Part shown: piece after piece, positions 1 to 64,000 of the stretch | How positions within the stretch are numbered: position 1 is the stretch's first letter | How the letters are laid out: every line of letters begins with the position of its first letter | Source of the DNA: Halanaerobium kushneri | GTDB lineage: Bacteria; Bacillota; Halanaerobiia; Halanaerobiales; Halanaerobiaceae | NCBI RefSeq assembly: GCF_900156285.1 | Contig: NZ_FTNC01000005.1 | Coordinates: 62,001 to 126,000 of the forward strand | Direction of reading: 5' to 3' | DNA: 64,000 nucleotides | Notes under the pieces: model-generated | Database searches by the model: none | The model's input: the letters and a program-made list of their open reading frames with translations, nothing else | What the model was told of the DNA's origin: nothing | Made by a program: the position numbers and the translations under genes

Positions 1-2
1 AC

Positions 3-203
3 AGAATAGTACTCGAAGGTTCGACACCTGACCCTATTAATTTACCATCAGGATGTATTTTTAGAACCCGCTGTCCTTATGCGGAAAAGAAGTGTGCTGA
101 GCAGAAACCAGAGTGGGAAAATGTTGAAGGTGAACATTTTGCTGCCTGCCATTTTAAAGATTCACTTGAATTAAAGGGAATTAAAAATAGAAAAAGAGCT
201 TAG
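3..203 (+). CDS. Oligopeptide/dipeptide-type ABC transporter ATP-binding protein, C-terminal end only
   Basis: The frame is open from the window edge to TAG at 201-203 and gives 66 residues. It contains the Cys-rich tail of Opp/Dpp ATPases (the oligo_HPY region): LPSGCIFRTRCPYAEKKC, then a Trp, then HFAACHF. In this family the tail follows the nucleotide-binding domain and carries paired cysteines. The catalytic Walker motifs lie outside the window. In the next gene the cell hydrolyses sucrose or fructan, and Opp-type importers carry oligosaccharides in some anaerobes, so a sugar substrate is possible; the tail alone cannot show it. Confidence 0.85.
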   Translation, partial: RIVLEGSTPDPINLPSGCIFRTRCPYAEKKCAEQKPEWENVEGEHFAACHFKDSLELKGIKNRKRA

Positions 204-254
204 AAAATAAGATAGAAAGAATTTAGTATATTTAATATATGAAGGATGGATAAA

Positions 255-1700
255 ATGATTACAAATAATTTATATAAAGAAAAATATAGACCTCAGTATC
301 ACTTTAGTCCAGAAAAAAATTGGTCAAATGATCCAAATGGGATGGTTTATTATCAGGGAGAATACCATCTTTTTTACCAGTACAATCCGGCAGATGTGGT
401 CTGGGGGCCGATGCACTGGGGCCATGCTGTTAGTAAAGATTTAATTCACTGGGAGCATTTACCGATTGCTCTTGAGCCTGATGCTGATCTTGGGATGATT
501 TTTTCCGGCTCTGCAGTTGTAGATAAAAATGATACAACTGGTTTTTTTGATGGTGGAAAGGGGCTTGTCGCTATTTATACCACTCATCTAGAGCGGGAAG
601 AAAGTCCACTCCAGCAGCAGGCAATTGCCTATAGTAAAGATAATGGACGCAGCTGGACAAAGTATGAGGGTAATCCTGTTATCGAAAATTATGGGGTTGA
701 AGATTTTCGTGACCCTAAAGTTTTCTGGCATCAGAAAAGTGAAAAATGGGTATTGGTTATTGCCTGTGATGATAGGGTAAGATTTTATAATTCTCCTGAT
801 TTAAAAGAATGGAAATATTTAAGTGAATTTGGTTCTGAACTGGGAAGTCACGGCGGGGTCTGGGAATGTCCAGATTTATTTAGACTTTCAGTTGAAAATA
901 GTAATCAGGAAAAATGGATTCTTCAGGTTGGAGATCAGGAAGGTGGAGAAGCAGGAGTTTCAACTCAGTATTTTATTGGTTATTTTGACGGTATAAGATT
1001 TGAAGCCGATGAAGAAAAAAGTCATAAAGTGGATTTTGGTCAGGATTTGTATGCTCTGCAGAGCTGGTCCAATATGCCAGATCAAAGGAGAGTATGGCTT
1101 GGCTGGATGAATAATATTGCCTATGCTGAAGACATCCCTACAGATGGTTGGAGAGGGATGATGTCAATTCCCCGAGAGCTTTCATTAAGAAATACTAAAG
1201 CTGGATTGAGACTTATTCAAAAGCCAGTAAAGGAACTGAATCAGCTTCGTGAAGAGTTTTATCATCAAGAAAATATTTTCCTGGAAGATGAACTTTCGAT
1301 TTCCTGTAATTCACAAAGTTATCAGCTTAAAGCAGAATTAGAAATAGATGATGAGAGTGATTTCAGTCTTTCATTACATAAAAAGGATGATCAGCAGTCA
1401 CTATTAAATTATGCTGGGAAAACAAATTCTTTTAGTCTGGATTTAAGTAAAACTGGATTAGTAGATTTTAATAAAAATTATTTAAAAGAGAAAAACATTA
1501 ATAGAATCAGCAGTAATAATATTTTATTAGATATTTTTGTTGATTATTCATCAATAGAGATCTTTATTGACGATGGAGAAATTTCAATTACTGATTTAGT
1601 TTTTCCAGAGAAAAATTCAAACGAGATTAAACTAAGTGTGAACAACTCTGAAATTAAAATAAACAAATTAAATATATTTGAAATGAACAGCATTTGGTAA
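255..1700 (+). CDS. Glycoside hydrolase family 32: sucrose-6-phosphate hydrolase / fructan hydrolase
   Basis: The 481-residue protein hydrolyses beta-fructofuranosides (sucrose, sucrose-6-phosphate or short fructans). GH32 landmarks appear in order: WSNDPNG with the nucleophile Asp near residue 26, FSGSAVV, FRDPKVF, and WECPDLF with the acid/base Glu near residue 205, then a C-terminal beta-sandwich. There is no signal peptide, so it acts in the cytoplasm. ATG 246 abuts GAAGG with no spacing; ATG 255 lies 8 nt after AAGGA and is the better start. The fructokinase downstream would phosphorylate the released fructose. No PTS gene is adjacent, so free sucrose or fructo-oligosaccharide is as likely a substrate as sucrose-6-phosphate. 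Confidence 0.9.
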   Translation: MITNNLYKEKYRPQYHFSPEKNWSNDPNGMVYYQGEYHLFYQYNPADVVWGPMHWGHAVSKDLIHWEHLPIALEPDADLGMIFSGSAVVDKNDTTGFFDGGKGLVAIYTTHLEREESPLQQQAIAYSKDNGRSWTKYEGNPVIENYGVEDFRDPKVFWHQKSEKWVLVIACDDRVRFYNSPDLKEWKYLSEFGSELGSHGGVWECPDLFRLSVENSNQEKWILQVGDQEGGEAGVSTQYFIGYFDGIRFEADEEKSHKVDFGQDLYALQSWSNMPDQRRVWLGWMNNIAYAEDIPTDGWRGMMSIPRELSLRNTKAGLRLIQKPVKELNQLREEFYHQENIFLEDELSISCNSQSYQLKAELEIDDESDFSLSLHKKDDQQSLLNYAGKTNSFSLDLSKTGLVDFNKNYLKEKNINRISSNNILLDIFVDYSSIEIFIDDGEISITDLVFPEKNSNEIKLSVNNSEIKINKLNIFEMNSIW

Positions 1701-1726
1701 ATTTATCAGTTAATAATTTTTTCCAA

Positions 1727-1812
1727 AGAGTCAAATCAGCAGAGAGCCATTTTTGTCTATTCTAAAAGCAGCTGGAACAAAAATTTCTTCCAGAAAATGT
1801 TGATTTGGCTCT
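1727..1812. repeat. Imperfect inverted repeat with nested hairpin upstream of the fructokinase gene
   Basis: Arm 1727-1740 (AGAGTCAAATCAGC) and arm 1799-1812 (GTTGATTTGGCTCT) are complementary at 12 of 14 positions. Between them CTGGAA and TTCCAG form a smaller hairpin (about 1771-1792). The distal arm overlaps the promoter region of the fructokinase gene. No U-tract follows, so it is not a standard terminator; it could be an operator, an mRNA 3'-end stabiliser or a small element remnant. Confidence 0.45.
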
Positions 1813-1817
1813 ATTTA

Positions 1818-1826
1818 TGTTATAAT
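1818..1826 (+). promoter_or_regulatory. Extended -10 promoter of the fructokinase gene
   Basis: TGTTATAAT is a perfect extended -10 (TGnTATAAT). A TTGATT at 1800-1805 is spaced 15 nt away, short for a -35, so the TG extension probably matters. AAGGAGGA at 1851-1858 precedes ATG 1865. Confidence 0.6.
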
Positions 1827-1864
1827 AAAGTAAATATTTTTCAATTTAATAAGGAGGATTTTCA

Positions 1865-2806
1865 ATGCAGGGAGTAATAACTTTAGGAGAAGCTTTAATT
1901 GATTTTACACCACTAGATGATCAGAATATGGACTTTCGCAAAAATCCAGGTGGAGCACCGGCCAATGTTGCTGTTGCTTTAAGCAGACTGGGAGTAGATA
2001 TTAGTTTTGTTGGTAAGGTTGGGGATGATGTTTTAGGTAATTTTCTGGCAAAAAAGTTAGAGTCTGAAAAAGTTAATATTGACAACCTTGTTTTAACTAA
2101 TGAGGCTAAAACAGCAATTACCTTTGTAACTTTAGATGAAGATGGTGACAGAAGCTTTGACTTTTATATTGATCCCAGTGCTGACAGATTTTTAAGAGCG
2201 GATGAAATTGATGAAAAACTATTTAGGGAAAATAAGATTTATCATTTTGGGTCTATTTCTTTAATTGATGAACCGGCCAGAACTGCAACTAAAAAAGGTA
2301 TCGAACTGGCTCACCAAAATGGAATGCTGGTTTCTTATGATCCTAATCTTAGAGAAATGCTCTGGGATTCTCTGGCTGATGCTAAAGAGATGATCTTATC
2401 TGTAATGGATCAGGTTGATATCCTAAAAGTTTCAGAAGAAGAGCTTGAATTTTTAACCGGCAAAAAAGATATTAAAAATGGTGCAACAGAATTAAAAGCT
2501 GAATATAATATTCCGGTAATTTTTATTACCTGTGGCAGTAAGGGCTCATACTATTATAAAGATCAGCTTGGTTTTGTAGAAGCATTTAAAGTAGATGCAG
2601 TTGATACAACTGGAGCTGGAGATGCCTTTATGTCTGGAGTTTTATATAACTTTAATCAGAATGAGCTAAAGCTGGAAGATATTGATGATGATTTCTTAGA
2701 AAAAACTTTAAAGTTTGCCAATTATTCTGGTTCACTGGCCGCATCAGCAAGTGGAGCAATGGCTGCTCTGCCGACTTTAGAGGAAGTAAATAAATTAAAA
2801 TTATAA
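1865..2806 (+). CDS. Fructokinase, PfkB/ribokinase family
   Basis: The 313-residue cytoplasmic kinase should phosphorylate fructose to fructose-6-phosphate. It has the PfkB N-terminal signature (NPGGAPANVAVALSRLG) near residues 28-45, the Asp-containing stretch SYDPNLRE used for sugar positioning, and the C-terminal DTTGAGDAFMSG motif near residue 245 whose Asp is the catalytic base. The start follows AAGGAGGA by 6 nt. Its place after a GH32 hydrolase supports fructose as the substrate, although PfkB members are hard to tell apart by sequence. It has its own extended -10 promoter. Confidence 0.88.
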   Translation: MQGVITLGEALIDFTPLDDQNMDFRKNPGGAPANVAVALSRLGVDISFVGKVGDDVLGNFLAKKLESEKVNIDNLVLTNEAKTAITFVTLDEDGDRSFDFYIDPSADRFLRADEIDEKLFRENKIYHFGSISLIDEPARTATKKGIELAHQNGMLVSYDPNLREMLWDSLADAKEMILSVMDQVDILKVSEEELEFLTGKKDIKNGATELKAEYNIPVIFITCGSKGSYYYKDQLGFVEAFKVDAVDTTGAGDAFMSGVLYNFNQNELKLEDIDDDFLEKTLKFANYSGSLAASASGAMAALPTLEEVNKLKL

Positions 2807-2822
2807 ATTTGACTCTAAAATT

Positions 2823-2874
2823 CTCTTCTTTAAAGGAATTATGCCGAATTTTTTTGAAGAAGAGTTTCTTTTTT
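2823..2874 (+). terminator. Terminator after the fructokinase gene
   Basis: CTCTTCTT (2823-2830) pairs with AAGAAGAG (2857-2864) across a 26-nt loop, and a T-rich tract TTTCTTTTTT follows. The long loop lowers confidence. Confidence 0.5.
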
Positions 2875-2962
2875 ATATGAAAGAGAAAGTTACCTTGGAT
2901 TTGATGACCTCTGTCAGTAAATTTTTTCATATACTTAGAAACGGTTTTGCTTATGCTTTAAT

Positions 2963-3760
2963 TTACAGAGAGTTTGAAAAGGTGTTTTGCCGAAATAAGA
3001 ATTTAAAATATGATAAAAAAACAAAAACCAGAATTATTACAGCTAAAAATTCTACCATTCTAGCAGGATAATTTATGAAATTTAGATTAAAATTATTTTT
3101 TAAATAATTATTACTCATTTTTAGTCCAATTCCTGTGATAACAAAAGGAAATGTAAAAGCAGAAAAGCTTGGGTAAAATCCGCCTGCTATCATCTTAGGT
3201 AAGTACAAAATTACTGCTGTGACTGAAATGATAGTCAAAGCCAGCAGACAGCTTAAAATAAATATATTTTTAACCGGAAATGAACTTAAATATCCAGCCA
3301 GACATAATCCTGCAGGAGCTGTAAAGATAGTAATCGTAGGTAGAGCTGCTTCTGGAATTTCTTTAACTTTAAATACCCTGTAAGATATAACTGGTAATAG
3401 TATTATGTAAGATGCAAAACCCAGATAAAATAATATCTGACCTAAAAACAAATTATTATAAGCTGGAGCAGTAACACTGGCAACAACAATTCCCACATAA
3501 ACAATAAAGTAGCTGGGGAAAACTTTTTTTATATTAAATTTTTTAATAAATTTAAGGCTAAATAAGACAATTAAAAGCAGATGAGTTATAACAGCAGAAT
3601 AATAAATAGTCTCAGCAGCTAATTTAGATACAGGTATTAAATATGTAGATAGAATCATTAAGCCCATTGTAAAGGTTGGAAAACCGGAAGCTAGCTTTAC
3701 AATTAAAGGATCAAAAGGCTGATTCAGAGCATTATTAATTAAGCTGTAAGCAGAAAAAGA
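2963..3760 (-). pseudogene. 5'-truncated TDT-family (TehA/SLAC1-like) membrane transporter remnant
   Basis: The minus-strand frame encodes hydrophobic helices with the TDT-family core: IVYVGIVVASVTAPAYNN, LPVISYRVFKVKEIPE, FTAPAGLCLAGYLSSFP. From the first ATG (3667) only 234 residues remain, against about 310 usual for this family. The frame stays open upstream to TAA at 3763-3761, and that extra stretch still reads like the family (FDPLIVKLASGFPTFTMGL), yet it holds no ATG, GTG or TTG. About 60 N-terminal residues are missing, and the missing part would overlap the argG T-box promoter. I infer a degraded gene cut by the junction with the T-box; start from an unusual codon cannot be excluded. 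Confidence 0.6.
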
Positions 3761-3791
3761 TTAAAATTGAACAGATAAATTTCAAAATCTC

Positions 3792-3820
3792 TTGCAATCA
3801 GCAATTAAATACTATATAAT
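3792..3820 (+). promoter_or_regulatory. Promoter of the argGH T-box transcript
   Basis: TTGCAA (3792-3797), 17 nt, TATAAT (3815-3820). The start point would be near 3827, about 25 nt before T-box stem I. Confidence 0.75.
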
Positions 3821-3847
3821 ACTTAAAAATAAAGAAAAATAAACCTG

Positions 3848-4067
3848 TGAACAGAAGAGTAGGAATTTTAGTGGAATCAGCGAATCGAGGATGGTGTGAG
3901 CTCGAGCAAAACTTGATTCTGAAGCGCATCTGTGAGGATTTTTTCTGAACTCAGTAGGAAAAAACGTAGAATTGCGTTAAATTAGCTGAAAGTGGATAAT
4001 TATGTTATCAAGCAGAGTGGTACCACGGATATTAACCTGTCTCTATTATATGGAGGCGGGTTTTTGT
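3848..4067 (+). ncRNA. T-box riboswitch, probable Arg specificity
   Basis: This is a tRNA-sensing leader. Stem I is closed by CAGAA (3852-3856) with TTCTG (3943-3947); the upper stem pairs GAATCA with TGATTC around an AG-rich apical loop. The conserved antiterminator T-box AGAGTGGTACCACGG lies at 4014-4028, with TGG available to pair with the tRNA NCCA end. On the 3' side of stem I, CGC at 3925-3927 followed by A is the best specifier candidate and reads Arg, which matches argGH. A terminator ends the element. Uncharged tRNA-Arg would stabilise the antiterminator and switch on argininosuccinate synthesis. The specifier assignment is by eye. Confidence 0.88.
4035..4067 (+). terminator. T-box regulated intrinsic terminator
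   Basis: AACCTGTCTC pairs with GGAGGCGGGTT (10 pairs including G-U) and TTTTTGT follows. The 5' arm overlaps sequence used by the competing antiterminator. Confidence 0.8.
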
Positions 4068-4170
4068 AGTTTTTTAGCAGTTTTTTGCTGAAAATATTTA
4101 TAGAAAAATTGTTGGTCTGATTTGTTGAGAATTGAAAAGAGAGCAGAAAATCTAAGGAGGAATTTTAAAA

Positions 4171-5385
4171 ATGGCTAAAAAAGAAATTAAGAAAATTTTG
4201 TTGGCGTATTCAGGTGGTCTTGACACTTCAGTGGCGATTAAGTGGCTGCAGGATAAATATGATGCGGAAATTATTACTTATACTGCCCATTTAGGTCAGC
4301 CTCAGGACTGGGATGCAGTTGAAGAAAAGGCGCTGGCAACAGGTGCTTCTAAGGCCTATATTGATGACATTAGAGAAGAGTTTATTACCGATTATGTTTA
4401 TCCGGCACTTAAGGTAAATGCGATGTACCAGGAAAAATATCCCCTGGCAACAGCCCTGGCTCGTCCTTTAATATCCAAAAGAATGGTTGAGATTGCAAAG
4501 AAAGAGGGGGTAGATGCACTAGCTCATGGCTGTACTGGTAAGGGTAATGATCAGGTTCGTTTTGAAGTTTCTTTTAAGGCTCTGGCGCCAGAAATGGAAA
4601 TTATTGCACCTTTAAGAGACTGGGAATTTGTTTCCAGAGACGCAGAGATTGAGTATGCAGAAGAGAATGGAATACCTGTTAAGGCGACTAAAGACAGTCC
4701 CTACAGTATTGACCAGAACTTATGGGGGATCAGTATTGAATGTGGTATTTTGGAAGATCCCTGGGAAGAACCGCCTGCAGATGCCTATCAATGGACTAAA
4801 GATGTAGATGATACACCTGATAAGCCTAAATATCTTACAATAGATTTTGAAAAAGGAATTCCAGTAGCAGTAGATGGAGAGAAGATGTCTCCGATTGAAA
4901 TTGTAGAAAAGTTAAATGCAGTTGGTTCAGAATACGGAGTCGGCAGAATCGATATGTTAGAAGACAGACTGGTTGGAATTAAATCGAGAGAGATTTATGA
5001 AGCACCAGCAGGAGAGATTTTAATTACCGCCCATAAAGCTCTGGAAGATCTGACTTTAGATCGTGACACTAAAAATTACAAGGCAGAAATGTCAGCTAAA
5101 TATGCTGAGCTGACCTATAATGGCCTCTGGTTCTCACCTTTAAGGGATGCTTTAGATGCCTTTGTGGAAAGGGCCCAGGAAACTGTAACCGGTACAGTTA
5201 AAGTTAAGTTATATAAAGCAAGCTGTACTCTGGCAGGTAGAAAATCTGAGTACTCTCTCTATGACCACGGACTGGCTACTTATGATGAAAGTGATAATTT
5301 TGATCATAAATCTGCTCCTGGATTTATTAATCTCTGGGCTCTACCTCTGCAGGTGGCAAATCAGAAAAAGAGAGAAGAGAAATAG
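4171..5385 (+). CDS. argG: Argininosuccinate synthase
   Basis: The 404-residue enzyme joins citrulline and aspartate with ATP to give argininosuccinate. The N-terminal ATP pyrophosphatase loop LAYSGGLDTSVAIKWL is at residues 11-26, followed by AHGCTGKGNDQVRFE and the citrulline-binding region SPYSIDQNLWG; the length is normal. ATG lies 9 nt after AAGGAGGA. It is the first gene of a two-gene operon with argH, the stop codon abutting the argH start, and is controlled by the T-box upstream. Confidence 0.97.
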   Translation: MAKKEIKKILLAYSGGLDTSVAIKWLQDKYDAEIITYTAHLGQPQDWDAVEEKALATGASKAYIDDIREEFITDYVYPALKVNAMYQEKYPLATALARPLISKRMVEIAKKEGVDALAHGCTGKGNDQVRFEVSFKALAPEMEIIAPLRDWEFVSRDAEIEYAEENGIPVKATKDSPYSIDQNLWGISIECGILEDPWEEPPADAYQWTKDVDDTPDKPKYLTIDFEKGIPVAVDGEKMSPIEIVEKLNAVGSEYGVGRIDMLEDRLVGIKSREIYEAPAGEILITAHKALEDLTLDRDTKNYKAEMSAKYAELTYNGLWFSPLRDALDAFVERAQETVTGTVKVKLYKASCTLAGRKSEYSLYDHGLATYDESDNFDHKSAPGFINLWALPLQVANQKKREEK

Positions 5386-6792
5386 ATGGCAAAAAACAAA
5401 TTATGGGGAGGAAGATTTGAGGCAAAGACTTCGGAACTAATGGACAAATTTAATGCTTCTCTTCCTTTTGATATTAATTTAATGGAATATGATATAAGAG
5501 GCAGCCTGGCCCATGTTAAAATGCTGGGTAGACAGGATATTCTAAAAGCAGAAGAAGTTGAAAAAATTACTGAAGGTCTTAAAGCTGTCAGAAAAGATCT
5601 CAGGGCTGAATTAGAAACTGGAGCTTTTGATTTTAATGAAGCTGAAGATATTCACAGTCTGGTTGAATCAAGACTGACCCAAAAAATTGGTGAGCTGGGA
5701 GGCAAACTTCACACAGGACGCAGCCGAAATGATCAGGTCGCTGTTGATATGCGTTTATATCTCAGAGATCAGACTGAGCAAATTATGGAAATGATCTTAA
5801 AATTTATGCAGGTTTTGCTCGAACTGGCAGAGGAACATATAGAAACTGTAATGCCGGGTTATACCCATTTGCAGCGGGCACAGGCGTTAACTTTTGGTCA
5901 TCATCTTCTCGCCTATTACTTTAAAATGAAGCGTGATTACGAGCGTTTTCAGGATGCCTTAAAAAGAATTAATGTTTCTCCTTTAGGTTCAGGTGCTCTT
6001 GCAGGCAGTTCTTTTAACTTAGATCGCGATTTTACGGCTCAGGAGCTGGGCTTTGATAGAGCCTGCGAAAATTCGCTGGATGGAGTTAGTGATCGAGATT
6101 TTGTTTTAGAATTTTTGTCTGTTGCTTCAAATTTAATGCTGCATTTAAGCCGCTTAAGTGAAGAAGTTATTTTATGGAATTCTAAGGAGTTTTCTTTTAT
6201 TGAGCTGGCGGATCAGTATACAACTGGAAGTTCAATTATGCCTCAAAAAAAGAACCCTGATCTGGCGGAACTGGTAAGAGGTAAAACCGGCCGAGTAATC
6301 GGCAGTTTAAATCAGCTGATGCTGACCATTAAAGGCCTGCCTCTTGCTTATAATAAGGATCTTCAGGAGGATAAGGAAGGCCTCTTTGATAGTGTAGATA
6401 CAGTCAAAATAATTCTCAAGTTATATCCAGAGATGTTAAAGACTATGAAAGTAAAAAAAGAAGTAATGAAAAAGGCTGCGAGCAAAGGGTTTTTAAATGC
6501 AACGGAACTGGCCGATTTCCTGGCAGATAAAGGGATTCCTTTCCGTCAGGCGCATCAGATTGTAGGAGAGGCAGTATTATTTGCTGCTAAAAAAGAAAAA
6601 GAACTGGACCAGCTGGGGCAGGCTGAGTGGGAAGAACTGCTGGCTCAGCATATAGAAGTCGAGGCAGAGGTATTGCAGAAAAAACTTTCCGTTGAGGCTG
6701 CAGTTAACTCCCATGCTACTAAAGGTGGACCAGCGTTTACAGAGAGTAAACGAACAATTAAAAAAGAAAAAAAGTTTTTAGCTGAGAAATAG
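5386..6792 (+). CDS. argH: Argininosuccinate lyase
   Basis: The 468-residue lyase splits argininosuccinate into arginine and fumarate. It shows HTGRSRNDQVA near residue 106 and the fumarase/aspartase superfamily signature GSSIMPQKKNPD near residue 282, whose Ser is the catalytic base. The ATG directly follows the argG TAG with no gap and only a weak upstream GAGAAGAG, so translation is probably coupled to argG. A strong terminator closes the operon. Confidence 0.97.
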   Translation: MAKNKLWGGRFEAKTSELMDKFNASLPFDINLMEYDIRGSLAHVKMLGRQDILKAEEVEKITEGLKAVRKDLRAELETGAFDFNEAEDIHSLVESRLTQKIGELGGKLHTGRSRNDQVAVDMRLYLRDQTEQIMEMILKFMQVLLELAEEHIETVMPGYTHLQRAQALTFGHHLLAYYFKMKRDYERFQDALKRINVSPLGSGALAGSSFNLDRDFTAQELGFDRACENSLDGVSDRDFVLEFLSVASNLMLHLSRLSEEVILWNSKEFSFIELADQYTTGSSIMPQKKNPDLAELVRGKTGRVIGSLNQLMLTIKGLPLAYNKDLQEDKEGLFDSVDTVKIILKLYPEMLKTMKVKKEVMKKAASKGFLNATELADFLADKGIPFRQAHQIVGEAVLFAAKKEKELDQLGQAEWEELLAQHIEVEAEVLQKKLSVEAAVNSHATKGGPAFTESKRTIKKEKKFLAEK

Positions 6793-6825
6793 AGAAGTTT
6801 AAGATTAATTAGCTTTATAGTAGAG

Positions 6826-6873
6826 CCCCTAATTTAGTGATGTCAATAATTCTAAATTAGGGGTTTTATTTTT
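6826..6873 (+). terminator. Terminator of argGH
   Basis: CCCCTAATTTA (6826-6836) and TAAATTAGGGG (6853-6863) are perfectly complementary 11-nt arms, followed by TTTTATTTTTT. Confidence 0.9.
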
Positions 6874-6931
6874 TAAGAAAAAGTATTACAATAGATATAT
6901 AAGTAAACTACTTAAGATTGGAGGCTTTAAT

Positions 6932-8155
6932 ATGAGAAATTTAAAGTATCATTTTAATAAGGTTTTTTCAGTAATTTTAATATTATTTTTAATTATGATT
7001 TTTAATATTTCAGCTGTGTCTGCTTTTTCTGATTATGAGAAAGATGTTGCAGATAGATTATATAAGGATCTGAACCAAAAATATAGGATTACCGAATTTA
7101 GGGAAGGCAGCCTGGAATATGAAACTCTTAAAACACTTGAGAAAAATATAATTAAAGAGAAATTTAAGAATGAAGAATTTAAAGCCCACCATGTTGATGA
7201 TAAAAAAATTAATGCCTACTATATTGGTGCTGGAAATATAATGCTTTTTGAAGGCTTGTTACAGAAACTGAACACTGAAGACCAGCTGGCAGGTTTAATT
7301 GCTCATGAGATGGGACATGCTGTGGAGGAACACCTGACTGAGGATTTAGAAAGAAATTTAGGATTATCATTGTTAAACATTTTATTCAATCATTTTACCG
7401 ATAATGAATATCAGACCATGACTAATGTGGCTCAGAATTTAATAGCCAATGGTTATTCTAGAGATCAGGAACAGGAATCAGATATTTATGCGGTAGACTT
7501 AATGTTAAGAAGTGGCTATGATCCTCAGGGCTTGATAGAGCTAATGCAAATTTTTAAGAAAAATAGTAATAATTTCAAACTGCTGGAGTTCACTCAGACT
7601 CATCCTATTCCTCAAAGTCGGATTGACTATCTCAAAGAATATATTGCGCAAAAAAAATCTAAAACTACTGGCGAAAAAAATACAGAAAGTAATGATACCA
7701 GTCTTAATCTGCCGGTGAAAGTTGATTCTGCAAACTTTGAAAATAGTCTGATTTCATTTTCCTATCCCTCCGACTGGGAGATAAAAGAGGAGCGAGTATT
7801 AAAGAGAGAGGTCCGTTTTAGATATCAGCTTCAGGCAGAAAAATTAAAAGCAGAAATATTCTTAGAAGATTTAAGTTCTAAAACTTTTATGGAAACAGGA
7901 CGTAAACAGTTTAATTATGCAGCTATTGAGGCAGAGGAAAATGGTTATCAGGTAAGTAAGCGAGTTATTAAGGATGATAAACTGGATATTTATCAGTTAC
8001 AATTAAATCGAAATCAGCAGGTTGAACTTAAATATTTTATTAATCAGAAAGGCAGACAGCAGCTTTTAAGGTTAAGTTTTGAATTGGCAAGTACAAATAA
8101 TATTCAGCCGCAAAAACAAATAGAAAATTTAATTGACAGTATTAAATTTAAATAA
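6932..8155 (+). CDS. Exported M48-family zinc metalloprotease with a C-terminal PsbP-like domain
   Basis: Of 407 residues, the first 31 form a signal peptide (basic start, hydrophobic core, VSA cleavage). The zinc site HEMGH is at residues 125-129, and the third-ligand motif ESDIYA near residue 185 completes the M48 active site. The family degrades misfolded envelope proteins (BepA/LoiP type). A linker then leads to a second domain (about 245-407) with beta-rich sequence such as SFSYPSDWEI, typical of PsbP-like lipid or ligand-binding modules. There are no TPR repeats as in BepA. ATG follows GGAGG. A periplasmic location fits a diderm cell. Confidence 0.85.
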   Translation: MRNLKYHFNKVFSVILILFLIMIFNISAVSAFSDYEKDVADRLYKDLNQKYRITEFREGSLEYETLKTLEKNIIKEKFKNEEFKAHHVDDKKINAYYIGAGNIMLFEGLLQKLNTEDQLAGLIAHEMGHAVEEHLTEDLERNLGLSLLNILFNHFTDNEYQTMTNVAQNLIANGYSRDQEQESDIYAVDLMLRSGYDPQGLIELMQIFKKNSNNFKLLEFTQTHPIPQSRIDYLKEYIAQKKSKTTGEKNTESNDTSLNLPVKVDSANFENSLISFSYPSDWEIKEERVLKREVRFRYQLQAEKLKAEIFLEDLSSKTFMETGRKQFNYAAIEAEENGYQVSKRVIKDDKLDIYQLQLNRNQQVELKYFINQKGRQQLLRLSFELASTNNIQPQKQIENLIDSIKFK

Positions 8156-8179
8156 AATATTTAATCTGGAGTGGTTATT

Positions 8180-8725
8180 TTGAAAAATAAGACAAGAAAA
8201 TTAGTCTGGGCAAGTTTTTTGTTGATTCTTGGAATAATATTACCGAGACTTGTTAACCTAACTGGCAGTATTACACTGGGGAATTTAATCTCCCCAATGC
8301 ACATTCCAGTCTTTTTAACAGCCTTAATTTTAGGTCCTTTTTATGGGACGCTGGTAGGATTTATTACACCTTTATTTAGCACTTTGCTTTTTGCTATGCC
8401 GCCTATGATGCCGCCAATTGCAGTTTTGATGGCTTTTGAACTGGCAGCTTTTGGACTAATAGCTGGTTATCTTTATTCAGATAGGTCAAAGAATATATAT
8501 TTGAGTCTGATTTCTGCTATGATTCTGGGGCGTTTGGTTTATGGGCTGGCTTTAATTGCAATCGGGCCAATCTTTAATTTTAATCCACCATTTATTCCTT
8601 TTCTACAGGGAGCTTTTATTACCGGGATTCCGGGGATGGTTATTCAACTTGTCTTAGTTCCAATGATCATTGACAAGATAAAGCCAATAAAGGAATTTGC
8701 AGAGTTTAATAGAAAAATAAAATAG
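8180..8725 (+). CDS. ECF transporter S-component, substrate unknown
   Basis: The 181-residue protein has about five or six hydrophobic helices and the pattern of vitamin-type substrate-binding S-components: SPMHIPVFLTALILGPFYG near residue 40, then Pro-rich MPPMMPPIAVLMAFEL. S-components pair with shared EcfA/EcfT energising subunits, which are not in this window. GTG 8171 lies within the Shine-Dalgarno zone; TTG 8180 is 8 nt after GGAG and is preferred. It is only 24 nt after the protease gene and may be co-transcribed. No riboswitch leader is visible, so the substrate cannot be inferred. Confidence 0.75.
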   Translation: MKNKTRKLVWASFLLILGIILPRLVNLTGSITLGNLISPMHIPVFLTALILGPFYGTLVGFITPLFSTLLFAMPPMMPPIAVLMAFELAAFGLIAGYLYSDRSKNIYLSLISAMILGRLVYGLALIAIGPIFNFNPPFIPFLQGAFITGIPGMVIQLVLVPMIIDKIKPIKEFAEFNRKIK

Positions 8726-8768
8726 AGGTATTTTTAAGACTTTAAACTCATTATTGAGGAGGGAAATT

Positions 8769-9611
8769 ATGCAGTATGATATATTTTCTGTAGGAGATAA
8801 TATAGCTGATTATTATCCCGAAGAAAAGAAGGTTTATGCCGGTGGAGGTGCTTTTAACACAGCTGTGATTGCAAAAAGACTGGGGGCTAAAGCGGCCTAT
8901 TATGGAGTTTTTGGAACAGATGATAATGCGAAATTTTTATTTGAAACTTTAAAGAAGGAAAAAGTAGCTTATCCAGTTAACGATATCAGAAAGGGAAGAA
9001 ATGCACTTTCGATTATTCGAAAAGCAGGAAACAAAGCAATTGTAGAAGCTGTGGATAAAGGTGTCTATAAGAATTTAAAGATCAACAAAAATGTGCTGGA
9101 AATCATCAAAAATTCTAAAATTGTTCACAGCAATATTTATTCATATTTTGAAGATTATCTGCCTCAGCTTCATTATAAAACTAAACTTTCATTTGATTTC
9201 TCCTATCTTCGAAATAAAGAATATATAGAAGATATTATTTCTAAAGTAGATATTGCCTTTTTCTCTGAAAGTAAAGATAATGAGGATCCAGCAGCTTTTT
9301 TAGACTGGGTTTCTCAATTTGAAGTTGAAGCTGCTATTTTGACCCTTGGTGATCAGGGTGTTTTAATGAAAACTGGAGATAATTTAATTAAGGAAACTTC
9401 TTTACCAGTAGAAGTTATTGATACCTTGGGAGCTGGAGATGCATTTATTGCTGCTTTTTTAACTTATCTGGCAAAAAATGAAAAAAATTATCAAAAAGCT
9501 TTGACTAAAGGATTGCAAACTGCGGCAAGATACTGTAAAGTAAGAGGTGGCCTGGGAGTTTTTCAGCCGCGAGAAGAGGAACAAAAAATTTATAAAAATG
9601 TTCATGAATAA
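8769..9611 (+). CDS. PfkB-family sugar kinase, fructoselysine-6-kinase-like
   Basis: The 280-residue kinase has the GGGAFNTAVIAKRLG binding signature near residue 26 and VIDTLGAGDAFIAAF near residue 222, with the catalytic Asp. The short length and overall pattern resemble FrlD-type kinases, but no deglycase gene is adjacent, so the substrate is unassigned. TTG 8754 would lie inside the ribosome-binding site; ATG 8769 follows GAGGAGGG by 5 nt and is the true start. It stands between a vitamin-type transporter and an HD-GYP gene with no obvious pathway link. Confidence 0.8.
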   Translation: MQYDIFSVGDNIADYYPEEKKVYAGGGAFNTAVIAKRLGAKAAYYGVFGTDDNAKFLFETLKKEKVAYPVNDIRKGRNALSIIRKAGNKAIVEAVDKGVYKNLKINKNVLEIIKNSKIVHSNIYSYFEDYLPQLHYKTKLSFDFSYLRNKEYIEDIISKVDIAFFSESKDNEDPAAFLDWVSQFEVEAAILTLGDQGVLMKTGDNLIKETSLPVEVIDTLGAGDAFIAAFLTYLAKNEKNYQKALTKGLQTAARYCKVRGGLGVFQPREEEQKIYKNVHE

Positions 9612-9741
9612 AAAAGCAGAAAAAAGTTATAAATTGCATTAGATCTTTATTTTGAAATTTTAAAGGATTTAAATAGTTTTTATAGAAAATATTTTTTAGA
9701 GAAAAATTATTTTAGCTATTGTGGGGAAAGGATCATAGAAT

Positions 9742-10797
9742 ATGCGTCTAGTCTTAACAGAAAATTTAAAAGAAGATATGGAACTTGCCAAACCAATTTA
9801 TGAAAATGGAAATGTATTACTTAATAAGGGTGTTAGTAATCTCTATAAATATAAAAGAAAACTGCTGGAACTTGGAATAAAGCATCTATATGTAGAAGAT
9901 AAGTATTCATATGATATCGAAATAAATGAAGCAATTAAGGACAGCACAAGACGTAATGGTAAAAAGATTGTGACTAATACTTTTGATAGAATTAAAAATG
10001 GGTTTATAGATTTGAATACTGGTGATTTAAAAAATGTTATTGAAGATATTACTGATGAGCTGGTTTTAAATGAAGATGTTTTATTAAATCTGGTAAGTTT
10101 AAAGAGTACCAGCAATTATACTTATGAGCATTCAGTCAATGTAAGTGTTATCTGTATTGCTCTTGGTAAAATGCTTGGTTACAGTAAAAGTGAGCTTTTT
10201 AAGCTTGGTATGGGTGGTATGCTGCATGATGTAGGTAAAACTTTGATTCCCGAAGAAATCCTGAATAAGCCAGACAAACTAACAGATCATGAATATGAAG
10301 TAATTCAAAATCATCCTGAACTTGGCTTCAATTATCTTCAACAGATAGAATCTATAAGTCCACTATCGCGGATTGTAGTTTATTCACATCATGAGCGAGT
10401 TGATGGTTCTGGATATCCACGCGGACTAAAAGGTGATGAAATCCACGAATTTGCCAGAGTGGCTGCTATTGCTGATGTTTTTGATGCGCTGACAAGTGAC
10501 CGAGTTTATAGGGACAGATGGCCAACCTATAAAGCTGCTGAATATATTATGAATCATACTGAACAGTTATTTGATTATCAGCTGGTTAAAAAGTTTCTGC
10601 CCCAGGTTTCTTTTTATCCTAATGGTTCAGAAGTAATTTTAAGTACGGGTCATCGCGCGGTAGTTAGAACACAGAATGTAGGTTTTCCTACCCGGCCAAT
10701 ACTCAGATTAATTGAAGATGATGAAGGCAATGAGTTGGATCGAGAATTGGATCTTTTAAAACATATGAACATCGTAATTACTAAAGTTATTGTTTAA
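9742..10797 (+). CDS. HD-GYP domain protein (probable cyclic-di-GMP phosphodiesterase)
   Basis: Of 351 residues, 120-300 form an HD-GYP domain: the metal-binding HD pair in GMLHDVGKTLIPEEI, and HHERVDGSGYPRGL with the GYP signature. The family linearises cyclic di-GMP. The N-terminal 110 residues have no membrane segment and resemble the short domain often placed before cytosolic HD-GYP modules. It is a single-gene unit with its own terminator. All expected metal-ligand motifs are visible, so I expect an active enzyme. Confidence 0.9.
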   Translation: MRLVLTENLKEDMELAKPIYENGNVLLNKGVSNLYKYKRKLLELGIKHLYVEDKYSYDIEINEAIKDSTRRNGKKIVTNTFDRIKNGFIDLNTGDLKNVIEDITDELVLNEDVLLNLVSLKSTSNYTYEHSVNVSVICIALGKMLGYSKSELFKLGMGGMLHDVGKTLIPEEILNKPDKLTDHEYEVIQNHPELGFNYLQQIESISPLSRIVVYSHHERVDGSGYPRGLKGDEIHEFARVAAIADVFDALTSDRVYRDRWPTYKAAEYIMNHTEQLFDYQLVKKFLPQVSFYPNGSEVILSTGHRAVVRTQNVGFPTRPILRLIEDDEGNELDRELDLLKHMNIVITKVIV

Positions 10798-10845
10798 ATA
10801 TCTGATTCAAAAATAATTTTTCTTTAATAAAATTTGAGTTTTTTT

Positions 10846-10886
10846 AAAACTATCTTCCTAAATTACTCAGGGAGGTAGTTTTCTTG
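10846..10886 (+). terminator. Terminator after the HD-GYP gene
   Basis: AAAACTATCTTCCT (10846-10859) pairs with AGGGAGGTAGTTTT (10869-10882) and TTCTT follows. Confidence 0.7.
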
Positions 10887-11020
10887 ATTTAAGAAGCTTT
10901 GTAACATTTTTCTTCGATTAATTTAAAGGGATATCACCCTCAATATAGAATATAATTAGCAGGTAGGAAAATTTATTTAATTTTATTTTTTACTAAATGT
11001 TTACAGGGAGGAATATCTTT

Positions 11021-13219
11021 ATGACCAATGAGATCACCTTTGCTCTGGATATCGGCACCAGAACAATTGTCGGGATATTAATAAAAGAAAATGAAAATGG
11101 CTATCAGATTGTCAATTCTGCTGTGCGTGAACATCAGACCAGAGCGATGCTTGATGGTCAGATACATAATGTGGCCCGGGTGGCAGATGCCGTTGCCGAA
11201 GTGAAAAAGGAACTGGAAGAAAAATCAGGCCTAAGCTTAAAGAATGTTGCCATAGCAGCAGCGGGAAGAGCCTTAAAAACTGTAACCCAAAGCCACAATA
11301 TTGAACTGGAAAGAAGCAGATATATAGAAGAGGAAGATCTTAAAACTTTAGAGTTAAAAACTATTCAAAAAGCTCAGGCTGAACTTAAAAAAGATCAGCA
11401 GCAGAACCAGTCTTATCAGAATCAGGGACTGGAAACTAAGAAAAATAAAAATAATGCTGTAGATTATCATTTTGTTGGCTATACAGTTCGCAGATATAGT
11501 TTGGATGGAATGGAACTGGGTCATTTATTGGGGCAGCGGGGCAAGAATATGGAAGTTGAACTGGTTGCAACTTTTTTACCAAGGATTGTTATCGACTCAC
11601 TACTTTCCGTAATTAATAGAGTTGGATTGGAAGTTGAACATTTAACACTTGAGCCAATTGCTGCTTCTCAGGTGGTTATTCCAGAAGCAATGAATAACTT
11701 TAATCTGGCCCTGGTAGATATAGGAGCTGGAACTTCTGATATTGCAATTAGTAAAAGCGGCTCTATTTCAGGTTATGCAATGGTGCCAGTGGCAGGTGAC
11801 GAAATTACTGAAATTATTTCCGAGAAGTTTTTAATTGATTACAATAATGCTGAGAATGTAAAATGCAGTCTCTTAAAAAATGAAAATTTAGAAGTTAAAA
11901 CAATTCTGGGTGAGAGCCTGGTGTTAAATAAAGATGAGGTTCTGGCTGCAATCGAGGAACAGCTCGAAAATTTAAGCAGTTCAATTGCAGAAAGTATTTT
12001 AGAAATAAATTCCGCTCCACCTCAGGCTGTTATCTTTATTGGAGGAGGGAGTCTGACTCCTGGCCTGAAAGAGAAGTTTGCTAAAAAAATTGATATAATT
12101 GAGAGTAGAATTGGAATTAGAAAAAGAGAAGATTTAAATAATATTGAAGGTGAAATTGAAGGAGTTAACACGACTCAAACGCTGACTCCACTTGGGATAG
12201 CAGTTAGTACTCGAGAAACACAAAGTAAGGCTGTTTTTATTGAAGTCGAGGTCAATGGTGATCGAATAAATCTGCTTACACTATCTCAACCCACAGTTGC
12301 CGATGCACTGCTTGCTGCAGATATAGAAATGGAACAGCTTAGTCCTCGTCCGGGGATGGGGATTACTGCTACAGTAAACGGTGAACTAAAAACCGTAAAA
12401 GGAGAAATGGGTAGTGCAGCCAAAATATTTCTAAATCAGGAGGAAGCTAAACTTAAACAGAGAGTTTCTAATGGTGATCGGATTAGTTTTCAGGCTGGCA
12501 GACCAGGAAAGAATGCTGAGGCAAAAATTAAAGAAATTATTCCAGATGAGGATCTATGTAATTATGATATATATTTAAATGGCAGTAAAAACAAAGTTGG
12601 TACTAGTGTTTTTCAAAATGGAAAACTGGTAAATTTAGAGGAAAAATTAGTTGATGGAGCTGAGATCGAATATACTGTACCAGAAACTATTAGGGAGGCT
12701 CTGGCTCAACTGATGGAGGTTCCTGCAGCAACTTTTACTAATGAAAGTGTTAAATATAATTTTAATGGTAGAGAAGAAGAAACTGTCATTTCCAGATTTT
12801 CTGTTACTACAGTGGAAGGGGAAAAAGTTGATCTGGATCGTTCTTTAGAATCCGATTTGAAACTTCAAATTAAAGAAAAACAGGAAAAAACCCTTACAAT
12901 CAGGAAGTTACTGCAGGAAAAGGGTAACCAGGAAATTGATTTTTACTTTAATGGCAGTGAGCTAAGTGTTCCCAATCAGAGATGGGAAATAGAGGTCGAT
13001 GGAGAAAAAGTCGAACTGGATTATAAAATCCAGAATGGGGATCAGATCAGAGCTTTTTCGCGCACCTTAACTGTTGAAGGAGTATTTGATTATATTAATT
13101 ATGGGATCTCTGGTAAGATGAAGCAGAAGATGCAGTTGGTTTTAAATGGAGAACCAGTTAATCTTTCAGCAAAAATAAATGATGGTGACCGATTAAAAGT
13201 TAAATTGAATGCTCAATAA
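11021..13219 (+). CDS. FtsA/PilM-like actin-fold ATPase with long C-terminal extension
   Basis: The 732-residue protein starts with the actin-fold phosphate-1 motif FALDIGTRTIVGILI and contains LALVDIGAGTSDIAI (phosphate-2) and AVIFIGGGSLTPGL (adenosine motif), as in FtsA, which links FtsZ to the membrane. Canonical FtsA is about 420 residues; here some 320 more follow, rich in beta-grasp-like repeats (short FNG/LNG turns such as VNGDRINLL, LNGEPVNLS). No membrane-anchoring helix is evident at the end. ATG 10997 precedes the GGGAGG; ATG 11021 follows it by 9 nt and is chosen. Such long FtsA-like proteins occur in Clostridia, and their role is uncertain. It is not next to ftsZ here. Confidence 0.75.
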   Translation: MTNEITFALDIGTRTIVGILIKENENGYQIVNSAVREHQTRAMLDGQIHNVARVADAVAEVKKELEEKSGLSLKNVAIAAAGRALKTVTQSHNIELERSRYIEEEDLKTLELKTIQKAQAELKKDQQQNQSYQNQGLETKKNKNNAVDYHFVGYTVRRYSLDGMELGHLLGQRGKNMEVELVATFLPRIVIDSLLSVINRVGLEVEHLTLEPIAASQVVIPEAMNNFNLALVDIGAGTSDIAISKSGSISGYAMVPVAGDEITEIISEKFLIDYNNAENVKCSLLKNENLEVKTILGESLVLNKDEVLAAIEEQLENLSSSIAESILEINSAPPQAVIFIGGGSLTPGLKEKFAKKIDIIESRIGIRKREDLNNIEGEIEGVNTTQTLTPLGIAVSTRETQSKAVFIEVEVNGDRINLLTLSQPTVADALLAADIEMEQLSPRPGMGITATVNGELKTVKGEMGSAAKIFLNQEEAKLKQRVSNGDRISFQAGRPGKNAEAKIKEIIPDEDLCNYDIYLNGSKNKVGTSVFQNGKLVNLEEKLVDGAEIEYTVPETIREALAQLMEVPAATFTNESVKYNFNGREEETVISRFSVTTVEGEKVDLDRSLESDLKLQIKEKQEKTLTIRKLLQEKGNQEIDFYFNGSELSVPNQRWEIEVDGEKVELDYKIQNGDQIRAFSRTLTVEGVFDYINYGISGKMKQKMQLVLNGEPVNLSAKINDGDRLKVKLNAQ

Positions 13220-13252
13220 GATATACTAAATATAGATTGGGAGGAATAAAAT

Positions 13253-14236
13253 ATGTTTTACCCGCTAAAATTTGATCATAAATATATAGAGAAGATTTGG
13301 GGAGGAAATAAACTCCAGAATTATCGCAATGATCTACCAGAGGTGGAAGGACAGATTGGTGAAAGCTGGGATGTTTCTGCTCAGGAAGCAGGGATGAGTA
13401 TTGTTCAAAATGGCAAATTAAGTGGTAAAAGTCTTAAAGAACTGACTTCAATGTATCCTCAGCAAATTCTGGGAGAGGAAATAGAGGCAGAAGAATTTCC
13501 ACTTTTATTAAAAATACTTGATGCACAGGCTCAGCTTTCAATTCAGGTTCATCCAGATGATGATTATGCGGCTAAATATTCGGGTGAAGCTGGTAAAACA
13601 GAAGCCTGGTATGTTATTGATGCTGATGAAGATTCTTATTTAGTTATTGGTACTGAAGACTGTACAGAAAGCGAATTTAAAAAGGCAGTGCAGAATGATG
13701 AAATTAATCAATATGTTAAAAAGATTAAAGTAAAAAAAGGAGATGTCTTTTTTATTAAGGCCGGGCTGCTTCATGCTATAGGAGCTGGAATTATGCTGGC
13801 TGAAATACAGCAGAGCAGTGATACAACCTACAGAGTCTATGATTATGGCCGCGGCAGAGAACTGCACTTATCAAAGGCAATGGATGTTATTGATTTTAAA
13901 TTAAGCTCTGAAAAAAGAAAAGGTCTCAAAGTATGTGGTGATGATTTTGACTACAGCTATTTTTGTTTGAATGATAAATTTGCTCTTGATATTATTAATG
14001 TAAAGACAGTCTATCAGGATCAGGGTGACCAGGAGCGATTTTATATTTTAACAGTTGTAGAGGGATCAGGCAAACTATTTTATGATGATCAGGAGCTTGA
14101 ATTAGCTGAAATTGATAGTGTGTTGATTCCTGCTTATTCGGAAGAGTTTAGGGTGGAAGGGAATTTAAAGCTCATGAAAAGTTATATCCCTGATTTAGAT
14201 AAAAATCGTCAGCAGATATTATCTGTTGTTGAGTAA
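13253..14236 (+). CDS. manA: Mannose-6-phosphate isomerase, type I
   Basis: The 327-residue zinc enzyme interconverts mannose-6-phosphate and fructose-6-phosphate. The cupin-fold metal site is visible: QVHPDDDYA near residue 99 (Gln, His), EAWYVI near residue 119 (Glu), and LLHAIGAGIMLAEIQQ near residue 173 (His). Trp-Gly-Gly near the N-terminus (KIWGGNKL) is typical of the Bacillus-type enzyme. ATG follows GGGAGG by 8 nt, 33 nt after the FtsA-like gene, so the two may share a transcript. Confidence 0.92.
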   Translation: MFYPLKFDHKYIEKIWGGNKLQNYRNDLPEVEGQIGESWDVSAQEAGMSIVQNGKLSGKSLKELTSMYPQQILGEEIEAEEFPLLLKILDAQAQLSIQVHPDDDYAAKYSGEAGKTEAWYVIDADEDSYLVIGTEDCTESEFKKAVQNDEINQYVKKIKVKKGDVFFIKAGLLHAIGAGIMLAEIQQSSDTTYRVYDYGRGRELHLSKAMDVIDFKLSSEKRKGLKVCGDDFDYSYFCLNDKFALDIINVKTVYQDQGDQERFYILTVVEGSGKLFYDDQELELAEIDSVLIPAYSEEFRVEGNLKLMKSYIPDLDKNRQQILSVVE

Positions 14237-14342
14237 ATATATAATTTAGTTAAAGTTAAAGTTAAAGATTTCCTTTTCGTTTGCAGGAAGTATTTTGTTT
14301 AAAAAATTAGTTTAATATTTTTTATTGAGAAAGGAATTAATA

Positions 14343-15119
14343 ATGGCTTCTAAAAAACCAAACCAGTTAATAAAGTCTCTTGATAGAGCACTTGATATTC
14401 TGGAATTAATAGTAGGAAAAGAAAATGGAATGGGTGTAACAGAAATCAGTCGGGAGCTAGATATTCACAAAAGTACAGTTTATCGGCTGCTGGATACTCT
14501 TAAATTTAGGGGATATCTGGAAAAAAATGAAGATAACCACAAATATATTGCCGGGATTAATTTATTTGAACTGAGTTCTAAGGTTTTAAATGATATTGAC
14601 AGCCGAATTAGGGTCCGTCCGTATTTAGAGGAATTGATGCAGAAGACTAAAGAGACAATTCACCTTGGGATCCTCGATTCCGGTGAGGTTATTTATCTAG
14701 ATAAAGTAGAGAGTACGGCCACAATCCGCATGTATTCGCAGGTCGGTAAAAGAGTTCCGGCTCATTCGACCAGTCTTGGCAAAGCAATAATGGCTCATTT
14801 ACCAGAAGAAAAAGTTAGAGAAATATTAAAAGAAAAAGGAATGGAGAAAAATACTGAAAATACAATTACCAGTATTGAAGAGTTTCTGATTCATCTAAAA
14901 AAAGTAAAAAAACAGGGTTATGCAGTCGACGATGAGGAGCAGGAAGAGGATATCCGCTGTATAGCAGGACCAATTTTTAATCACCGGGGTGAGGTAGTGG
15001 CAGCTTTTAGTATTTCAGCTCCCATTACCAGAATGACGGAAAGTAGAATGAGCGAACTGGCTGATCTTGTTGTTGAATATTCTAAAAAAATGTCCAGATC
15101 ATTGGGGCACAGCAGCTGA
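14343..15119 (+). CDS. IclR-family transcriptional regulator
   Basis: The 258-residue regulator has an N-terminal winged helix (SLDRALDILELI, then TEISRELDIHKSTVYRLLDTL) and a C-terminal effector domain (LGILDSGEVIYLDKVES, PAHSTSLGKAIMA, GYAVDDEEQEEDIRCIAGPI). TTG 14325 precedes the ribosome-binding site AAAGGA; ATG 14343 is 7 nt after it and is chosen. Its target is not shown. The adjacent downstream dehydratase-activase cluster is the obvious candidate, and three tandem GTTAAA units lie upstream at about 14255-14272. Confidence 0.9.
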   Translation: MASKKPNQLIKSLDRALDILELIVGKENGMGVTEISRELDIHKSTVYRLLDTLKFRGYLEKNEDNHKYIAGINLFELSSKVLNDIDSRIRVRPYLEELMQKTKETIHLGILDSGEVIYLDKVESTATIRMYSQVGKRVPAHSTSLGKAIMAHLPEEKVREILKEKGMEKNTENTITSIEEFLIHLKKVKKQGYAVDDEEQEEDIRCIAGPIFNHRGEVVAAFSISAPITRMTESRMSELADLVVEYSKKMSRSLGHSS

Positions 15120-15225
15120 TTTTCAGTTTAAAGGTGATTAAAGCTTTTTTGATTTTTTTATCTTTTTAAGATAAAATATTTATAAATTGATAATAATTTC
15201 TGCTAAATTGTGGAGGAATCGATAT

Positions 15226-16272
15226 ATGAAAAATAGAAAAATAGGTATTCCAAGAGCTCTGCTCTATTATTATTATTTCCCTTTCTGGCTTAAACTTTTG
15301 ACGGAGCTTAATCTGGAACCAGTCATTTCGGACAGTACATCCAGAGAATTACTGGATAAGGGAGTTAAGAAGTCACTGTCTGAAATTTGTGTTCCCATAA
15401 AAGTTATGATTGGCCATCTAATAAATTTAGATCAAAAAGAAGTTGATTATATATTTTTACCCAGATTTCGATCAATTAGAAAAGGTGTCGTTTTATGTCC
15501 TAAATTTCTGGGGCTGCCGGATATGGTTAAACATTCTCTGCCCGGGTTAAATACAGAGTTGATTTCAGATCAGATTGATTCAAAAAATGATAATATAGCA
15601 GATTACTCCAATCATCAAAAGCTGGCTGCAGTTCTGGATATTCCCAAAAAAGAGATGAAGAAAGCTTTGAAAAAAGCAGCAGAATTCTGGCAGCGCTACA
15701 GAAAACTTCTTTATAAAGGTTATCTGATTGATGATTTTGCAAAGATTGAGGACATTGAAGCGCTGGAGAATTTAATTTCTAAATTTGAAACTGATAATAA
15801 TTTTCCTCAGAGCAAAAGAAAAAAAATAAAAACTGCCGGGAAGGAAGAGGTTGTTGATATTGCTCTGATTGGATATGTTTACAATGTATTTGATCAGTAC
15901 ATAAATATGGATATTATAAATAAACTTAAAGAAATGGGAGTTCGCGTTCATACTTTTTCTATGGTAGCAGAAGAAATAATAGAAAAAGAATTATCCAGTT
16001 TGCGAAAACCGATGTTCTGGGAGTTTACAAACAAACTTTATGGAGCGGCAGAACACTATTTTAAAAATGATAAAATAGATGGAGTTATTCACTTAACGGC
16101 TTTTGGTTGTGGTCCTGACTCAATGCTTGGTCAGATTTTAGAAGTAGATGCTAAAGAAAATAATAAAGCTTTTATGACTTTAAGAATTGATGAGCAGACC
16201 GGTGAAAGTCATATTATAACCAGAATTGAAGCTTTTATTGATTTACTCAGACTAAAAAAGGAGAAAAACTAA
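15226..16272 (+). CDS. Acyl-CoA dehydratase activase-related protein (DUF2229-type)
   Basis: The 348-residue protein starts with KIGIPRALLYYYYFPFW and has SEICVPIKVMIGHL with a conserved Cys, then ALIGYVYNVFD, LTAFGCGPDSM and MTLRIDEQTGESHI near the end. These are marks of the family found with 2-hydroxyglutaryl-CoA dehydratase activators; the cysteines probably bind an Fe-S cluster. ATG 15226 lies 7 nt after TGGAGG. It opens a four-gene run ending in the BcrAD/BadFG ATPase, with 1-nt to 11-nt gaps. The substrate is unknown; no dehydratase alpha/beta pair lies in the window. Confidence 0.75.
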   Translation: MKNRKIGIPRALLYYYYFPFWLKLLTELNLEPVISDSTSRELLDKGVKKSLSEICVPIKVMIGHLINLDQKEVDYIFLPRFRSIRKGVVLCPKFLGLPDMVKHSLPGLNTELISDQIDSKNDNIADYSNHQKLAAVLDIPKKEMKKALKKAAEFWQRYRKLLYKGYLIDDFAKIEDIEALENLISKFETDNNFPQSKRKKIKTAGKEEVVDIALIGYVYNVFDQYINMDIINKLKEMGVRVHTFSMVAEEIIEKELSSLRKPMFWEFTNKLYGAAEHYFKNDKIDGVIHLTAFGCGPDSMLGQILEVDAKENNKAFMTLRIDEQTGESHIITRIEAFIDLLRLKKEKN

Positions 16273-16273
16273 T

Positions 16274-16759
16274 ATGCGATTATCTTTTCCTTACATGGGT
16301 CCTACAATTGTATATAAAAAGCTTTTTGAACTGCTGGGTCATGATGTTGTAATGCCTCCCAAACCGAATAAAGAAATCATTGATCTGGGGGTAAAATACA
16401 GTCCTGAATTTGCCTGTTTTCCCTTTAAGGTGATAACAGGTATTTATTTAAAACTTATGGAGAAAAATGTTAATACTTTAGTTACAAGCGGGGGGCATGG
16501 TCCCTGCCGTGCAGGTTATTATGGCGAGGTTCATAAAAAAATATTAAAAGATTTGGGTTATGATGTGGAAATTATAGTTATTGATTCTCCTCATGATGAT
16601 TATAAATATTTTTATGATATTGTTAAAAGATTAAAAGGAGATAGTTCCTGGTTTAAGGTAGCAAAAGTAATTAAAACAATTTATGATCTGACTCGTGCTC
16701 TTGATGAAATTGAAAAAAAGATAGAGATATTAAGAGCCTATAGTGACAGTGGTAAATAA
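16274..16759 (+). CDS. CoA-protein-activase-like protein, N-terminal half encoded as a separate ORF
   Basis: These 161 residues match the front half of the roughly 370-residue CoA protein activase family: RLSFPYMGPT, then KYSPEFACFPFKVITG and TSGGHGPCRAGYYGEV. The conserved Cys of SPEFACFPFK and GPCRAGYY are probable Fe-S ligands. The ORF ends at TAA 16757-16759 in what would be the linker of the usual single protein, and the next ORF continues with the second half in another frame. It starts 1 nt after the preceding stop behind GGAG. See the split-gene finding. Confidence 0.7.
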   Translation: MRLSFPYMGPTIVYKKLFELLGHDVVMPPKPNKEIIDLGVKYSPEFACFPFKVITGIYLKLMEKNVNTLVTSGGHGPCRAGYYGEVHKKILKDLGYDVEIIVIDSPHDDYKYFYDIVKRLKGDSSWFKVAKVIKTIYDLTRALDEIEKKIEILRAYSDSGK

Positions 16760-16770
16760 ATAGAATCTGG

Positions 16771-17355
16771 ATGGATGCTCAACAGGATTTTTATCAAATA
16801 AAGTCTGCAGCTGAAGTTAAAGAAATTAGAAATAAGTATTTAAATAAATTAGAGAAATTTAAAACTTCAATACCACCTGAAAATGAACGTTATCGAATTG
16901 GAATAATTGGTGAAATCTATGTGGTGCTAGAACAGTCTATTAATAATCAAATTGAAGAAAAAGTTAACCGCTTTGGCTTTGAGGTTGAACGTTCTCAATA
17001 TCTAACTGATTGGGTTAGAGACAATGCCCTTCCTTTTACAGGTAAGGATTTAGAAGAAATTGAAGCTAAAGGAGAAGAATTTATAGAGATTGAAATTGGT
17101 GGTCATGCACGAGGAAATATTGGTCATGCTATTGATTTTAAAGAAAAAGGTTTCGATGGGATTATTCATCTTAAACCTTTTGGGTGTTTACCTGAGCTTG
17201 TATCTCAGAGTGTAATGGATGATCTATCCGAAAAATACGAAATACCGGTCTTAACTATTTCTATAGACGAACAGACGGCTGATGCTAATGTACTGACAAG
17301 AGTAGAAGCTTTTCTGGACATGATTAAAGAAAAAGATTACAGGGAGGTTATGTAG
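16771..17355 (+). CDS. CoA-protein-activase-like protein, C-terminal half encoded as a separate ORF
   Basis: The 194-residue product continues the family pattern: RIGIIGEIYVVLEQSINNQI, IGGHARGNIGHAIDF, GIIHLKPFGCLPELVSQSV, and LTISIDEQTADANVLTRVEAF. These correspond to the rear half of the usual protein and to the end of the gene at 15226. The ribosome-binding site is poor (GGATGG just before ATG). In-frame TAA at 16753-16755 rules out extension upstream. Whether two peptides assemble or this is a broken gene is open, but the long intact frames favour a functional split. Confidence 0.7.
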   Translation: MDAQQDFYQIKSAAEVKEIRNKYLNKLEKFKTSIPPENERYRIGIIGEIYVVLEQSINNQIEEKVNRFGFEVERSQYLTDWVRDNALPFTGKDLEEIEAKGEEFIEIEIGGHARGNIGHAIDFKEKGFDGIIHLKPFGCLPELVSQSVMDDLSEKYEIPVLTISIDEQTADANVLTRVEAFLDMIKEKDYREVM

Positions 17356-18546
17356 ATGAAAAATCTTTATCTGGGTGTAGATATAGGTTCAGTTAGCATC
17401 AATATTGTTGCAATTGATGAAGCAAATAAATTACAGTTTAAACTTTATACCCGTAACTCAGGTAATCCAATTGAACTTGTCAAAAAAGGTTTAAGTAAAT
17501 TTGAAGATGAAATAGAAATTCAAAATTATCAAATCAGTGGAGTTGGAGTGACTGGTAGTGGACGCCAGCTGATTGCTTATGTACTCGGTGCTGATACTGT
17601 TAAAAATGAAATTACAGCTCATGCTAGAGCTTCAACCTATTATCATCCTGATGCCGGTACTATCTTTGAAATCGGTGGTCAGGATTCGAAATTAATTATT
17701 GTTGAGGATGGGATAGCAGTTGATTTTGCCATGAACACTGTCTGTGCTGCCGGAACAGGTTCTTTTCTTGATCATCAGGCGGAAAGGCTGGGAGTTCCAA
17801 TTGAAGAGTTTGGTGGGTTAGCCCTGGAAGCTGATCGTGATGTAAGGATTGCCGGCCGCTGTACAGTTTTTGCAGAATCAGATATGATTTCAAAACAGCA
17901 GTATGGTTTTACTAAGCCAGAAATTATCAAAGGTCTCTCAAAGGCACTGGTTAGAAACTATATGAATAACCTTGTGCGGAATAGAGTTTTAGAAGGAAGA
18001 TATATATTTCAGGGTGGTGTGGCAGCTAATGTTGGAATTAAAGCTGCCTTTGAAGACGAAATTGACGCAGAAGTTACTGTGCCTGAACATCATGATGTAA
18101 TGGGAGCAATTGGAATTGCCATGCTTGCCAAAAGGGATGTTAAAAGAAGTGGTAAGGCCAGCAGTTTTAGAGGCTTTGATCTAACAGAGCAGCAGTTTGA
18201 AACTAAAAGTTTTGAGTGTGGAGACTGTGCCAATAACTGTGAGGTAATTAAAGTTATTGCAGATGGAAAAGTAATAGCAGTTACTGGAGATCGTTGTGGT
18301 AAATGGGAAGCTTCTTTGATTGGTGATAGTGTGGTTAGTTCTGAGACTGACTCCAGAAAAGAAGAAAGTTCAGCTGATAAAATTTCAAAAAAGAAAAATA
18401 AGGACCCTGAAGAGATTGAGGTTGATCTCTATAAGGTAGATCCAGAAGAGGAAAAGCAGGTAATGAAAGAACTGGAAGAACTAGAAGATCAGGAAGAGCT
18501 GGAAGAATCGGATAAAGATGAAAAAGAAGATAATGTTCTGGTTTAA
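17356..18546 (+). CDS. BadF/BadG/BcrA/BcrD-type ATPase, acyl-CoA dehydratase activator
   Basis: The 396-residue protein belongs to the ASKHA ATPases that drive electron transfer into 2-hydroxyacyl-CoA dehydratases. It has GVDIGSVSINIVAID, EIGGQDSKLIIV, NTVCAAGTGSFLDHQAERLG and AGRCTVFAESDMI; the cysteines in CAAGTG and AGRC hold the shared [4Fe-4S] cluster of the dimer. A further Cys set ECGDCANNC...DRCGKW follows. The last 60 residues are an unusual Lys/Glu-rich charged tail beyond the fold. ATG directly follows the preceding TAG, with AGGGAGG 8 nt upstream. Confidence 0.85.
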   Translation: MKNLYLGVDIGSVSINIVAIDEANKLQFKLYTRNSGNPIELVKKGLSKFEDEIEIQNYQISGVGVTGSGRQLIAYVLGADTVKNEITAHARASTYYHPDAGTIFEIGGQDSKLIIVEDGIAVDFAMNTVCAAGTGSFLDHQAERLGVPIEEFGGLALEADRDVRIAGRCTVFAESDMISKQQYGFTKPEIIKGLSKALVRNYMNNLVRNRVLEGRYIFQGGVAANVGIKAAFEDEIDAEVTVPEHHDVMGAIGIAMLAKRDVKRSGKASSFRGFDLTEQQFETKSFECGDCANNCEVIKVIADGKVIAVTGDRCGKWEASLIGDSVVSSETDSRKEESSADKISKKKNKDPEEIEVDLYKVDPEEEKQVMKELEELEDQEELEESDKDEKEDNVLV

Positions 18547-18595
18547 AGTATAAAAGTAGTTTAAAAAATTAATTATTTAATAAGCGAGGTGCCAG

Positions 18596-19990
18596 ATGGA
18601 TTACCGTTTAGAAGAAGATAGTTTGGGAAAGGTAAAAGTTCCCAGTGATAAACTATATGGTGCACAGACTGCAAGGGCAGTGGAAAACTTTCCGATTGGT
18701 GAAGAAAAAATGCCGACAGAAATTATCAGAGCTTATGGGGTTGTCAAAAAAGCTGCTGTACTGGCCAATTATGAGCAGGAATTGATTAGTAGAGAAAAGA
18801 GAGATTATATTTTAAAGGCAGCCGATGAATTAATCGCGGGGAAGCTGGATCAGCATTTTCCTATTTCACTCTGGCAGACAGGTTCGGGAACTCAGACAAA
18901 TATGAATGTTAATGAGGTGCTGGCAAATAGGATTTCAGAGATGGCAGGGGAAGAACCAGGCAGTAAAAAACCTGTACACCCCAATGATGATGTCAATATG
19001 TCTCAATCATCTAATGATACTTTTCCTACCGCAATGGCTCTGGCAGCTGTCAGCAGAACTGAAGATTTTTTGCTGCCGATTTTTGAAAAATTACAGACAG
19101 AATTGGAACAAAAAGCTGAAAAGTATTCAGATTTAGTTAAAGTTGGCCGAACTCATTTAATGGATGCAACCCCTATAACTTTAGGCCAGGAGTTTGCAGC
19201 CTTTTCGGCCCAGATTACTGATATTATTGAAATGCTTAAAGATAGTCTTAAATATATAAAAAAGTTGCCACTGGGAGGAACTGCTGTTGGGACTGGTTTA
19301 AATACTAAGGTGGGTTTTGCTGAGAAAGCAGTTAAATTTATTAATCTGGAAACTAAAAATTCTTTTAGAGTGGCTCAGAACAAATCAGCCGGTATTGCAG
19401 CTCATGATAGTTTTGTTAATTTAAGTGGGGTTTTAAAAACAGCAGCTTCTTTTTTAATGAAGCTTGCAAATGATACTCGCTGGCTTGCATCTGGTCCGCG
19501 TTGTGGTATTGGTGAAATTAAAATACCTAAAAATGAGCCTGGTAGTTCAATTATGCCGGGAAAGGTTAATCCAACTCAGGCGGAAGCTTTATTTCAGGTA
19601 GCTGCACAGGTAATGGCAAATGATACAGCTGTTAATATTGGTGGAGGTAGTGGTAATTTTCAGCTTAATGTTGCTAAACCTTTAATTATCCACAATATTT
19701 TACAATCTATCAGCTTACTTGGAGATGCGGTTAAATCTTATAATCAGCGCTGTCTAAAGGGGATTGGAGCCAATCAGGAACAAATTGAATCTTATCTTGA
19801 TAGCTGTTTGATGTTAGTTACGGTTTTAAATCCGATTATTGGTTATGATAAGGCAGCCCAAATCGCCCAGAAAGCTTTTAAAGAAAATTTAAGTTTAAAA
19901 GAAGCTGCAGTTAATCTTAATTATTTAACTGAAGCAGAATTTGAACAATATGTAGATCCTAAAAAGATGACCGAGCCCAATCTGGAGTAG
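18596..19990 (+). CDS. fumC: Fumarate hydratase, class II
   Basis: The 464-residue enzyme interconverts fumarate and malate without an Fe-S cluster. Motifs: WQTGSGTQTNMNVNEVL near residue 94, HPNDDVNMSQSSNDTFPTAM near residue 128, VGRTHLMDATPITLGQE near 182, and GSSIMPGKVNPTQ near 316, with the catalytic Ser loop. The length is standard. Starting 49 nt after the activator gene, behind GAGGTG, it may belong to the same transcript. It could process fumarate from argininosuccinate lyase or act in a reductive branch. Confidence 0.95.
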   Translation: MDYRLEEDSLGKVKVPSDKLYGAQTARAVENFPIGEEKMPTEIIRAYGVVKKAAVLANYEQELISREKRDYILKAADELIAGKLDQHFPISLWQTGSGTQTNMNVNEVLANRISEMAGEEPGSKKPVHPNDDVNMSQSSNDTFPTAMALAAVSRTEDFLLPIFEKLQTELEQKAEKYSDLVKVGRTHLMDATPITLGQEFAAFSAQITDIIEMLKDSLKYIKKLPLGGTAVGTGLNTKVGFAEKAVKFINLETKNSFRVAQNKSAGIAAHDSFVNLSGVLKTAASFLMKLANDTRWLASGPRCGIGEIKIPKNEPGSSIMPGKVNPTQAEALFQVAAQVMANDTAVNIGGGSGNFQLNVAKPLIIHNILQSISLLGDAVKSYNQRCLKGIGANQEQIESYLDSCLMLVTVLNPIIGYDKAAQIAQKAFKENLSLKEAAVNLNYLTEAEFEQYVDPKKMTEPNLE

Positions 19991-20070
19991 CATACTAGTA
20001 CCGTGAACCACCCGATATATGTCGGAATGTGTCGTTTGAAAAACACCTATAAATAAATATATATAATTAC

Positions 20071-20104
20071 AAGTTCTGAGAATTAAACTCAGAACTTTTT
20101 CTTT
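20071..20104 (+). terminator. Terminator after fumC
   Basis: AAGTTCTGAG (20071-20080) and CTCAGAACTT (20088-20097) are perfect arms around a 7-nt loop, followed by TTTCTTTT. The 333 nt from fumC to the next small ORF contain this terminator, a promoter and two hairpins; no gene is seen otherwise. Confidence 0.85.
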
Positions 20105-20121
20105 TGGAAGATAATATAATT

Positions 20122-20150
20122 TTACTAAATTTATTGGTAATACTTATTAT
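20122..20150 (+). promoter_or_regulatory. Candidate promoter of the peptide/HD-GYP transcript
   Basis: TTACTA (20122-20127), 17 nt, TATTAT (20145-20150). A hairpin with arms TTCTGCCA (20192-20199) and TGGCAGCAGAA (20229-20239) lies in the resulting leader. Confidence 0.4.
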
Positions 20151-20266
20151 TAAAGCTATTAAAGCACTTTTTTTGCTCTAAAAAAGAGGACTTCTGCCAA
20201 AAATATTGAATTATATTAAAGAGTAATCTGGCAGCAGAATGAGACTAGCTTAAATAAAATGAGCCG

Positions 20267-20315
20267 AGCTTACCTTCGTAAATTGAGCTTAGAAATACAG
20301 ATAACGAAGGGAGCT
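20267..20315 (+). promoter_or_regulatory. Leader hairpin that sequesters the Shine-Dalgarno of the small peptide gene
   Basis: AGCT (20267-20270) and CCTTCGT (20273-20279) pair with ACGAAGG (20304-20310) and AGCT (20312-20315). The ribosome-binding site AAGGGAG (20307-20313) lies in the 3' arm, so translation should depend on opening this stem. No known riboswitch class was recognised. Confidence 0.5.
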
Positions 20316-20323
20316 GAATCTTA

Positions 20324-20410
20324 ATGAAAAAGCTTTATGTTGCTATAACAACTGCTTTGATTACATTTGGTACAGCTATTTCCGTATTAGCTGATACTAG
20401 TAAATGGTAA
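20324..20410 (+). CDS. 28-residue peptide with signal sequence, candidate secreted peptide
   Basis: The ORF reads MKKLYVAITTALITFGT followed by AISVLADTSKW and TAA. A two-Lys start, a hydrophobic core and a VLA cleavage site leave only about DTSKW after processing. AAGGGAG is 10 nt upstream of ATG. The following HD-GYP gene begins 49 nt later. The form recalls exported signalling pro-peptides of Firmicutes (Phr/PapR type), but it lacks the Cys of AgrD-like peptides. A leader peptide or small membrane protein are alternatives. It matches no family I recognise. Confidence 0.55.
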   Translation: MKKLYVAITTALITFGTAISVLADTSKW

Positions 20411-20459
20411 AATTTTAAATAATTTGCTGTCAGATTATTTAATTGGGAGGTGAATAAAA

Positions 20460-21749
20460 TTGGGAAAGAAATTAAAAATTTATTTGTTAATTATATACTT
20501 AATTAGTCTCTTGTTCCTTCTAATTTTATTTCCGGAATTTATTCATGAAAGTCGTTATTCCCATGTGATTTTTTTATTTATTGTAACTTTTTTAATGAAC
20601 AATTTTAGTATATTTTTTAACTATATTACAAGAATAAAAACATCTATGACTATTCCAGTATTGATAAGTGCCTTTTATTTTATTAATCCATTATGGGTGG
20701 GGATTGTTACAGCCTTAGGTACTATAACTTTTAAAGAAGAAATAAAATATTTTGTCTGGTATAAGTTTTTATTTAATAGAAGTTCAATTTTTTTAGCTTC
20801 TGTTTCAGGAGCGCTCGTTTTTAATTTGTCAAGGTCAGTGCTTGATGGTAATACATTTCCAATATTATCTGCATTGATGGCTAGTATTGTATATTTTATA
20901 ATAAACAATTTTTTAGTTTATATTGTAATTAATTTAGCGGATAATGATGTGAATCAAATGTCATTAATAAGTTATTTTAGAGAACTCTCAAAAAATTTAA
21001 TTACATCTTATTTTATTGGTCTTATCTTACTTGCTTCATATATCAATTTTGGTAAGTCTTTATTTGTTCTTGTCATTATCTTATTATTTATTATTAAAGA
21101 TTTTTTCTATTCACGGCTGCAGCAGATGAACTCCTATACCCAGATAATCGAAAGTTTTCTTAAAGTAATTGATTCAAAAGATCATTATACTGAGGGTCAC
21201 TGTGAGCGGGTGGCCAATTATACATACCATCTTTGTAATGAAATGAATTTATCCAGAGCAAAGTCAGAAAAGATTATCAGTATTGCTAAGATCCATGATA
21301 TTGGTAAAATTTATGTTGATGATGATATTTTAAGAAGCTCAGATAAGTTGAGTGAGCAGGAGTATAAGGAGATTAAACGACATACAGAGTATGGATATCA
21401 ACTTTTAAAGGACATTGATTTAATCAATGATGAGCTTGATATAATTCTTTATCATCATGAACGTTGGGATGGCAGAGGATATCCCGAAGGACTTAAAGGA
21501 GAAAAAATTCCGGTAGGAGCTAGAATTTTAACGGCCTGTGACTCACTGGATGTTATGATTACCGGGAGAACATATAAACCTCCGATGACAAAAGAAGAAA
21601 TTATTGCTGAGTTTAAAAAGTGTTCTGGAGGGCAGTTTGATCCAGAAATTGCCCGGAAAATGATCCAGTTGATTAAAGATGGATATTTTGATGACAAATT
21701 TAAAAGTGAAGAAAAAATCAGGGAATTAGAGTTGTCACTTGAATACTAA
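20460..21749 (+). CDS. Membrane-bound HD-GYP domain protein (probable cyclic-di-GMP phosphodiesterase)
   Basis: Of 429 residues, the first 215 form about six or seven transmembrane helices, a membrane sensor region. Residues 235-410 form an HD-GYP domain: AKIHDIGKIYVDDDI with the HD pair, HHERWDGRGYPEGL with GYP, and ACDSLDVMITGRTYK. Start is TTG 20460, 9 nt after GGGAGG; the first internal Met is well inside the membrane region. It heads a three-gene run with the next two ORFs (gaps 27 and 23 nt). A membrane sensor plus hydrolase suggests control of cyclic-di-GMP by an envelope signal, possibly the peptide upstream. Confidence 0.88.
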   Translation: MGKKLKIYLLIIYLISLLFLLILFPEFIHESRYSHVIFLFIVTFLMNNFSIFFNYITRIKTSMTIPVLISAFYFINPLWVGIVTALGTITFKEEIKYFVWYKFLFNRSSIFLASVSGALVFNLSRSVLDGNTFPILSALMASIVYFIINNFLVYIVINLADNDVNQMSLISYFRELSKNLITSYFIGLILLASYINFGKSLFVLVIILLFIIKDFFYSRLQQMNSYTQIIESFLKVIDSKDHYTEGHCERVANYTYHLCNEMNLSRAKSEKIISIAKIHDIGKIYVDDDILRSSDKLSEQEYKEIKRHTEYGYQLLKDIDLINDELDIILYHHERWDGRGYPEGLKGEKIPVGARILTACDSLDVMITGRTYKPPMTKEEIIAEFKKCSGGQFDPEIARKMIQLIKDGYFDDKFKSEEKIRELELSLEY

Positions 21750-21776
21750 TCTATCAGGAAAAGGGGAGAGCTGAAT

Positions 21777-22397
21777 ATGAATACAGAAATAAAGAAATTG
21801 ATTCAGGAACTTGAGGGAGTAGTATCCTGTAATTTAACAGGGGTAGATGAGATAGATGAAATCCATATTATAGCCGATAAGAAAAGAGATCCCAAGCGAA
21901 TAGTCAGAGATGTAGAAACAGTTTGTCTGGTACATAAAGATTTTAAGATTGACCATAAAAAAATCAGTATTGCCAGAATAGACAGTGATTTTTCAGAGGC
22001 AATGGAAGGTTATGCGAATGATCGAATAGAGTTAGTTTCAATTTATACTGAAAATAATCGTTCTCGCTGTAATGTAGAAATGAAAATAAATGGCCAGGAG
22101 ATTAAAGAAAGTTTTGAAGCACAAATTGGTGAAAATATAGAAAAATTGATCGGGAGGTCTGTTTTGACAATTTTGAACAAGTTTGTGGAATTTAATCTTC
22201 AGCTTATTGTAGATGATATTTTTACTATTAAAGGTAAAGAGGACCTTGTAATTGCTCAAATTTCGATGTATAATCCAGAGAATAATATGATGCAGGAGAA
22301 ATTAGTTGGGGCAGTTCATGTAAATAATAATATATCTTTAGCAATAGCAAAAGCCTGTTTAAAAGCAGTTAACCGTAAAATTTGTAATTATCTTTAA
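21777..22397 (+). CDS. Conserved protein of unknown function
   Basis: The 206-residue soluble protein has an N-terminal part (EIKKLIQELEGVVSCNL, then EIDEIHIIADKKRDPKRIVRD) that looks like a small alpha-beta domain seen next to regulators in other Firmicutes. The C-terminal half (about 85-200) has alternating strands and a helix rich in conserved hydrophobics, with a pattern reminiscent of RNA- or ligand-binding alpha-beta folds; no catalytic motif is visible. It follows the HD-GYP gene by 27 nt behind GGGGAG and is probably co-translated in the same operon. No function is assigned. Confidence 0.65.
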   Translation: MNTEIKKLIQELEGVVSCNLTGVDEIDEIHIIADKKRDPKRIVRDVETVCLVHKDFKIDHKKISIARIDSDFSEAMEGYANDRIELVSIYTENNRSRCNVEMKINGQEIKESFEAQIGENIEKLIGRSVLTILNKFVEFNLQLIVDDIFTIKGKEDLVIAQISMYNPENNMMQEKLVGAVHVNNNISLAIAKACLKAVNRKICNYL

Positions 22398-22420
22398 AAA
22401 ATGAATACGGGGTGATTATC

Positions 22421-23248
22421 TTGCTGAAAAAAATATTTATATTATTACTTCTATTAATAATTTCATTTTCCTTGTATACAGTGCTTGCCAATATTTATCT
22501 TGATCGACAGTATAAGCAGGATGTCAGCTCGATGCAGAGAAGATATACACTCAGTGATAATATTACTATTCCTAATCCAAACAGTATTTCTATTCCGTCT
22601 TCATTAAGGAGATATATTCAGCTTAGTATTCCTGATCGTAATAACTTATCAACTTATGTTAATTTAAATTATTCTGGTAAATTTCGCAAAGACAAGTATG
22701 GTGAGATGTATGATTTTAAAGTAAAATCCTTTTATAATTTAAAAAACGAAGAATTTGTTAGTGAGTGGTTTATTGATGAAAATCGTATTATTTTTGATAA
22801 GTTAAGAGAAGTATCAATTGGAGAAAATCAGATTTATGAATTCAAATATTTAGGGGTTAAAAATGAACGAGAGGTTTATGGACAGGCTGCCAGGAATTTT
22901 TTGGGAAGCCGCATGATTATTGATGCAGTTTATTTTCCCTATTATTATTTATCGAGTGAAAATATAGATTATAAATATATGAGTAATAACCGGACTTTAT
23001 TAGAGTTGGATACTGATACTGGTAAAATAAACTTTGTTCTTGAATTCAATGACGATGGTCTTTTAAGCACAATCACTTCGGGCAAATTTAGTTTTGATGG
23101 AAATAGTGTCAGCCTTAAGGCATCTTATAATGATTATATTGATTATAAAAATTATTATCTCCCTGGCTCAATTATTGTGGAGATAGAAAATAATTTTGAT
23201 AAATATATTTTATATGAAGCTAATCTTGACAGTGTTGTTTACAGATGA
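22421..23248 (+). CDS. Membrane-anchored protein, possible DUF6544-like
   Basis: The 275-residue protein has one N-terminal hydrophobic segment (about residues 5-22), then an extracytoplasmic beta-rich region. IPSSLRRYIQLSIP followed by VNLNYSGKFR and DAVYFPYYYL resembles the order of motifs in the DUF6544 family; the match is tentative. GTG 22412 overlaps the ribosome-binding site; TTG 22421 lies 8 nt after GGGG and is preferred. It is the last gene of the HD-GYP operon and is closed by a terminator. Confidence 0.55.
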   Translation: MLKKIFILLLLLIISFSLYTVLANIYLDRQYKQDVSSMQRRYTLSDNITIPNPNSISIPSSLRRYIQLSIPDRNNLSTYVNLNYSGKFRKDKYGEMYDFKVKSFYNLKNEEFVSEWFIDENRIIFDKLREVSIGENQIYEFKYLGVKNEREVYGQAARNFLGSRMIIDAVYFPYYYLSSENIDYKYMSNNRTLLELDTDTGKINFVLEFNDDGLLSTITSGKFSFDGNSVSLKASYNDYIDYKNYYLPGSIIVEIENNFDKYILYEANLDSVVYR

Positions 23249-23263
23249 ATATGAAAGCTTTAG

Positions 23264-23300
23264 AATACCTTTTAGTGTAAATAAAAAAGGTATTTTTTCT
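23264..23300 (+). terminator. Terminator of the HD-GYP operon
   Basis: AATACCTTTT (23264-23273) pairs with AAAAGGTATT (23285-23294), followed by TTTTCT. Confidence 0.8.
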
Positions 23301-23315
23301 GTGACATAGCTCACG
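23300..23315. promoter_or_regulatory. CRP/FNR-family binding-site-like palindrome
   Basis: TGTGACATAGCTCACG matches TGTGA-N6-TCACA in 9 of 10 core positions. Its centre is about 75 nt upstream of the predicted start point of the flavodiiron gene, a distance used by activators of this family. HcpR-type regulators of nitrosative-stress genes use similar sites; the binding protein here is inference. Confidence 0.5.
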
Positions 23316-23346
23316 GAAATCAAAGAATAAAAACTGTACAATAAAC

Positions 23347-23375
23347 TTGACAAAAGAAGTCGGAATTAATATAAT
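23347..23375 (+). promoter_or_regulatory. Consensus promoter of the flavodiiron gene
   Basis: TTGACA (23347-23352), exactly 17 nt, TATAAT (23370-23375). Such a perfect promoter suggests high basal strength held in check by a repressor. Confidence 0.88.
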
Positions 23376-23380
23376 ATGTA

Positions 23381-23392
23381 TTGACAGGTCAA
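23381..23392. promoter_or_regulatory. Palindrome at the predicted transcription start (candidate operator)
   Basis: TTGACAGGTCAA is TTGAC and GTCAA around AG. It begins 5 nt after the -10 box and so covers the start point, where a bound repressor would block transcription. Confidence 0.45.
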
Positions 23393-23458
23393 ATCTGTCT
23401 TTACATATTCTAATATAATAACTTTCAAAAAGCATAAGAATATAAGGAGGAGTTTTAA

Positions 23459-24634
23459 ATGTTTAGAAAAGTAAAAGATGATATCTACAGTGTAGGAGTT
23501 ATTGACTGGCATCGTAAATTATTTGATGAGTTGATTCCACTACCTGATGGTACAAGTTATAACTCGTATTTTATTAAAGGTGAAGAAAAGAATGCTATTA
23601 TTGATACAGTAGAACCTGATTTTGTTCAGGATTTTTTAGATAATCTTGACGATCTTGGCGTAGAAAAAATTGATTATATTATCTCCAATCATGCTGAGCA
23701 GGATCATTCGGGTTCCATTCCTTATTTATTAGAAAAATATCCGGAGGCTGAGGTTTTAACTTCCAAAAAAGCTAAACCAATGCTTTTGGATTTAATGGAA
23801 CTTGATGCAGATAAGATTAGAGTGGTTGAAGATGGCGAAACTGTTGATCTGGGTGGACGTACTTTAGAGTTTATTGATACTCCCTGGGTTCACTGGCCTG
23901 AAACAATGTCCACTTATCTGCAGGAAGAAAACATTTTATTTCCCTGTGATTTCTTTGGCTCTCATCTGGCAACAAGTGATTTGTTTGTAGAAAACCATAG
24001 TGAAGTTTATAAAGCTGCTAAAAGGTATTATGCAGAAATTATGATGCCTTTTAGAATGATAATCAAAAAGAATCTGGCAAAATTAGAAGATTATGAGATT
24101 GAGATGATTGCACCGAGTCATGGTCCAATTTATGATAATCCGGAAATGATCTTAGAAGCTTATCAGGAGTGGGTAAGTGATGAAGTCAAACCAGAAGTTG
24201 TAGTTCCTTATGTTTCTATGCATGGAAGTACTGATGACTTAATTAAATATTTTATTAGTCAGTTAATTGATGAAGGGATTAAGGTTAAACCATTTAATCT
24301 GGCAGATGTTGATTTAGGAGATCTGGCAATTTCTCTGGTTGATGCTTCAACTGTAATCTTTGGTTCTCCAACTGTTTTAACCGGTCCACATCCTTCTGCA
24401 GTATATGCAGCTTATCTGGCCAATGTTTTAAAGCCTAAAACTCGCTATGCTTCAATTATTGGATCTTATGGCTGGGCAGGTAGAATGACTGATAAACTTT
24501 TAGAGCTGATGCCTAATCTGAAAGTTGATCTCTATGATCCAGTAGTTGCTAAGGGTCATGGATCGGAAGAAGACTATCAGGAAATCGACCGCCTGGTAGA
24601 AGAAGTAAAAGCTGATCTGGATAATTTAGAATAA
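23459..24634 (+). CDS. A-type flavodiiron protein (oxygen / nitric oxide reductase)
   Basis: The 391-residue cytoplasmic enzyme reduces O2 to water or NO to N2O and protects anaerobes. Residues 1-250 are a metallo-beta-lactamase fold with the diiron motif SNHAEQDHSGS near residue 80 and further ligands in FPCDFFG and APSHGPIY; residues 255-391 are a flavodoxin domain (SMHGSTDDL, then FGSPTVLTGPHPS). There is no rubredoxin extension. ATG follows AAGGAGGAG. It is a single-gene unit between its own consensus promoter and a terminator. Confidence 0.95.
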   Translation: MFRKVKDDIYSVGVIDWHRKLFDELIPLPDGTSYNSYFIKGEEKNAIIDTVEPDFVQDFLDNLDDLGVEKIDYIISNHAEQDHSGSIPYLLEKYPEAEVLTSKKAKPMLLDLMELDADKIRVVEDGETVDLGGRTLEFIDTPWVHWPETMSTYLQEENILFPCDFFGSHLATSDLFVENHSEVYKAAKRYYAEIMMPFRMIIKKNLAKLEDYEIEMIAPSHGPIYDNPEMILEAYQEWVSDEVKPEVVVPYVSMHGSTDDLIKYFISQLIDEGIKVKPFNLADVDLGDLAISLVDASTVIFGSPTVLTGPHPSAVYAAYLANVLKPKTRYASIIGSYGWAGRMTDKLLELMPNLKVDLYDPVVAKGHGSEEDYQEIDRLVEEVKADLDNLE

Positions 24635-24668
24635 AATATAATAGATAAATTAAATAAATAGTTTAGTT

Positions 24669-24712
24669 AAGACTCCCTCTGGCCTGAGCAGCTAGAAGGG
24701 GGTCTTTTATTT
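24669..24712 (+). terminator. Terminator after the flavodiiron gene
   Basis: AAGACTCCCTCT (24669-24680) pairs with AGAAGGGGGTCTT (24694-24706), then TTATTTT. Confidence 0.75.
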
Positions 24713-24799
24713 TGATAATTAATTTCAACAGGATAAAGGATTTCATTTATCAATCAAGAATATATTAAAAAGAGTAAGCTAAGAAAGGCTGGAAATAAA

Positions 24800-25936
24800 A
24801 TGATATATTTAAATAATGCTGCAACCAGCTGTCCAAAACCTGATATTGTATATGATAAGGTAAATGATTTTTTTAGGAGTTCTGCTTTTAATACTTCTCG
24901 TTCTGGCAGTGGAAGCAGTAACTCTACCAGTAGAGAGATTTTTATGGTTAGAGAGAAAATTGCAGATTTTTTTACTCTCCAGGATTCCAGTAAAATTGTA
25001 TTTAATTCTGGTGCCACAGAAGCTTTAAATACGGTAATTAAAGGGGTTTTAAAAAAAGGAGATCAGGTAATTACATCCTGTCTTGAACATAATTCAGTTT
25101 TGAGACCCTTAAGAAGACTTAAAGCAGAAAGAGATATAGATATAAATTTTATTAGTTTTGATAAAAAAGGAGAGATTGATTATCAGGAACTTGAAAATTG
25201 TATTCAGGATAAAACAAAGCTAATTGTTCTTTCGCATGCATCCAATGTTCTGGGTACAGTTAATAATCTTGTCAAGATTTCTGAGATTGCAAGTAGGGCA
25301 GGTGTTTTGCTTTTAATTGATGCAGCTCAAACAGCTGGAGTAATAGATATTAATTTAAGTGATTTGGCAGTAGATTTTATGGCCTTCGCCGGTCATAAAT
25401 CGCTTTTTGGTCCTCCTGGAATTGGTGCACTCTATGTTAAAAATCACAGCTACCTTTTACCACTTAAGGAAGGAGGAACCGGTAGTAATTCTTTGAGTAC
25501 AGATCAGCCTGAACTAATGCCCGATTATCTTGAAGCTGGAACCCCTAACTCTATTGGAATAGCAGGTTTGGGAGCAGGGATTGATTTTATTAAAGAGGAA
25601 GGTATAAGCAAAATTCATCAGCAGGAACTAAAATTACTGCACCGTTTAATTGAGGGTCTAAATACTATTCCCCTAATAAAAAGCTATGGTAGAGATGATA
25701 TTACTAATCGAACTGCAGTTATTTCTTTTAATATAGGTGATAGAAGTTCTAATCAAATTGCTTTTGAACTGGAGAATAAATATAAGATAGAAGTGCGAGC
25801 CGGACTGCATTGCGCCCCCATACTGCATAAGAACTTGGGAACTTTAGGGCAGGGTATGATTAGGGTTAGTCCCGGTTATTTTAATACTGAAGCTGAGATA
25901 GACAGATTTTTAAATATTATTGAATCATTGATTTGA
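24800..25936 (+). CDS. Cysteine desulfurase-like aminotransferase class V (selenium operon)
   Basis: The 378-residue PLP enzyme is of the group linked to selenium metabolism. Pattern: YLNNAATSCPKP at the start, NSGATEALNTVI, LSHASNVLGT, LLIDAAQTAG, and AGHKSLFGPPGIGALYV near residue 196 with the PLP lysine. The catalytic Cys lies in RAGLHCAPILHK near residue 345. It should mobilise sulfur, or selenium from selenocysteine, for the protein encoded next. ATG lies after AAGGCTGG, a moderate site. It heads csd-yedF-selD-DUF3343. Confidence 0.85.
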   Translation: MIYLNNAATSCPKPDIVYDKVNDFFRSSAFNTSRSGSGSSNSTSREIFMVREKIADFFTLQDSSKIVFNSGATEALNTVIKGVLKKGDQVITSCLEHNSVLRPLRRLKAERDIDINFISFDKKGEIDYQELENCIQDKTKLIVLSHASNVLGTVNNLVKISEIASRAGVLLLIDAAQTAGVIDINLSDLAVDFMAFAGHKSLFGPPGIGALYVKNHSYLLPLKEGGTGSNSLSTDQPELMPDYLEAGTPNSIGIAGLGAGIDFIKEEGISKIHQQELKLLHRLIEGLNTIPLIKSYGRDDITNRTAVISFNIGDRSSNQIAFELENKYKIEVRAGLHCAPILHKNLGTLGQGMIRVSPGYFNTEAEIDRFLNIIESLI

Positions 25937-26034
25937 ATTCATAAAAATAAAAGAATTATTTAATTAAATCTAAAAAAATAAGTTGAAGCTTAGATTTTAG
26001 ACGAGACGATAAATTTTTAAGGAGGCATAAATTT

Positions 26035-26637
26035 ATGCTGGAGATAGATGCCAGAGGACTTGCCTGTCCTAAGCCTGTAGTTAAGGCCAAAAAGGCACTT
26101 GATAACAATGAAAAATTTATAGTAATAGTGGATAATAGAACTGCAGTTGAAAATCTAAGTAAATTGGGACAGAAAATGAAAGCCGAAATTTCTGTAGTAG
26201 AAGAATCGGAAACTGAGTTTAAAGTTATGTTTAAACAATCAGAATTCTCATCTGCAGATACATTAGTAGCAGGTGATCAGACTTCAGTTTCTGAAGCTGG
26301 TTCTGAGGCTAAAATTTATTTTATAAGTTCTGATACAATGGGTGAAGGTAACGAAGAGCTGGGGCGAATTTTGATAAAAGGTTTTATATCAACAATTAAA
26401 GACTTAAATCCTCTGCCCGAAAAAATAATTTTTATTAATTCTGGAGTTAAACTTGCTATTTTGGAAAAAGATATAGTAGCAGCTTTAAAAGAACTTGAAG
26501 CCAGAGGTGTAACAATTCTTCTCTGTGGTACCTGTGTTGATTTTTATGATTTAAAAACTCAAATGCAGGTTGGAGAGATTAGCAATATGTACGAGATTGC
26601 AGATAGTTTAAATAGTAGTGCAGTTTTAAAAATATAA
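26035..26637 (+). CDS. yedF: Selenium metabolism protein YedF (TusA-like plus DsrE-like)
   Basis: Of 200 residues, 1-75 are a TusA/SirA-like domain with DARGLACPKPVV, where Cys11 in the CPxP motif can carry persulfide or perselenide. Residues 90-200 form a DsrE-like domain with a Cys pair in LLCGTCVDFY. This two-domain form is typical of genomes that make selenophosphate. It probably passes selenium from the desulfurase upstream to SelD downstream. ATG lies 8 nt after AAGGAGG. Confidence 0.88.
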   Translation: MLEIDARGLACPKPVVKAKKALDNNEKFIVIVDNRTAVENLSKLGQKMKAEISVVEESETEFKVMFKQSEFSSADTLVAGDQTSVSEAGSEAKIYFISSDTMGEGNEELGRILIKGFISTIKDLNPLPEKIIFINSGVKLAILEKDIVAALKELEARGVTILLCGTCVDFYDLKTQMQVGEISNMYEIADSLNSSAVLKI

Positions 26638-26678
26638 AAGCATATACTATTTAATTTTTTGAGGAGGTGGTGATAGTT

Positions 26679-27731
26679 ATGTCAAATATAAAGTTGACTG
26701 ATTACAGTAAAACATCTGGTTGAGCGGCTAAGATGGGCCCTCGGGCTCTGGCGCAGGTTCTGCGTCGCGTTAAATTTCCCGCTGATCCAGAAAAGTTACT
26801 TATTGGTCTGGACAAAGCTGATGATGCAGCAGTTTATCAGCTTACAGAAGAACTTGCTCTGATTCAGACACTTGATTTCTTTACTCCTGTGGTAAATGAT
26901 CCTTATCTTTTTGGCCAGGTAGCAGCAGCAAACGCCTTAAGTGATGTATATGCTATGGGGGGAAAGCCTATTCTTGCTATGAATATTGTTGGTTTTCCCA
27001 GCTGTCTGGAAGGAGAAATACTTTCTCAAATTCTTCAGGGTGGAGCTGATAAAGTTAAAGAAGCAGGGGCAAGTCTTTGTGGAGGACATACAGTTGAGGA
27101 TGATGAACCTAAATATGGTCTTTCTGTAACTGGGATCATAGAACCCAATAAATTAGTCAGTAATTCCAGTATTCAGCCAGGAGATTCTCTGATTTTAACC
27201 AAACCTCTGGGGACAGGAGTAATGGTCTCTGCGATTAAAGCAGGTCTTGCCAGCAGTAATATAGATAATCCTGCTGTTGCTTCTATGCTGGAGCTGAACA
27301 ATAAAGCAGTTAAATATTTTGATCAGTACCAGATAAATGCCTGTACTGACATAACTGGTTTTGGGCTTATAGGTCATTTATTAGAAATGTCAGAAAATAG
27401 CTCTCTGGAGCTTTCAATTGAGGCAGCAGAGATACCAATATTTTCAGAATGTCGCGAATATGTAGAATCGGGTTTGTTACCTGCCGGTGCCTATAAAAAC
27501 AGGGATAATTATGAGGATTTTGTAACCCATCTTGGGGAAAGAGATCAGATATTATATGAGTTGATGTATGACCCTCAGACTTCAGGTGGTTTATTAATTT
27601 CTGTTGCTGAAAAAGATGCGGCGGATTTTCTGATTGATCTTTATGCAGAAGATATTGAAGCAGCTTTAATTGGTAAAGCTACTGAGAAAGATAATGGCTC
27701 TAATAAAGGAGTTAAAATCATATGGGAGTAA
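26679..27731 (+). CDS. selD: Selenide, water dikinase, itself a selenoprotein (in-frame UGA = Sec15)
   Basis: SelD makes selenophosphate from selenide and ATP. A conventional reading starts at ATG 26733, but the family's conserved N-terminus lies upstream in the same frame: ATG 26679, LTDYSKTSG, then TGA at 26721-26723, then AAKMGPRAL. UGA falls where other SelD proteins have the catalytic Cys or Sec, with the essential Lys 3 residues on. GAGGAGGTGG precedes ATG 26679. With read-through the protein is 350 residues, the normal length. A SECIS-like hairpin follows. Further motifs: TLDFFTPVVNDPYLFG, LCGGHTVEDDEPKYG, DITGFGLIGH. It overlaps the next gene by 10 nt. Confidence 0.93.
26750..26766 (+). 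promoter_or_regulatory. Candidate bacterial SECIS hairpin in selD
   Basis: GGCGCAG and CTGCGTC pair around GTT. The apical GCAGGTTCTGC closely resembles the SelB-binding loop GCAGGTCTGC of E. coli fdhF. It starts 26 nt after the UGA, within the usual range. Confidence 0.65.
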
Positions 27732-27994
27732 AAAATGAAAAACTAATACTTTTTCAATCTACTCATCACTCAATTAAAGCCGAAAAAGTACTGATGGATA
27801 ATGATATAATTTATAGAATGGCTGCTGTTCCACCAGAAATATCTGCTGATTGTGGTTCAGCTATTGCTTTTAGCCTTGATCTGGAATCAATTTTAGAAAT
27901 GTTTCAGAGAAATAATGTTTTGGTTAAAGCAATTTATGAGATAAATAAAACTAAAGCTCATAAAGAGTATAAAAAAATATATGAGGATCAATAA
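27722..27994 (+). CDS. DUF3343 protein of the selenium operon
   Basis: The 90-residue protein reads EKLILFQSTHHSIKAEKVL, then VPPEISADCGSAIAFS with a conserved Cys. DUF3343 proteins resemble putative Se/S carriers and are commonly found next to selD and yedF. ATG lies inside selD, 10 nt before the selD stop, so translation is coupled. It is the last gene of the operon; a terminator follows 5 nt after the stop. Confidence 0.85.
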   Translation: MGVKNEKLILFQSTHHSIKAEKVLMDNDIIYRMAAVPPEISADCGSAIAFSLDLESILEMFQRNNVLVKAIYEINKTKAHKEYKKIYEDQ

Positions 27995-27998
27995 ACAA

Positions 27999-28033
27999 AA
28001 ATGCTTCCCGAATCTAAATGCCGGGAAGCATTT
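27999..28033 (+). terminator. Terminator of the selenium operon
   Basis: AAATGCTTCCCG and CGGGAAGCATTT form a 12-bp stem. The 3' side has only TTT before AACTAA, so termination may be imperfect. Confidence 0.65.
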
Positions 28034-28113
28034 AACTAAACAGCTCAATATAATTATTTAAAAATTTGTAATATTTATTTTAATCAAACATTTAAAAATG
28101 GGAGGGTGTTTAA

Positions 28114-29565
28114 ATGTATGATGTCAGTATTATAGGGGCAGGTGTAATCGGTTCAGCTATTGCCAGAGAATTATCAAAATACAAGCTTTCAGTCGCATTA
28201 ATAGAAAAAGAATCTGATGTTTCAACTGGAGCTTCAAAGGCAAATACAGGGATTGTTCATGGTGGTTATGTAGCTAAGGCAGGAACTTTAAAGGGAGAGC
28301 TATGTATTCAGGGGAATTCTATGTATGAAAAATTGAATGAAGAACTTAATTTTGGTTATCAAAAAACCGGTGGACTTGTACTTGCTTTTAATGATGAAGA
28401 TGAGAAAACTTTAGAAAAATTATATAAAAATGCCTTAAAAGTGGGTCAGCCTAAAGAGGATATAGAAATAATTTACGGTGATCAAATTAAAGAGATTGAG
28501 CCCTATGTTAGTGATCAGGTACAGGCTGCTTTTTACTGTAGGAGTATAGGTATTACTTCACCTTATCAATTTACAATTGCCCTGGCAGAAAATGCTGTTG
28601 ATAATGGGGTGGATTTGAAACTGGAATCAGAAGTAATTAATATTGAAAAGAAAAATGAATATTTTGAAATAGAAACTGTTAAAGAAAAAGTCAAAAGTCG
28701 CTATATTATCAATGCTGCCGGAATTTATGCAGATCAGATTGCTGCTATGCTGGATACTGATGATTTTAAAATTTACCCGATGCGAGGAGAATATGTTGTT
28801 TTTAGTAAAAGTCAGGGTCACCTTGTTAATACAGTAATTTTTCAGGCTCCCAATCCAAAAACTAAGGGGGTTGTAACAACTACAACTACTCATGGTAATT
28901 TTATGATTGGTCCTAACGCCGAAGAGATAGATAAAAAGAATGATGTAAGTACAAGTTTTAAAGAAATTAAATATATTATTGATCAGGCAAGAAAATCAAT
29001 TCCAAATTTTGATACAAATCGAATGTTGAGGACTTTTGCCGGGCTAAGACCCAAAAGTACTCGAGAAGATTTTATAATAGAAGAAAGTAAGATTAAGGGT
29101 TTTATTCAGGCAGCTGGAATTGACTCACCCGGACTTACTTCTTCACCTGCTATTGCCAAACGAATTGTAAAGCTGCTTGCAGAATCTGGTCTTGAGTTGA
29201 GTCCTAAAAAAGATTTTAATTCTCAGAGACCGGCTATTGAAATAAAAAAAGATGAAGATTTTGCTGGTGAAATAGATCATGAAAATCCAGCTAAAAACAT
29301 TATCTGTCGCTGCGAAAAGGTTACTGAGGCAGAAATTTTAGATGCATTGAATAGATCAATTCCGATCAAAACCACTGATGCAATTAAGAGACGAACCTGG
29401 GCTAAAACCGGAGAGTGCCAGGCTAATTTCTGTGAAAGCAGAATTAAAAAAATAATAAGCAGAGAATTATCCATTCCAGTCTCAGAGGTTGAAAATAGGG
29501 ATGAAGACTATGTACCCGAGCGGCTTGATGTTTATGAGCTGAAAAAGAAACTGAATAAGAATTAA
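28114..29565 (+). CDS. FAD-dependent oxidoreductase with C-terminal [2Fe-2S] domain (GlpA-like)
   Basis: The 483-residue enzyme has an N-terminal FAD-binding Rossmann motif (IIGAGVIGSAIAREL), the DAO-type body (ANTGIVHGGYVAK, AAGIYADQIA, GLRPKSTR) and a BFD-like [2Fe-2S] domain near residue 395 with CRCEKVTEAEI and CQANFC as cluster ligands. This is the layout of anaerobic glycerol-3-phosphate dehydrogenase-type proteins. No glycerol kinase or GlpB/GlpC gene is adjacent, so the substrate is not proven. ATG follows GGGAGG by 7 nt. It is a single-gene unit. Confidence 0.82.
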   Translation: MYDVSIIGAGVIGSAIARELSKYKLSVALIEKESDVSTGASKANTGIVHGGYVAKAGTLKGELCIQGNSMYEKLNEELNFGYQKTGGLVLAFNDEDEKTLEKLYKNALKVGQPKEDIEIIYGDQIKEIEPYVSDQVQAAFYCRSIGITSPYQFTIALAENAVDNGVDLKLESEVINIEKKNEYFEIETVKEKVKSRYIINAAGIYADQIAAMLDTDDFKIYPMRGEYVVFSKSQGHLVNTVIFQAPNPKTKGVVTTTTTHGNFMIGPNAEEIDKKNDVSTSFKEIKYIIDQARKSIPNFDTNRMLRTFAGLRPKSTREDFIIEESKIKGFIQAAGIDSPGLTSSPAIAKRIVKLLAESGLELSPKKDFNSQRPAIEIKKDEDFAGEIDHENPAKNIICRCEKVTEAEILDALNRSIPIKTTDAIKRRTWAKTGECQANFCESRIKKIISRELSIPVSEVENRDEDYVPERLDVYELKKKLNKN

Positions 29566-29598
29566 AATAATTTATCTGGGATGGATTTAAAAATAATT

Positions 29599-29627
29599 TT
29601 GACAGATAATATTTATAATGTTATAAT
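29599..29627 (+). promoter_or_regulatory. Consensus promoter of the TetR gene
   Basis: TTGACA (29599-29604), 17 nt, TATAAT (29622-29627). A second TATAAT at 29614 is too close to the -35. Confidence 0.85.
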
Positions 29628-29628
29628 A

Positions 29629-29646
29629 TGAATGAACACTCATTCA
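29629..29646. promoter_or_regulatory. TetR operator copy 1 (autoregulatory)
   Basis: TGAATGA-ACAC-TCATTCA is a perfect 7+7 palindrome lying 1 nt after the -10 and covering the start point. The same 7-nt arms recur at 30404-30421 and 30844-30861 and nowhere else that I noticed. Confidence 0.8.
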
Positions 29647-29660
29647 AGGAGTTGATCAGG

Positions 29661-30230
29661 GTGGCACAGGAAACGAAAGCTAGAATTAGAAAAGCAGCTA
29701 TAGAAGTAATAGCAGAGGAAGGCTTTTTTAATACAAGGATGCAGGATATTGCTGATAGAGCCCAATTAGCGGTTGGCACTATCTATAATTATTTTTCAAG
29801 TAAGGATGAAGTTTTATCATATATATTTAAATATGAGATTCAGAGAAGGATGAAAAGTATATCTGAGTTAAAGGAGCAAAAATTATCAACCAGGAGATTT
29901 TTAAAGAAATTTTTGGACAGGCATTTTTTAACTTTAAGAGAAAACCCAAATTTAGGTAGGGTTCTTGTTCGAGAAAAAGAATTTTCTAGAGCTAAAGATA
30001 ATAATGAAATTAAGGAAAATATGAATTCTTTAATTAAGATGCTGGAAGACATATTTGTAGAAGGAATTAACAAAGCTGAGATAAAGGACATTAATGCCCA
30101 TCTGATGGCTGTTTATTTTTTTGGTTCAATGCAGGGAATAATCGAATTTGCTCTTACTGAACCAGAGATAGAAATGCTTGTGGATGGACCTGATTTTATT
30201 ATTAAAAGAATTGAACACATATTTAAATAA
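29661..30230 (+). CDS. TetR/AcrR-family transcriptional repressor
   Basis: The 189-residue regulator has an N-terminal helix-turn-helix (RKAAIEVIAEEGFFNTRMQD, then RAQLAVGTIYNYFSSKDEVL) and a helical ligand domain. ATG 29628 lies inside the operator with no ribosome-binding site. GTG 29661 lies 9 nt after AAGGAG and is chosen. It sits upstream of three targets carrying the same palindrome, including its own promoter. Such repressors usually answer hydrophobic compounds and control exporters, which fits the RND system downstream. Confidence 0.9.
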   Translation: MAQETKARIRKAAIEVIAEEGFFNTRMQDIADRAQLAVGTIYNYFSSKDEVLSYIFKYEIQRRMKSISELKEQKLSTRRFLKKFLDRHFLTLRENPNLGRVLVREKEFSRAKDNNEIKENMNSLIKMLEDIFVEGINKAEIKDINAHLMAVYFFGSMQGIIEFALTEPEIEMLVDGPDFIIKRIEHIFK

Positions 30231-30266
30231 TTTTAGAAGTTATCTTATTTTAAAGGGAGGAGTCAG

Positions 30267-30338
30267 ATGCCTGTTGAAGTTTATATTGCAGTACTCTTTA
30301 TCCTGGCAGTAGCTCTTTATTTTAGAAAAAATAAATAA
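30267..30338 (+). CDS. 23-residue single-helix membrane peptide
   Basis: The ORF encodes MPVEVYIAVLFILAVALYF and a basic RKNK end, one transmembrane helix with a positive C-terminus. AAAGGGAGGAG lies 4-5 nt upstream of ATG, as strong a site as any in the window. It follows the TetR stop by 36 nt on the same strand and is probably co-transcribed. Tiny membrane peptides of this kind often modulate transporters, and an exporter gene lies nearby. No family is recognised. Confidence 0.6.
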   Translation: MPVEVYIAVLFILAVALYFRKNK

Positions 30339-30400
30339 GAAGTTTTTAGTTATGTGAGCTTAATCACTGTAAACTTGAGCTATATTTTTTATAATTGACT

Positions 30401-30424
30401 TAATGAATGAACAATCATTCATTA
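30401..30424. promoter_or_regulatory. TetR operator copy 2, before the cupin gene
   Basis: TAATGAATGA-ACAA-TCATTCATTA is a 10+10 perfect palindrome. A TATAAT at 30390-30395 lies just upstream; no good -35 is seen. Confidence 0.8.
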
Positions 30425-30479
30425 AGGTTGTTTTTTAAATAAGTAAAATTTAAATTATCAAATGGAGGAGTTGATCTTG

Positions 30480-30797
30480 ATGGAAATAATTAAGTTAAGT
30501 GAACTAGAGGGAAAGAAGAACAAAAGAGGAGTAATTGCTAAGGAAGTATTAAAACATGAGAATGCTCAGGTAATGAATCTTGTTTTATCTAAAGGAGATA
30601 TTGTACCTGCTCATCAGGTGCCGGTAGATGTGTTTTTCTATGTTAAAGAGGGCAAGGGTACTTTGAGAATTGGTGATCAGTCCAATGTTGTAGAAGCTGG
30701 AACAGTAATTACCTGTTCTCCAAATACAGAAATGGAATTAAGAGCAGATCAGGGAGAAAAGTTTGAAGTTTTAAATGTAAAAACTCCGTCACTTTAA
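30480..30797 (+). CDS. Small cupin-domain protein
   Basis: The 105-residue single-domain beta-barrel has the cupin pattern PAHQVPVDVFFYVKEGKGTLRIG then VVEAGTVITCSPNTEMELRA. Of the usual metal-binding His set only one His is clear, so metal binding is uncertain. ATG 30480 lies 9 nt after GGAGGAG; ATG 30462 overlaps that site. It stands under a TetR operator copy and before another. The substrate is unknown; such cupins can bind small effectors. Confidence 0.75.
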   Translation: MEIIKLSELEGKKNKRGVIAKEVLKHENAQVMNLVLSKGDIVPAHQVPVDVFFYVKEGKGTLRIGDQSNVVEAGTVITCSPNTEMELRADQGEKFEVLNVKTPSL

Positions 30798-30830
30798 AAC
30801 TAATATCGGCTGTGAAAGCAGCTGATACTT

Positions 30831-30874
30831 TTATAACACTATATGAATGAGCATTCATTCATATAGTGTTATAA
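30831..30874. promoter_or_regulatory. 44-nt perfect palindrome containing TetR operator copy 3, before the RND gene
   Basis: Two 20-nt arms (30831-30850 and 30855-30874) are perfectly complementary around GCAT. The inner part is TGAATGA-GCAT-TCATTCA, the same operator as at 29629 and 30404; the outer arms add ATAACACTATA symmetry. It lies between the cupin and the exporter gene and may also act as an RNA hairpin at the end of the cupin transcript. Confidence 0.8.
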
Positions 30875-30915
30875 ATAATAATACGACAGAAATTGAAAAG
30901 AAAAGAGGGATTAAA

Positions 30916-33240
30916 ATGATTAATCGAATAACAGATTTAGTGCTGAAGTTCCCAAAAACAGTCTTGATTATAATATTGATAATTACAGCTTTTTTTACTT
31001 TTCAAATTTATGAGAATGCACGTCTGGAAACAAATCTCGATAAATATAAGCCAGCAGACCATCCCAAATTTGTTGCGAGTGAAGAATATGAAGATTTATT
31101 TGGGATTAGTGACTCAATAATAGTAGCAGTTGCAAATAATAGTTCAGAAAATGGAATTTATAATCCTGAAACTTTAAAAAAGATTGATAAAATATCTCGA
31201 GCTTTAGAAAAATTACCTGAAGTAGCTAGAGGTGATGTAAAAAGTCTGGCTACAGTTGATAATATTAAGAGTAGTGATTTTGGTCTGGAAGTGGATCCAT
31301 TATATCAAAAACTGCCAGAAAATGAAGCTGAAATTTTACAGTTAAAAAAAGAAGTAGAAACAAACAAAATGATAAATGGCAGAATTGTTTCCAAAACAGG
31401 CAATTCAGCTTTAATAATGGCAGAATTAAAAGATGAAGAAATAGACAGGCTTAAGCTTTATCAAAAAGTTAAAGAAATTGTTGAGCCTTATCGCGGTGGC
31501 AGCGAAAATATTTATATTGCTGGTCAGCCTGTTGTGGAGGGAACTTTAGCTCATTTGATGCCCCAGGACATGAAAAAAATGATTCCTATTGTTATCTTTG
31601 TAATCATTTTAGTTCTCTTTTTGACTCTGCATAGTTTTAAAAGTACCTTGCTGACAGTATTGGTGGTTCTTTTCAGTACAATCTGGGCTTTTGGCTTGAT
31701 GTCTTACTTTGAAATCCCAGTTTATGCTGTTTCAACAATGATTCCAGTGATGCTGATTGCGCTTGGAGTTGCTGATGGAATTCATCTGCTCAGTCATTTA
31801 AATCAGGAAATTAAAGCTCAACCTGATCGTGATAAACTTGATTTAATTAAAGAGATGCAGCAGAAACTCTGGAAACCTGTGGTTATGACATCAGTTACAA
31901 CTGCAGCTGGCTTTTTATCATTATTAACTTCAGATGTACTGCCAATTAGATATTTCGGCTTATTTACAGCAGCAGGAGTTATGAGTGCTATGTTTTTTTC
32001 TTTAATTATGATTCCAGCTGGTTTAAAAGTGATTGGCCTGCCAGTATTAAAGTTAAAAAATGATAAAAATAAAAAAGCTGATCAAAAATTTTTCCATGGA
32101 TTATCGAAATTTGTAAGAGAAAAGAGAAAAGTAATTGTAGTATTAACAATAATAATTACAGTAATGGCAGTCTATGGTGCTTCTAAAATCTGGATTGACT
32201 CCAGTATGTTAAATAAGTTTAGCGAAGATGAAGAAATAGTTAAAGCTGATCACTTTATTAACAATAATTTTGGTGGTACAACACAGCTAAATTTAATTTT
32301 TAAAGCTGAAGAAAATGGAGTTTTTAAAGATCCAAAATATCTAAAAGATATTTGGAAGTTACAAAATCAACTGGAAAAAAGAGATCTTATTGGTACAACT
32401 TACAGCTTAAATGATTACCTGCGGCGAATAAATAAAGTAATGAATGAAAATCAAGAAGAATTTAATCAAATACCTGATTCGCGCGAGTTAGTTGCCCAGT
32501 ATTTACTATTATATTCAATGTCGGGCGATCCGGAAGATCTGGACAGATTAATTGACTATGATTACCGACAACTGCATGTTCAGATTAGTTTGAAAACAGA
32601 TAGAAGTCAGGAAATAAAAAGTATTATAGCTGAAATTGAAGATTTTGCTGCTCACACATCTTTAGATAAATTTGAAGTTGATTTTGCAGGTTCAGCCTAT
32701 ACAAATATGATATTTACTGGCTTGATCCTGGACGGTCAAATTTTAAGTCTGGCAATTTCTCTGATTGGAGTTTTCTTTCTGCTCAGTCTTTTATTTAAGA
32801 GTTTTACAGCTGGTCTGATAGGAGTTCTGCCGATTGCAGTTACAGCAGCTGTAAACTTTGGTTTAATGGGAGGTCTTGGAGTATCTTTAAACACTACTAC
32901 GGCTCTGATTTCAAGTATTGCAGTTGGAATGGGAATTGACTATGCCATTCATCTTTTATCACGCTATCAGTACTATGGTATACGAGGTTTTAGTAAAGTA
33001 GAAGCTGCTGATAAAGCAATTAATCTTTCCGGTAGGGCTATTACCTTTAATGCTTTAGTAGTAATTGCAGGATTTATGGTACTAACATTTTCAAAATTTC
33101 CTCCAAATAGAGAGCTCGGCTGGTTGGTTTCTAATGCATTATTTGTTAGTTTAGTTGGGACCCTGACTCTGGTAGTGGCATTAATTGACATTATAGAACC
33201 AAAATTCATTTTTAATAGAAGAAAGGATGATCAAAAATGA
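30916..33240 (+). CDS. RND-superfamily exporter, MMPL type
   Basis: The 774-residue inner-membrane protein has about 12 helices in two halves: helix 1 near residue 15, a large periplasmic loop, helices at about 220-390, then helix 7 near 410, a second loop and helices near 610-760. Motifs include ALGVADGIHLLSHL in the first half and AVGMGIDYAIHLLSRY in the second, the proton-relay regions of MMPL proteins. ATG 30847 lies within the palindrome; ATG 30916 after AAGAGGG is chosen. Its stop overlaps the next start (ATGA). With its two followers it resembles lipid or hydrophobic-compound export to the outer membrane. Confidence 0.9.
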   Translation: MINRITDLVLKFPKTVLIIILIITAFFTFQIYENARLETNLDKYKPADHPKFVASEEYEDLFGISDSIIVAVANNSSENGIYNPETLKKIDKISRALEKLPEVARGDVKSLATVDNIKSSDFGLEVDPLYQKLPENEAEILQLKKEVETNKMINGRIVSKTGNSALIMAELKDEEIDRLKLYQKVKEIVEPYRGGSENIYIAGQPVVEGTLAHLMPQDMKKMIPIVIFVIILVLFLTLHSFKSTLLTVLVVLFSTIWAFGLMSYFEIPVYAVSTMIPVMLIALGVADGIHLLSHLNQEIKAQPDRDKLDLIKEMQQKLWKPVVMTSVTTAAGFLSLLTSDVLPIRYFGLFTAAGVMSAMFFSLIMIPAGLKVIGLPVLKLKNDKNKKADQKFFHGLSKFVREKRKVIVVLTIIITVMAVYGASKIWIDSSMLNKFSEDEEIVKADHFINNNFGGTTQLNLIFKAEENGVFKDPKYLKDIWKLQNQLEKRDLIGTTYSLNDYLRRINKVMNENQEEFNQIPDSRELVAQYLLLYSMSGDPEDLDRLIDYDYRQLHVQISLKTDRSQEIKSIIAEIEDFAAHTSLDKFEVDFAGSAYTNMIFTGLILDGQILSLAISLIGVFFLLSLLFKSFTAGLIGVLPIAVTAAVNFGLMGGLGVSLNTTTALISSIAVGMGIDYAIHLLSRYQYYGIRGFSKVEAADKAINLSGRAITFNALVVIAGFMVLTFSKFPPNRELGWLVSNALFVSLVGTLTLVVALIDIIEPKFIFNRRKDDQK

Positions 33241-34022
33241 GGAATAAAATAATATTTACAGGTGTAATTTTACTGGTTTTAATAACAGCCTTTGGCACAG
33301 CTTTAGCCGCAGATTTAAGTGGAGAGGAAATTATGAAAAAAGTATATAACCGTGAGACTGGTGACAGCAGAACTGCAAATTTGAAAATGATTTTAGTTAA
33401 TAAACAGGGATCTAAACGAATTAGAGAGATTAAACAGTTTGAAAAAGATTTTGGGGAAGTAGATAAGAAAATCATGTTTTTCATTTCGCCTGCTGATGTA
33501 CGCAATACTTCTTTTATGAACTGGAGTTATGATTCTGAGCAGAGTGATGATCAGTGGATTTTTTTACCAGCATTAAATAAAGTTAAAAGAATTTCTTCAG
33601 AAAATAAAAGTGACTATTTTATGGGTTCTGATTTTACCTATGACGATCTGGGAGATAGAACTCTGGCTGAAGATGAACACAAATTAATTGGAGAAGATAC
33701 TATTCATGATAAAGAAGTGTATGTAGTTGAAAATATTCCGGTGGCTGAAGATGATTTATACAGCAGGACTGTGACTTATGTCTGGAAGGATAAATGGATT
33801 GGTCTAAAAAAAGAATTTTATGATCGAGAAGGAGAACTGCTTAAAGTTTTAACAGTAAATGAGGTAAAAGAAATAAGCGGAATTTTGACAATTGTTGATT
33901 CAGAAATGCATAATTTACAAAATGAACACCGAACAATCTTAAAAAATAGTGAAGTAGAATATAATACCTCAATAGACGCCAATCTGTTTAGCGAAAGAAT
34001 GATGAAACGAGGAATCCAATAA
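33237..34022 (+). CDS. LolA-like outer-membrane lipoprotein-sorting protein
   Basis: The 261-residue protein has a signal peptide (about 24 residues, cleavage near ALA) and the LolA-like pattern ADLSGEEIMKKVYNRETGD, then DQWIFLPALNKVKRISSENK and SDFTYDDLGDR. These periplasmic proteins bind lipid or lipoprotein acyl chains and are often encoded beside MMPL exporters. It overlaps the exporter gene by 4 nt and is followed 20 nt later by a barrel gene. Such a protein requires an outer membrane. Confidence 0.88.
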   Translation: MRNKIIFTGVILLVLITAFGTALAADLSGEEIMKKVYNRETGDSRTANLKMILVNKQGSKRIREIKQFEKDFGEVDKKIMFFISPADVRNTSFMNWSYDSEQSDDQWIFLPALNKVKRISSENKSDYFMGSDFTYDDLGDRTLAEDEHKLIGEDTIHDKEVYVVENIPVAEDDLYSRTVTYVWKDKWIGLKKEFYDREGELLKVLTVNEVKEISGILTIVDSEMHNLQNEHRTILKNSEVEYNTSIDANLFSERMMKRGIQ

Positions 34023-34042
34023 GTTTGAGGGAGGTTTGCAAA

Positions 34043-35191
34043 ATGAAGACTTTAAGAACTGTAAAGTCCAACAATCTAATTCTAATCGCAGCACTGACAG
34101 CAGTTATTCTTTTATATACAAGTTCAATTGTGGGTGCAGCGTATATTAGTCAGAAAATTACAGGTTATTCGGCCTTTGATTTAGAAAAAAGTGCAGATCT
34201 ATACTCTGATTTGGAGTATGAGCTGACCTTTGAACACCGATTTAACAAGGGGCAGCTATATTTTAAGCCGAAATTAAAGTTTGATTCAGCAAAGGAAGAA
34301 CTGGAACTGGATTTATATGAAGGCTATCTTGATTTATTTTTTCAAGATGCTGACCTGCGGCTGGGAAGACAAATAATAACCTGGGGTAAGGCAGATGGCC
34401 TGACAGTTATTAATTTAATTAATGATCAGCATAGGGGGATTCATCCCATTGTTGATCCAGATGATAGTTTTATAGCCAGTGATGCTTTAAAATTAGATTA
34501 CTATACAGCAGGAGGAACTTGGGAGGCAATTTTTTCTCTGCCTCCTGAAGCATCCAATTTGAATTCTGATCGGTCAGGTTATGGCTTTCGCTATTCAGCT
34601 CTGGGAATGGGTTTTGACTATGAAATCACAGCGGGCTCATTTCCTCAGTATAATTTAATGCTTGATTCTTATAACAGAATAACAGGAAACAGTGAGTTTG
34701 TTTATAGAGATCAAAATTTTATTGGCGGTAGTTTTTCTAATGATCTGGGCAGCTTTGTTTTAAAAGGAGAGAGTGCCTATTTTTTTGATCGAGATTATCT
34801 GCAGCAGACTGATCAGGGAGCCCAGATTGTAGAGAATGATGAGCTGGAGGTTTTGCTGGGAATTGACTTTTATCCAGGAGATTATTTAATATCTCTCCAA
34901 GCTAAAGAAGGATTTTTAATCGATGAGCCTGATAATCTGAGGAGAGATAAAAGTATAGGAGAATATTCCTTAATGATCCAGAGATCATTTTGGCGTGATA
35001 ACCTATCTGTTGAAAACTGGCTAATTTATAGAGAAATGCCTACATTACCAGGTATGGAAAACACTTTACTCTGGCGTCCCCGTTTAACTTATGATTTTTC
35101 TGACCGGCTGACTTTTGCTGCAGGAGTTGATCATGTTATTGAAGGAAGCAAAAGAAGTGAAATATTTTATCAGCTAGAATATATTTTTTAA
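34043..35191 (+). CDS. Outer-membrane beta-barrel protein (DUF1302-like)
   Basis: The 382-residue protein has a signal peptide (residues 1-35, ending near VGA) and then alternating amphipathic strands rich in Tyr, Phe and Gly: LYFKPKLKF, LRLGRQIITWGKADGLTVIN, YSLMIQRSFW. It ends in YQLEYIF, the C-terminal aromatic signal of outer-membrane barrels. TTG 34025 precedes the GGGAGG; ATG 34043 follows it and is chosen. DUF1302/DUF1329 proteins with MMPL and LolA-like partners are known from Gram-negatives. Here it points to a diderm cell. Confidence 0.8.
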   Translation: MKTLRTVKSNNLILIAALTAVILLYTSSIVGAAYISQKITGYSAFDLEKSADLYSDLEYELTFEHRFNKGQLYFKPKLKFDSAKEELELDLYEGYLDLFFQDADLRLGRQIITWGKADGLTVINLINDQHRGIHPIVDPDDSFIASDALKLDYYTAGGTWEAIFSLPPEASNLNSDRSGYGFRYSALGMGFDYEITAGSFPQYNLMLDSYNRITGNSEFVYRDQNFIGGSFSNDLGSFVLKGESAYFFDRDYLQQTDQGAQIVENDELEVLLGIDFYPGDYLISLQAKEGFLIDEPDNLRRDKSIGEYSLMIQRSFWRDNLSVENWLIYREMPTLPGMENTLLWRPRLTYDFSDRLTFAAGVDHVIEGSKRSEIFYQLEYIF

Positions 35192-35300
35192 AATATGATA
35201 ATATAGTGTTCTGTTATAATTATTGATTTTAAAAAAGAATGGCTGCTTAATCTTGAAATCTAAAATTGTCTACAGACTTAAAAACAGATTATGAATAAAA

Positions 35301-35349
35301 AACCCCACTGAGTAAGTAAAGATAAAAATCTCTACTTTCTAGTGGGGTT
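35301..35349 (-). terminator. Terminator of the TPR-aldo/keto reductase operon
   Basis: AACCCCACT and AGTGGGGTT form the stem. On the minus strand the second arm is followed by TTTTTATT, so it serves the minus-strand genes. On the plus strand no U-tract follows for the barrel gene. Confidence 0.8.
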
Positions 35350-35369
35350 AATGAATTATTTAAATAGAG

Positions 35370-36185
35370 TTAATTAAATTTAGGGTAACCGGGATCAATC
35401 AACCTATTATTCTGGTCTAAGAGTTCCATTTCTCTGGCGGCATCAACCGGAAAATTCCAGTCAAAGACATCCAGATTATTTTTAAGGTGGTTTTCAGAAC
35501 TTGCCTTAGGAATTGCAACAATATTTTTTTCAATTAACCATCTTAATGCGAGCTGAGCAGGGCTTTTATCATATTTTTTTCCGAGGGATTCTAAAACACT
35601 ATTTTTAAACACCTCTCCCTGGGCCAGCGGACTGTAAGCAGTAAGTATAATGTCATTTTTGAAGGCAAAATCTAAAAGGTCTTTTTGATATAGTGTTGGA
35701 TGAAATTCTACCTGATTAACAGTAATTAAGTTAGAGTCATATTCTAAAGCTTCTTTTAAAAGGGGAATAGTAAAGTTACTAACGCCAACATTTTTGGTCT
35801 TTCCAGCTTCTTTTAATTCTTTCATTGCTTTTAAAGACTCTTCGACAGGTATTTCTGGACTGGGCCAGTGAATTAAAAGTAAGTCAAAATATTCTATATC
35901 AAGTTCATTGAGAAGACGATCTGCTGCTTTTTTAAGATCATTATATTTTAAATCTTCACTTTTAATTTTAGAGGTTATAAATAAATCTTTGCGTTTAATA
36001 TCAGACTGATTTAAAGCAGCAGCAATTGCCTGATGGTTTCCGTACATATCAGCAGTATCAATATGTCTATAACCTAAATCAAGTGCTTTCTTTACAACTT
36101 TAGTGCACTCTTTTCCTCTTAAACCAGAAGTCCCAAGCCCCAGAGCAGGGATTTCATTACCATTTTTGAGTTCGAATTTCTTCAT
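35370..36185 (-). CDS. Aldo/keto reductase
   Basis: The 271-residue NADPH-dependent carbonyl reductase has the TIM-barrel tetrad visible: Asp and Tyr in HIDTADMYGN, Lys in FITSKIKSE, His in LLIHWPSPE. Further motifs: GLGTSGLRG at the start, GVSNFTIPLL, and the cofactor loop IVAIPKASSENHLKNNL. The length is normal for the bacterial 2,5-diketogluconate reductase-like group. ATG follows GGAAGGTG. It is 21 nt downstream of the TPR gene and ends before a terminator. Substrate unknown; aldehyde detoxification is common. Confidence 0.92.
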   Translation of the reverse strand: MKKFELKNGNEIPALGLGTSGLRGKECTKVVKKALDLGYRHIDTADMYGNHQAIAAALNQSDIKRKDLFITSKIKSEDLKYNDLKKAADRLLNELDIEYFDLLLIHWPSPEIPVEESLKAMKELKEAGKTKNVGVSNFTIPLLKEALEYDSNLITVNQVEFHPTLYQKDLLDFAFKNDIILTAYSPLAQGEVFKNSVLESLGKKYDKSPAQLALRWLIEKNIVAIPKASSENHLKNNLDVFDWNFPVDAAREMELLDQNNRLIDPGYPKFN

Positions 36186-36206
36186 AATTTCACCTTCCTG
36201 TTCAGA

Positions 36207-36788
36207 TTATTTATTATTATTTAAATCTTTTTCAATTTTTTCCAGCAAGTTTTTTGCTTCAGGGAATCTATCATTAATATGCATAGTTTTTCTGAATTCA
36301 GCTGCCGCTGCTTTTAGCATATCAGCTTTATAATATGCTCTACCGAGATAGTAGTGACTCTCTGCATAATCTGGATTCTTTTCTACAGCTATCGAGAAAC
36401 TAGAAATAGCACTCTGATATTTCTCTCTTTCTAGATGAAGCTGACCTTCAGCTAGATATGCCTTTACATAATCAGGATTATATTTAAGTGATTGCTCATA
36501 ATAATTGAAGGCCTGATTATGATTTCCTTTTTCTTTTTCTATATTACCAAGCAGGTAATATCCATAATAAGAGTTTTCATTAATTGATACTGCTTCCTTA
36601 AGTGCTTTTTCTGCTTCTATATAGTTTTCTAGTTTGAGATAACTTTCTCCAAGACCTATATATAAAGCTGTGAAATTATTTCTGTTTTCAATTCCTTTTG
36701 CAAAAATAGTGACAGCAGAATTATAATCATCTAATTCTTGATATAAATTACCAAGATTTAAATATAAAGCGGATTGTTTTCCACCCAT
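36207..36788 (-). CDS. Tetratricopeptide repeat protein
   Basis: The 193-residue protein is built of about five TPR units of 34 residues with the usual G-Y-A-F-P pattern, for example LGESYLKLENYIEAEKALKE and LGRAYYKADMLKAAAAEFRK. It has no signal peptide or other domain. ATG 36788 has no Shine-Dalgarno, and the frame is closed just upstream, so initiation is weak or leaderless. It is probably a protein-interaction scaffold. It heads the minus-strand operon with the aldo/keto reductase. Confidence 0.82.
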   Translation of the reverse strand: MGGKQSALYLNLGNLYQELDDYNSAVTIFAKGIENRNNFTALYIGLGESYLKLENYIEAEKALKEAVSINENSYYGYYLLGNIEKEKGNHNQAFNYYEQSLKYNPDYVKAYLAEGQLHLEREKYQSAISSFSIAVEKNPDYAESHYYLGRAYYKADMLKAAAAEFRKTMHINDRFPEAKNLLEKIEKDLNNNK

Positions 36789-36889
36789 TTTATATACTAT
36801 CTAATAATAATCTTAGACCATTCAATAATCGATTAATATTAAATGTTTAACACTTTTTTTGCTTTATCTAAGTAAATTAACTAAATAGC

Positions 36890-36918
36890 TTGATTCAAAT
36901 ACTTTAATGCGATAAAAT
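36890..36918 (+). promoter_or_regulatory. Promoter of argCBD
   Basis: TTGATT (36890-36895), 17 nt, TAAAAT (36913-36918). The 204-nt divergent gap shows no T-box, unlike argGH, and no clear ARG box. Confidence 0.65.
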
Positions 36919-36992
36919 AAGCCAAAGATATACTTTAAATTAAAAGTTAAGTAAAAGCAGAGTTCTTAAGAATTATTTGAGGAGTTGAGTAG

Positions 36993-38090
36993 ATGAAAAA
37001 GGTAAGTATAATTGGAGCTACCGGTTATGTAGGAATTGAGTTGATTCGGCTGCTGCATGATCATCCAGAAGTTGAAATAAAAGATTTAGTTTCCAAAAGC
37101 AGTGCCGGCCAGCTTTTAGTTGATATTTATCCTCAGTTCAGGGGTTCAATATTAAATGATTATCAGCTAAGAGCAATGGAGGATTTTAAGCCAGAGGAAA
37201 GTGATTTGATTTTTACGGCTCTGCCGCATGGAGTTTCTCAGAACATTGTAAGCGAACTTTATGGAAAAGGAACAAAAATTATTGATCTCAGTGGTGATTT
37301 TCGCTATCATGATGTAAAAGTTTATGAAAAATGGTATGGAGTTAAACATAAATCACCTGAACTGGCGAGAGAGGCTGTTTATGGATTAGTTGAGCTGAAC
37401 AGGGAAAAAATAAAAGGAGCAGAGCTTATTGCCAATCCAGGCTGTTATGTGACAGCATCACTTTTAGGGCTTTTACCACTTGTCAGTTTTGAGAAGGCTG
37501 ATCTTAATTCGATTATTATTGATGCCAAGTCTGGAGTGAGTGGAGCCGGCCGCAGTTTAAAAGAGAATCTGCTTTTTACAGAGACTCATAATACAATGAA
37601 AGCCTACAGTCCTGGAGTACACAGACATAGTTCAGAAATAGAATATGTACTAAATCAATTTTTAACAGGAAAATACAAAAAAACTTTTGGTAGTTTAAAA
37701 GATCAGATTGACTTAGAAACTGAGGAAAAGGCAAAAATTTTGTTTACACCTCATTTAATTCCAATTAAGAGAGGAATTTTGGCGACGATTTATCTTGATT
37801 TGGAGGAGCAGAGTTCTGGATCTGAAATTATGGAACTATACCAAAGAGCCTATAATAAAGAAAGATTTGTACAAGTATTAAAAGATTCTTTACCTGAAAT
37901 TAAGAATGTAGCTGGATCAAATTACGCCCAGCTAGCTTTTAGATATAATAAACGTACCAATAGAGTTATTATTATTTCAGCAATTGATAATATGCTTAAG
38001 GGGGCCGCCGGTCAGGCAGTACAAAATATGAACTTGATTTTTAATTTACCCGAAGAGACAGGCCTTGAGGCAACAGCTTTATTCCCCTAA
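36993..38090 (+). CDS. argC: N-acetyl-gamma-glutamyl-phosphate reductase
   Basis: The 365-residue NADPH enzyme performs the third step of arginine synthesis. Motifs: SIIGATGYVGIELIRLL (Rossmann start), FTALPHGVSQ, LIANPGCYVTASLL with the active-site Cys near residue 150, and SGVSGAGRS. The length is slightly above the usual 345. ATG follows GAGGAGTTGAG. It is first in argC-argB-argD (gaps 91 and 89 nt). Confidence 0.95.
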   Translation: MKKVSIIGATGYVGIELIRLLHDHPEVEIKDLVSKSSAGQLLVDIYPQFRGSILNDYQLRAMEDFKPEESDLIFTALPHGVSQNIVSELYGKGTKIIDLSGDFRYHDVKVYEKWYGVKHKSPELAREAVYGLVELNREKIKGAELIANPGCYVTASLLGLLPLVSFEKADLNSIIIDAKSGVSGAGRSLKENLLFTETHNTMKAYSPGVHRHSSEIEYVLNQFLTGKYKKTFGSLKDQIDLETEEKAKILFTPHLIPIKRGILATIYLDLEEQSSGSEIMELYQRAYNKERFVQVLKDSLPEIKNVAGSNYAQLAFRYNKRTNRVIIISAIDNMLKGAAGQAVQNMNLIFNLPEETGLEATALFP

Positions 38091-38181
38091 ATTAGGCAGC
38101 AGAATATTTGTTTATCTATCTAATATGCTAAAATTTAAGTTAGAATTAATTTTTAATTAAAGCAGCAAGGAGGAGAGTACA

Positions 38182-39051
38182 ATAGAAGAATTAATTGAAA
38201 AGGCTAATGTTTTAATTGAAGCTTTACCCTATTTTAAAGATTTTTTTGGCAAGACTTTCGTGATCAAATATGGTGGCAGTATTATGGCAGATCCAAAATT
38301 AAAAGAAAAATTGATTGAAGATATTACTCTGCTTAAATATGTGGGTATTAATCCGGTAATTGTTCACGGAGGAGGACCTGCTATTAATAAGACTCTGGAT
38401 CGTTTAAACATTGAAGCTAATTTTATCGATGGTCTTCGAGTAACTGATAAGGAGACAATGGAGATTGTGGAGATGGTCCTCTCGGCTCAAATTAATAAGG
38501 AGATTGTGGCTCTGATTAATAAAATGCAGGCCAAGGCAGTCGGAGTTTCGGGTAAAGATGGTAATCTGATCAAAGCCAAGAAGAAAGAATTTAGTGACCC
38601 AGAAAAGGATTTAGGTTTTGTCGGTGAAGTTGAGAAAATTAATCCGGAGTTAATTGAAAAGTTGATTGAAGATGGTTATATCCCTGTGATCGCTCCGGTT
38701 GGTGTCAATGATGATGGTGAAGGTTTAAATATCAATGCTGATGCAGTAGCAGGTGAACTTGCAGCTGCTTTAAAGGCTGAAAAATTAATTTATTTAACTG
38801 ATGTAAATGGTATTCGCTTTGAGGCGAAGGATCCGGAGAGTAGGGTCTCACAGCTTACATTTTCAGAGATTAAACAGTGGATTTCTGAGGGGAAAATTCA
38901 GGGAGGTATGCTGCCTAAAGTTGAGGGGTGTATGCAGGCTGTAGAAAGTGGAGTTATCAGGACTCACATTTTAAATGGTCTGGTAGCACATCCACTGCTT
39001 TTAGAAATCTTTACTGACCGGGGAGTTGGGACCATGATTTTAAAGGATTAG
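38182..39051 (+). CDS. argB: Acetylglutamate kinase, probable AUA start codon
   Basis: The 289-residue enzyme phosphorylates N-acetylglutamate. Motifs: FVIKYGGSIMAD, PVIVHGGGPAIN, VGVSGKDGNLI, NINADAVAGELA. The first standard start is GTG 38260, which would delete the conserved N-terminal helix (EELIEKANVLIEALPYFKDF). That helix is encoded in the same frame from 38182; between there and the in-frame TAA at 38158-38160 no ATG, GTG or TTG exists. AUA 38182-38184 lies exactly 8 nt after AAGGAGG. I therefore place the start at AUA. Confidence 0.93.
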   Translation: MEELIEKANVLIEALPYFKDFFGKTFVIKYGGSIMADPKLKEKLIEDITLLKYVGINPVIVHGGGPAINKTLDRLNIEANFIDGLRVTDKETMEIVEMVLSAQINKEIVALINKMQAKAVGVSGKDGNLIKAKKKEFSDPEKDLGFVGEVEKINPELIEKLIEDGYIPVIAPVGVNDDGEGLNINADAVAGELAAALKAEKLIYLTDVNGIRFEAKDPESRVSQLTFSEIKQWISEGKIQGGMLPKVEGCMQAVESGVIRTHILNGLVAHPLLLEIFTDRGVGTMILKD

Positions 39052-39140
39052 ACGGTCTGGCAGAATTTAATTTACGAATTATTTTTAAGTGATTGACTAA
39101 AATTGATTATTTCTATTAAAGAGAAGGGAGAATTGATAAG

Positions 39141-40337
39141 ATGGAAATAGAAGAAATTATTGAGATGGATGAGAAACATTTTATGAATGTCTACAGTGGT
39201 AGATACCCGCTTTATGTTGAAAAAGCAGAGGGAATAAAATTATACAGCAAGGATGGCAAAGTTTATCGTGACTTTCTGGCAGGAATTGGGGTTAATGCTT
39301 TAGGTTACAGCAATCAGCGTTTTAAGCAGGTTTTAAAAGATCAGATTGATAAAATAATTCACTGTTCTAATCTTTATTATATTGAACCACAGGCCGAGCT
39401 GGAGAAAAGACTCTGTCAGAATTCCTGTTATGATAGGGTTTTCTTTGCTAACAGTGGTTCAGAAGCCAATGAAGGTGCTTTAAAGCTGGCCCGTAAATAT
39501 TTCAAGAAAAAAGGAAGCAATAAGTTTGAGACAATTACCGCAGATAAATCTTTCCATGGAAGAACAATGTCAACTGTAACTGCTACCGGACAGGATAAAT
39601 ATAAAAAACCATTTACCCCACTACCAGAAGGCTTTTCTACAGTTCCCTTTAATGACCTGGCTGCTTTAAAAGCAGCAGTTACAGATCGGACAGCAGCAAT
39701 TATGCTGGAACCAGTTCAGGGTGAAGGTGGAATCTATCCTGCTGTTCAGGAGTATTTAGAAGGAGTACGTAAGCTCTGCGATGAAAAAGATATTCTTCTA
39801 ATTTTTGATGAAGTTCAGTGTGGAATGGGACGAACTGGTGAACTTTTTGCCTATCAAAATTATGGAGTTGAGGCTGATATTATATCGCTGGCTAAGGCGC
39901 TTGGAGGAGGGGTTCCAATTGGAGCTTTTATGGCTAAAGAAAAAGTCGCTTCAGCTTTTGAACCGGGTGATCATGGAACAACCTTTGGTGGAAATCCTCT
40001 GGCAACAAGAGCCGCGGCTGAGGTAATGGATATTATGCTGGAACCTGGGTTCTTGGATTCTGTTAAGGAAAAAGGTGCCTATTTTAGAGGGGAACTGGAT
40101 AAATTAGTTTCTTCAAATAATAATTTAATTGAAACTAGAGGTTTGGGTTTGATGCTGGCTTTAGAAGTCGCTGAAAGCTTATCAGCAAAAGAGATCACCA
40201 GCCAGCTATTTGAGCGTGGTTTTTTAGTTAATGCAGTAAAAGAAACTACTCTGCGCTTTTTACCACCGCTGATTGTAGAGAAAGAAGATATAGACTTACT
40301 GATTAAAAATATTGAAGAAATAATTAAAGCTGAGTAG
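39141..40337 (+). CDS. argD: Acetylornithine aminotransferase
   Basis: The 398-residue PLP enzyme is a class III aminotransferase. Pattern: FLAGIGVNALGYS, FFANSGSEANEGALKLARKY, ESFHGRT-like KSFHGRTMSTVTATGQ, LLIFDEVQCGMGRTGELFAY, and SLAKALGGGVPIGAF with the PLP lysine near residue 253. It converts N-acetylglutamate semialdehyde to N-acetylornithine. ATG lies 11 nt after AAGGGAGAA. It is last in argCBD. argA/argJ and argF are not in the window. Confidence 0.94.
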   Translation: MEIEEIIEMDEKHFMNVYSGRYPLYVEKAEGIKLYSKDGKVYRDFLAGIGVNALGYSNQRFKQVLKDQIDKIIHCSNLYYIEPQAELEKRLCQNSCYDRVFFANSGSEANEGALKLARKYFKKKGSNKFETITADKSFHGRTMSTVTATGQDKYKKPFTPLPEGFSTVPFNDLAALKAAVTDRTAAIMLEPVQGEGGIYPAVQEYLEGVRKLCDEKDILLIFDEVQCGMGRTGELFAYQNYGVEADIISLAKALGGGVPIGAFMAKEKVASAFEPGDHGTTFGGNPLATRAAAEVMDIMLEPGFLDSVKEKGAYFRGELDKLVSSNNNLIETRGLGLMLALEVAESLSAKEITSQLFERGFLVNAVKETTLRFLPPLIVEKEDIDLLIKNIEEIIKAE

Positions 40338-40369
40338 TTATTTCTTTACTTTAAATTATTTTCAGCATC

Positions 40370-40442
40370 TGCTATAATAAGATTAAAATAAAGTTAAATA
40401 AAAATGATTGAGCTCCAGAAGCTATTTGGCTTGATGGAGCTC
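40370..40442 (+). promoter_or_regulatory. Extended -10 promoter and leader hairpin of the SEC-C/TPR gene
   Basis: TGCTATAAT (40370-40378) is a full extended -10. Downstream GAGCTCCA (40410-40417) pairs with TGGAGCTC (40435-40442), with an inner AAGC/GCTT stem. No U-tract follows, so it is a leader hairpin, not a terminator. Confidence 0.5.
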
Positions 40443-40489
40443 TATTAATGTTGAAATATTAGCTCTGATTAAGAAAGGTAGGGAATTAA

Positions 40490-42394
40490 ATGGACAAACG
40501 ACTCAAAGGTTTAAAAGAAAGTATTGCTAAAAGAAGAAAAAATGATTCGGTTCGTTCTTATAGTATAGGTCGAAATGAACTATGTCCCTGTGGCAGTGGT
40601 AAGAAATTCAAAAAATGCTGTGCCCGCAATAATCCAGGAAAGAATGTAGAGGAATATTTTGAGGCAATTAAAGATGCAGAAAATGAAGAAGAGGTATTAA
40701 ATCTGCTTAAAGATGCTGTAAAAAATTATCCTCTTGAACACAGGTTTTTGCTGCCTCTGATAGTTTATAGTTTACAGAGTAATAATTATCAGGAAGCTGG
40801 AAAATATTTAAGACATGCCTGGCAGCTAATGGGAACTGATTTAGATGAGGCTTTTATTTCCCCACTGGTGAACATTATGCTGGATCAGGAAGAGATTGAT
40901 GAGGCAGAAACTCTGGTGCGCCAGGCCTTAGAGGATAAAGGCGAAAGCATTCCACTATTAATTGCTCTGGCTGAGGTTTATAAAAAGGGTCAAAACTTTC
41001 AGCGGGTTAATGATATTATCGAGAGAGCAATGCAGATTGATTCCGAGAATTTGCAGTTAATTGTTTTCCGACTGGAAACCCTGATGGATTTGGACGATGT
41101 AGTAAGTGCTTTAAGCCTTTTTGAAAAATATTATGATCAGCTTAAAGAATATAAACATATGCGGGTAATCTCATTTTTAGATGATTTTATTAAAGAAAGG
41201 TTTAATCTTAAAGAAAATAATAATTTAAAAAAGAAAGAGGCTCTATCTCAGGCCGCTAAGATTTTTAATGTTTTTCAGCAGCTGGATAACCTCAAAATGA
41301 GTAAAGCAGAAAGTGAAGGTAGTAAATTACTGGCTGAAATTAGAGATCTGCCGCCTAAAAACTCCCAGATAGCTCTTGATATTCTGGCCCGGTATCTAGC
41401 TACAGAATTATATTCGGAATTTGCTAATTTTGCTGAAGAGCTTGAAACTGAACATATGAAAAATCCTGATTATTTGAGACTCTTATTCCTGGCTGATTAT
41501 CAGCAGGGAAATTTACAGGCAGCTGAAGAAAAAATCAAGACAGCCTTTGCTATTGAGAAGAGCAGAAAGGATGGCCATTTCCATAACTGGCAGGTAGCTT
41601 CTGACTATCTGAGATTTTTAGTGGATCATGGTGATGGGGAGGAACTGGCTAATTTTGTTAATGATTTTGCTGGTCTATTAGATAATGATGATAATTTACT
41701 GGCAAGTTTAATGATGCTGATTGAAAATGAAGAGGCGAGAAATTATCAAAAAAGTTTACTTGACAGTCTGCTTAACCTGGTTGATACTGGTGGAGTTGAG
41801 CAGATTAAGAAAAAGGATATTTATAATAACCGTTTGTTTATAAGTCTGGCTGCTCTGGATGGAGATGAGACAATCTACGATCAGGGTCGAGAAATAACAA
41901 CGGAAGAATTAAAGACTGTAATTGAAGAAGTTGAGACTGCCAATATTGGTACTCCGGCTTTGAGTTATGCCAGATTAAGACTTTTAAAATATCAGTCGGA
42001 TCTGCAGGAGGATCAAAAATCAGAACTGGTGGCCCGGGTTAAAGAGTCTGATGTAGAAAGCTATTTTGACACTGTTGCTTACTATGAAACTATTTTAAGA
42101 TTTGCTGATCCTGCTCCAATTCTGACAGAAATTCCTTATGGTAAATTTTTAGATGATGAGTATCTCGATTTTTACCGTTTGATTGCGGCTTTAAAACTAA
42201 ATTATTATGAAATGGGAACCGAACTCTTCCACCGTCAGCTTTTAAGAGAGAGCAAAAGAAATAAAGTAATGAGCTATTTGGTTAGACTGCTTCGTTACTT
42301 TAAGGAGGATAAGTTGATTGAGCACTTTAAAGCAATGGAAGTTGATGAGGTTATTATTAATTATTTGAAAAAATTAACTAAAAAGAGAAGTTAA
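40490..42394 (+). CDS. SEC-C motif protein with TPR-like repeats
   Basis: The 634-residue soluble protein has an N-terminal SEC-C zinc motif, ELCPCGSGKKFKKCC, at about residues 25-40, the same Cys-rich module as at the SecA C-terminus, which binds SecB or ribosomes. The remainder is helical, with TPR-like pairs (for example residues 90-220: LRHAWQLMG, AETLVRQALE, LLIALAEVYKKGQNFQRV). It is strongly acidic, as expected of a halophile protein. No enzyme motif is visible. A chaperone or ribosome-associated role is inference. Confidence 0.78.
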   Translation: MDKRLKGLKESIAKRRKNDSVRSYSIGRNELCPCGSGKKFKKCCARNNPGKNVEEYFEAIKDAENEEEVLNLLKDAVKNYPLEHRFLLPLIVYSLQSNNYQEAGKYLRHAWQLMGTDLDEAFISPLVNIMLDQEEIDEAETLVRQALEDKGESIPLLIALAEVYKKGQNFQRVNDIIERAMQIDSENLQLIVFRLETLMDLDDVVSALSLFEKYYDQLKEYKHMRVISFLDDFIKERFNLKENNNLKKKEALSQAAKIFNVFQQLDNLKMSKAESEGSKLLAEIRDLPPKNSQIALDILARYLATELYSEFANFAEELETEHMKNPDYLRLLFLADYQQGNLQAAEEKIKTAFAIEKSRKDGHFHNWQVASDYLRFLVDHGDGEELANFVNDFAGLLDNDDNLLASLMMLIENEEARNYQKSLLDSLLNLVDTGGVEQIKKKDIYNNRLFISLAALDGDETIYDQGREITTEELKTVIEEVETANIGTPALSYARLRLLKYQSDLQEDQKSELVARVKESDVESYFDTVAYYETILRFADPAPILTEIPYGKFLDDEYLDFYRLIAALKLNYYEMGTELFHRQLLRESKRNKVMSYLVRLLRYFKEDKLIEHFKAMEVDEVIINYLKKLTKKRS

Positions 42395-42437
42395 AACGAC
42401 TAAAATAGAGACTTTAAGAAAAAATTCTTAAAAACAC

Positions 42438-42466
42438 TTGTTATTTAGGCTGATAATTATTATAAT
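42438..42466 (+). promoter_or_regulatory. Promoter of the second ECF S-component gene
   Basis: TTGTTA (42438-42443), 17 nt, TATAAT (42461-42466). The transcript would begin near 42473, leaving a leader of about 110 nt. Confidence 0.75.
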
Positions 42467-42472
42467 ATAGCT

Positions 42473-42583
42473 ATAACAGCCGGGGCGGAATCTTAAGATT
42501 AAGAGCTGCACCCATTTAGAAGCTGTTAAATACAATAAGTTTAGTCCACCTGGATCAATGGACTGGGATGGGAGGAAAAGAAA
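42473..42583 (+). promoter_or_regulatory. Structured leader, candidate orphan riboswitch
   Basis: AACAGC near the 5' end pairs with GCTGTT about 50 nt on, enclosing GGGGC/GCACCC and the self-complementary AATCTTAAGATT. A second hairpin pairs AGTCCA (42543-42548) with TGGACT (42558-42563), followed by GGGATGGGAGG with the ribosome-binding site. ACCCAT from the first domain could instead pair with ATGGG at the Shine-Dalgarno, giving an alternative fold. ECF S-component genes are often under riboswitches. I could not match a known class by eye. Confidence 0.45.
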
Positions 42584-43105
42584 ATAAAACTCAAAACAAG
42601 ACAGATCGTGATTGCTGGTATGCTGGGAGCTATTTCTATTATATTAGGTGCTACTGGATTGGGCTTAATTCCCTGGCCAAGCGCAGCCGGACATGCAACG
42701 ATAATGCACCTGCCGGCTATTTTGGGAGGGATTATTGAAGGTCCGATTGTAGGTCTTCTAATTGGTTTGATTTTTGGTATTTTTAGTTTTATTAGGGCGA
42801 CAAATCCGATTTTTGCTGACCCGATTATTGCTATATTACCGCGTTTGTTTATTGGAGTGGCTGCTTATTATGCCTATCAATCAACAAAAAAATTAAACCA
42901 GAGTACTTCTTTAATACTGGCTGGAGCAGTTGGTACTATTGTCAATACAGCCGGTGTTTTAACTCTGGCCGTAATCAGAGGTTATTTACCTTTAAGTGCT
43001 GCTCTGGCTGTTGCTGCTACAAATGGAATACCTGAAATAATTGTAGCTGCAGTATTTTCGTTGATTATCGGCAAAGCTTTGATTAACTTTCAAAAGAATA
43101 ATTAG
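42584..43105 (+). CDS. ECF transporter S-component, probable AUA start codon
   Basis: The 173-residue protein has about six helices. LKTRQIVIAGMLGAISIILG followed by ATGLGLIPWPSAAGHATIMH and PAILGGIIEGPIVGLLIG is the pattern of vitamin-type S-components. Conserved KLKTRQ-type N-termini in this family start directly with Met, but here no ATG, GTG or TTG precedes KLKTRQ before the in-frame TAG at 42542-42544. AUA 42584 lies exactly 8 nt after GGAGG. GTG 42608 is possible but would remove conserved residues and has no ribosome-binding site. The substrate is unknown. A terminator follows closely. Confidence 0.85.
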   Translation: MKLKTRQIVIAGMLGAISIILGATGLGLIPWPSAAGHATIMHLPAILGGIIEGPIVGLLIGLIFGIFSFIRATNPIFADPIIAILPRLFIGVAAYYAYQSTKKLNQSTSLILAGAVGTIVNTAGVLTLAVIRGYLPLSAALAVAATNGIPEIIVAAVFSLIIGKALINFQKNN

Positions 43106-43110
43106 AATAA

Positions 43111-43140
43111 AAGACTGAAGCAGCTGCTTCAGTCTTTTTT
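43111..43140 (+). terminator. Terminator after the ECF S-component gene
   Basis: AAGACTGAAGCAG and CTGCTTCAGTCTT form a perfect 13-bp stem, followed by TTTT. Confidence 0.92.
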
Positions 43141-43168
43141 GACTTAATTGTTCCAGATAAGGTATAAT
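43139..43168 (+). promoter_or_regulatory. Promoter of the unknown two-gene operon
   Basis: TTGACT (43139-43144), 18 nt, TATAAT (43163-43168). The -35 overlaps the U-tract of the preceding terminator, a compact arrangement. Confidence 0.65.
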
Positions 43169-43182
43169 ATAATATATAGATT

Positions 43183-43225
43183 AGGAGTGTTTAACTCCAT
43201 TTGAGGCTTGAGAGGAGGAGTTAAA
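43183..43225 (+). promoter_or_regulatory. Mutually exclusive leader hairpins covering the ribosome-binding site
   Basis: TTTAACTCC (43190-43198) is a perfect 9-nt complement of GGAGTTAAA (43217-43225), which holds the Shine-Dalgarno and abuts ATG 43226. The same ACTCC can pair with upstream GGAGT (43184-43188) in a tight hairpin with loop GTTTA. The two folds compete, so the leader could act as a translational switch. Confidence 0.5.
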
Positions 43226-43963
43226 ATGAAAGATAAGCAGAGAATTAAAGAAGTGCTGGAAAATACTGAGATATTGCTTGAGCCAGACGATTTAATTTCT
43301 ACCGAACATGATACAACTCTCCACTATTATGTAATCAGCAGGCCATATTATCTTGATGAATTTCCGGAGGAAGGACCCGAAACAAAGGTTCGCGAAGGGA
43401 AAATAACCTGGGAAAAGCCAAAACTTTTAACTCCGGATTATATGATAAATATGAGTGGGTTTAGTGGTGAAGCAAAAAAAGCAATGCAAATGATTGCCCG
43501 CGAAAATCCAGATCTTGCCGGTTTACTTTATAAGATGAACTATAAAAAGCAGTCAATTAGTACCTTTACTATTGGCAGAGAAATTGAGGCTGCTGAAGCT
43601 GAAATACGGGAAGAAATAGATGAGAATGATAATAACTTAACAGTAATTATTAAAGGTGTAGATGAACTCTGGGATGTTTCGCTGATGAAATTTATTCAGA
43701 CTCTAATGTTAAAAAGTGCCTATAAATCTCAACTTCCAGATTATGAAGAAAAGGGATTTTTAAGCACAGATGATAATGGTTACTCTGTAGTTACCAGAAA
43801 TCTCGAAGGACTGCCAATTGCAGCCAGTGAAGAGATCGAAAAAATGTTTGAGATGGTTAAAAATGGGGATGAAGATCCTGCTCGATTGAAGCAGGAGCTT
43901 GATCGCTGGGGAGTTTTTAATGCATATCAGGATAGATTTTTTGATCTTTTTAGGGAGGACTGA
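43226..43963 (+). CDS. Protein of unknown function, first of an operon pair
   Basis: I do not recognise this 245-residue soluble, acidic protein. Visible are a hydrophobic-aromatic N-terminal part (HYYVISRPYYLDEFPEEGPE), PDYMINMSGFSGEAKKAMQM near residue 80, a charged EIEAAEAEIREEIDENDNN stretch near 125, and an aromatic C-terminus ending FFDLFRED. There is no signal peptide or membrane helix. TTG 43208 precedes the ribosome-binding site; ATG 43226 follows GAGGAGG and is chosen. The next gene starts 5 nt after its stop, so the two probably work together. Confidence 0.7.
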   Translation: MKDKQRIKEVLENTEILLEPDDLISTEHDTTLHYYVISRPYYLDEFPEEGPETKVREGKITWEKPKLLTPDYMINMSGFSGEAKKAMQMIARENPDLAGLLYKMNYKKQSISTFTIGREIEAAEAEIREEIDENDNNLTVIIKGVDELWDVSLMKFIQTLMLKSAYKSQLPDYEEKGFLSTDDNGYSVVTRNLEGLPIAASEEIEKMFEMVKNGDEDPARLKQELDRWGVFNAYQDRFFDLFRED

Positions 43964-43968
43964 TAATA

Positions 43969-44547
43969 ATGAAAAGTGCTTATGAGATTGCAATGGAAAG
44001 AGCCGATGAAGTTTATGGAACAGGTGATAGGGAGGTAAACTCTCTCGAAATTAGGGAAGAGCTAAAAGATATTATGGCTCCGTTTTTTAAAGAAGAGATG
44101 GATGCTGAAGGCTTATGGCATAAGTTAGAAAATAAAGGGGAAGCTTATTTAAAAGAAGCTCAGTTGATGTTAATTGAATCTATTGGACTTCGTAATTCTT
44201 CTGAACAGATAAAAAGACGGAAAGAGGCTGTGGTTGCTGTTGAATCACTTAAGGAAAGTGCTAATACAACTTTTTTCGAAAAGCAGTTTACTCAGGCTCA
44301 AAGTTTACAACAGCAGTATCAGACTCAGAAAAAACAGCTTGATGAGCAGGTTAAACAGCATTTAGAACAGGCACAGGGACAGGGTCAGAATCCTCTGGCT
44401 GCTGCTCAGGGTGGTAATAATCAGGGGCAGAATGGAATGAATGCTCAGATGAGACAGCAGTTAGCACAGAAAGTTTCCGAATTTCAGGAAGGCTATAATA
44501 AAAGATTTACTAAACTAATAAAGAAAATGAAAACTGAGATAGAATAA
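43969..44547 (+). CDS. Protein of unknown function with Gln-rich coiled coil
   Basis: The 192-residue acidic protein is predicted all-helical. The central part (about 95-150) is Gln-rich coiled coil (QAQSLQQQYQTQKKQLDEQ) followed by a Gly/Asn/Gln-rich linker (GQGQNPLAAAQGGNNQGQNG) and a final basic helix ending KKMKTEIE. No enzymatic motif is seen. I recall similar proteins grouped as DUF6657 in anaerobes but am unsure. It is translated 5 nt after the preceding unknown gene, behind GGGAGG, and closed by a terminator. Confidence 0.7.
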   Translation: MKSAYEIAMERADEVYGTGDREVNSLEIREELKDIMAPFFKEEMDAEGLWHKLENKGEAYLKEAQLMLIESIGLRNSSEQIKRRKEAVVAVESLKESANTTFFEKQFTQAQSLQQQYQTQKKQLDEQVKQHLEQAQGQGQNPLAAAQGGNNQGQNGMNAQMRQQLAQKVSEFQEGYNKRFTKLIKKMKTEIE

Positions 44548-44606
44548 TTTGGAAGATTTAATTAAATAATATTTAAGAAAAACTTAAAAATTTAAATTAA
44601 ATTTTA

Positions 44607-44637
44607 AAAATCCGGCCTTTTAGTCGGATTTTTTTAC
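44607..44637 (+). terminator. Terminator of the unknown two-gene operon
   Basis: AAATCCG pairs with CGGATTT around GCCTTTTAGT, followed by TTTTT. Confidence 0.8.
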
Positions 44638-44795
44638 TTTTAAAGCTAAAAATAAACAGGAAAACTTTAATCAAGCTAGAATAATATATTAAGAAGATAT
44701 TTAGATAACAGGAATTTGTTAATTTTATCTATAAAATTAAGGTTTTTAAGGAAAAATTTACATGCGACTGATATCGTCAGGATGGAGGCTATGTA

Positions 44796-45398
44796 ATGAT
44801 TAAAAATATAGTATTTGATCTGGGAAATGTTCTGCTTGATTTTAAACCTGATCTTTATTTAGGAGAACTGGGTTACAGTGAACAAATAAAGTCACAACTT
44901 ATGTCAGAGATTTTCGCAAGCGAAGAATGGCTGCAGCTTGACCGGGGAACTATTACTCAAAAACAGGCAGTAGAAAAATGGCAGCAGCGAAATCCTGAAA
45001 TTAAAAATTTGATTGCAGATGTTATGGAGGGTTGGGAAAGAATTCTGACTTTGAAAGAAGACACTCTGAAAATCATAAAGTCTCTGGCACAACAAAAGTA
45101 CAATTTATATATATTATCTAACTTTCAGAAAAAGGCCTTTGATTATATCAGCAGCGAATATGATTTTTTTAAGTATTTTGATGGACAGGTGATTTCGGCA
45201 GAAATTGGAATGATTAAACCTGAGGCTGAAATCTATGAACATCTTTTAGATAAATTTGATCTAAAAGCATCACAGACATTGTTTATTGATGATTCTAAAC
45301 CAAATATTAAAGCAGCACTTAAAAAGGGAATTAGGGTCATTCATTTTACTGATGCTGAAAATTTAAAAGAAGAATTAAAATTATACCTCAGGGAGTGA
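44796..45398 (+). CDS. HAD-IA family phosphatase, YihX-like
   Basis: The 200-residue enzyme begins with VFDLGNVLLDF, the HAD nucleophile motif in the DxGN form of YihX-type phosphatases, and has LYILSNF (motif II Ser/Thr region), GMIKPEAEIYEHLL (motif III Lys) and TLFIDDSKPNIKAA (motif IV acids). E. coli YihX hydrolyses glucose-1-phosphate; the substrate here is unproven. ATG lies 8 nt after GGATGGAGG. Its stop is 5 nt before the phosphate-transport regulator gene. Confidence 0.85.
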   Translation: MIKNIVFDLGNVLLDFKPDLYLGELGYSEQIKSQLMSEIFASEEWLQLDRGTITQKQAVEKWQQRNPEIKNLIADVMEGWERILTLKEDTLKIIKSLAQQKYNLYILSNFQKKAFDYISSEYDFFKYFDGQVISAEIGMIKPEAEIYEHLLDKFDLKASQTLFIDDSKPNIKAALKKGIRVIHFTDAENLKEELKLYLRE

Positions 45399-45403
45399 CA
45401 ATT

Positions 45404-46060
45404 ATGCCTCACATTTTATTTGGCCGTTCCAGAGAACTGGAAATTGAAATTACAGAATATTTAGATCTTGTTAATCGAGGGGCTCTGACTTTTAAAAGAG
45501 ATTTGAAAAGGTATATCCAGAAAGATTTTAATCTTTTTGAGGAATCTCTAACTGATATTAAAAAGATTGAAAATAATGCGGATGAGCATCAAAAAGATAT
45601 TAAATATAAGTTATATAAATATATGTTGATTCCGGAATCAAGGGCTGATGTTTTGAATATTATTGAAGAAATTGATACAATAACTGACCTGGCAAAGGAA
45701 GTTATTTATGAGATCTCTATTGAAAAACCAGTGATTCCAGAAGAATTAGAAAGTGATTTTTTAGAACTTGTAGAAAATAGTTCTGAGGCAGTAGATATGC
45801 TGGTTAAATCAGTTCGAGCTTTTTTTGAAGAGATTTCTCAGGTTAATGATTATGTAAATAAGGTACATTTTTATGAGCATCAGGCAGACAAAAATGAGGA
45901 ACGACTAAAAAGAAAAATATTCTCTGATCAATGCAAGGAGATTGATATTGCCTATAAGCTGCAGCTACGATATTTTATTGAAGAAATTGCTGCTTTATCT
46001 GACCAGGCAGAAATGGTAAGTGAAGATGTTTCTGTGGCAGCTGTTAAGAGAAGAATTTAA
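45404..46060 (+). CDS. PhoU-like DUF47 protein, partner of the phosphate transporter
   Basis: The 218-residue all-helical cytoplasmic protein of the DUF47 family resembles PhoU. Motifs are acidic and conserved: IENNADEHQKDIKYKLYK near residue 60 and FYEHQADKNEERLKRKIF near 160, the metal-binding E-x-x-x-D type positions of the PhoU fold. GTG 45395 overlaps the Shine-Dalgarno; ATG 45404 lies 9 nt after AGGGAG. DUF47 genes next to PiT transporters usually regulate phosphate uptake, which fits the next gene at 23 nt. Confidence 0.88.
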   Translation: MPHILFGRSRELEIEITEYLDLVNRGALTFKRDLKRYIQKDFNLFEESLTDIKKIENNADEHQKDIKYKLYKYMLIPESRADVLNIIEEIDTITDLAKEVIYEISIEKPVIPEELESDFLELVENSSEAVDMLVKSVRAFFEEISQVNDYVNKVHFYEHQADKNEERLKRKIFSDQCKEIDIAYKLQLRYFIEEIAALSDQAEMVSEDVSVAAVKRRI

Positions 46061-46083
46061 ACTAGTAAATGGTGGTGTGAAAA

Positions 46084-47127
46084 ATGATTGAAGTTATTAT
46101 CTATCTCTCCAGTGGTCTATTTTTAGGCTGGTCATTAGGTGCCAATGATGCGGCAAATATTTTTGGAACCGCGGTGGGCAGCAGGATGCTTAAATTTTCA
46201 ACAGCTGCTTTAATCATGACAGTATTTGTAATTTTGGGTTCAGTAGTCAGTGGTGCGGGGGCTTCAAATACTCTTGGAGCTCTGGGACAGGTTGGGACCC
46301 TACCGGCAGCATTTGTAGTTGCTTTTGCAGCAGCAGTTGCAGTTTCCTGGATGACAAAATTGAGTTTGCCAGTGTCTACATCTCATTCGATCGTTGGAGG
46401 AATAATAGGCTGGAATCTTTATTCCGGTTTTGCAACTGATCTCAGTGTGTTAAGGGAAATAGTTGGTGCCTGGATATTTTCTCCAGTACTTTCGGCTTTT
46501 TTTGCTGTGATTTTATATTTTATCTTCAAAAAATGGCTCAATAATGCTAAAATTCATCTTTTGCAGCTTGATTTTTATACCCGCTGGGGATTATTAATTG
46601 TAGGTGCTTTTGGAGCTTATTCTCTCGGGGCTAATAATATTGCTAATGTAATGGGAGTTTTTACTGGAATTATGAATATTCCGGATTATAATTTGGGTAT
46701 CTTTACTTTTAGTGGGGCCCAGCAATTATTTTTGCTTGGGGGTATTGCTATCTCGGTGGGAGTAGTTACTTATTCAAAAAAAGTTATGCTAACTGTTGGC
46801 TCGAATATTATGGATATTTCACCTGTAGGAGCTTTTATTGTAGTACTGGCAAGTTCAACTACTCTTTTTATTTTCGCTTCAGCCAGTCTTAAAAATTTTC
46901 TGATTATGCTTGGCCTACCTTCTTTACCACTGGTACCAGTATCAAGTTCTCAGGCAGTTGTGGGAGCCGTACTGGGACTGGGTCTCGCTAAAGGTGGTCG
47001 AAATATTAATTTTAAATTACTCGGTAAAATTGGTGCTGGTTGGGTATTGACTCCAATTACAGCTGCAGTGATTTCATTTTTCTTACTGTTTTTTATGCAG
47101 AATGTCTTTATCAGGTCAGTAGTTTAA
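46084..47127 (+). CDS. Inorganic phosphate transporter, PiT family
   Basis: The 347-residue inner-membrane protein has about ten helices. The duplicated PiT signatures are visible: GANDAANIFGTAVGSRML near residue 20 and GANNIANVMGVFTG near residue 183, plus LPVSTSHSIVGGIIG and VPVSSSQAVVGAVLG. It takes up phosphate with H+ or Na+; in a halophile Na+ is plausible but not shown. It follows the DUF47 gene by 23 nt behind GGTGG, the usual PiT/DUF47 arrangement. Confidence 0.93.
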   Translation: MIEVIIYLSSGLFLGWSLGANDAANIFGTAVGSRMLKFSTAALIMTVFVILGSVVSGAGASNTLGALGQVGTLPAAFVVAFAAAVAVSWMTKLSLPVSTSHSIVGGIIGWNLYSGFATDLSVLREIVGAWIFSPVLSAFFAVILYFIFKKWLNNAKIHLLQLDFYTRWGLLIVGAFGAYSLGANNIANVMGVFTGIMNIPDYNLGIFTFSGAQQLFLLGGIAISVGVVTYSKKVMLTVGSNIMDISPVGAFIVVLASSTTLFIFASASLKNFLIMLGLPSLPLVPVSSSQAVVGAVLGLGLAKGGRNINFKLLGKIGAGWVLTPITAAVISFFLLFFMQNVFIRSVV

Positions 47128-47207
47128 AATTACGGTTTAGCTGCTGATATTTTCAGTAACTTAGATTATAATATCGATAAGATAATAAGATTTAAAGAGG
47201 TGATTAA

Positions 47208-48551
47208 ATGTTTGAAGATATTCAGCTGGAAAATTATCTGCAGCTGATAATTGATAAAATACAGAATAATCTTTTGGTCTGGGCAAACTTAATTGAACTA
47301 ATCATTTTTGCTGCAATTACTGTAAGTGCATTTTTCATATCTAAATTTTTATATAGTCATGTTGATGATTTGCTGGGAAAAATTAATGCTTTAAAAGAAC
47401 GCAAAAAAATAAGGATTCTTGATAAATTATTATTTCCTTTAGTTTTAATGATTTTAATTGGTCTTTATTATGTTATTGCGGCAGCCTTTAATTTACCATT
47501 TGTGATTATCAGTATCTTTGGTAATTTAGTTTCTGCCTGGTTAATAGTTAAAGCGATTAGTTTGTTTTTTCCCCGGAATAAAATGTTTCGTTTTTTATCA
47601 TTTTTAATCTGGATAATTGCAGCTTTAAGGATTCTAAATATTTATCAGGAAACTCTAAACTTACTTGACAGTCTTGCTTTTAACAGTGGTAACTTAAGAA
47701 TCTCTCTGCTGCTTATTATTAAAGCCATTATTATTTTTAGTATCTTATTCTGGTTGGCTGGTAAAGTCAGCAGGATTGTTACTTCCAGAATTGACAGCAG
47801 TGATGGTTTAACACCTTCGATTAAAGTGCTTTTGAATAAGATTTCCAAGTTTTTAATTTTCACATCTGCTGTTTTATTTACTCTGAGTGCTGTAGGAATA
47901 GACTTAAGTGCCTTTGCCTTCCTTGGTGGTGCTATTGGTGTTGGTCTTGGTTTTGGACTACAGAAAATAGTTTCCAATTTTATTAGTGGAATAATTATTC
48001 TCGTTGACAAATCAATTAAGCCTGGAGATGTTGTAGAAATAGGAAATGTATATGGATGGGTTAGAAAACTTGATACCCGTTTTGTTTCTGTAGTAACAAG
48101 ATCTGGAAAGGAATACTTAATTCCAAATGAAGATTTTATTACTAAAGAAGTTATAAACTGGTCTTACAGTGATGAGCTGGTCCGGGTTGAGGCAGAGGTT
48201 GGAGTTTCTTATAATAGTGATTTAAGACAGGTTGAAAAACTAATGATGCAAGCTATAGAAGAGAAGGATAGAATTTTAAGTGATCCGGCCCCCAATGTTC
48301 TTTTAATGGGCTTTGGAGATAGTTCGGTGAATTTTGAACTTCGTTTTTGGATCAGTGATCCCCGAAATGGAATTCAGAATATTAGAAGTGAAATTTTAAT
48401 GTCAATCTGGGATAACTTTAAAGAACATGATATTGAAATTCCATTTCCTCAACAGGATTATCATCTGCGGTCACTTCCGGAAGATGTAAATGAATATTTA
48501 AAATCACAATTTAAAGAAAAAAATGCAAATAAGGAGGCTAACTATGAGTAA
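47208..48551 (+). CDS. Mechanosensitive ion channel, MscS family
   Basis: The 447-residue channel has about five or six hydrophobic helices (residues 25-255). The pore helix reads FAFLGGAIGVGLGFGLQKIVS, with the Gly/Ala packing pattern of MscS TM3, followed by the beta domain (IKPGDVVEIGNVYGWVRKLD, YLIPNEDFI) and the alpha/beta cage domain ending FPQQDYHLR. It releases solutes on hypo-osmotic shock, important for a halophile. The DJ-1-like gene begins inside its last 8 nt. Confidence 0.92.
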   Translation: MFEDIQLENYLQLIIDKIQNNLLVWANLIELIIFAAITVSAFFISKFLYSHVDDLLGKINALKERKKIRILDKLLFPLVLMILIGLYYVIAAAFNLPFVIISIFGNLVSAWLIVKAISLFFPRNKMFRFLSFLIWIIAALRILNIYQETLNLLDSLAFNSGNLRISLLLIIKAIIIFSILFWLAGKVSRIVTSRIDSSDGLTPSIKVLLNKISKFLIFTSAVLFTLSAVGIDLSAFAFLGGAIGVGLGFGLQKIVSNFISGIIILVDKSIKPGDVVEIGNVYGWVRKLDTRFVSVVTRSGKEYLIPNEDFITKEVINWSYSDELVRVEAEVGVSYNSDLRQVEKLMMQAIEEKDRILSDPAPNVLLMGFGDSSVNFELRFWISDPRNGIQNIRSEILMSIWDNFKEHDIEIPFPQQDYHLRSLPEDVNEYLKSQFKEKNANKEANYE

Positions 48552-49089
48552 AATTTTAATTCCTTTAGCAGCTGGTTTCGAAGAAATTGAAGCAGTGACA
48601 AATATTGATGTTTTAAGAAGAGCAGGAATGGATGTAATTACTGCTGGAATTGGTAGTAAGCAGATTGAAGGTGATCATGGTATTAAGATAGAGACAGATA
48701 CAGAAATATCAGAGTTAAGTGCTGATGATATCTCTGCTGTCGTTTTACCAGGAGGAATGCCTGGAGCAGCAAATTTAAGAAATAGCGCTGAGCTTTTAAA
48801 ATTAATTAGAGCAGTTAATGATAAAGGAAATCTATGTGCGGCAGTCTGTGCTGCTCCAATTGTGTTGGAGGCAGCGGGGATTCTGGAAGGGAAAAATGCA
48901 ACTAGTTATCCCGGCTTTGGTGATCAAATGCAGTCAGCAAATTACCGAGAAGAAAGAGTAGTAATTGATGATAATATAATCACCGGCAGAGGCCCGGGAG
49001 TAGCAATGGAATTTGCGTTAACTATAGTGGAATATCTGCTGAATGGAAAAGAGCGAGTGGAGCTAGAAAAAGCAATGCTGGTTAAATAA
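48544..49089 (+). CDS. DJ-1/PfpI family protein
   Basis: The 181-residue single-domain protein of the DJ-1 family (YajL/ThiJ type) has KILIPLAAGFEEIEAVTNID at the start with the conserved Glu, VLPGGMPGAANL, and the nucleophile elbow NLCAAVCAAPIVLEAAG with Cys near residue 102. Members act as deglycases or stress chaperones. ATG 48544 lies 8 nt after AGGAGG, both within the end of the MscS gene. Co-expression with the osmotic channel may reflect a general stress role. Confidence 0.9.
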   Translation: MSKILIPLAAGFEEIEAVTNIDVLRRAGMDVITAGIGSKQIEGDHGIKIETDTEISELSADDISAVVLPGGMPGAANLRNSAELLKLIRAVNDKGNLCAAVCAAPIVLEAAGILEGKNATSYPGFGDQMQSANYREERVVIDDNIITGRGPGVAMEFALTIVEYLLNGKERVELEKAMLVK

Positions 49090-49099
49090 GAAGATTTAA

Positions 49100-49140
49100 T
49101 TAATACATCTCCCCCTTTTGAAAAGGGGGAGATGTATTAA
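49100..49140. repeat. 41-nt near-perfect palindrome after the DJ-1 gene
   Basis: Arms 49100-49119 and 49121-49140 are perfectly complementary (20 nt each) around one G; the core is CCCCCTTTT-G-AAAAGGGGG. No U-tract follows, so it is a very stable hairpin or bidirectional end signal rather than a classic terminator. Confidence 0.75.
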
Positions 49141-49185
49141 TAGTGACTATTTTAAAACAGTTTTTGCTGTGAGCGAAAATTTTTA

Positions 49186-49203
49186 TCTAACAAAAAAGTT
49201 AGA
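49186..49203. promoter_or_regulatory. Palindrome upstream of the formate dehydrogenase operon
   Basis: TCTAAC-AAAAAA-GTTAGA has 6+6 symmetry and lies 32 nt before the first start codon. It could be an operator or a leader hairpin. It differs from the Rex consensus. Confidence 0.35.
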
Positions 49204-49234
49204 AGATTAAAAAAATGAGTTAAGGGGGAGTAAA

Positions 49235-49693
49235 ATGGCAGTAATTAAATTGAGTGCACTTGATCATATTTTTGAAAAATATGAAGAGAAAAAAGGTAAT
49301 TTGATCCCTGTCCTCCATGATATTCAGGAAGAAATAGGTTATCTTCCGGTTGAAGTTCAGCGCTATGCCAGTAAAAAGCTGGGAGTTGCTATGAGTAAAA
49401 TTTATGGAGTTATAAGTTTTTATTCTTTTTTTACTACAGAACCCAAAGGTGAGCATACAATTGGTGTCTGTATGGGAACAGCCTGCTATGTTAAAGGGGC
49501 AGAAGATATTTTAAATAGACTAAAAGAAGAATTAGAAATTGAGACAGGCCAGACAACTGCTGATAATAAATTTACGATGACTGTAACTCGCTGTCTGGGG
49601 ACCTGCAGTATGGCGCCAGTAATTATGATTGATGAACAGGTACATGGTAATCTTACAGCAGCAAAAATTCCAGAAGTAATTAATAAATATTAA
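49235..49693 (+). CDS. NuoE-like [2Fe-2S] subunit of NAD-dependent formate dehydrogenase
   Basis: The 152-residue thioredoxin-fold protein carries one [2Fe-2S] cluster: Cys in VCMGTACYVKG near residues 82-87 and in TRCLGTCSMAP near 122-126. It matches the NuoE/HymA/HndA family, electron carriers to the flavin subunit. ATG lies after GGGGGAG. It is first in a three-gene operon with the NuoF-like flavoprotein (17-nt gap) and the catalytic formate dehydrogenase, so its role is in NADH-linked formate oxidation or CO2 reduction. Confidence 0.92.
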   Translation: MAVIKLSALDHIFEKYEEKKGNLIPVLHDIQEEIGYLPVEVQRYASKKLGVAMSKIYGVISFYSFFTTEPKGEHTIGVCMGTACYVKGAEDILNRLKEELEIETGQTTADNKFTMTVTRCLGTCSMAPVIMIDEQVHGNLTAAKIPEVINKY

Positions 49694-49709
49694 TAATTGA
49701 GGTGTAAAA

Positions 49710-51311
49710 ATGGCAAAAAAAGAAATTTTAATCTGTGCCGGGACTGCCTGTTTATCTGCCGGAGCAGAGGAGATCAAAGATAGGTTTGAAGAAGAAATAA
49801 AAAAACTTAATTTAACTGAAGATTATGAAATAAAAACAGTGATCAGTAATACAGGTTGTATAGGCCCCTGTAGTTTGGGACCAATTGCGATAATAAAAGA
49901 TGACAGTACATTTTACGGCCATTTAAAGACAGAAAATGTGGAAAGAATTGTTCGAGAACACCTGCTGCAAGGTAAAATTGTTGAAGATTTATTAACCGAA
50001 GAAAACGGAGAAAAGATAGAAGATTTTAAGGAAATCCGTTTTATGAAAAAACAGAAGCGAATTGCTTTAAGAAACACAGGGATTATCGATCCCAATAAAA
50101 TTGAAGAATATATTGAAAGAGACGGTTATCAGGCCTTGAAATCTGTCTTGAATAACTTAACTCCTCTGGAAGTAATTGAAGAAATTAAAAATTCGGGGCT
50201 TAGAGGAAGAGGGGGCGCAGGTTTTCCCACCGGTATGAAGTGGAGTTTTGCCCATCAGGCAGAAGGGGAACAAAAATATATAATCTGTAATGCAGATGAG
50301 GGTGATCCGGGTGCTTTTATGGATCGCAGTATTTTGGAAGGTGATCCCCATAGTATAATTGAAGCAATGATCATTGCAGGTTATGCAATTGGAGCAGAAC
50401 AGGGATATGTTTATGTTAGAGCAGAATATCCGCTGGCAGTTAAGAATTTAAAAATAGCAATTAGGGCAGCAGAAAACAATGGCTATCTGGGCAGCAATAT
50501 TTATGGAAGTGATTTTTCATTTAATCTGGAAGTAAGAGTAGGAGCAGGCGCCTTTGTTTGTGGAGAAGAGACAGCACTTATTGCTTCTATAGAAGGCAAA
50601 AGAGGTCAGCCTTCAACTAAACCACCCTACCCTGCTAATTCTGGCTTATGGGGAAAGCCAACTGTGATCAATAATGTAGAGACACTGGCCAATATTGTAC
50701 CAATTATTAATCAGGGTAGTGATTGGTTTAGCAGTATTGGTACTGAAAAAAGTAAAGGAACAAAAGTATTTGCAGTGGCTGGTGATGTTAAAAATACAGG
50801 CTTAGTGGAAGTACCAATGGGCACAACTCTCCGGGAAATAATTTTTGATATTGCTGGTGGAATTGCTGAGGATAAAGGTTTTAAAGCAGCTCAAATCGGT
50901 GGACCTTCTGGAGGTACAATTCCTAAAGAATATCTAGATTTACAAATAGATTATGAGTCAGTCAAAAAAGTAGGAGCCATAGTTGGCTCTGGTGGTTTAG
51001 TAATTATGGATGAGGATAATTCAATGGTTGATGTGGCAAGATTTTTTCTGGAATTTACTGAAGATGAATCCTGTGGTAAGTGTACTCCCTGTCGGGTGGG
51101 TACAAAGAGGATGCTTGATATTCTGGAGAAAATACTGGAGGGTAAAGGAAGACGTCAGGATCTCGATAAATTAGAAAAGCTGGGAAATACAATTAAGGAA
51201 ACCTCCCTCTGTGGACTGGGACAGACTGCTCCCAATCCGGTTTTAAGTACTCTTAAATATTTTAGAGAAGAATACGAAACACTAATTAAGCAAGCAGAGG
51301 AGGTAAATTAA
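49710..51311 (+). CDS. NuoF-like NADH-binding flavoprotein subunit
   Basis: Of 533 residues, 1-100 form a second [2Fe-2S] thioredoxin-like domain (ICAGTACLSAG, NTGCIGPCSLGP). The middle has the FMN/NADH core GLRGRGGAGFPTGMKWSF near residue 165 and CNADEGDPGAFMDR, then an SLBB region and the [4Fe-4S] site ESCGKCTPCRVGTKRM near residue 452. It lacks the C-terminal two-cluster ferredoxin module of longer HndC/HymB proteins. It links the NAD pool to the catalytic subunit; electron bifurcation is possible but not shown. Confidence 0.93.
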   Translation: MAKKEILICAGTACLSAGAEEIKDRFEEEIKKLNLTEDYEIKTVISNTGCIGPCSLGPIAIIKDDSTFYGHLKTENVERIVREHLLQGKIVEDLLTEENGEKIEDFKEIRFMKKQKRIALRNTGIIDPNKIEEYIERDGYQALKSVLNNLTPLEVIEEIKNSGLRGRGGAGFPTGMKWSFAHQAEGEQKYIICNADEGDPGAFMDRSILEGDPHSIIEAMIIAGYAIGAEQGYVYVRAEYPLAVKNLKIAIRAAENNGYLGSNIYGSDFSFNLEVRVGAGAFVCGEETALIASIEGKRGQPSTKPPYPANSGLWGKPTVINNVETLANIVPIINQGSDWFSSIGTEKSKGTKVFAVAGDVKNTGLVEVPMGTTLREIIFDIAGGIAEDKGFKAAQIGGPSGGTIPKEYLDLQIDYESVKKVGAIVGSGGLVIMDEDNSMVDVARFFLEFTEDESCGKCTPCRVGTKRMLDILEKILEGKGRRQDLDKLEKLGNTIKETSLCGLGQTAPNPVLSTLKYFREEYETLIKQAEEVN

Positions 51312-51314
51312 ATA

Positions 51315-54020
51315 GTGGAAATTATTATAGATAACAAAAAAATTGAAGTTGATAAAGGTAAAACAGTTCTGGAAGCTGCTAAAGAAAATGGAATTGTAAT
51401 TCCAACTCTCTGCCACAGCTCTTTTTTAGAAGATGTTGGTGCCTGCAGAATGTGTTTAATTGAAGACCTTGCTGACGGAAAACTAAAAACTTCCTGTACA
51501 ACTGAGGTAAAAGAAGGGATGGAAGTTTTAACCAAAAGCGAACGAGTAGAAGATTCACGCCGGACAATCCTTGACTTATTAATTTCAGATCATCCCTTAG
51601 ACTGCATGACCTGTGAGGCAGGTGGAAACTGTATCCTTCAGGACTTAGCCTATCATTATGGTATTGAGCGATCTTCGTATGGTGCAAAAGTTGAAAGACG
51701 TTTTGAAATTGAAAGAAACAATGAATTTATTGAGCTGGATCCTGATAAATGTATTTTATGCGGTAAATGTATCAGAGTTGATCAGGATATTCAGTGTTCA
51801 GATGCTATAGATTTTGTTGACAGAGGTTTTCAGACTAAAGTTGGGGCAGCTAATGATGAGGGATTGGGTGGGGAAGATTCGACCTGCGTTTTCTGCGGTC
51901 AGTGTGTAGAGCTTTGTCCAACCGGAGCTTTAAGCTATATCCCTTCTCAAAATAAAGGTAGAGAATATGATTTTGAAAAGACTGTTACAACCTGTCCTTA
52001 CTGTGGAGTTGGCTGTCAGTTGGAGCTTAAAACCAGAGATAGAAAAGTTATAGAAGTAGGTTCAGTCTATAGAGAAGGAACTCCCAATCCTTATGGTGAA
52101 GCCTGTGTTAAGGGAAGATTTGGTTATGATTTTATTAATCATCCTGATCGGCTTAAGAAGCCGCTGATAAAAAGAAATGGTAGTTTTGAAGAGGCCGAAT
52201 GGGAGGAAGCTCTGTCAATGGTGGCAGAAAGGCTGACGGAAATTAAAGATGAATATGGTGGAAGAGCTCTGGCAGGCTTGAGTTCTGCTAAATGCACAAA
52301 TGAAGAAAATTATTTAATGCAGAAATTTATGCGAGCAGTAATCGGTACAAATTCTGTTGACCACTGTGCCAGGTTATGTCATGCTTCAACTGTTGCCGGT
52401 CTAGTTAAGGCTTTTGGTTCAGGAGCGATGACCAATTCGATTGCTGAAATTGAAGGTTCAGACGTGATATTTGTAATTGGCTCCAATCCAACAGAAAATC
52501 ATCCGGTAATCGGCAGTAAGATGAAAAAAGCTCAAAAACAGGGGACAAAATTAATAGTCGCTGATCCTCGTCAGATTGAACTTTCATCGCTGGCAGAAGT
52601 AGCTATCCAACACCGGCCCGGTACAGATGTAGCATTACTCAATGGTCTGATTCATGTAATTATTGATGAAGGGCTGGCCGACCAGAAATTTATTGAAGAA
52701 CGAACTGAAAACTATGAATATCTAGCTTCAGTGGTTGAAGATTATACACCTGAAAAAGTTGAAGAGATCACAGGGGTTGAGGCAGTTAAAATTAAAAAAG
52801 CAGCCAGACTCTACGCTGAGGCAGATAAAGCAGCAATTTATTTTGCCATGGGAATCACCCAGCACAGAACGGGTACAGATAATGTATTATCAGTTGCCAA
52901 TTTAGCACTTTTGACAGGAAATGTTGGTAGAGAAAGTACTGGAGTTAATCCACTCAGAGGTCAGAATAATGTTCAGGGAGCCTGTGATTTGGGTGCTCTT
53001 TCAAATGTTTATCCAGGTTATCAATCAGTAGAGGATCCTGAGATCAAAGAAAAGTTTGCCCGTGCCTGGGAGACAGAAGAACTCTCAGAAGAAGTTGGTT
53101 TAACTGTTGTTGAAATTTTTAAGCAGGCCGGAAAAGAGATTAAAGGACTCTATATTATAGGCGAAAACCCGGTGATTTCTGATCCAGATCAGCGGCATAT
53201 AGAAGAGTCTCTTGATAAACTTGATTTTCTGGTTGTAGAAGATATATTTTTGACGGAGACTGCTAAATTTGCTGATGTTGTGCTGCCGGCTGCCTGTTTT
53301 GCTGAAAAAGAAGGCACTTTTACCAATACTGAAAGAAGAATTCAAAAGGTTAATCAGGCAATTGAACCTCCTGGAGAGGCCAGAGCTGACTGGAAGATTA
53401 TTTCCGAAATTTCAACTAGAATGGGTTACCAGATGAATTATGATTCTCCAGCAGAAATTATGGCAGAAATTGCAGAAGTAACTCCGATTTATGGCGGAAT
53501 CTATGCTGATCGACTGGGAGATAAAGGTCTGCAGTGGCCCTGTAAAGACAGGGAGGATCCTGGAACTAAATTTTTACATCAGGGAGAATTTGCTCGGGGT
53601 AAGGGTAAATTTCATCCTGTAACTTATATCCCACCTGCTGAAGAGGTAGATGAAGAATATGATTTTATCATGATGACCGGGAGAATGCTTTATCACTTCC
53701 ATACTGGAACAATGACCAGAAATTCAGAACCAATTGATAAACATGAACCCGATGCCTATCTGGAAATCAATGAAAAAGATGCTAAAAAGTTAAGAATTAA
53801 GGAGGGGGACCGAGTCAGAGTGACTTCTCGCCGGGGTGAGGTAGAAACCAATGTCAGAATAGGAGAAAGAGTTCAGCCGGGCCAAATTTTTATGCCCTTC
53901 CATTATGCAGAAAGTCCGGCCAACAGACTGACAAATCCTGTTTTAGATCAGGATGCCAAAATACCGGAACTTAAAGTAACTGCGGTTAAGATTGAGAAAG
54001 TAAAAAGCAATAAAATTTGA
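51315..54020 (+). CDS. Formate dehydrogenase catalytic subunit, cysteine form, with NuoG-like Fe-S head
   Basis: The 901-residue molybdenum or tungsten enzyme opens with a [2Fe-2S] domain (PTLCHSSFLEDVGACRMC), a His-Cys cluster (DHPLDCMTCEAGGNC) and two [4Fe-4S] motifs (CILCGKC, CVFCGQCVELCP). The bis-MGD domain begins at TCPYCGVGCQLEL. The catalytic position, Sec in E. coli FdhF, is Cys here in HCARLCHASTVAGL. GTG 51315 is 11 nt after AGGAGG; AUA 51312 at 8 nt is an alternative. It oxidises formate to CO2 with NAD via the two preceding subunits. Confidence 0.93.
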   Translation: MEIIIDNKKIEVDKGKTVLEAAKENGIVIPTLCHSSFLEDVGACRMCLIEDLADGKLKTSCTTEVKEGMEVLTKSERVEDSRRTILDLLISDHPLDCMTCEAGGNCILQDLAYHYGIERSSYGAKVERRFEIERNNEFIELDPDKCILCGKCIRVDQDIQCSDAIDFVDRGFQTKVGAANDEGLGGEDSTCVFCGQCVELCPTGALSYIPSQNKGREYDFEKTVTTCPYCGVGCQLELKTRDRKVIEVGSVYREGTPNPYGEACVKGRFGYDFINHPDRLKKPLIKRNGSFEEAEWEEALSMVAERLTEIKDEYGGRALAGLSSAKCTNEENYLMQKFMRAVIGTNSVDHCARLCHASTVAGLVKAFGSGAMTNSIAEIEGSDVIFVIGSNPTENHPVIGSKMKKAQKQGTKLIVADPRQIELSSLAEVAIQHRPGTDVALLNGLIHVIIDEGLADQKFIEERTENYEYLASVVEDYTPEKVEEITGVEAVKIKKAARLYAEADKAAIYFAMGITQHRTGTDNVLSVANLALLTGNVGRESTGVNPLRGQNNVQGACDLGALSNVYPGYQSVEDPEIKEKFARAWETEELSEEVGLTVVEIFKQAGKEIKGLYIIGENPVISDPDQRHIEESLDKLDFLVVEDIFLTETAKFADVVLPAACFAEKEGTFTNTERRIQKVNQAIEPPGEARADWKIISEISTRMGYQMNYDSPAEIMAEIAEVTPIYGGIYADRLGDKGLQWPCKDREDPGTKFLHQGEFARGKGKFHPVTYIPPAEEVDEEYDFIMMTGRMLYHFHTGTMTRNSEPIDKHEPDAYLEINEKDAKKLRIKEGDRVRVTSRRGEVETNVRIGERVQPGQIFMPFHYAESPANRLTNPVLDQDAKIPELKVTAVKIEKVKSNKI

Positions 54021-54030
54021 TAAGAAGAAA

Positions 54031-54066
54031 AATGCCACGCCAATAATACTGGTGTGGCATTTTATT
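54031..54066. terminator. Bidirectional terminator between convergent genes
   Basis: AATGCCACGCCA and TGGTGTGGCATT form a 12-bp stem with TTATTT after it on the plus strand and TTTTCTTC on the minus strand, serving the formate dehydrogenase and XRE-HD genes. Confidence 0.85.
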
Positions 54067-54082
54067 TATAATAATTAAAAGA

Positions 54083-54862
54083 TTAGTTTTTAAATAGCTC
54101 AACACAGACTTCAACGATCTCTGGATCATATCTGCGTTCCTTATTTTCAACCAAAATTCTTAAAGCTTCTTTTTGGCTGAAGGCTTTGCGATATGGTCTT
54201 TCAGAAAGCATTGCTGTAATTGAATCTGCAGCAGCAATAATTTTTGCTTCTTTTAAAATTTCTTTTTCTTTTAAGCCTGCTGGATAACCAGAACCATCTG
54301 GCCTTTCGTGATGCTGTAGAATGATTTCTTTTATTTTGGAATTAAATTTTACATCAGATATAAGCTCATAACTTAATCTGGGGTGGTTTTCAATCAATTT
54401 AAACTCAACCGCTGTCAGTTTTTCATTTTTATTAATGATCTCTAAAGGTAAATATATCTCACCAATATCATGCAGTAGAGCAGCAGTATTTAGTAATTCT
54501 AAATTCTGAGCAGAAAAAGATAAAAATTTTCCAATCTCAGAAGCTAAAGCTGCTACATTTTGAGAAAAATTTTTCTTATAATAAAATTTTTTTGAATGTA
54601 TTTTGCTTAGAGCCTGAATTAAAGACTCACTTAAATTATTATTGCTTTTAGCAAAATCGAGATGTGTTAATCCCATTAAATAATCCATTGATACTTCAAA
54701 AAAGTTGGCTACTTCAATTAAAAAATTGTTGGAGGGTGTTCTAACCCCTCTTTCATATTGAGCAATTGTTGATCGGGAATAATTAAGCTTAGTGGCTAAC
54801 TTATCCTGAGTTAAGTTCATTTCTTTTCTTAAAGTCCTTAACCGGTCTTTAAAATCATTCAT
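54083..54862 (-). CDS. XRE helix-turn-helix fused to an HD-GYP-type domain
   Basis: Of 259 residues, 1-65 are an XRE DNA-binding domain (LRTLRKEMNLTQDKLATKLN, then SRSTIAQYERGVRTPS). Residues 95-255 are an HD-GYP-type domain with NTAALLHDIGEIYLPLEI, LQHHERPDGSGYPAGL and AAADSITAMLSERPYRKAF. This combination suggests a regulator whose DNA binding answers cyclic di-GMP, or a phosphodiesterase controlled at the DNA level; which is not shown. ATG follows GGAGAGAGG. A palindrome upstream is a likely self-operator. It is divergent from the chemoreceptor-like gene. Confidence 0.88.
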   Translation of the reverse strand: MNDFKDRLRTLRKEMNLTQDKLATKLNYSRSTIAQYERGVRTPSNNFLIEVANFFEVSMDYLMGLTHLDFAKSNNNLSESLIQALSKIHSKKFYYKKNFSQNVAALASEIGKFLSFSAQNLELLNTAALLHDIGEIYLPLEIINKNEKLTAVEFKLIENHPRLSYELISDVKFNSKIKEIILQHHERPDGSGYPAGLKEKEILKEAKIIAAADSITAMLSERPYRKAFSQKEALRILVENKERRYDPEIVEVCVELFKN

Positions 54863-54887
54863 TTAGATACCTCTCTCCAAATTATAC

Positions 54888-54908
54888 TTTTACTATTTTA
54901 TAGTAAAA
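54888..54908. promoter_or_regulatory. Palindrome upstream of the XRE-HD gene, candidate autoregulatory operator
   Basis: TTTTACTAT-TTT-ATAGTAAAA has perfect 9-nt arms 26 nt upstream of the minus-strand start. A minus-strand TATAAT (54886-54881) overlaps its edge, as expected for a repressor site. Confidence 0.5.
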
Positions 54909-55101
54909 TCTCAGTTAATTCAATGCTTAAAATAAATCAAACAAAGAATGTAACAAATTCAATTATACTCTGTTTAGATAGCATAATATGTAATTATTGT
55001 AACAATTTTTTAATAAAAATTAATGTAATTAAATTTAAAATATAATATACTATTAATTGCTGTGCAATTATTTTTTAAAAGCTAAAGGGGAGATTAAATA
55101 A

Positions 55102-56376
55102 GTGAAAAAGAAAAGAAAGTTTAGGATAGATGAACTATCTTTAAAAAAACAAATTAAGTTTTCATATCTGATAATGCTGGCTCTGGTATTGTTAATTAGT
55201 GCCTATTCAATTTATAATATTTATCGGACTTCTTTAGATACTGCCTTATTAACAGTGCCCATTTCACTGGCCATTATTGCCGTAGTTATTTCATTGGTAG
55301 TTATTAAACTGGTTACAAATCAAATCAATTATCGACTTAGTGAAATCAAAGAGGCAACCGGTAACAGCAAGCTGGCCCTGGAAGATATAGCGGCTGCTTC
55401 TGAAGAAATTGCTGCCAGCAATGAAGATTTAGATGAGCAATTATCAAAAAGTATTAAATCGGTTAAAAGGGTAAATAAGGCAAATAATCAGACCAGTATT
55501 GAATTTAAAGATATTTATAATAATTTAAGTGAGACAACCACAGCAGTAGAAGAAATAGCAAAAGCAAATGAAGAATTAACAGAAGTAATTGAAAATTTAG
55601 CTGAAAATTCGCTTGGAATTCGAGATGAAGCTGCCAGAAGCAGGAATGAAATGAAAGAAACAAATCAGTTAATTCATCAGGGTAATTTGATTTTAAAGAA
55701 AACGCTTGCAGCTACTGAAACTTTACAGGAGAAAATTGATGATATAGATTCTATTTCAGATACTATTCTTGAAATTTCTAACCAGACCAATCTTTTAGCA
55801 TTAAATGCTGCTATTGAAGCAGCAAGAGCAGGAGAAGCCGGCAGAGGCTTTTCAGTTGTGGCAGAAGAGATACGACAGCTTGCCGAAAAAAGTAATGGAG
55901 CTACAACTGAGGTTCAAAATATTCTGGATGAAATAACTGTTAATGCCAATCAAGTTAAGAGTTTTCTGCGAGTTGATAAAAATAAACAGAATAAAAACAA
56001 AAAGGAAACTGTAGAATTTGTTTTCAATGAGGTAACAGAAAATGCTGCTGAAGTATATAAGGCTATGGATTCAATGTATCAGTTATCTGAAGAACAGGCA
56101 GCAGCAACAGAAGAAGCAGGAGCTTCAATTCAGGAAGTTTCAGCTAATTCAGAAGAGGTATCAGCGCAAAATGAAGAAGTGTTAAATAGTTTCGAAATAG
56201 CTTCAGATAAATTCGATATTAACATTGAGGAAAGTAATAAACTGGATATTATTCTTGATGAGATAGAAGAAGCAAGCAGGGATTTTGCCGCTGGAGTAGA
56301 AGAACAGGCCGGTGGGACTGAAGAAGTTTTAGCAATGTTAGAAGATTTGGTAGAGCAGAGTAACTATTTTGGTTAA
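55102..56376 (+). CDS. Methyl-accepting chemotaxis-type signal transducer without a sensor domain
   Basis: Of 424 residues, two transmembrane segments (about 20-42 and 52-73) are separated by only a short loop, so there is no periplasmic ligand domain. A long helical signalling domain follows, with the hairpin tip [20 protein letters not shown] and [20 protein letters not shown] near residues 225-265. Gln/Glu pairs typical of methylation sites flank it. GTG 55102 lies after AAGGGGAG. It may sense membrane or intracellular state. No che genes are nearby. Confidence 0.88.
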
Positions 56377-56396
56377 AAATATCTCCAAATAAATAT

Positions 56397-56553
56397 AAAT
56401 AAAAAAAGAATTGGCACTTTAACCGGAGCAGACTTGAATATAAATAATAAGCGATCGCAGTTTCCATGTCTGACTGAAAGGAGTTAGAAACTGCAGCTTA
56501 TTATTTATTAATGAAAGTCGTCGTGCAGGTTATGGCCAATTCTTTTTATTATT
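56397..56553. repeat. Large compound inverted repeat between convergent genes
   Basis: The outer arms AAAAAGAATTGGC (56403-56415) and GCCAATTCTTTTT (56535-56547), with AT-rich flanks, enclose a second pair (56443-56464 with 56487-56506) built on AATAATAAGC/GCTTATTATT and GCAGTTTC/GAAACTGC. The intervening parts are also partly complementary (AACC, GACTT). A T-rich tract follows on both strands, so it can act as a bidirectional terminator. At about 155 nt it is far larger than usual and resembles a palindromic mobile element remnant. Confidence 0.6.
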
Positions 56554-58163
56554 TATTTATTATACATTTCCCCATAATATCTCTCCAGCATTTTCTTAGC
56601 GGAGAATCTTTCATAGGTAGTATCAATACTTTCTGCCATCATATCTTTCCAGCGATCCTTGTTACCATAAAAAGTTGGAACAACTTCGTTGAATAGAACT
56701 CTGTAGAGGGCATAAAGATCACTTTCATCCTGACCTTCACCTACATAGCCATCTCCAAACTGCCAGCCATTGATTCCGTGTTCACAACCTTCAACCCACC
56801 AGCCGTCAAGAATACTCAAGTTTAAACCACCATTCATGGCAGCTTTCATACCGGAAGTACCACTGGCTTCAAGTGGTTTGCGGGGATTGTTTAACCAGAT
56901 ATCAACACCACGAGTCATATAACGGGCAATTTCCATATTGTAGTCTTCTAAGAAAACTACACTGTTAGGAAATTCTTTCGCTTTTTTAACCAGATTGGCC
57001 ACAATTTCTTTGCCATTGTCATCAGTTGGATGTGCTTTGCCGGAGAAGACCAGCTGAATCTCTCCAGATTCTAAATAAGGATCAATAATATCTGATTTTT
57101 TGAAAATTAAATTAGGTCTCTTATAAGCTGTTGCCCTGCGAGCAAAGCCAATAATTAACTTATCAGGATCAAGTTCTGCCCCATTTCTTTCTTTGACAAA
57201 GTCAACAAGTTCTTGTTTCATTGTCTGATGAGTACTATAAATTCCTTCTTGATCTCCCATATTTTCAATAATTCTATCATCTACCCAGGTACCTCTGTGG
57301 ACTCCATTAGTGATTGAAATGATAGGTGATTTACCGGCAACATCTTTCCACATTTCGCGAGATGTCTGTCCGTGTAGTTTAGCAACTCCATTAGAAATTC
57401 TAGCCAGACGTAAACCAGCCACTGTCATACTAAAGGGGCTGTCACCAATTTCTTTCATTTGTTCTCTACTTAGTCCATTAAAAGCACTCATTTTCTTGAG
57501 GCTGTCAAGACTGTGAGATTCATTTCCTTCCTTAACTGGGGTGTGAGTGGTAAAGACAATATCATCTTTAACATCATCCCAGGCTGTATGGAAGTCCATA
57601 CCTGTTTCCATTTTTTCTTTAATCAATTCTGTTCCTGCTAAGGCTGCATGTCCTTCATTAAAATGATAAATATCAATATTTAAGCCGAGTTTTCGAATTG
57701 CTTTAACTCCACCAATACCGAGTGCTATTTCCTGAGCAATTCTTCTCTCGTTAAAACCATCGTAAAGACCATCAGTAATTGTCTGATACTTTCTGTTTTC
57801 AGGTAGATTTGCATCAAGTAGATAAAGAGTAGCATTATCAAATCTATCCAGTTTCCAGATTTTTAAAGTTACCTCCTGATCTCTAATTGTGACGGTAACA
57901 GTTTCTCCAGTATCTTCAGCGTAATCATAAATTTCTTTATTTACAGGATGCTGATCCTCAGGTCTACCTTCATCATTTATTACCTGTTTTGAATAACCTT
58001 TGCGCCATAAAAGTCCAATTCCTGTTACAGGATAAGAAAATTCCTTTGCTGCTTTTAGAATGTCTCCTGCTAAAATTCCAAGTCCACCTGCATAGATCCG
58101 CATGTTTTCATCTAAACCGTATTCCATACAGAAATAAGCTGTGTGCGGCTTATTATTGTTCAT
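56553..58163 (-). CDS. Alpha-glucan (glycogen/maltodextrin) phosphorylase, short GT35 type
   Basis: The 536-residue enzyme releases glucose-1-phosphate from alpha-1,4-glucans. Motifs: MEYGLDENMRIYAGGLGILA at the start, HFNEGHAALAGTEL, FTTHTPVKEGNESH, and EASGTSGMKAAMNGGLNLS with the PLP-binding Lys near residue 446. It belongs to the short bacterial alpha-glucan phosphorylase group, lacking the longer N-terminal part of GlgP. ATG 58163 follows AGGGAG by 10 nt; the codon at 58205 has no site. Pullulanase nearby supplies debranched chains. Confidence 0.93.
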   Translation of the reverse strand: MNNNKPHTAYFCMEYGLDENMRIYAGGLGILAGDILKAAKEFSYPVTGIGLLWRKGYSKQVINDEGRPEDQHPVNKEIYDYAEDTGETVTVTIRDQEVTLKIWKLDRFDNATLYLLDANLPENRKYQTITDGLYDGFNERRIAQEIALGIGGVKAIRKLGLNIDIYHFNEGHAALAGTELIKEKMETGMDFHTAWDDVKDDIVFTTHTPVKEGNESHSLDSLKKMSAFNGLSREQMKEIGDSPFSMTVAGLRLARISNGVAKLHGQTSREMWKDVAGKSPIISITNGVHRGTWVDDRIIENMGDQEGIYSTHQTMKQELVDFVKERNGAELDPDKLIIGFARRATAYKRPNLIFKKSDIIDPYLESGEIQLVFSGKAHPTDDNGKEIVANLVKKAKEFPNSVVFLEDYNMEIARYMTRGVDIWLNNPRKPLEASGTSGMKAAMNGGLNLSILDGWWVEGCEHGINGWQFGDGYVGEGQDESDLYALYRVLFNEVVPTFYGNKDRWKDMMAESIDTTYERFSAKKMLERYYGEMYNK

Positions 58164-58263
58164 TAATAAATCACTCCCTATTAATAATTGCTCAAACGAT
58201 TGCACAAATTTTATAATAATATCTATTCCTATTTGTTCATTATATCAAATTTTCAGCAAATGT

Positions 58264-59748
58264 CTATTTTTTAAATACTTTTTCTTTAAACTCTTCCAGC
58301 AGTTTATGTTCATTATCACTATCAGGTAAAAAATAATAGGCTGGAATTTCGCTGTGGATTACAGGTATTTCATAGCTTAATCCTTTTTCCATGGCTTTTA
58401 GATATCTTTTAGCAGTCTGTTCCCAGGTATAAGTTGTCTCAACTCTTTCGCGTGCTTTAAGCTGATAATCACGCCAGACTCCATGTCGGCCAACAATTTT
58501 ATTAAGGCCCCGGGCAATATCCTGGGGATCTTCAGGATCAATTAGAATTCCAAATTCGTCATCTGCCATAATTTCACTCTGACCTCCATTTTTAGTAACA
58601 ACGGCTGGTAATCCGGCTGCCATTGCCTCAACTGGAGCCAGACCAAATGGCTCATAAAATGAGGTTAGAGAGAAGACGGACTCTTTTTCTGACAAATAAC
58701 CATAGCATTCTGCCAGTTCTTTTTGACTGCTTAGAGGAAACATTGAAACCTTACCCTGAAGCTTATTATTTTTAATAACATTCATTATTTGATCTAAAAT
58801 TTCTTTTTCTTCTCCAGCAGCAGAGCTGTAATCTTCAAATGGATTTTCAATTCCGCGGAGAGTAATAACCAGATTAGATTTTTTTTGTAATTCCTGATCT
58901 CCGGCAAAGGCTTTGACTAAAGCGAGATGATTTTTCTTCTGATCAAGACGGCTGGCACAGATAATAGCCGGTTTATCAACTCTATTTGCTTCCAAATCTC
59001 GCTCAAGGTACTGATCTATCATCCTGGCAGTAGCTTCAGAATAACTGCCATCAAAAACATCAGTATTTACTCCAGGAGGAATAACCGAAAACTTTTTATC
59101 GTTTTCTATGTTCACAGCTCCCTGATAATAGGAGTGGGAATATTGTTCCATTCTTTCCTGTGAGGTACTTACAATAATTTGATTGGAAAATTTCATGGAT
59201 AGTCTCTCAGCAATAATTCGACTGTGAAATTTAAAGCGCTCAATTAATTCTTCGCAGTTTTCTTTTGTAAAATTAAGTTTATCCATTTTTTGAGCTCCTA
59301 GTGAGTGACCGGTGAAGGAAAATGGAGTTTCCATTTTTTCTTTCAGCAGCACACCAGCCAGCCCTCCATCACCATAATGGGTTGTAAAAAAATCGGGAAA
59401 GGCACCTTCTTCATCATAAAATTCGGCGATAGCATCGACATATTTTTTTAAATGTGGCCACAATTTTTCCTTGGCCAGAAATTTATCTCCGCCAAAAGGA
59501 AGTCTAATTATTCTTAAATTTTCACAACCCGGATAGCTGTCATAGAGTTTGCTAAATTCAGGCCATTCTGGATCATTAATCTGACGAGTAATTATATCTA
59601 CTTTAACCCCCATATTAGCAAGGGCCATACTTACTTCTTTAACATAAACAAGCTGACCTCCAAAATCAGGATGTTCTGTCCAGTAACTGTCATTTTGATC
59701 GAAATTACCCTGAGGGTTTAAAAATGCTACATGTTTAATTTCACTCAT
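58264..59748 (-). CDS. Sucrose-phosphate synthase (GT4), Halothermothrix orenii type
   Basis: The 494-residue retaining glycosyltransferase makes sucrose-6-phosphate from a sugar nucleotide and fructose-6-phosphate. The N-terminus HVAFLNPQGNFDQNDSYW and DFGGQLVYVKEV, then FTGHSLGAQKMDKL, FSVIPPGVNTDVFDG, ASRLDQKKNHLALV and SFYEPFGLAPVEAMAAG (donor E-x7-E), follow the structurally known H. orenii enzyme closely. ATG 59748 lies 8 nt after AAGGAGG and overlaps the end of the upstream kinase gene by 8 nt. No sucrose-phosphate phosphatase gene is adjacent. Sucrose may be an osmolyte or carbon store. Confidence 0.93.
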   Translation of the reverse strand: MSEIKHVAFLNPQGNFDQNDSYWTEHPDFGGQLVYVKEVSMALANMGVKVDIITRQINDPEWPEFSKLYDSYPGCENLRIIRLPFGGDKFLAKEKLWPHLKKYVDAIAEFYDEEGAFPDFFTTHYGDGGLAGVLLKEKMETPFSFTGHSLGAQKMDKLNFTKENCEELIERFKFHSRIIAERLSMKFSNQIIVSTSQERMEQYSHSYYQGAVNIENDKKFSVIPPGVNTDVFDGSYSEATARMIDQYLERDLEANRVDKPAIICASRLDQKKNHLALVKAFAGDQELQKKSNLVITLRGIENPFEDYSSAAGEEKEILDQIMNVIKNNKLQGKVSMFPLSSQKELAECYGYLSEKESVFSLTSFYEPFGLAPVEAMAAGLPAVVTKNGGQSEIMADDEFGILIDPEDPQDIARGLNKIVGRHGVWRDYQLKARERVETTYTWEQTAKRYLKAMEKGLSYEIPVIHSEIPAYYFLPDSDNEHKLLEEFKEKVFKK

Positions 59749-60742
59749 TAAAATTACCTCCTTCAATTGGCTGAATATCGTAAAAAGATATTATTTCTCT
59801 TAATGGTGGAACTGAAGAAAGAGCACCTACTCCCTGAATTTTAAATGCGGCCACTGCATTTCCAAGTCTGGCTGATTCTTTAACTGGCAGGCCTTTAAGA
59901 ATACCGGTCAAAAATCCTGCCCAAAATGAGTCTCCAGCACCTGTAACATCTATAACTTTTTCGGAAAAAACAGGTATATGGAGAGCTTTATTACTTCCAT
60001 CTGAAAGAATTACTCCATCTTTACCCAGACTTAAAATGACAATCTTTGCTCCATCATTGTGGTATTTTTTTATATAGTTTTCTGGATGGTCTTGACCATA
60101 AAGGTGATAGGCGTCGTCTAGAGATGGTTTGATTACATCAGCTTGAGCAATTAATTCTCTGATGATTTTACTTCCTTTGCTTCCTTCCGGCCAGAGGTTA
60201 GCCCTGAAACTGGGATCAAAGGCAAAAAATTTATCTTTTTTTATAGCATATTCAATAGCTTTAATAGCAGTTGAACGAGCCGGATTTTTAGAGAGAATAA
60301 AACTGCCTGTAAAAAAGATTGAAGAGTTGTTAATTTTGTTATATATGCTGTCACTTATCTGTAGATTAATATCTGCTCCTCGATAAGCAAGCCAGGAAGG
60401 AGTTTCCTTACTTTTATTAACAAATATGATTGGTGTACCCTCTTCCTGATCATACTGCATACAGTCCAGATTGATGCCTTCATTTTCTAAAATTTCTGTC
60501 AAATATTCGCCAAACTCATCTTTACCAATACGACTAATAAAAGCAGTTCTATTTTCGAGGCGCTGCATATTTACTAATACATTGGCCGGGGAACCACCAA
60601 AGTAACGAGTAAAATTAACACATTCTTTAAGCGGTGCTTCTTCCCTGGATATCATATCCAGCAAAACCTCTCCATAAGCAGTTATATCAAAGTCATTTTC
60701 TGCAAAACTTAAACTGTCATGAATTGTTAACAATCGCCTCAC
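59741..60742 (-). CDS. PfkB-family sugar kinase coupled to sucrose-phosphate synthase
   Basis: The 333-residue kinase has ITAYGEVLLDMISREE near the start, FGGSPANVLVNMQRLENR near residue 48, AFDPSFRANLWPEG and VIDVTGAGDSFWAGF near residue 264 with the catalytic Asp. It is probably a fructokinase, providing fructose-6-phosphate for the synthase whose start it overlaps. GTG 60742 or TTG 60733 could be the start, GAGGTGAGG lying in between; the conserved part begins about residue 18, so this does not alter function. It is first in the minus-strand operon. Confidence 0.85.
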   Translation of the reverse strand: MRRLLTIHDSLSFAENDFDITAYGEVLLDMISREEAPLKECVNFTRYFGGSPANVLVNMQRLENRTAFISRIGKDEFGEYLTEILENEGINLDCMQYDQEEGTPIIFVNKSKETPSWLAYRGADINLQISDSIYNKINNSSIFFTGSFILSKNPARSTAIKAIEYAIKKDKFFAFDPSFRANLWPEGSKGSKIIRELIAQADVIKPSLDDAYHLYGQDHPENYIKKYHNDGAKIVILSLGKDGVILSDGSNKALHIPVFSEKVIDVTGAGDSFWAGFLTGILKGLPVKESARLGNAVAAFKIQGVGALSSVPPLREIISFYDIQPIEGGNFNE

Positions 60743-60822
60743 CTCACATTTTTAATTTTAAAGCTACTCTTAAATATTATTTCTACATAAATTTTAAATA
60801 ACCTGTTTTTTATAATAATTAA

Positions 60823-60834
60823 TCTCAGCTGAGA
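60823..60834. promoter_or_regulatory. 12-nt palindrome in the divergent kinase/pullulanase interval
   Basis: TCTCAGCTGAGA is perfectly symmetric and stands about midway between the two divergent starts, where one regulator could control both sides. No strong promoter pair was recognised in this 217-nt interval. Confidence 0.35.
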
Positions 60835-60959
60835 GCAGGAATAGTAATAAAGATAAAGAATTATAATTAATACAGAGAACTATTTTGTCTGACATTAATT
60901 GATCAATAATCTTAATGCTATCTGATAAAAATACCTTATTAGTAGTGGAGTTGATTTTT

Positions 60960-62879
60960 ATGTTTAATCAAAATTTAAATATTAAACCAGCTAAATTATA
61001 CTATGCTGGAGATGATCTGGGCTTAACGTTTTCTCAGGACAGTATAAATTATAAGATCTGGTCTCCTCCTGCTCAGTCAGCTGTAATAGAAATTTATGCT
61101 GATGACAGGGGCTTAAATAAAATGGCTGAATATAAAATGCAGCCTGCCCTCAGTGATACCTGGGAAACTAAATTGCCTCATAAATTTTATGGAAAATATT
61201 ATCAGCTGCGGCTAAAAGTTCACCGCAGAGAATATAATTTTGTTGATCCCTGGGCGAAAGCAGTTGGAACCAACAGTGAGTATGGACTGATAGTTGATCC
61301 TTCCCGAGTTTATCCTCCAACCTGGACTCATGACAAAAAAGTGGAGTTGGAAGACCCTGTTGATGCGGTTATTTATGAACTTCATGTTAAAGATTTTTCA
61401 GCTTCAAAAGAAAGTGGTATCAGACACCAGGGTAAATATACTGCTTTTACTGAAAGACACAGTATTAATCGAGAAGGAATGCTGACCGGAATCGCTCATC
61501 TCAAGGAACTTGGAGTTACTCATGTACATTTACTGCCTGTGTATGATTTTGCATCTGTAGATGATACAGACCCTGATGATTATAACTGGGGTTATGATCC
61601 TTTATATTATATGGTGCCAGAAGGTTCCTATGCTTCTGATCCTGCCAATGAAAGTCGAATTTATGAATTTAAAAAGATGGTCAAAACCCTTCATTCTTAT
61701 GGAATTGGAGTGGTAATGGATGTAGTCTATAATCATACCTATCATACCCAAAATTCTCCTTTTCAAAAGATTTTTCCTAACTATTTTTACAGGTTTACAG
61801 AGGATGGTAAATTTGCTAATGCATCAGGATGTGGAAATGAGATTGCTACTGAACGGGAAATGATGCGTAAATATATAGTTGATTCTTTGTTATACTGGAG
61901 CCGGGAATATCATATTGACGGCTTTCGCTTTGATCTGATGTCATCGATCGATCGAGAAACAATGCTGCTGGCAGAACATAAGCTGCGCAAAGAAAATCCG
62001 TCAGTTTTAATCTATGGAGAACCCTGGACAGCTCTGGAACCACAGCTGCAGCGCTATCAACAAATTCGCAAGGGGGATCAGCGGGGAACAGGGATTTCAG
62101 TTTTTAATGACAATTTCCGCAATGCTCTTAAAGGTGATAGTGATGGCACTGGCAGGGGTTTTATTCAGGGTGAGATTGGTCTGGAAAGAGAAATTGACGA
62201 AGGCGTTATTGGAGCAATTGGTTTGGAAGAAAGACGTTTATATGGTTTTACACTGCAGCCGGGAGAAAGCATTAATTATCTTGATTCTCATGATAATTTA
62301 ACTCTCTGGGATAAATTGGCCCGTTCCTGTCCAGGGGCTAACGAAGAACAGCGACAAAAGATGCATAAACTGGGACAGGTAATCTTGTTAACATCACAGG
62401 GAGTGCCTTTTATGCAGGCGGGAACCGAATTTTTACGGACTAAATTTGGAGACAAAAATAGTTTTAATTCTGGAATTGAGATTAATGAATTAAAATGGGA
62501 AAGGAAAACAACTTATCGAGATCATTTTAATTATGTTAAGGGTCTGATTAATCTGCGCAGCCACCACCCGGCTTTTAGAATTCGTAATAGAACAGAAATT
62601 AAAGAAAAACTGCATTTTATTGATTCTCCATTTGCTACAGTTGGTTATGGTATCTTTAATAATGCTAATGAAGATGCCTGGAGTACAATTCTGGTTTTGT
62701 TAAATCCTTCTCATGAATGGAAGCAGTTTTATTTGCCAGAAGACAGGACCTGGGCAATTGTAGTTGATGATAAGGAAGCTGGAACAGAGCCAATAAGATT
62801 TTTTTATTCTCATGAAGTAATGGTACCTCCAATTACAGGAATGGTAATCTATGCAGCAGATTTAGTTACAGGTTATTAA
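60960..62879 (+). CDS. pulA: Pullulanase, type I (GH13), cytoplasmic
   Basis: The 639-residue debranching enzyme cleaves alpha-1,6 bonds. Residues 25-110 resemble a CBM48 module (YKIWSPPAQSAVIEIYADD), followed by the catalytic barrel with YNWGYDPLYYMVPEGSY (pullulanase signature), VMDVVYNHTY, DGFRFDLMSSID (nucleophile Asp), LIYGEPWTA (acid/base Glu) and YLDSHDNLTLWD. There is no signal peptide. ATG 60915 has no ribosome-binding site; ATG 60960 lies 9 nt after GGAG. Divergent from the sucrose synthase operon, it acts with the phosphorylase on stored glucan. Confidence 0.93.
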   Translation: MFNQNLNIKPAKLYYAGDDLGLTFSQDSINYKIWSPPAQSAVIEIYADDRGLNKMAEYKMQPALSDTWETKLPHKFYGKYYQLRLKVHRREYNFVDPWAKAVGTNSEYGLIVDPSRVYPPTWTHDKKVELEDPVDAVIYELHVKDFSASKESGIRHQGKYTAFTERHSINREGMLTGIAHLKELGVTHVHLLPVYDFASVDDTDPDDYNWGYDPLYYMVPEGSYASDPANESRIYEFKKMVKTLHSYGIGVVMDVVYNHTYHTQNSPFQKIFPNYFYRFTEDGKFANASGCGNEIATEREMMRKYIVDSLLYWSREYHIDGFRFDLMSSIDRETMLLAEHKLRKENPSVLIYGEPWTALEPQLQRYQQIRKGDQRGTGISVFNDNFRNALKGDSDGTGRGFIQGEIGLEREIDEGVIGAIGLEERRLYGFTLQPGESINYLDSHDNLTLWDKLARSCPGANEEQRQKMHKLGQVILLTSQGVPFMQAGTEFLRTKFGDKNSFNSGIEINELKWERKTTYRDHFNYVKGLINLRSHHPAFRIRNRTEIKEKLHFIDSPFATVGYGIFNNANEDAWSTILVLLNPSHEWKQFYLPEDRTWAIVVDDKEAGTEPIRFFYSHEVMVPPITGMVIYAADLVTGY

Positions 62880-63021
62880 ATGCTTGTAGCTTTTCTCTTC
62901 TTGTGATAAAATTAGTACTAAGTATTTGAGTAGGGAAGTGTTTGCACTAAATTGTGGCAAATTTTACTTATTTACAAAATTTAAAAAATTTATTACAAAG
63001 AAGGGAGTATTAGAGTAAAGA

Positions 63022-64000
63022 ATGATTAAAGATGAGAATTTAAAGAACGTTGAGTTACCAAAAGAAGTTGAGGAACTACTGGAGGCCTGTCCTAAATACA
63101 CAGTTGCTCATAATGAACAGCAGCTGGTCGAGTTGTCAGTTAGAGATGCTAAAAATGGCTGTCAGGAAGTAAAGTATGATATACCTGATCAGGGTGAGGT
63201 GGTGGAGGCTGTAGTTTGTAAGGTCCGAAATGGTATTTCCGCCAATTATCCTGAACCTTATATGCGCCGTCGTGATCCTAACTGTATGCTGATTGCGGAT
63301 GATAAACCAACAGATAAAGAAAGATATGAAAATCGATATGGAGAAAGTTTTGAAAAGAATATGCGCGGAGAGACTTTTGAGTGGTTGAAGACACAGGAGT
63401 TAGCTTTATTCTTTTTTGAAACAGGACCTAATGGACTGGGTGTGAAGGCACTGGCACTGGTGCCAGCAAATGCCGGTTTTTTTGCGTTTGGTCTTTCATT
63501 GCTGCAGGGAATTGTTGATACCCGTGAGTTAGAGGAAGTATTTAAGCCTACCTCTCATATCTATGTTGCACCACCGTTTAGACATACTCATTTTGACGGT
63601 GAACAGGTTGTTGTACATCGTAGATTGGACAGTAAATACGAAATGTTTGCCTATAATCTTTATCCCGGACCCAGTGCTAAAAAGGGAGTTTATGGTATGC
63701 TGATCAATCAGGGAGAAAAAGAAGAATGGGTAACTTTACACTGCTCTGCAGTTCAGGTTGTGACTCCATATGGTAATACTGTCAATATTTCTCACGAAGG
63801 TGCCAGTGGTGGTGGTAAAAGTGAGATGCTGGAAGATATGCACCGTGAAAGAAGCGGACGTCTGCTCTTTGGTCAAAACTTAATGACAGATGAGAAATTC
63901 CACATTACTCTACCACAGGGTTGTGGTTTAAGACCAATGACTGATGATATGGCAATCTGTCACAATTCACTGCAAAAAGATAATGGTAAATTAACTTTAA
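63022..64000 (+). CDS. DUF4914-family P-loop protein (PEP carboxykinase-like), 3' end beyond the window
   Basis: The 326 visible residues start with MIKDENLKNVELPKEVEELL and include PYMRRRDPNCMLIADD, SHIYVAPPFRHTHFDGEQVV, and the Walker A loop ISHEGASGGGKSEMLEDM near residue 265. The P-loop placement recalls ATP-dependent PEP carboxykinases. The family is about 600 residues and of unknown activity. An in-frame TAA lies 4 nt before ATG 63022; AAGGGAG is 15 nt upstream, rather far. The frame is open to the window end. Confidence 0.8.
   Translation, partial: MIKDENLKNVELPKEVEELLEACPKYTVAHNEQQLVELSVRDAKNGCQEVKYDIPDQGEVVEAVVCKVRNGISANYPEPYMRRRDPNCMLIADDKPTDKERYENRYGESFEKNMRGETFEWLKTQELALFFFETGPNGLGVKALALVPANAGFFAFGLSLLQGIVDTRELEEVFKPTSHIYVAPPFRHTHFDGEQVVVHRRLDSKYEMFAYNLYPGPSAKKGVYGMLINQGEKEEWVTLHCSAVQVVTPYGNTVNISHEGASGGGKSEMLEDMHRERSGRLLFGQNLMTDEKFHITLPQGCGLRPMTDDMAICHNSLQKDNGKLTL

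Follow-up and report, generated by a model that had tools for sequence, protein, structure and literature searches.

The argB gene of Halanaerobium, which encodes acetylglutamate kinase, is very probably translated from an AUA codon (ATA 38182; Table 1), as judged by comparison of genome sequences. This AUA is probably a genuine, selected and weak start, likely to be IF3-sensitive and helped by a strong Shine-Dalgarno sequence (SD); its lower yield and its dependence on IF3 are what we infer. The gene was studied in a window of 64,000 nucleotides (G000:C18:62001-126000) from a 3.22-Mb Halanaerobium genome, where it belongs to a small plus-strand arg cluster with the order argC, argB, argD. Its ORF scores 279.3 bits against TIGR00761, above the curated cut-off of 151.3 that defines family membership, and it is the sole copy above that cut-off in its own genome. 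In the argB frame the TAA at 38158-38160 is followed by the codons AGC, AGC, AAG, GAG, GAG, AGT, ACA, ATA, GAA and GAA, and no ATG, GTG or TTG occurs in this gene from that TAA up to GTG 38260. The earlier note, which had proposed the AUA start, gave the codons between the TAA and the N-terminal helix correctly except for the two AGC codons, an omission without consequence, and the coordinates confirm its placing of the ATA exactly 8 nt behind AAGGAGG. An 11-codon ORF with an ATG start (38125-38160), in frame with argB, ends in the TAA just 5' of the SD; translation by way of this small ORF was dropped as an explanation because the upstream region varies across congeners.

Table 1. Features of the window discussed in the text, in window positions
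Feature	Position	Strand	Remarks
T-box leader RF00230	3838..4047	+	120 bits
argC	36993..38090	+	ordinary ATG start; TIGR01850 E 3.3e-125
Shine-Dalgarno AAGGAGG of argB	38167..38173	+	8 nt (AGAGTACA) 5' of ATA 38182-38184
argB, acetylglutamate kinase	38182..39051	+	289 codons counted from ATA; TIGR00761 E 2.2e-83; PF00696
Proposed AUA initiation codon of argB	38182..38184	+	ATA in 10/10 Halanaerobium argB; 0/10 other-genus homologues
argB codons 2-26	38185..38259	+	conserved N-terminal helix and beginning of first strand; third-position substitutions; aligned with N-terminal region of 2bty and 2jj4
GTG codon 27 of argB	38260..38262	+	first standard start in the frame; regarded as an internal Val codon; GTG in 6/10
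argD	39141..40337	+	ordinary ATG start; TIGR00707 E 1.2e-147
pan motif RNA RF01749	42482..42575	+	44.6 bits, gathering threshold 36.2; ends in the ECF gene's Shine-Dalgarno
ECF transporter S component	42584..43105	+	173 codons from ATA 42584; PF12822 E 9.3e-27

A search of 38 genomes of the order recovered argB in 10 of the 12 Halanaerobium genomes (our own, G010, G011, G012, G014-G018 and G020), with no match in the remaining two, G013 and G019. Alignment of the site across Halanaerobiales, a check that the earlier note had proposed, places ATA at the homologous start site in every one of the ten Halanaerobium genes, as opposed to none of ten homologues from other genera (L013-L022). The ATA lines up with the start codon of these outgroup genes: in nine of them the aligned start is ATG or GTG or has one of these immediately before it, and in the remaining one (L022) the alignment begins only at query residue 8 and an ATG lies upstream in frame. 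ATA is likewise present in all the named records, namely three strains of H. saccharolyticum, H. congolense, H. polyolivorans, H. salsuginis and one MAG, which for the most part are the same genomes as the ten and were left out of the count. Across 80 argB loci, four have no in-frame ATG, GTG or TTG before the LxEALPY motif, and all four are from Halanaerobium. Alternative standard codons occur in frame in some congeners (an ATG at or next to the SD in G011, a TTG and a GTG in the same situation in G018, a GTG at codon 10 in G016 and a TTG at codon 11 in G020), and none of these is common to all ten genes.

The pattern of substitutions points to the same codon. Summed over the 45 pairs of the ten genes, codons 2-26 differ 111, 51 and 308 times at codon positions 1, 2 and 3, whereas the seven codons upstream of the ATA differ 63, 109 and 71 times; the third-position pattern of the former and its absence from the latter indicate that translation begins at or very near the ATA, in support of the start proposed in the earlier note. 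All three bases of codon 1 are invariant and the SD core GG-N-GG-N-GA is mostly so, while positions upstream of -15 vary freely among the ten congeners. In the same alignment 17 of the 184 columns with an invariant amino acid other than Met or Trp keep a single codon, and among the 26 other invariant Ile columns none is ATA throughout and one has a single codon. The combination of an SD with a suitably spaced ATA proves nothing on its own and was set aside as evidence, since it shows no enrichment in the window (GGAGG-N5-9-ATA, 8 observed against 8.9 expected) or genome-wide (AGGAGG-N5-9-ATA, 174 matches against 244 for a reversed control); what counts is the coding N-terminus together with its conservation.

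A second gene of this kind, for the S component of an ECF transporter preceded by a pan motif RNA, is located 4.4 kb downstream of argB. It is listed from GTG 42608, its first standard codon; ATA 42584 stands 8 nt behind GGGAGG, and the comparison with relatives indicates that the gene really begins there. The start is ATA in all 12 Halanaerobium genomes and in G022, a member of the same family, and ATT in G021, also of that family. In other families, 15 of 16 loci carry ATG, GTG or TTG at the aligned start or 5' of it, and one (L275) is unreadable; two further matches without a locus lie outside these counts. The retention of an ATA that is a single substitution away from ATG, in 10/10 argB and 12/12 ECF genes in which other third positions are turning over, suggests that the ATA has been kept by selection.

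In infC, too, all 12 Halanaerobium genomes (L117-L128) lack a standard codon at the N-terminus and read AGGAGGTGCATAAAT-ATC, with the ATC 9 nt behind AGGAGG; an ATA that is also present, 3 nt behind the SD, was judged too close to it. To these may be added the yield of an orthologue survey for near-cognate starts in two stretches of our own genome (123 and 217 ORFs), in which a script flagged 36 of the 340 ORFs and these were then judged by eye. Four were kept: argB, the ECF gene, and two genes that we call GDPD-like and gspF-like from a reading of their sequence alone. The others were discarded as having ATG, GTG or TTG just behind the SD, as antisense or short ORFs, as cut by the end of the stretch or as truncated copies. 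The GDPD-like gene (C18:9517, L159) reads TTTAAGGAGGTGGA-ATA-ATT and has its first standard start at codon 70, as it does in G014 and G012. The gspF-like gene (C28, minus strand near 48,500; L216-L228 joined) has ATT in our own genome and ATC in G014, behind AGGAGG. An enrichment of near-cognate starts in the genus is only suggested by these 4 of 340 ORFs, a small sample obtained by another method than the figure for Listeria in the available text of PMC13068326, where 2265 conserved genes include 6 with fixed non-canonical starts.

Several further observations were made in passing. A candidate permease-like ORF of 299 codons (C7:40339, L134/L350), seen in our own genome only, has an ATA behind AAAGGAGGTGATCCC and its first standard start at codon 30; the AAAGGAGGTGATCCC stretch had been considered as a 16S rRNA tail and was rejected as such, being the SD of this candidate. 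A 544-codon ORF on the minus strand (G000:C18:157996-159627) lacks about 50 N-terminal residues seen in G017 and G014 and is possibly truncated. A synteny search with contig C12 of our own genome found nothing.

The initiator tRNA identified with ARAGORN reads TCAGG-CTCATAA-CCTGG, in which A29:U41 replaces the first of the three conserved G:C pairs of the anticodon stem. Our own genome has two such A29:U41 copies (L337, L340), and G011 has one together with another that carries G31.U39 in addition (L316, L321). The arm GGGYTCATAACCC, with all three pairs (G29:C41, G30:C40 and G31:C39), is found in none of the four genomes of the genus searched for it (G000, G011, G013 and G014). The pattern TCRGGCTCATAAYCY occurs at 61 places in 30 of the 38 genomes of the order. 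The 31 matches listed, from 30 loci (L351-L380), comprise 27 tRNAs at 26 loci, all 27 with A29:U41, and four that are not tRNAs (L357, L363, L365 and L374). Twenty-four of the tRNAs have AGG/CCU and three AGG/UCU, the latter being one from G011 and two from G021; one TCGGG...CCC place was noted in G008. Relatives of other families possess the same tRNA and yet start argB with ATG or GTG, so that the tRNA is at most permissive and not by itself an explanation of the AUA. Other components of initiation look ordinary. IF3 aligns over nearly its full length with solved IF3, and the 16S rRNA of G011 has an ordinary tail (GGATCACCTCCTTTCT) and TGAAG in what we take to be the 1338 region, with nothing odd in it; an altered IF3 or 16S rRNA was accordingly rejected as the cause of AUA use. 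A changed tRNA that reads AUA at initiation was likewise rejected, there being no tRNA with the anticodon TAT among the 45 found in our own genome (an incomplete list) or the 57 found in G011. According to the available text of PMC7949028, the three G:C pairs of the initiator tRNA are highly conserved in all domains of life.

It is possible that the AUA is translated and yet is merely a tolerated relic of permissive initiation with the A29:U41 tRNA, serving no regulatory use. The order-wide lack of the first G:C pair and the occurrence of near-cognate starts in several unrelated genes of the genus would both fit such a relic, whereas the persistence of ATA in every argB and ECF gene of the genus, one substitution short of ATG, speaks against it. 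On balance, a selected, weak and IF3-sensitive start seems to us roughly twice as probable as a relic. Initiation at a different non-standard codon, either the upstream ACA or AGT or the ATT of codon 5, is very unlikely. These codons are indeed present nearby, but the 8-nt spacing and the invariance are found only for the ATA, and it is the ATA that aligns with the outgroup start. ACA is replaced by AAA in 4/10 congeners and AGT by ATT or AAA in 2/10, and the Ile of codon 5 is a mixture of ATA, ATT and ATC.

At least as unlikely is a start at GTG 38260, which would yield a somewhat E. coli-like ArgB of 263 residues without the N-terminal helix. This GTG is the first standard start in the frame, and the E. 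coli-type kinase 1gs5, presumably the E. coli acetylglutamate kinase itself, aligns only from query residue 26. Against this, the codon is GTC or GTT in 4/10 congeners, has no obvious SD 5' of it, and follows a segment, codons 2-26, that evolves like coding sequence. A start there would truncate the first strand (TFVIKYGG) and remove an N-terminal stretch present in solved kinases: argB aligns with 2bty from query residue 5 and with 2jj4 and 2buf from residue 6, and the upstream helix motif is encoded in all 80 argB loci. The frame and these alignments together confirm the statement of the earlier note that the helix is encoded 5' of the GTG. By sequence, ArgB thus resembles 2bty, 2buf and 2jj4, which we take to be hexameric, arginine-inhibited acetylglutamate kinases, in having the N-terminal helix aligned from query residue 5-6.

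Deamination of the third A in the mRNA, which would turn AUA into AUI, read as AUG, could account for an efficient start and an invariant A but is highly improbable: bacterial TadA edits a UACG loop context, unlike the UAG at this site, and in our own sequence no hairpin at the site is better than in shuffled controls. Although a single substitution separates ATA from ATG, virtually no weight attaches to an assembly or sequencing error or a broken gene, as the identical ATA in 10 separate Halanaerobium assemblies leads us to regard a sequencing error as excluded and the 289-codon frame is intact with a strong third-position bias. The two findings that the earlier note had named as able to overturn it, an A/G error at 38184 and a start at GTG 38260, hence lose their force.

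If argB is translated from AUA 38182 as we propose, the 30S subunit would be placed by a near-complete SD:anti-SD helix, formed by AAGGAGG with its 8-nt spacing, and kept in place by this strong SD until the CAU anticodon of the initiator tRNA accepts the AUA, pairing with its A and U and leaving the third base mismatched. The predicted argB duplex, at -11.2 kcal/mol, is matched or exceeded in 16.7% of 330 sampled genes of our own genome, a strength that is high, in the top sixth, and not extreme; across the ten congeners it ranges from -11.2 to -12.5 kcal/mol. Because it is the CAU anticodon that would read the AUA, ArgB should begin with fMet, and since IF3 discriminates against such pairing, initiation is expected to fall well short of the AUG level, which would leave ArgB synthesis low and dependent on IF3. 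The relaxed initiator tRNA may help to make the AUA usable. Arginine synthesis is generally controlled at the ArgB step, and the purpose of a weak start might be to hold ArgB low and tied to the IF3 level or the growth state. Regulation through the AUA is a guess from precedent, given that Rfam at gathering thresholds identifies only the T-box leader and the pan motif in the whole window, with no conserved regulatory RNA directly in front of argB, and that shuffled sequences fold as stably as the surroundings of the argB start in our own sequence (z 0.05).

In the literature searched, which consisted mostly of papers outside subscription, we found no account of an AUA start in Halanaerobium or of the Halanaerobiales initiator tRNA. 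A reconstruction of 61,358 ancestral AUG starts lists, in the available text, one switch to AUU and none to AUA (PMC5622118), and in view of this near-absence it is unusual for a biosynthetic gene to have an AUA fixed throughout a genus and for another such start to lie 4.4 kb from it. Selection, the finding suggests, can set the dose of an enzyme through the identity of its start codon. There is a practical side as well, in that gene callers confined to ATG, GTG and TTG would clip N-termini of the argB and ECF type.

The E. coli infC gene starts with AUU. Listeria uses ATT for infC and ATC for rnhC, as the available text of PMC13068326 has it. The argB start resembles these AUH starts of E. 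coli and Listeria in being near-cognate, with a third base that mismatches the CAU anticodon. It differs from that of infC in that autoregulation of IF3, for E. coli cited in the accessible part of PMC13009471, loops through the gene's own product, and there is no such loop for argB. The closest parallel is in S. aureus, for which the same text describes AUA starts in infC and ccpN, the AUA of ccpN being conserved to B. subtilis, and reports that AUA and AUU starts with extended SDs give about 10% of the AUG yield, with ccpN reaching up to 30% in rich medium (PMC13009471). The earlier note was right in calling AUA starts very rare, yet they were already documented in S. aureus. As in infC and ccpN, the AUA of argB is kept across species, follows a strong extended SD and belongs to a gene of central regulation or metabolism; the S. 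aureus starts are backed by Ribo-Ret and reporters, that of argB by genome comparison alone, and argB differs in being a biosynthetic enzyme gene in a small arg cluster. Judged by its lack of a standard codon at the N-terminus, its strong SD and its conservation between species, the argB start appears to belong to the infC/ccpN type. Conserved AUA starts being already known, what argB adds is a tRNA background of interest and a record of its evolution that is unusually clear.

With regard to that background, Ayyub et al. reportedly described in 2018 a Mycoplasma initiator tRNA with an AU/GC/GU anticodon stem. The available text of PMC10568206 gives this stem for the initiator tRNA of M. pneumoniae. 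The Halanaerobium initiator tRNAs resemble those of Mycoplasma in having lost G29:C41, and one copy of G011 and the two of G021 share the AU/GC/GU stem; unlike in Mycoplasma, most copies in Halanaerobiales read AU/GC/GC and IF3 is ordinary along its length. The AUA start together with the order-wide A29:U41 tRNA offers a testable case of co-evolution between initiator tRNA, IF3 and start codon outside the mycoplasmas. We tentatively propose, as a conceivable rather than a probable scheme, that initiation has been loosened in Halanaerobium and that argB, the pan-motif ECF gene, infC and a few others make up an IF3-tuned AUA/AUU/AUC regulon, enabled by a tRNA without one 'universal' G:C pair. 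If true, such a regulon would be the free-living counterpart of the mycoplasma case.

Follow-up and report, generated by a model that had tools for sequence, protein, structure and literature searches.

A conserved AUA codon at the probable start of an ECF transporter S-component gene and of argB in Halanaerobium

The reading frame of an ECF transporter S-component gene in Halanaerobium has no in-frame NUG codon at its Shine-Dalgarno sequence, and the codon found at start spacing is AUA, one of the AUH codons (AUA, AUU and AUC). Where, then, does translation of this gene begin, and why is the codon there not an ordinary start? The gene lies in the window, that is the whole stretch of 64,000 nucleotides that was analysed (G000:C18:62001-126000), which belongs to a Halanaerobium draft genome of 53 contigs.

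The S-component reading frame

An earlier note on this DNA had placed the start of the S-component gene at AUA 42584, 8 nt after GGAGG and with no NUG back to the in-frame TAG at 42542-42544, and had described another AUA-start gene with identical 8-nt spacing. The sequence agrees with both statements. In the window, no ATG, GTG or TTG occurs in frame between the TAG and the ATA, the spacer AAAAGAAA occupies the 8 nt (42576-42583) between GGAGG and ATA, and the GGAGG of argB is likewise followed by ATA after 8 nt (Table 1). Directly 3′ of the S-component ATA the coding sequence reads KLKTRQIVIAGMLG, and GATGGGAGG is invariant at the Shine-Dalgarno sequence in all 13 aligned leaders. The frame does contain one CTG, at 42563, which is positioned upstream of the Shine-Dalgarno sequence inside the pan hairpin and is replaced by CCG in several relatives. 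The translated product matches PF12822 with E=9e-27 (94.5 bits against a curated cut-off of 30.7), and the NCBIfam models give a sub-threshold match only, to the folate S-component family. A second ECF S component of the window, FolT-like and with a conventional start, is found at 8171-8725.

Table 1. Positions of the argB and S-component features in the window.
Feature	Position	Strand	Basis
Shine-Dalgarno GGAGG of argB	38169..38173	+	sequence
Probable AUA start codon of argB	38182..38184	+	conserved across Halanaerobium; 8 nt after GGAGG
argB, acetylglutamate kinase, 289 aa counted from AUA	38182..39051	+	TIGR00761, 279 bits vs cut-off 151
pan motif (Rfam RF01749), two-hairpin leader RNA	42482..42575	+	cmscan, 44.6 bits vs gathering threshold 36.2
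Shine-Dalgarno GGGAGG of S-component gene	42570..42575	+	sequence; core GGAGG at 42571-42575
Probable AUA start codon of S-component gene	42584..42586	+	ATA at aligned codon in relatives
S component of an ECF transporter (173 aa), probably importing pantothenate (PanT-like)	42584..43105	+	PF12822, pan motif, panB absence

Conservation of the two AUA codons

Homologs of the S component turned up in 50 of the 61 relatives searched, and the 79 loci in named genomes include several from the same genomes under two handles. ATA stands at the aligned start codon in all 12 Halanaerobium genomes searched (77-100% protein identity), and the other two genera of the family carry ATA (G013) and ATT (G012). 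In other families of the Halanaerobiales the aligned codon is ATG (L014, L016, L017, L023 and L028), GTG (L025) or TTG (L026 and L027), in each case directly 5′ of the same conserved N-terminus; in L019, L020, L022 and L024 the start is located further upstream. Since these outgroups carry an ordinary start codon at the position of the Halanaerobium AUA, the S-component start can be placed exactly. Codons 2-12 differ among the 12 Halanaerobium genomes almost only by synonymous changes (one K/N exception), and are therefore translated.

The AUA codons inside the gene behave differently from the one at its head. The figures that follow are descriptive, carry no formal test and come from related genomes. 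Within the S-component gene, AUA is retained at its six internal positions in 15 of 52 comparisons, with no position invariant, and 3 of the 29 internal Ile codons are invariant, whereas the start AUA is present throughout. Within argB, a single internal Ile codon out of 31 is invariant, whereas AUA occupies the start in 10 of the 10 Halanaerobium genomes that have the gene. The aligned argB codon in nine other Halanaerobiales (L121-L129) is ATG or GTG. Both starts are thus conserved beyond the drift of Ile codons and align with NUG in outgroups, and, as judged from these alignments, a drifting Ile codon does not explain the fixed AUA in either gene. The presence of AUA across the genus, NUG at the aligned codon of other families, synonymous variation in codons 2-12 and drift of the internal AUA codons next to a fixed start effectively exclude chance, a downstream start and a sequencing error for the S-component AUA. 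Motif counts give no such signal: bare GGAGG-N6-9-ATA occurs 6 times in the window against 7.4 expected, which is not above chance, and the case for AUA starts therefore rests on conservation.

Start discrimination, AUH starts and competing explanations

The earlier note had taken two such genes in 64 kb for a lineage trait, caused by relaxed IF3 discrimination or a modified initiator tRNA. The lineage part of this proposal is borne out by the conservation described above, whereas neither cause is supported at the level of the genus. We consider it unlikely, on balance, that Halanaerobium or the whole order is relaxed in start discrimination via initiator tRNA or IF3, such that AUA, AUU and AUC would drift in a near-neutral manner. 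In favour of such relaxation, A29:U41 replaces G29:C41 in the initiator tRNA order-wide and in two further families (L278-L292; L205 19198-19274), and the tRNAs of G006, G007 and G012 additionally have G31:U39. The three G-C pairs of the initiator tRNA are highly conserved in all domains, with IF3 involved in their selection (PMC7949028, review), and the A29:U41 deviation could matter for initiation. On the sequences compared, however, A29:U41 by itself cannot explain the AUA starts, because relatives that share it use AUG, GUG or UUG for the S-component gene and argB. The CAU anticodon is kept in the Halanaerobium tRNA. Matches to GGGCTNATAACCC were seen as candidates for an initiator tRNA with a UAU anticodon, but ARAGORN returned only CAU initiators in the scanned loci. 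The IF3 side fares no better, as no IF3 residue specific to Halanaerobium was found among 30 Halanaerobiales, and infC retains its own near-cognate start (AUC in nearly all 30, including L152, with AUU in L160 and AUA in L167). In E. coli, IF3 controls its own synthesis by means of a near-cognate infC start of this sort. Furthermore, near-neutral drift would not hold AUA fixed in 12 of 12 and 10 of 10 genomes, and nearly all genes use NUG starts.

The frequency of AUH starts bears on the same alternative. A scan of codons after Shine-Dalgarno sites, proposed in the earlier note, gave a divided answer: raw counts put AUA no higher than other codons, AAA and AGT among them, and a weak enrichment at start spacing is seen only for AUH codons taken together. 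Where no usable NUG is present, AUH codons occur at 5-9 nt after a Shine-Dalgarno site in 21 of 95 cases compared with 12 of 143 at 12-20 nt (p=0.003, two Halanaerobium genomes), an enrichment that is weak and drawn from small counts with overlapping entries, and which favours relaxed discrimination as far as it goes; the same comparison in G025 gave no enrichment (1/23 vs 4/36). The sequence sampled for the rate of AUH starts amounted to 1.13 Mb (G000), 0.8 Mb (G006) and 0.4 Mb (G025). In the G000 sample about 5 of 950 genes have a well-supported AUH start, namely argB, the S-component gene, infC (AUC), an Ogg-like glycosylase gene (AUC) and an S8 protease gene (AUC), and the presence of several such genes in a sample of this size is likewise a point for relaxation. 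As AUU and AUC starts occur too, the non-canonical start trait is one of the AUH class and not specific to AUA. In a broader proposal, to which we give a low probability, AUA, AUU and AUC would form a standing minor start class (about 0.5% of sampled genes) in the Halanaerobiales, an order in which A29:U41 takes the place of one of the three near-universal G-C pairs of the initiator tRNA, and a set of metabolic genes would thereby be tuned by initiation fidelity.

Several further genes carry AUH codons in comparable positions. The gene of the Ogg-like DNA glycosylase (L210 3014-3538; L333-L348) begins with AUC, AUU or AUA depending on the Halanaerobium genome, and its start in other families is AUU or AUG; in G005 the gene is apparently broken or deleted (G005:C7:55662-55887). 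For the subtilase-family S8 protease gene (L202 7595-9364; L236, minus strand), whose G000 and G006 proteins are 38% identical, the start is AUC in both genomes. In an MntP-like gene (L206 3118-3660, minus strand), AUA follows GGAGG at a distance of 8 nt and is not preceded by any NUG; no close orthologs of this and further AUH candidates (GDPD, L200; several in G006) were found in the sampled stretches. At 51312-51317 of the window itself, an in-frame AUA, separated from a GGAGG by 8 nt, immediately precedes the GTG that was called as the start of a 901-aa dehydrogenase-like gene. This AUA is possibly a third AUA start of the window; no ortholog of the gene was found in the sample.

Far less probable than relaxed discrimination is translation from GTG 42608 or ATG 42620, with the AUA being merely part of the 5′ UTR. 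Automated callers would indeed pick GTG 42608, but most relatives have GTA or GTT in its place, no Shine-Dalgarno sequence precedes either this codon or ATG 42620, and the codons between the AUA and these positions evolve synonymously and match the N-termini of AUG-starting relatives. A sequencing error, or a start decayed in a single strain, might be suspected in a draft genome and has next to no probability, given that the AUA is also present in independent isolate genomes and MAGs, including the complete single-contig genome G006.

The pan-motif leader and a proposed role for a weak start

The pan motif upstream of the S-component gene runs at its 3′ end into the Shine-Dalgarno sequence. 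Each of the 12 Halanaerobium genomes has exactly one pan match, always 9 positions before the S-component AUA. The predicted consensus fold consists of two hairpins, in which the closing helix of the second would take up the first two Gs of the Shine-Dalgarno sequence and AUA 42584 would be left unpaired. The motif was originally described 5′ of panB, panC and aspartate decarboxylase operons (PMC2864571), and in G019, G022 and G032 a pan match is found close upstream of panB. The described cases and the present one share a leader of two hairpins immediately 5′ of a gene with a link to pantothenate supply. Here, however, that gene encodes an ECF S component, and panB is missing from the genus (absent from 12 of 12 Halanaerobium genomes). 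Because the pan motif lies upstream and panB has been lost, the role of the S component in Halanaerobium is probably to import pantothenate.

Taken with the conservation of the codon, this arrangement leads us to regard it as likely that AUA 42584 is the true start of a pan-controlled S-component gene, and that a weak start, discriminated against by IF3 and offset by a strong Shine-Dalgarno sequence, has been kept by selection as a ceiling on expression, with argB alike. Under this mechanism the ordinary CAU initiator tRNA would read AUA with a mismatch at the third position, such that the S-component protein would begin with fMet and not with Ile. By analogy with known near-cognate starts, IF3 would reject most AUA complexes and initiation would be weak, a weakness for which GGGAGG at good spacing may compensate in part. 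Selection would then retain the AUA as a low ceiling on S-component expression. The pan RNA, which adjoins the Shine-Dalgarno sequence, probably gates access to it, and the ceiling set by the AUA would sit on top of this control; argB may employ the same weak-start device.

Conserved AUA starts are of an already known kind, and what is new here are the genes and the lineage. Near-cognate AUU starts in E. coli infC and pcnB limit expression and are sensitive to IF3. The E. coli genes and those of Halanaerobium would have in common an AUH start kept to limit expression; the differences are that the E. coli codon is AUU and not AUA, that the genes are unrelated to the S component or argB, and that IF3 sensitivity belongs to E. 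coli and is extended to Halanaerobium by analogy. Both E. coli starts are cited in a study of S. aureus (PMC13009471), in which infC and ccpN have AUA starts behind extended Shine-Dalgarno sequences, reporters with AUA or AUU give ∼10% of the AUG level in poor medium, and the ccpN AUA site is conserved in B. subtilis. A conserved AUA behind a strong Shine-Dalgarno sequence, read as lowering initiation, is common to S. aureus and Halanaerobium. The S. aureus genes, however, encode an initiation factor and a repressor and were studied with ribosome profiling and reporters (PMC13009471), whereas the Halanaerobium genes, studied here by sequence comparison, encode one subunit of a transporter, downstream of a pan-motif RNA, and an enzyme of biosynthesis.

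A genus-wide AUA on structural genes, of which one follows a pan leader in the absence of panB, implies that near-cognate starts are selected outside infC and regulators. Since the Halanaerobium AUA aligns with AUG, GUG or UUG in sister families, the group provides a natural test of the purpose of a weak start. Standard gene callers accept NUG starts only, and genes with AUA starts are consequently misplaced or truncated. Elsewhere in the window, a T-box leader is located at 3838-4047, upstream of an argG-like gene at 4171.
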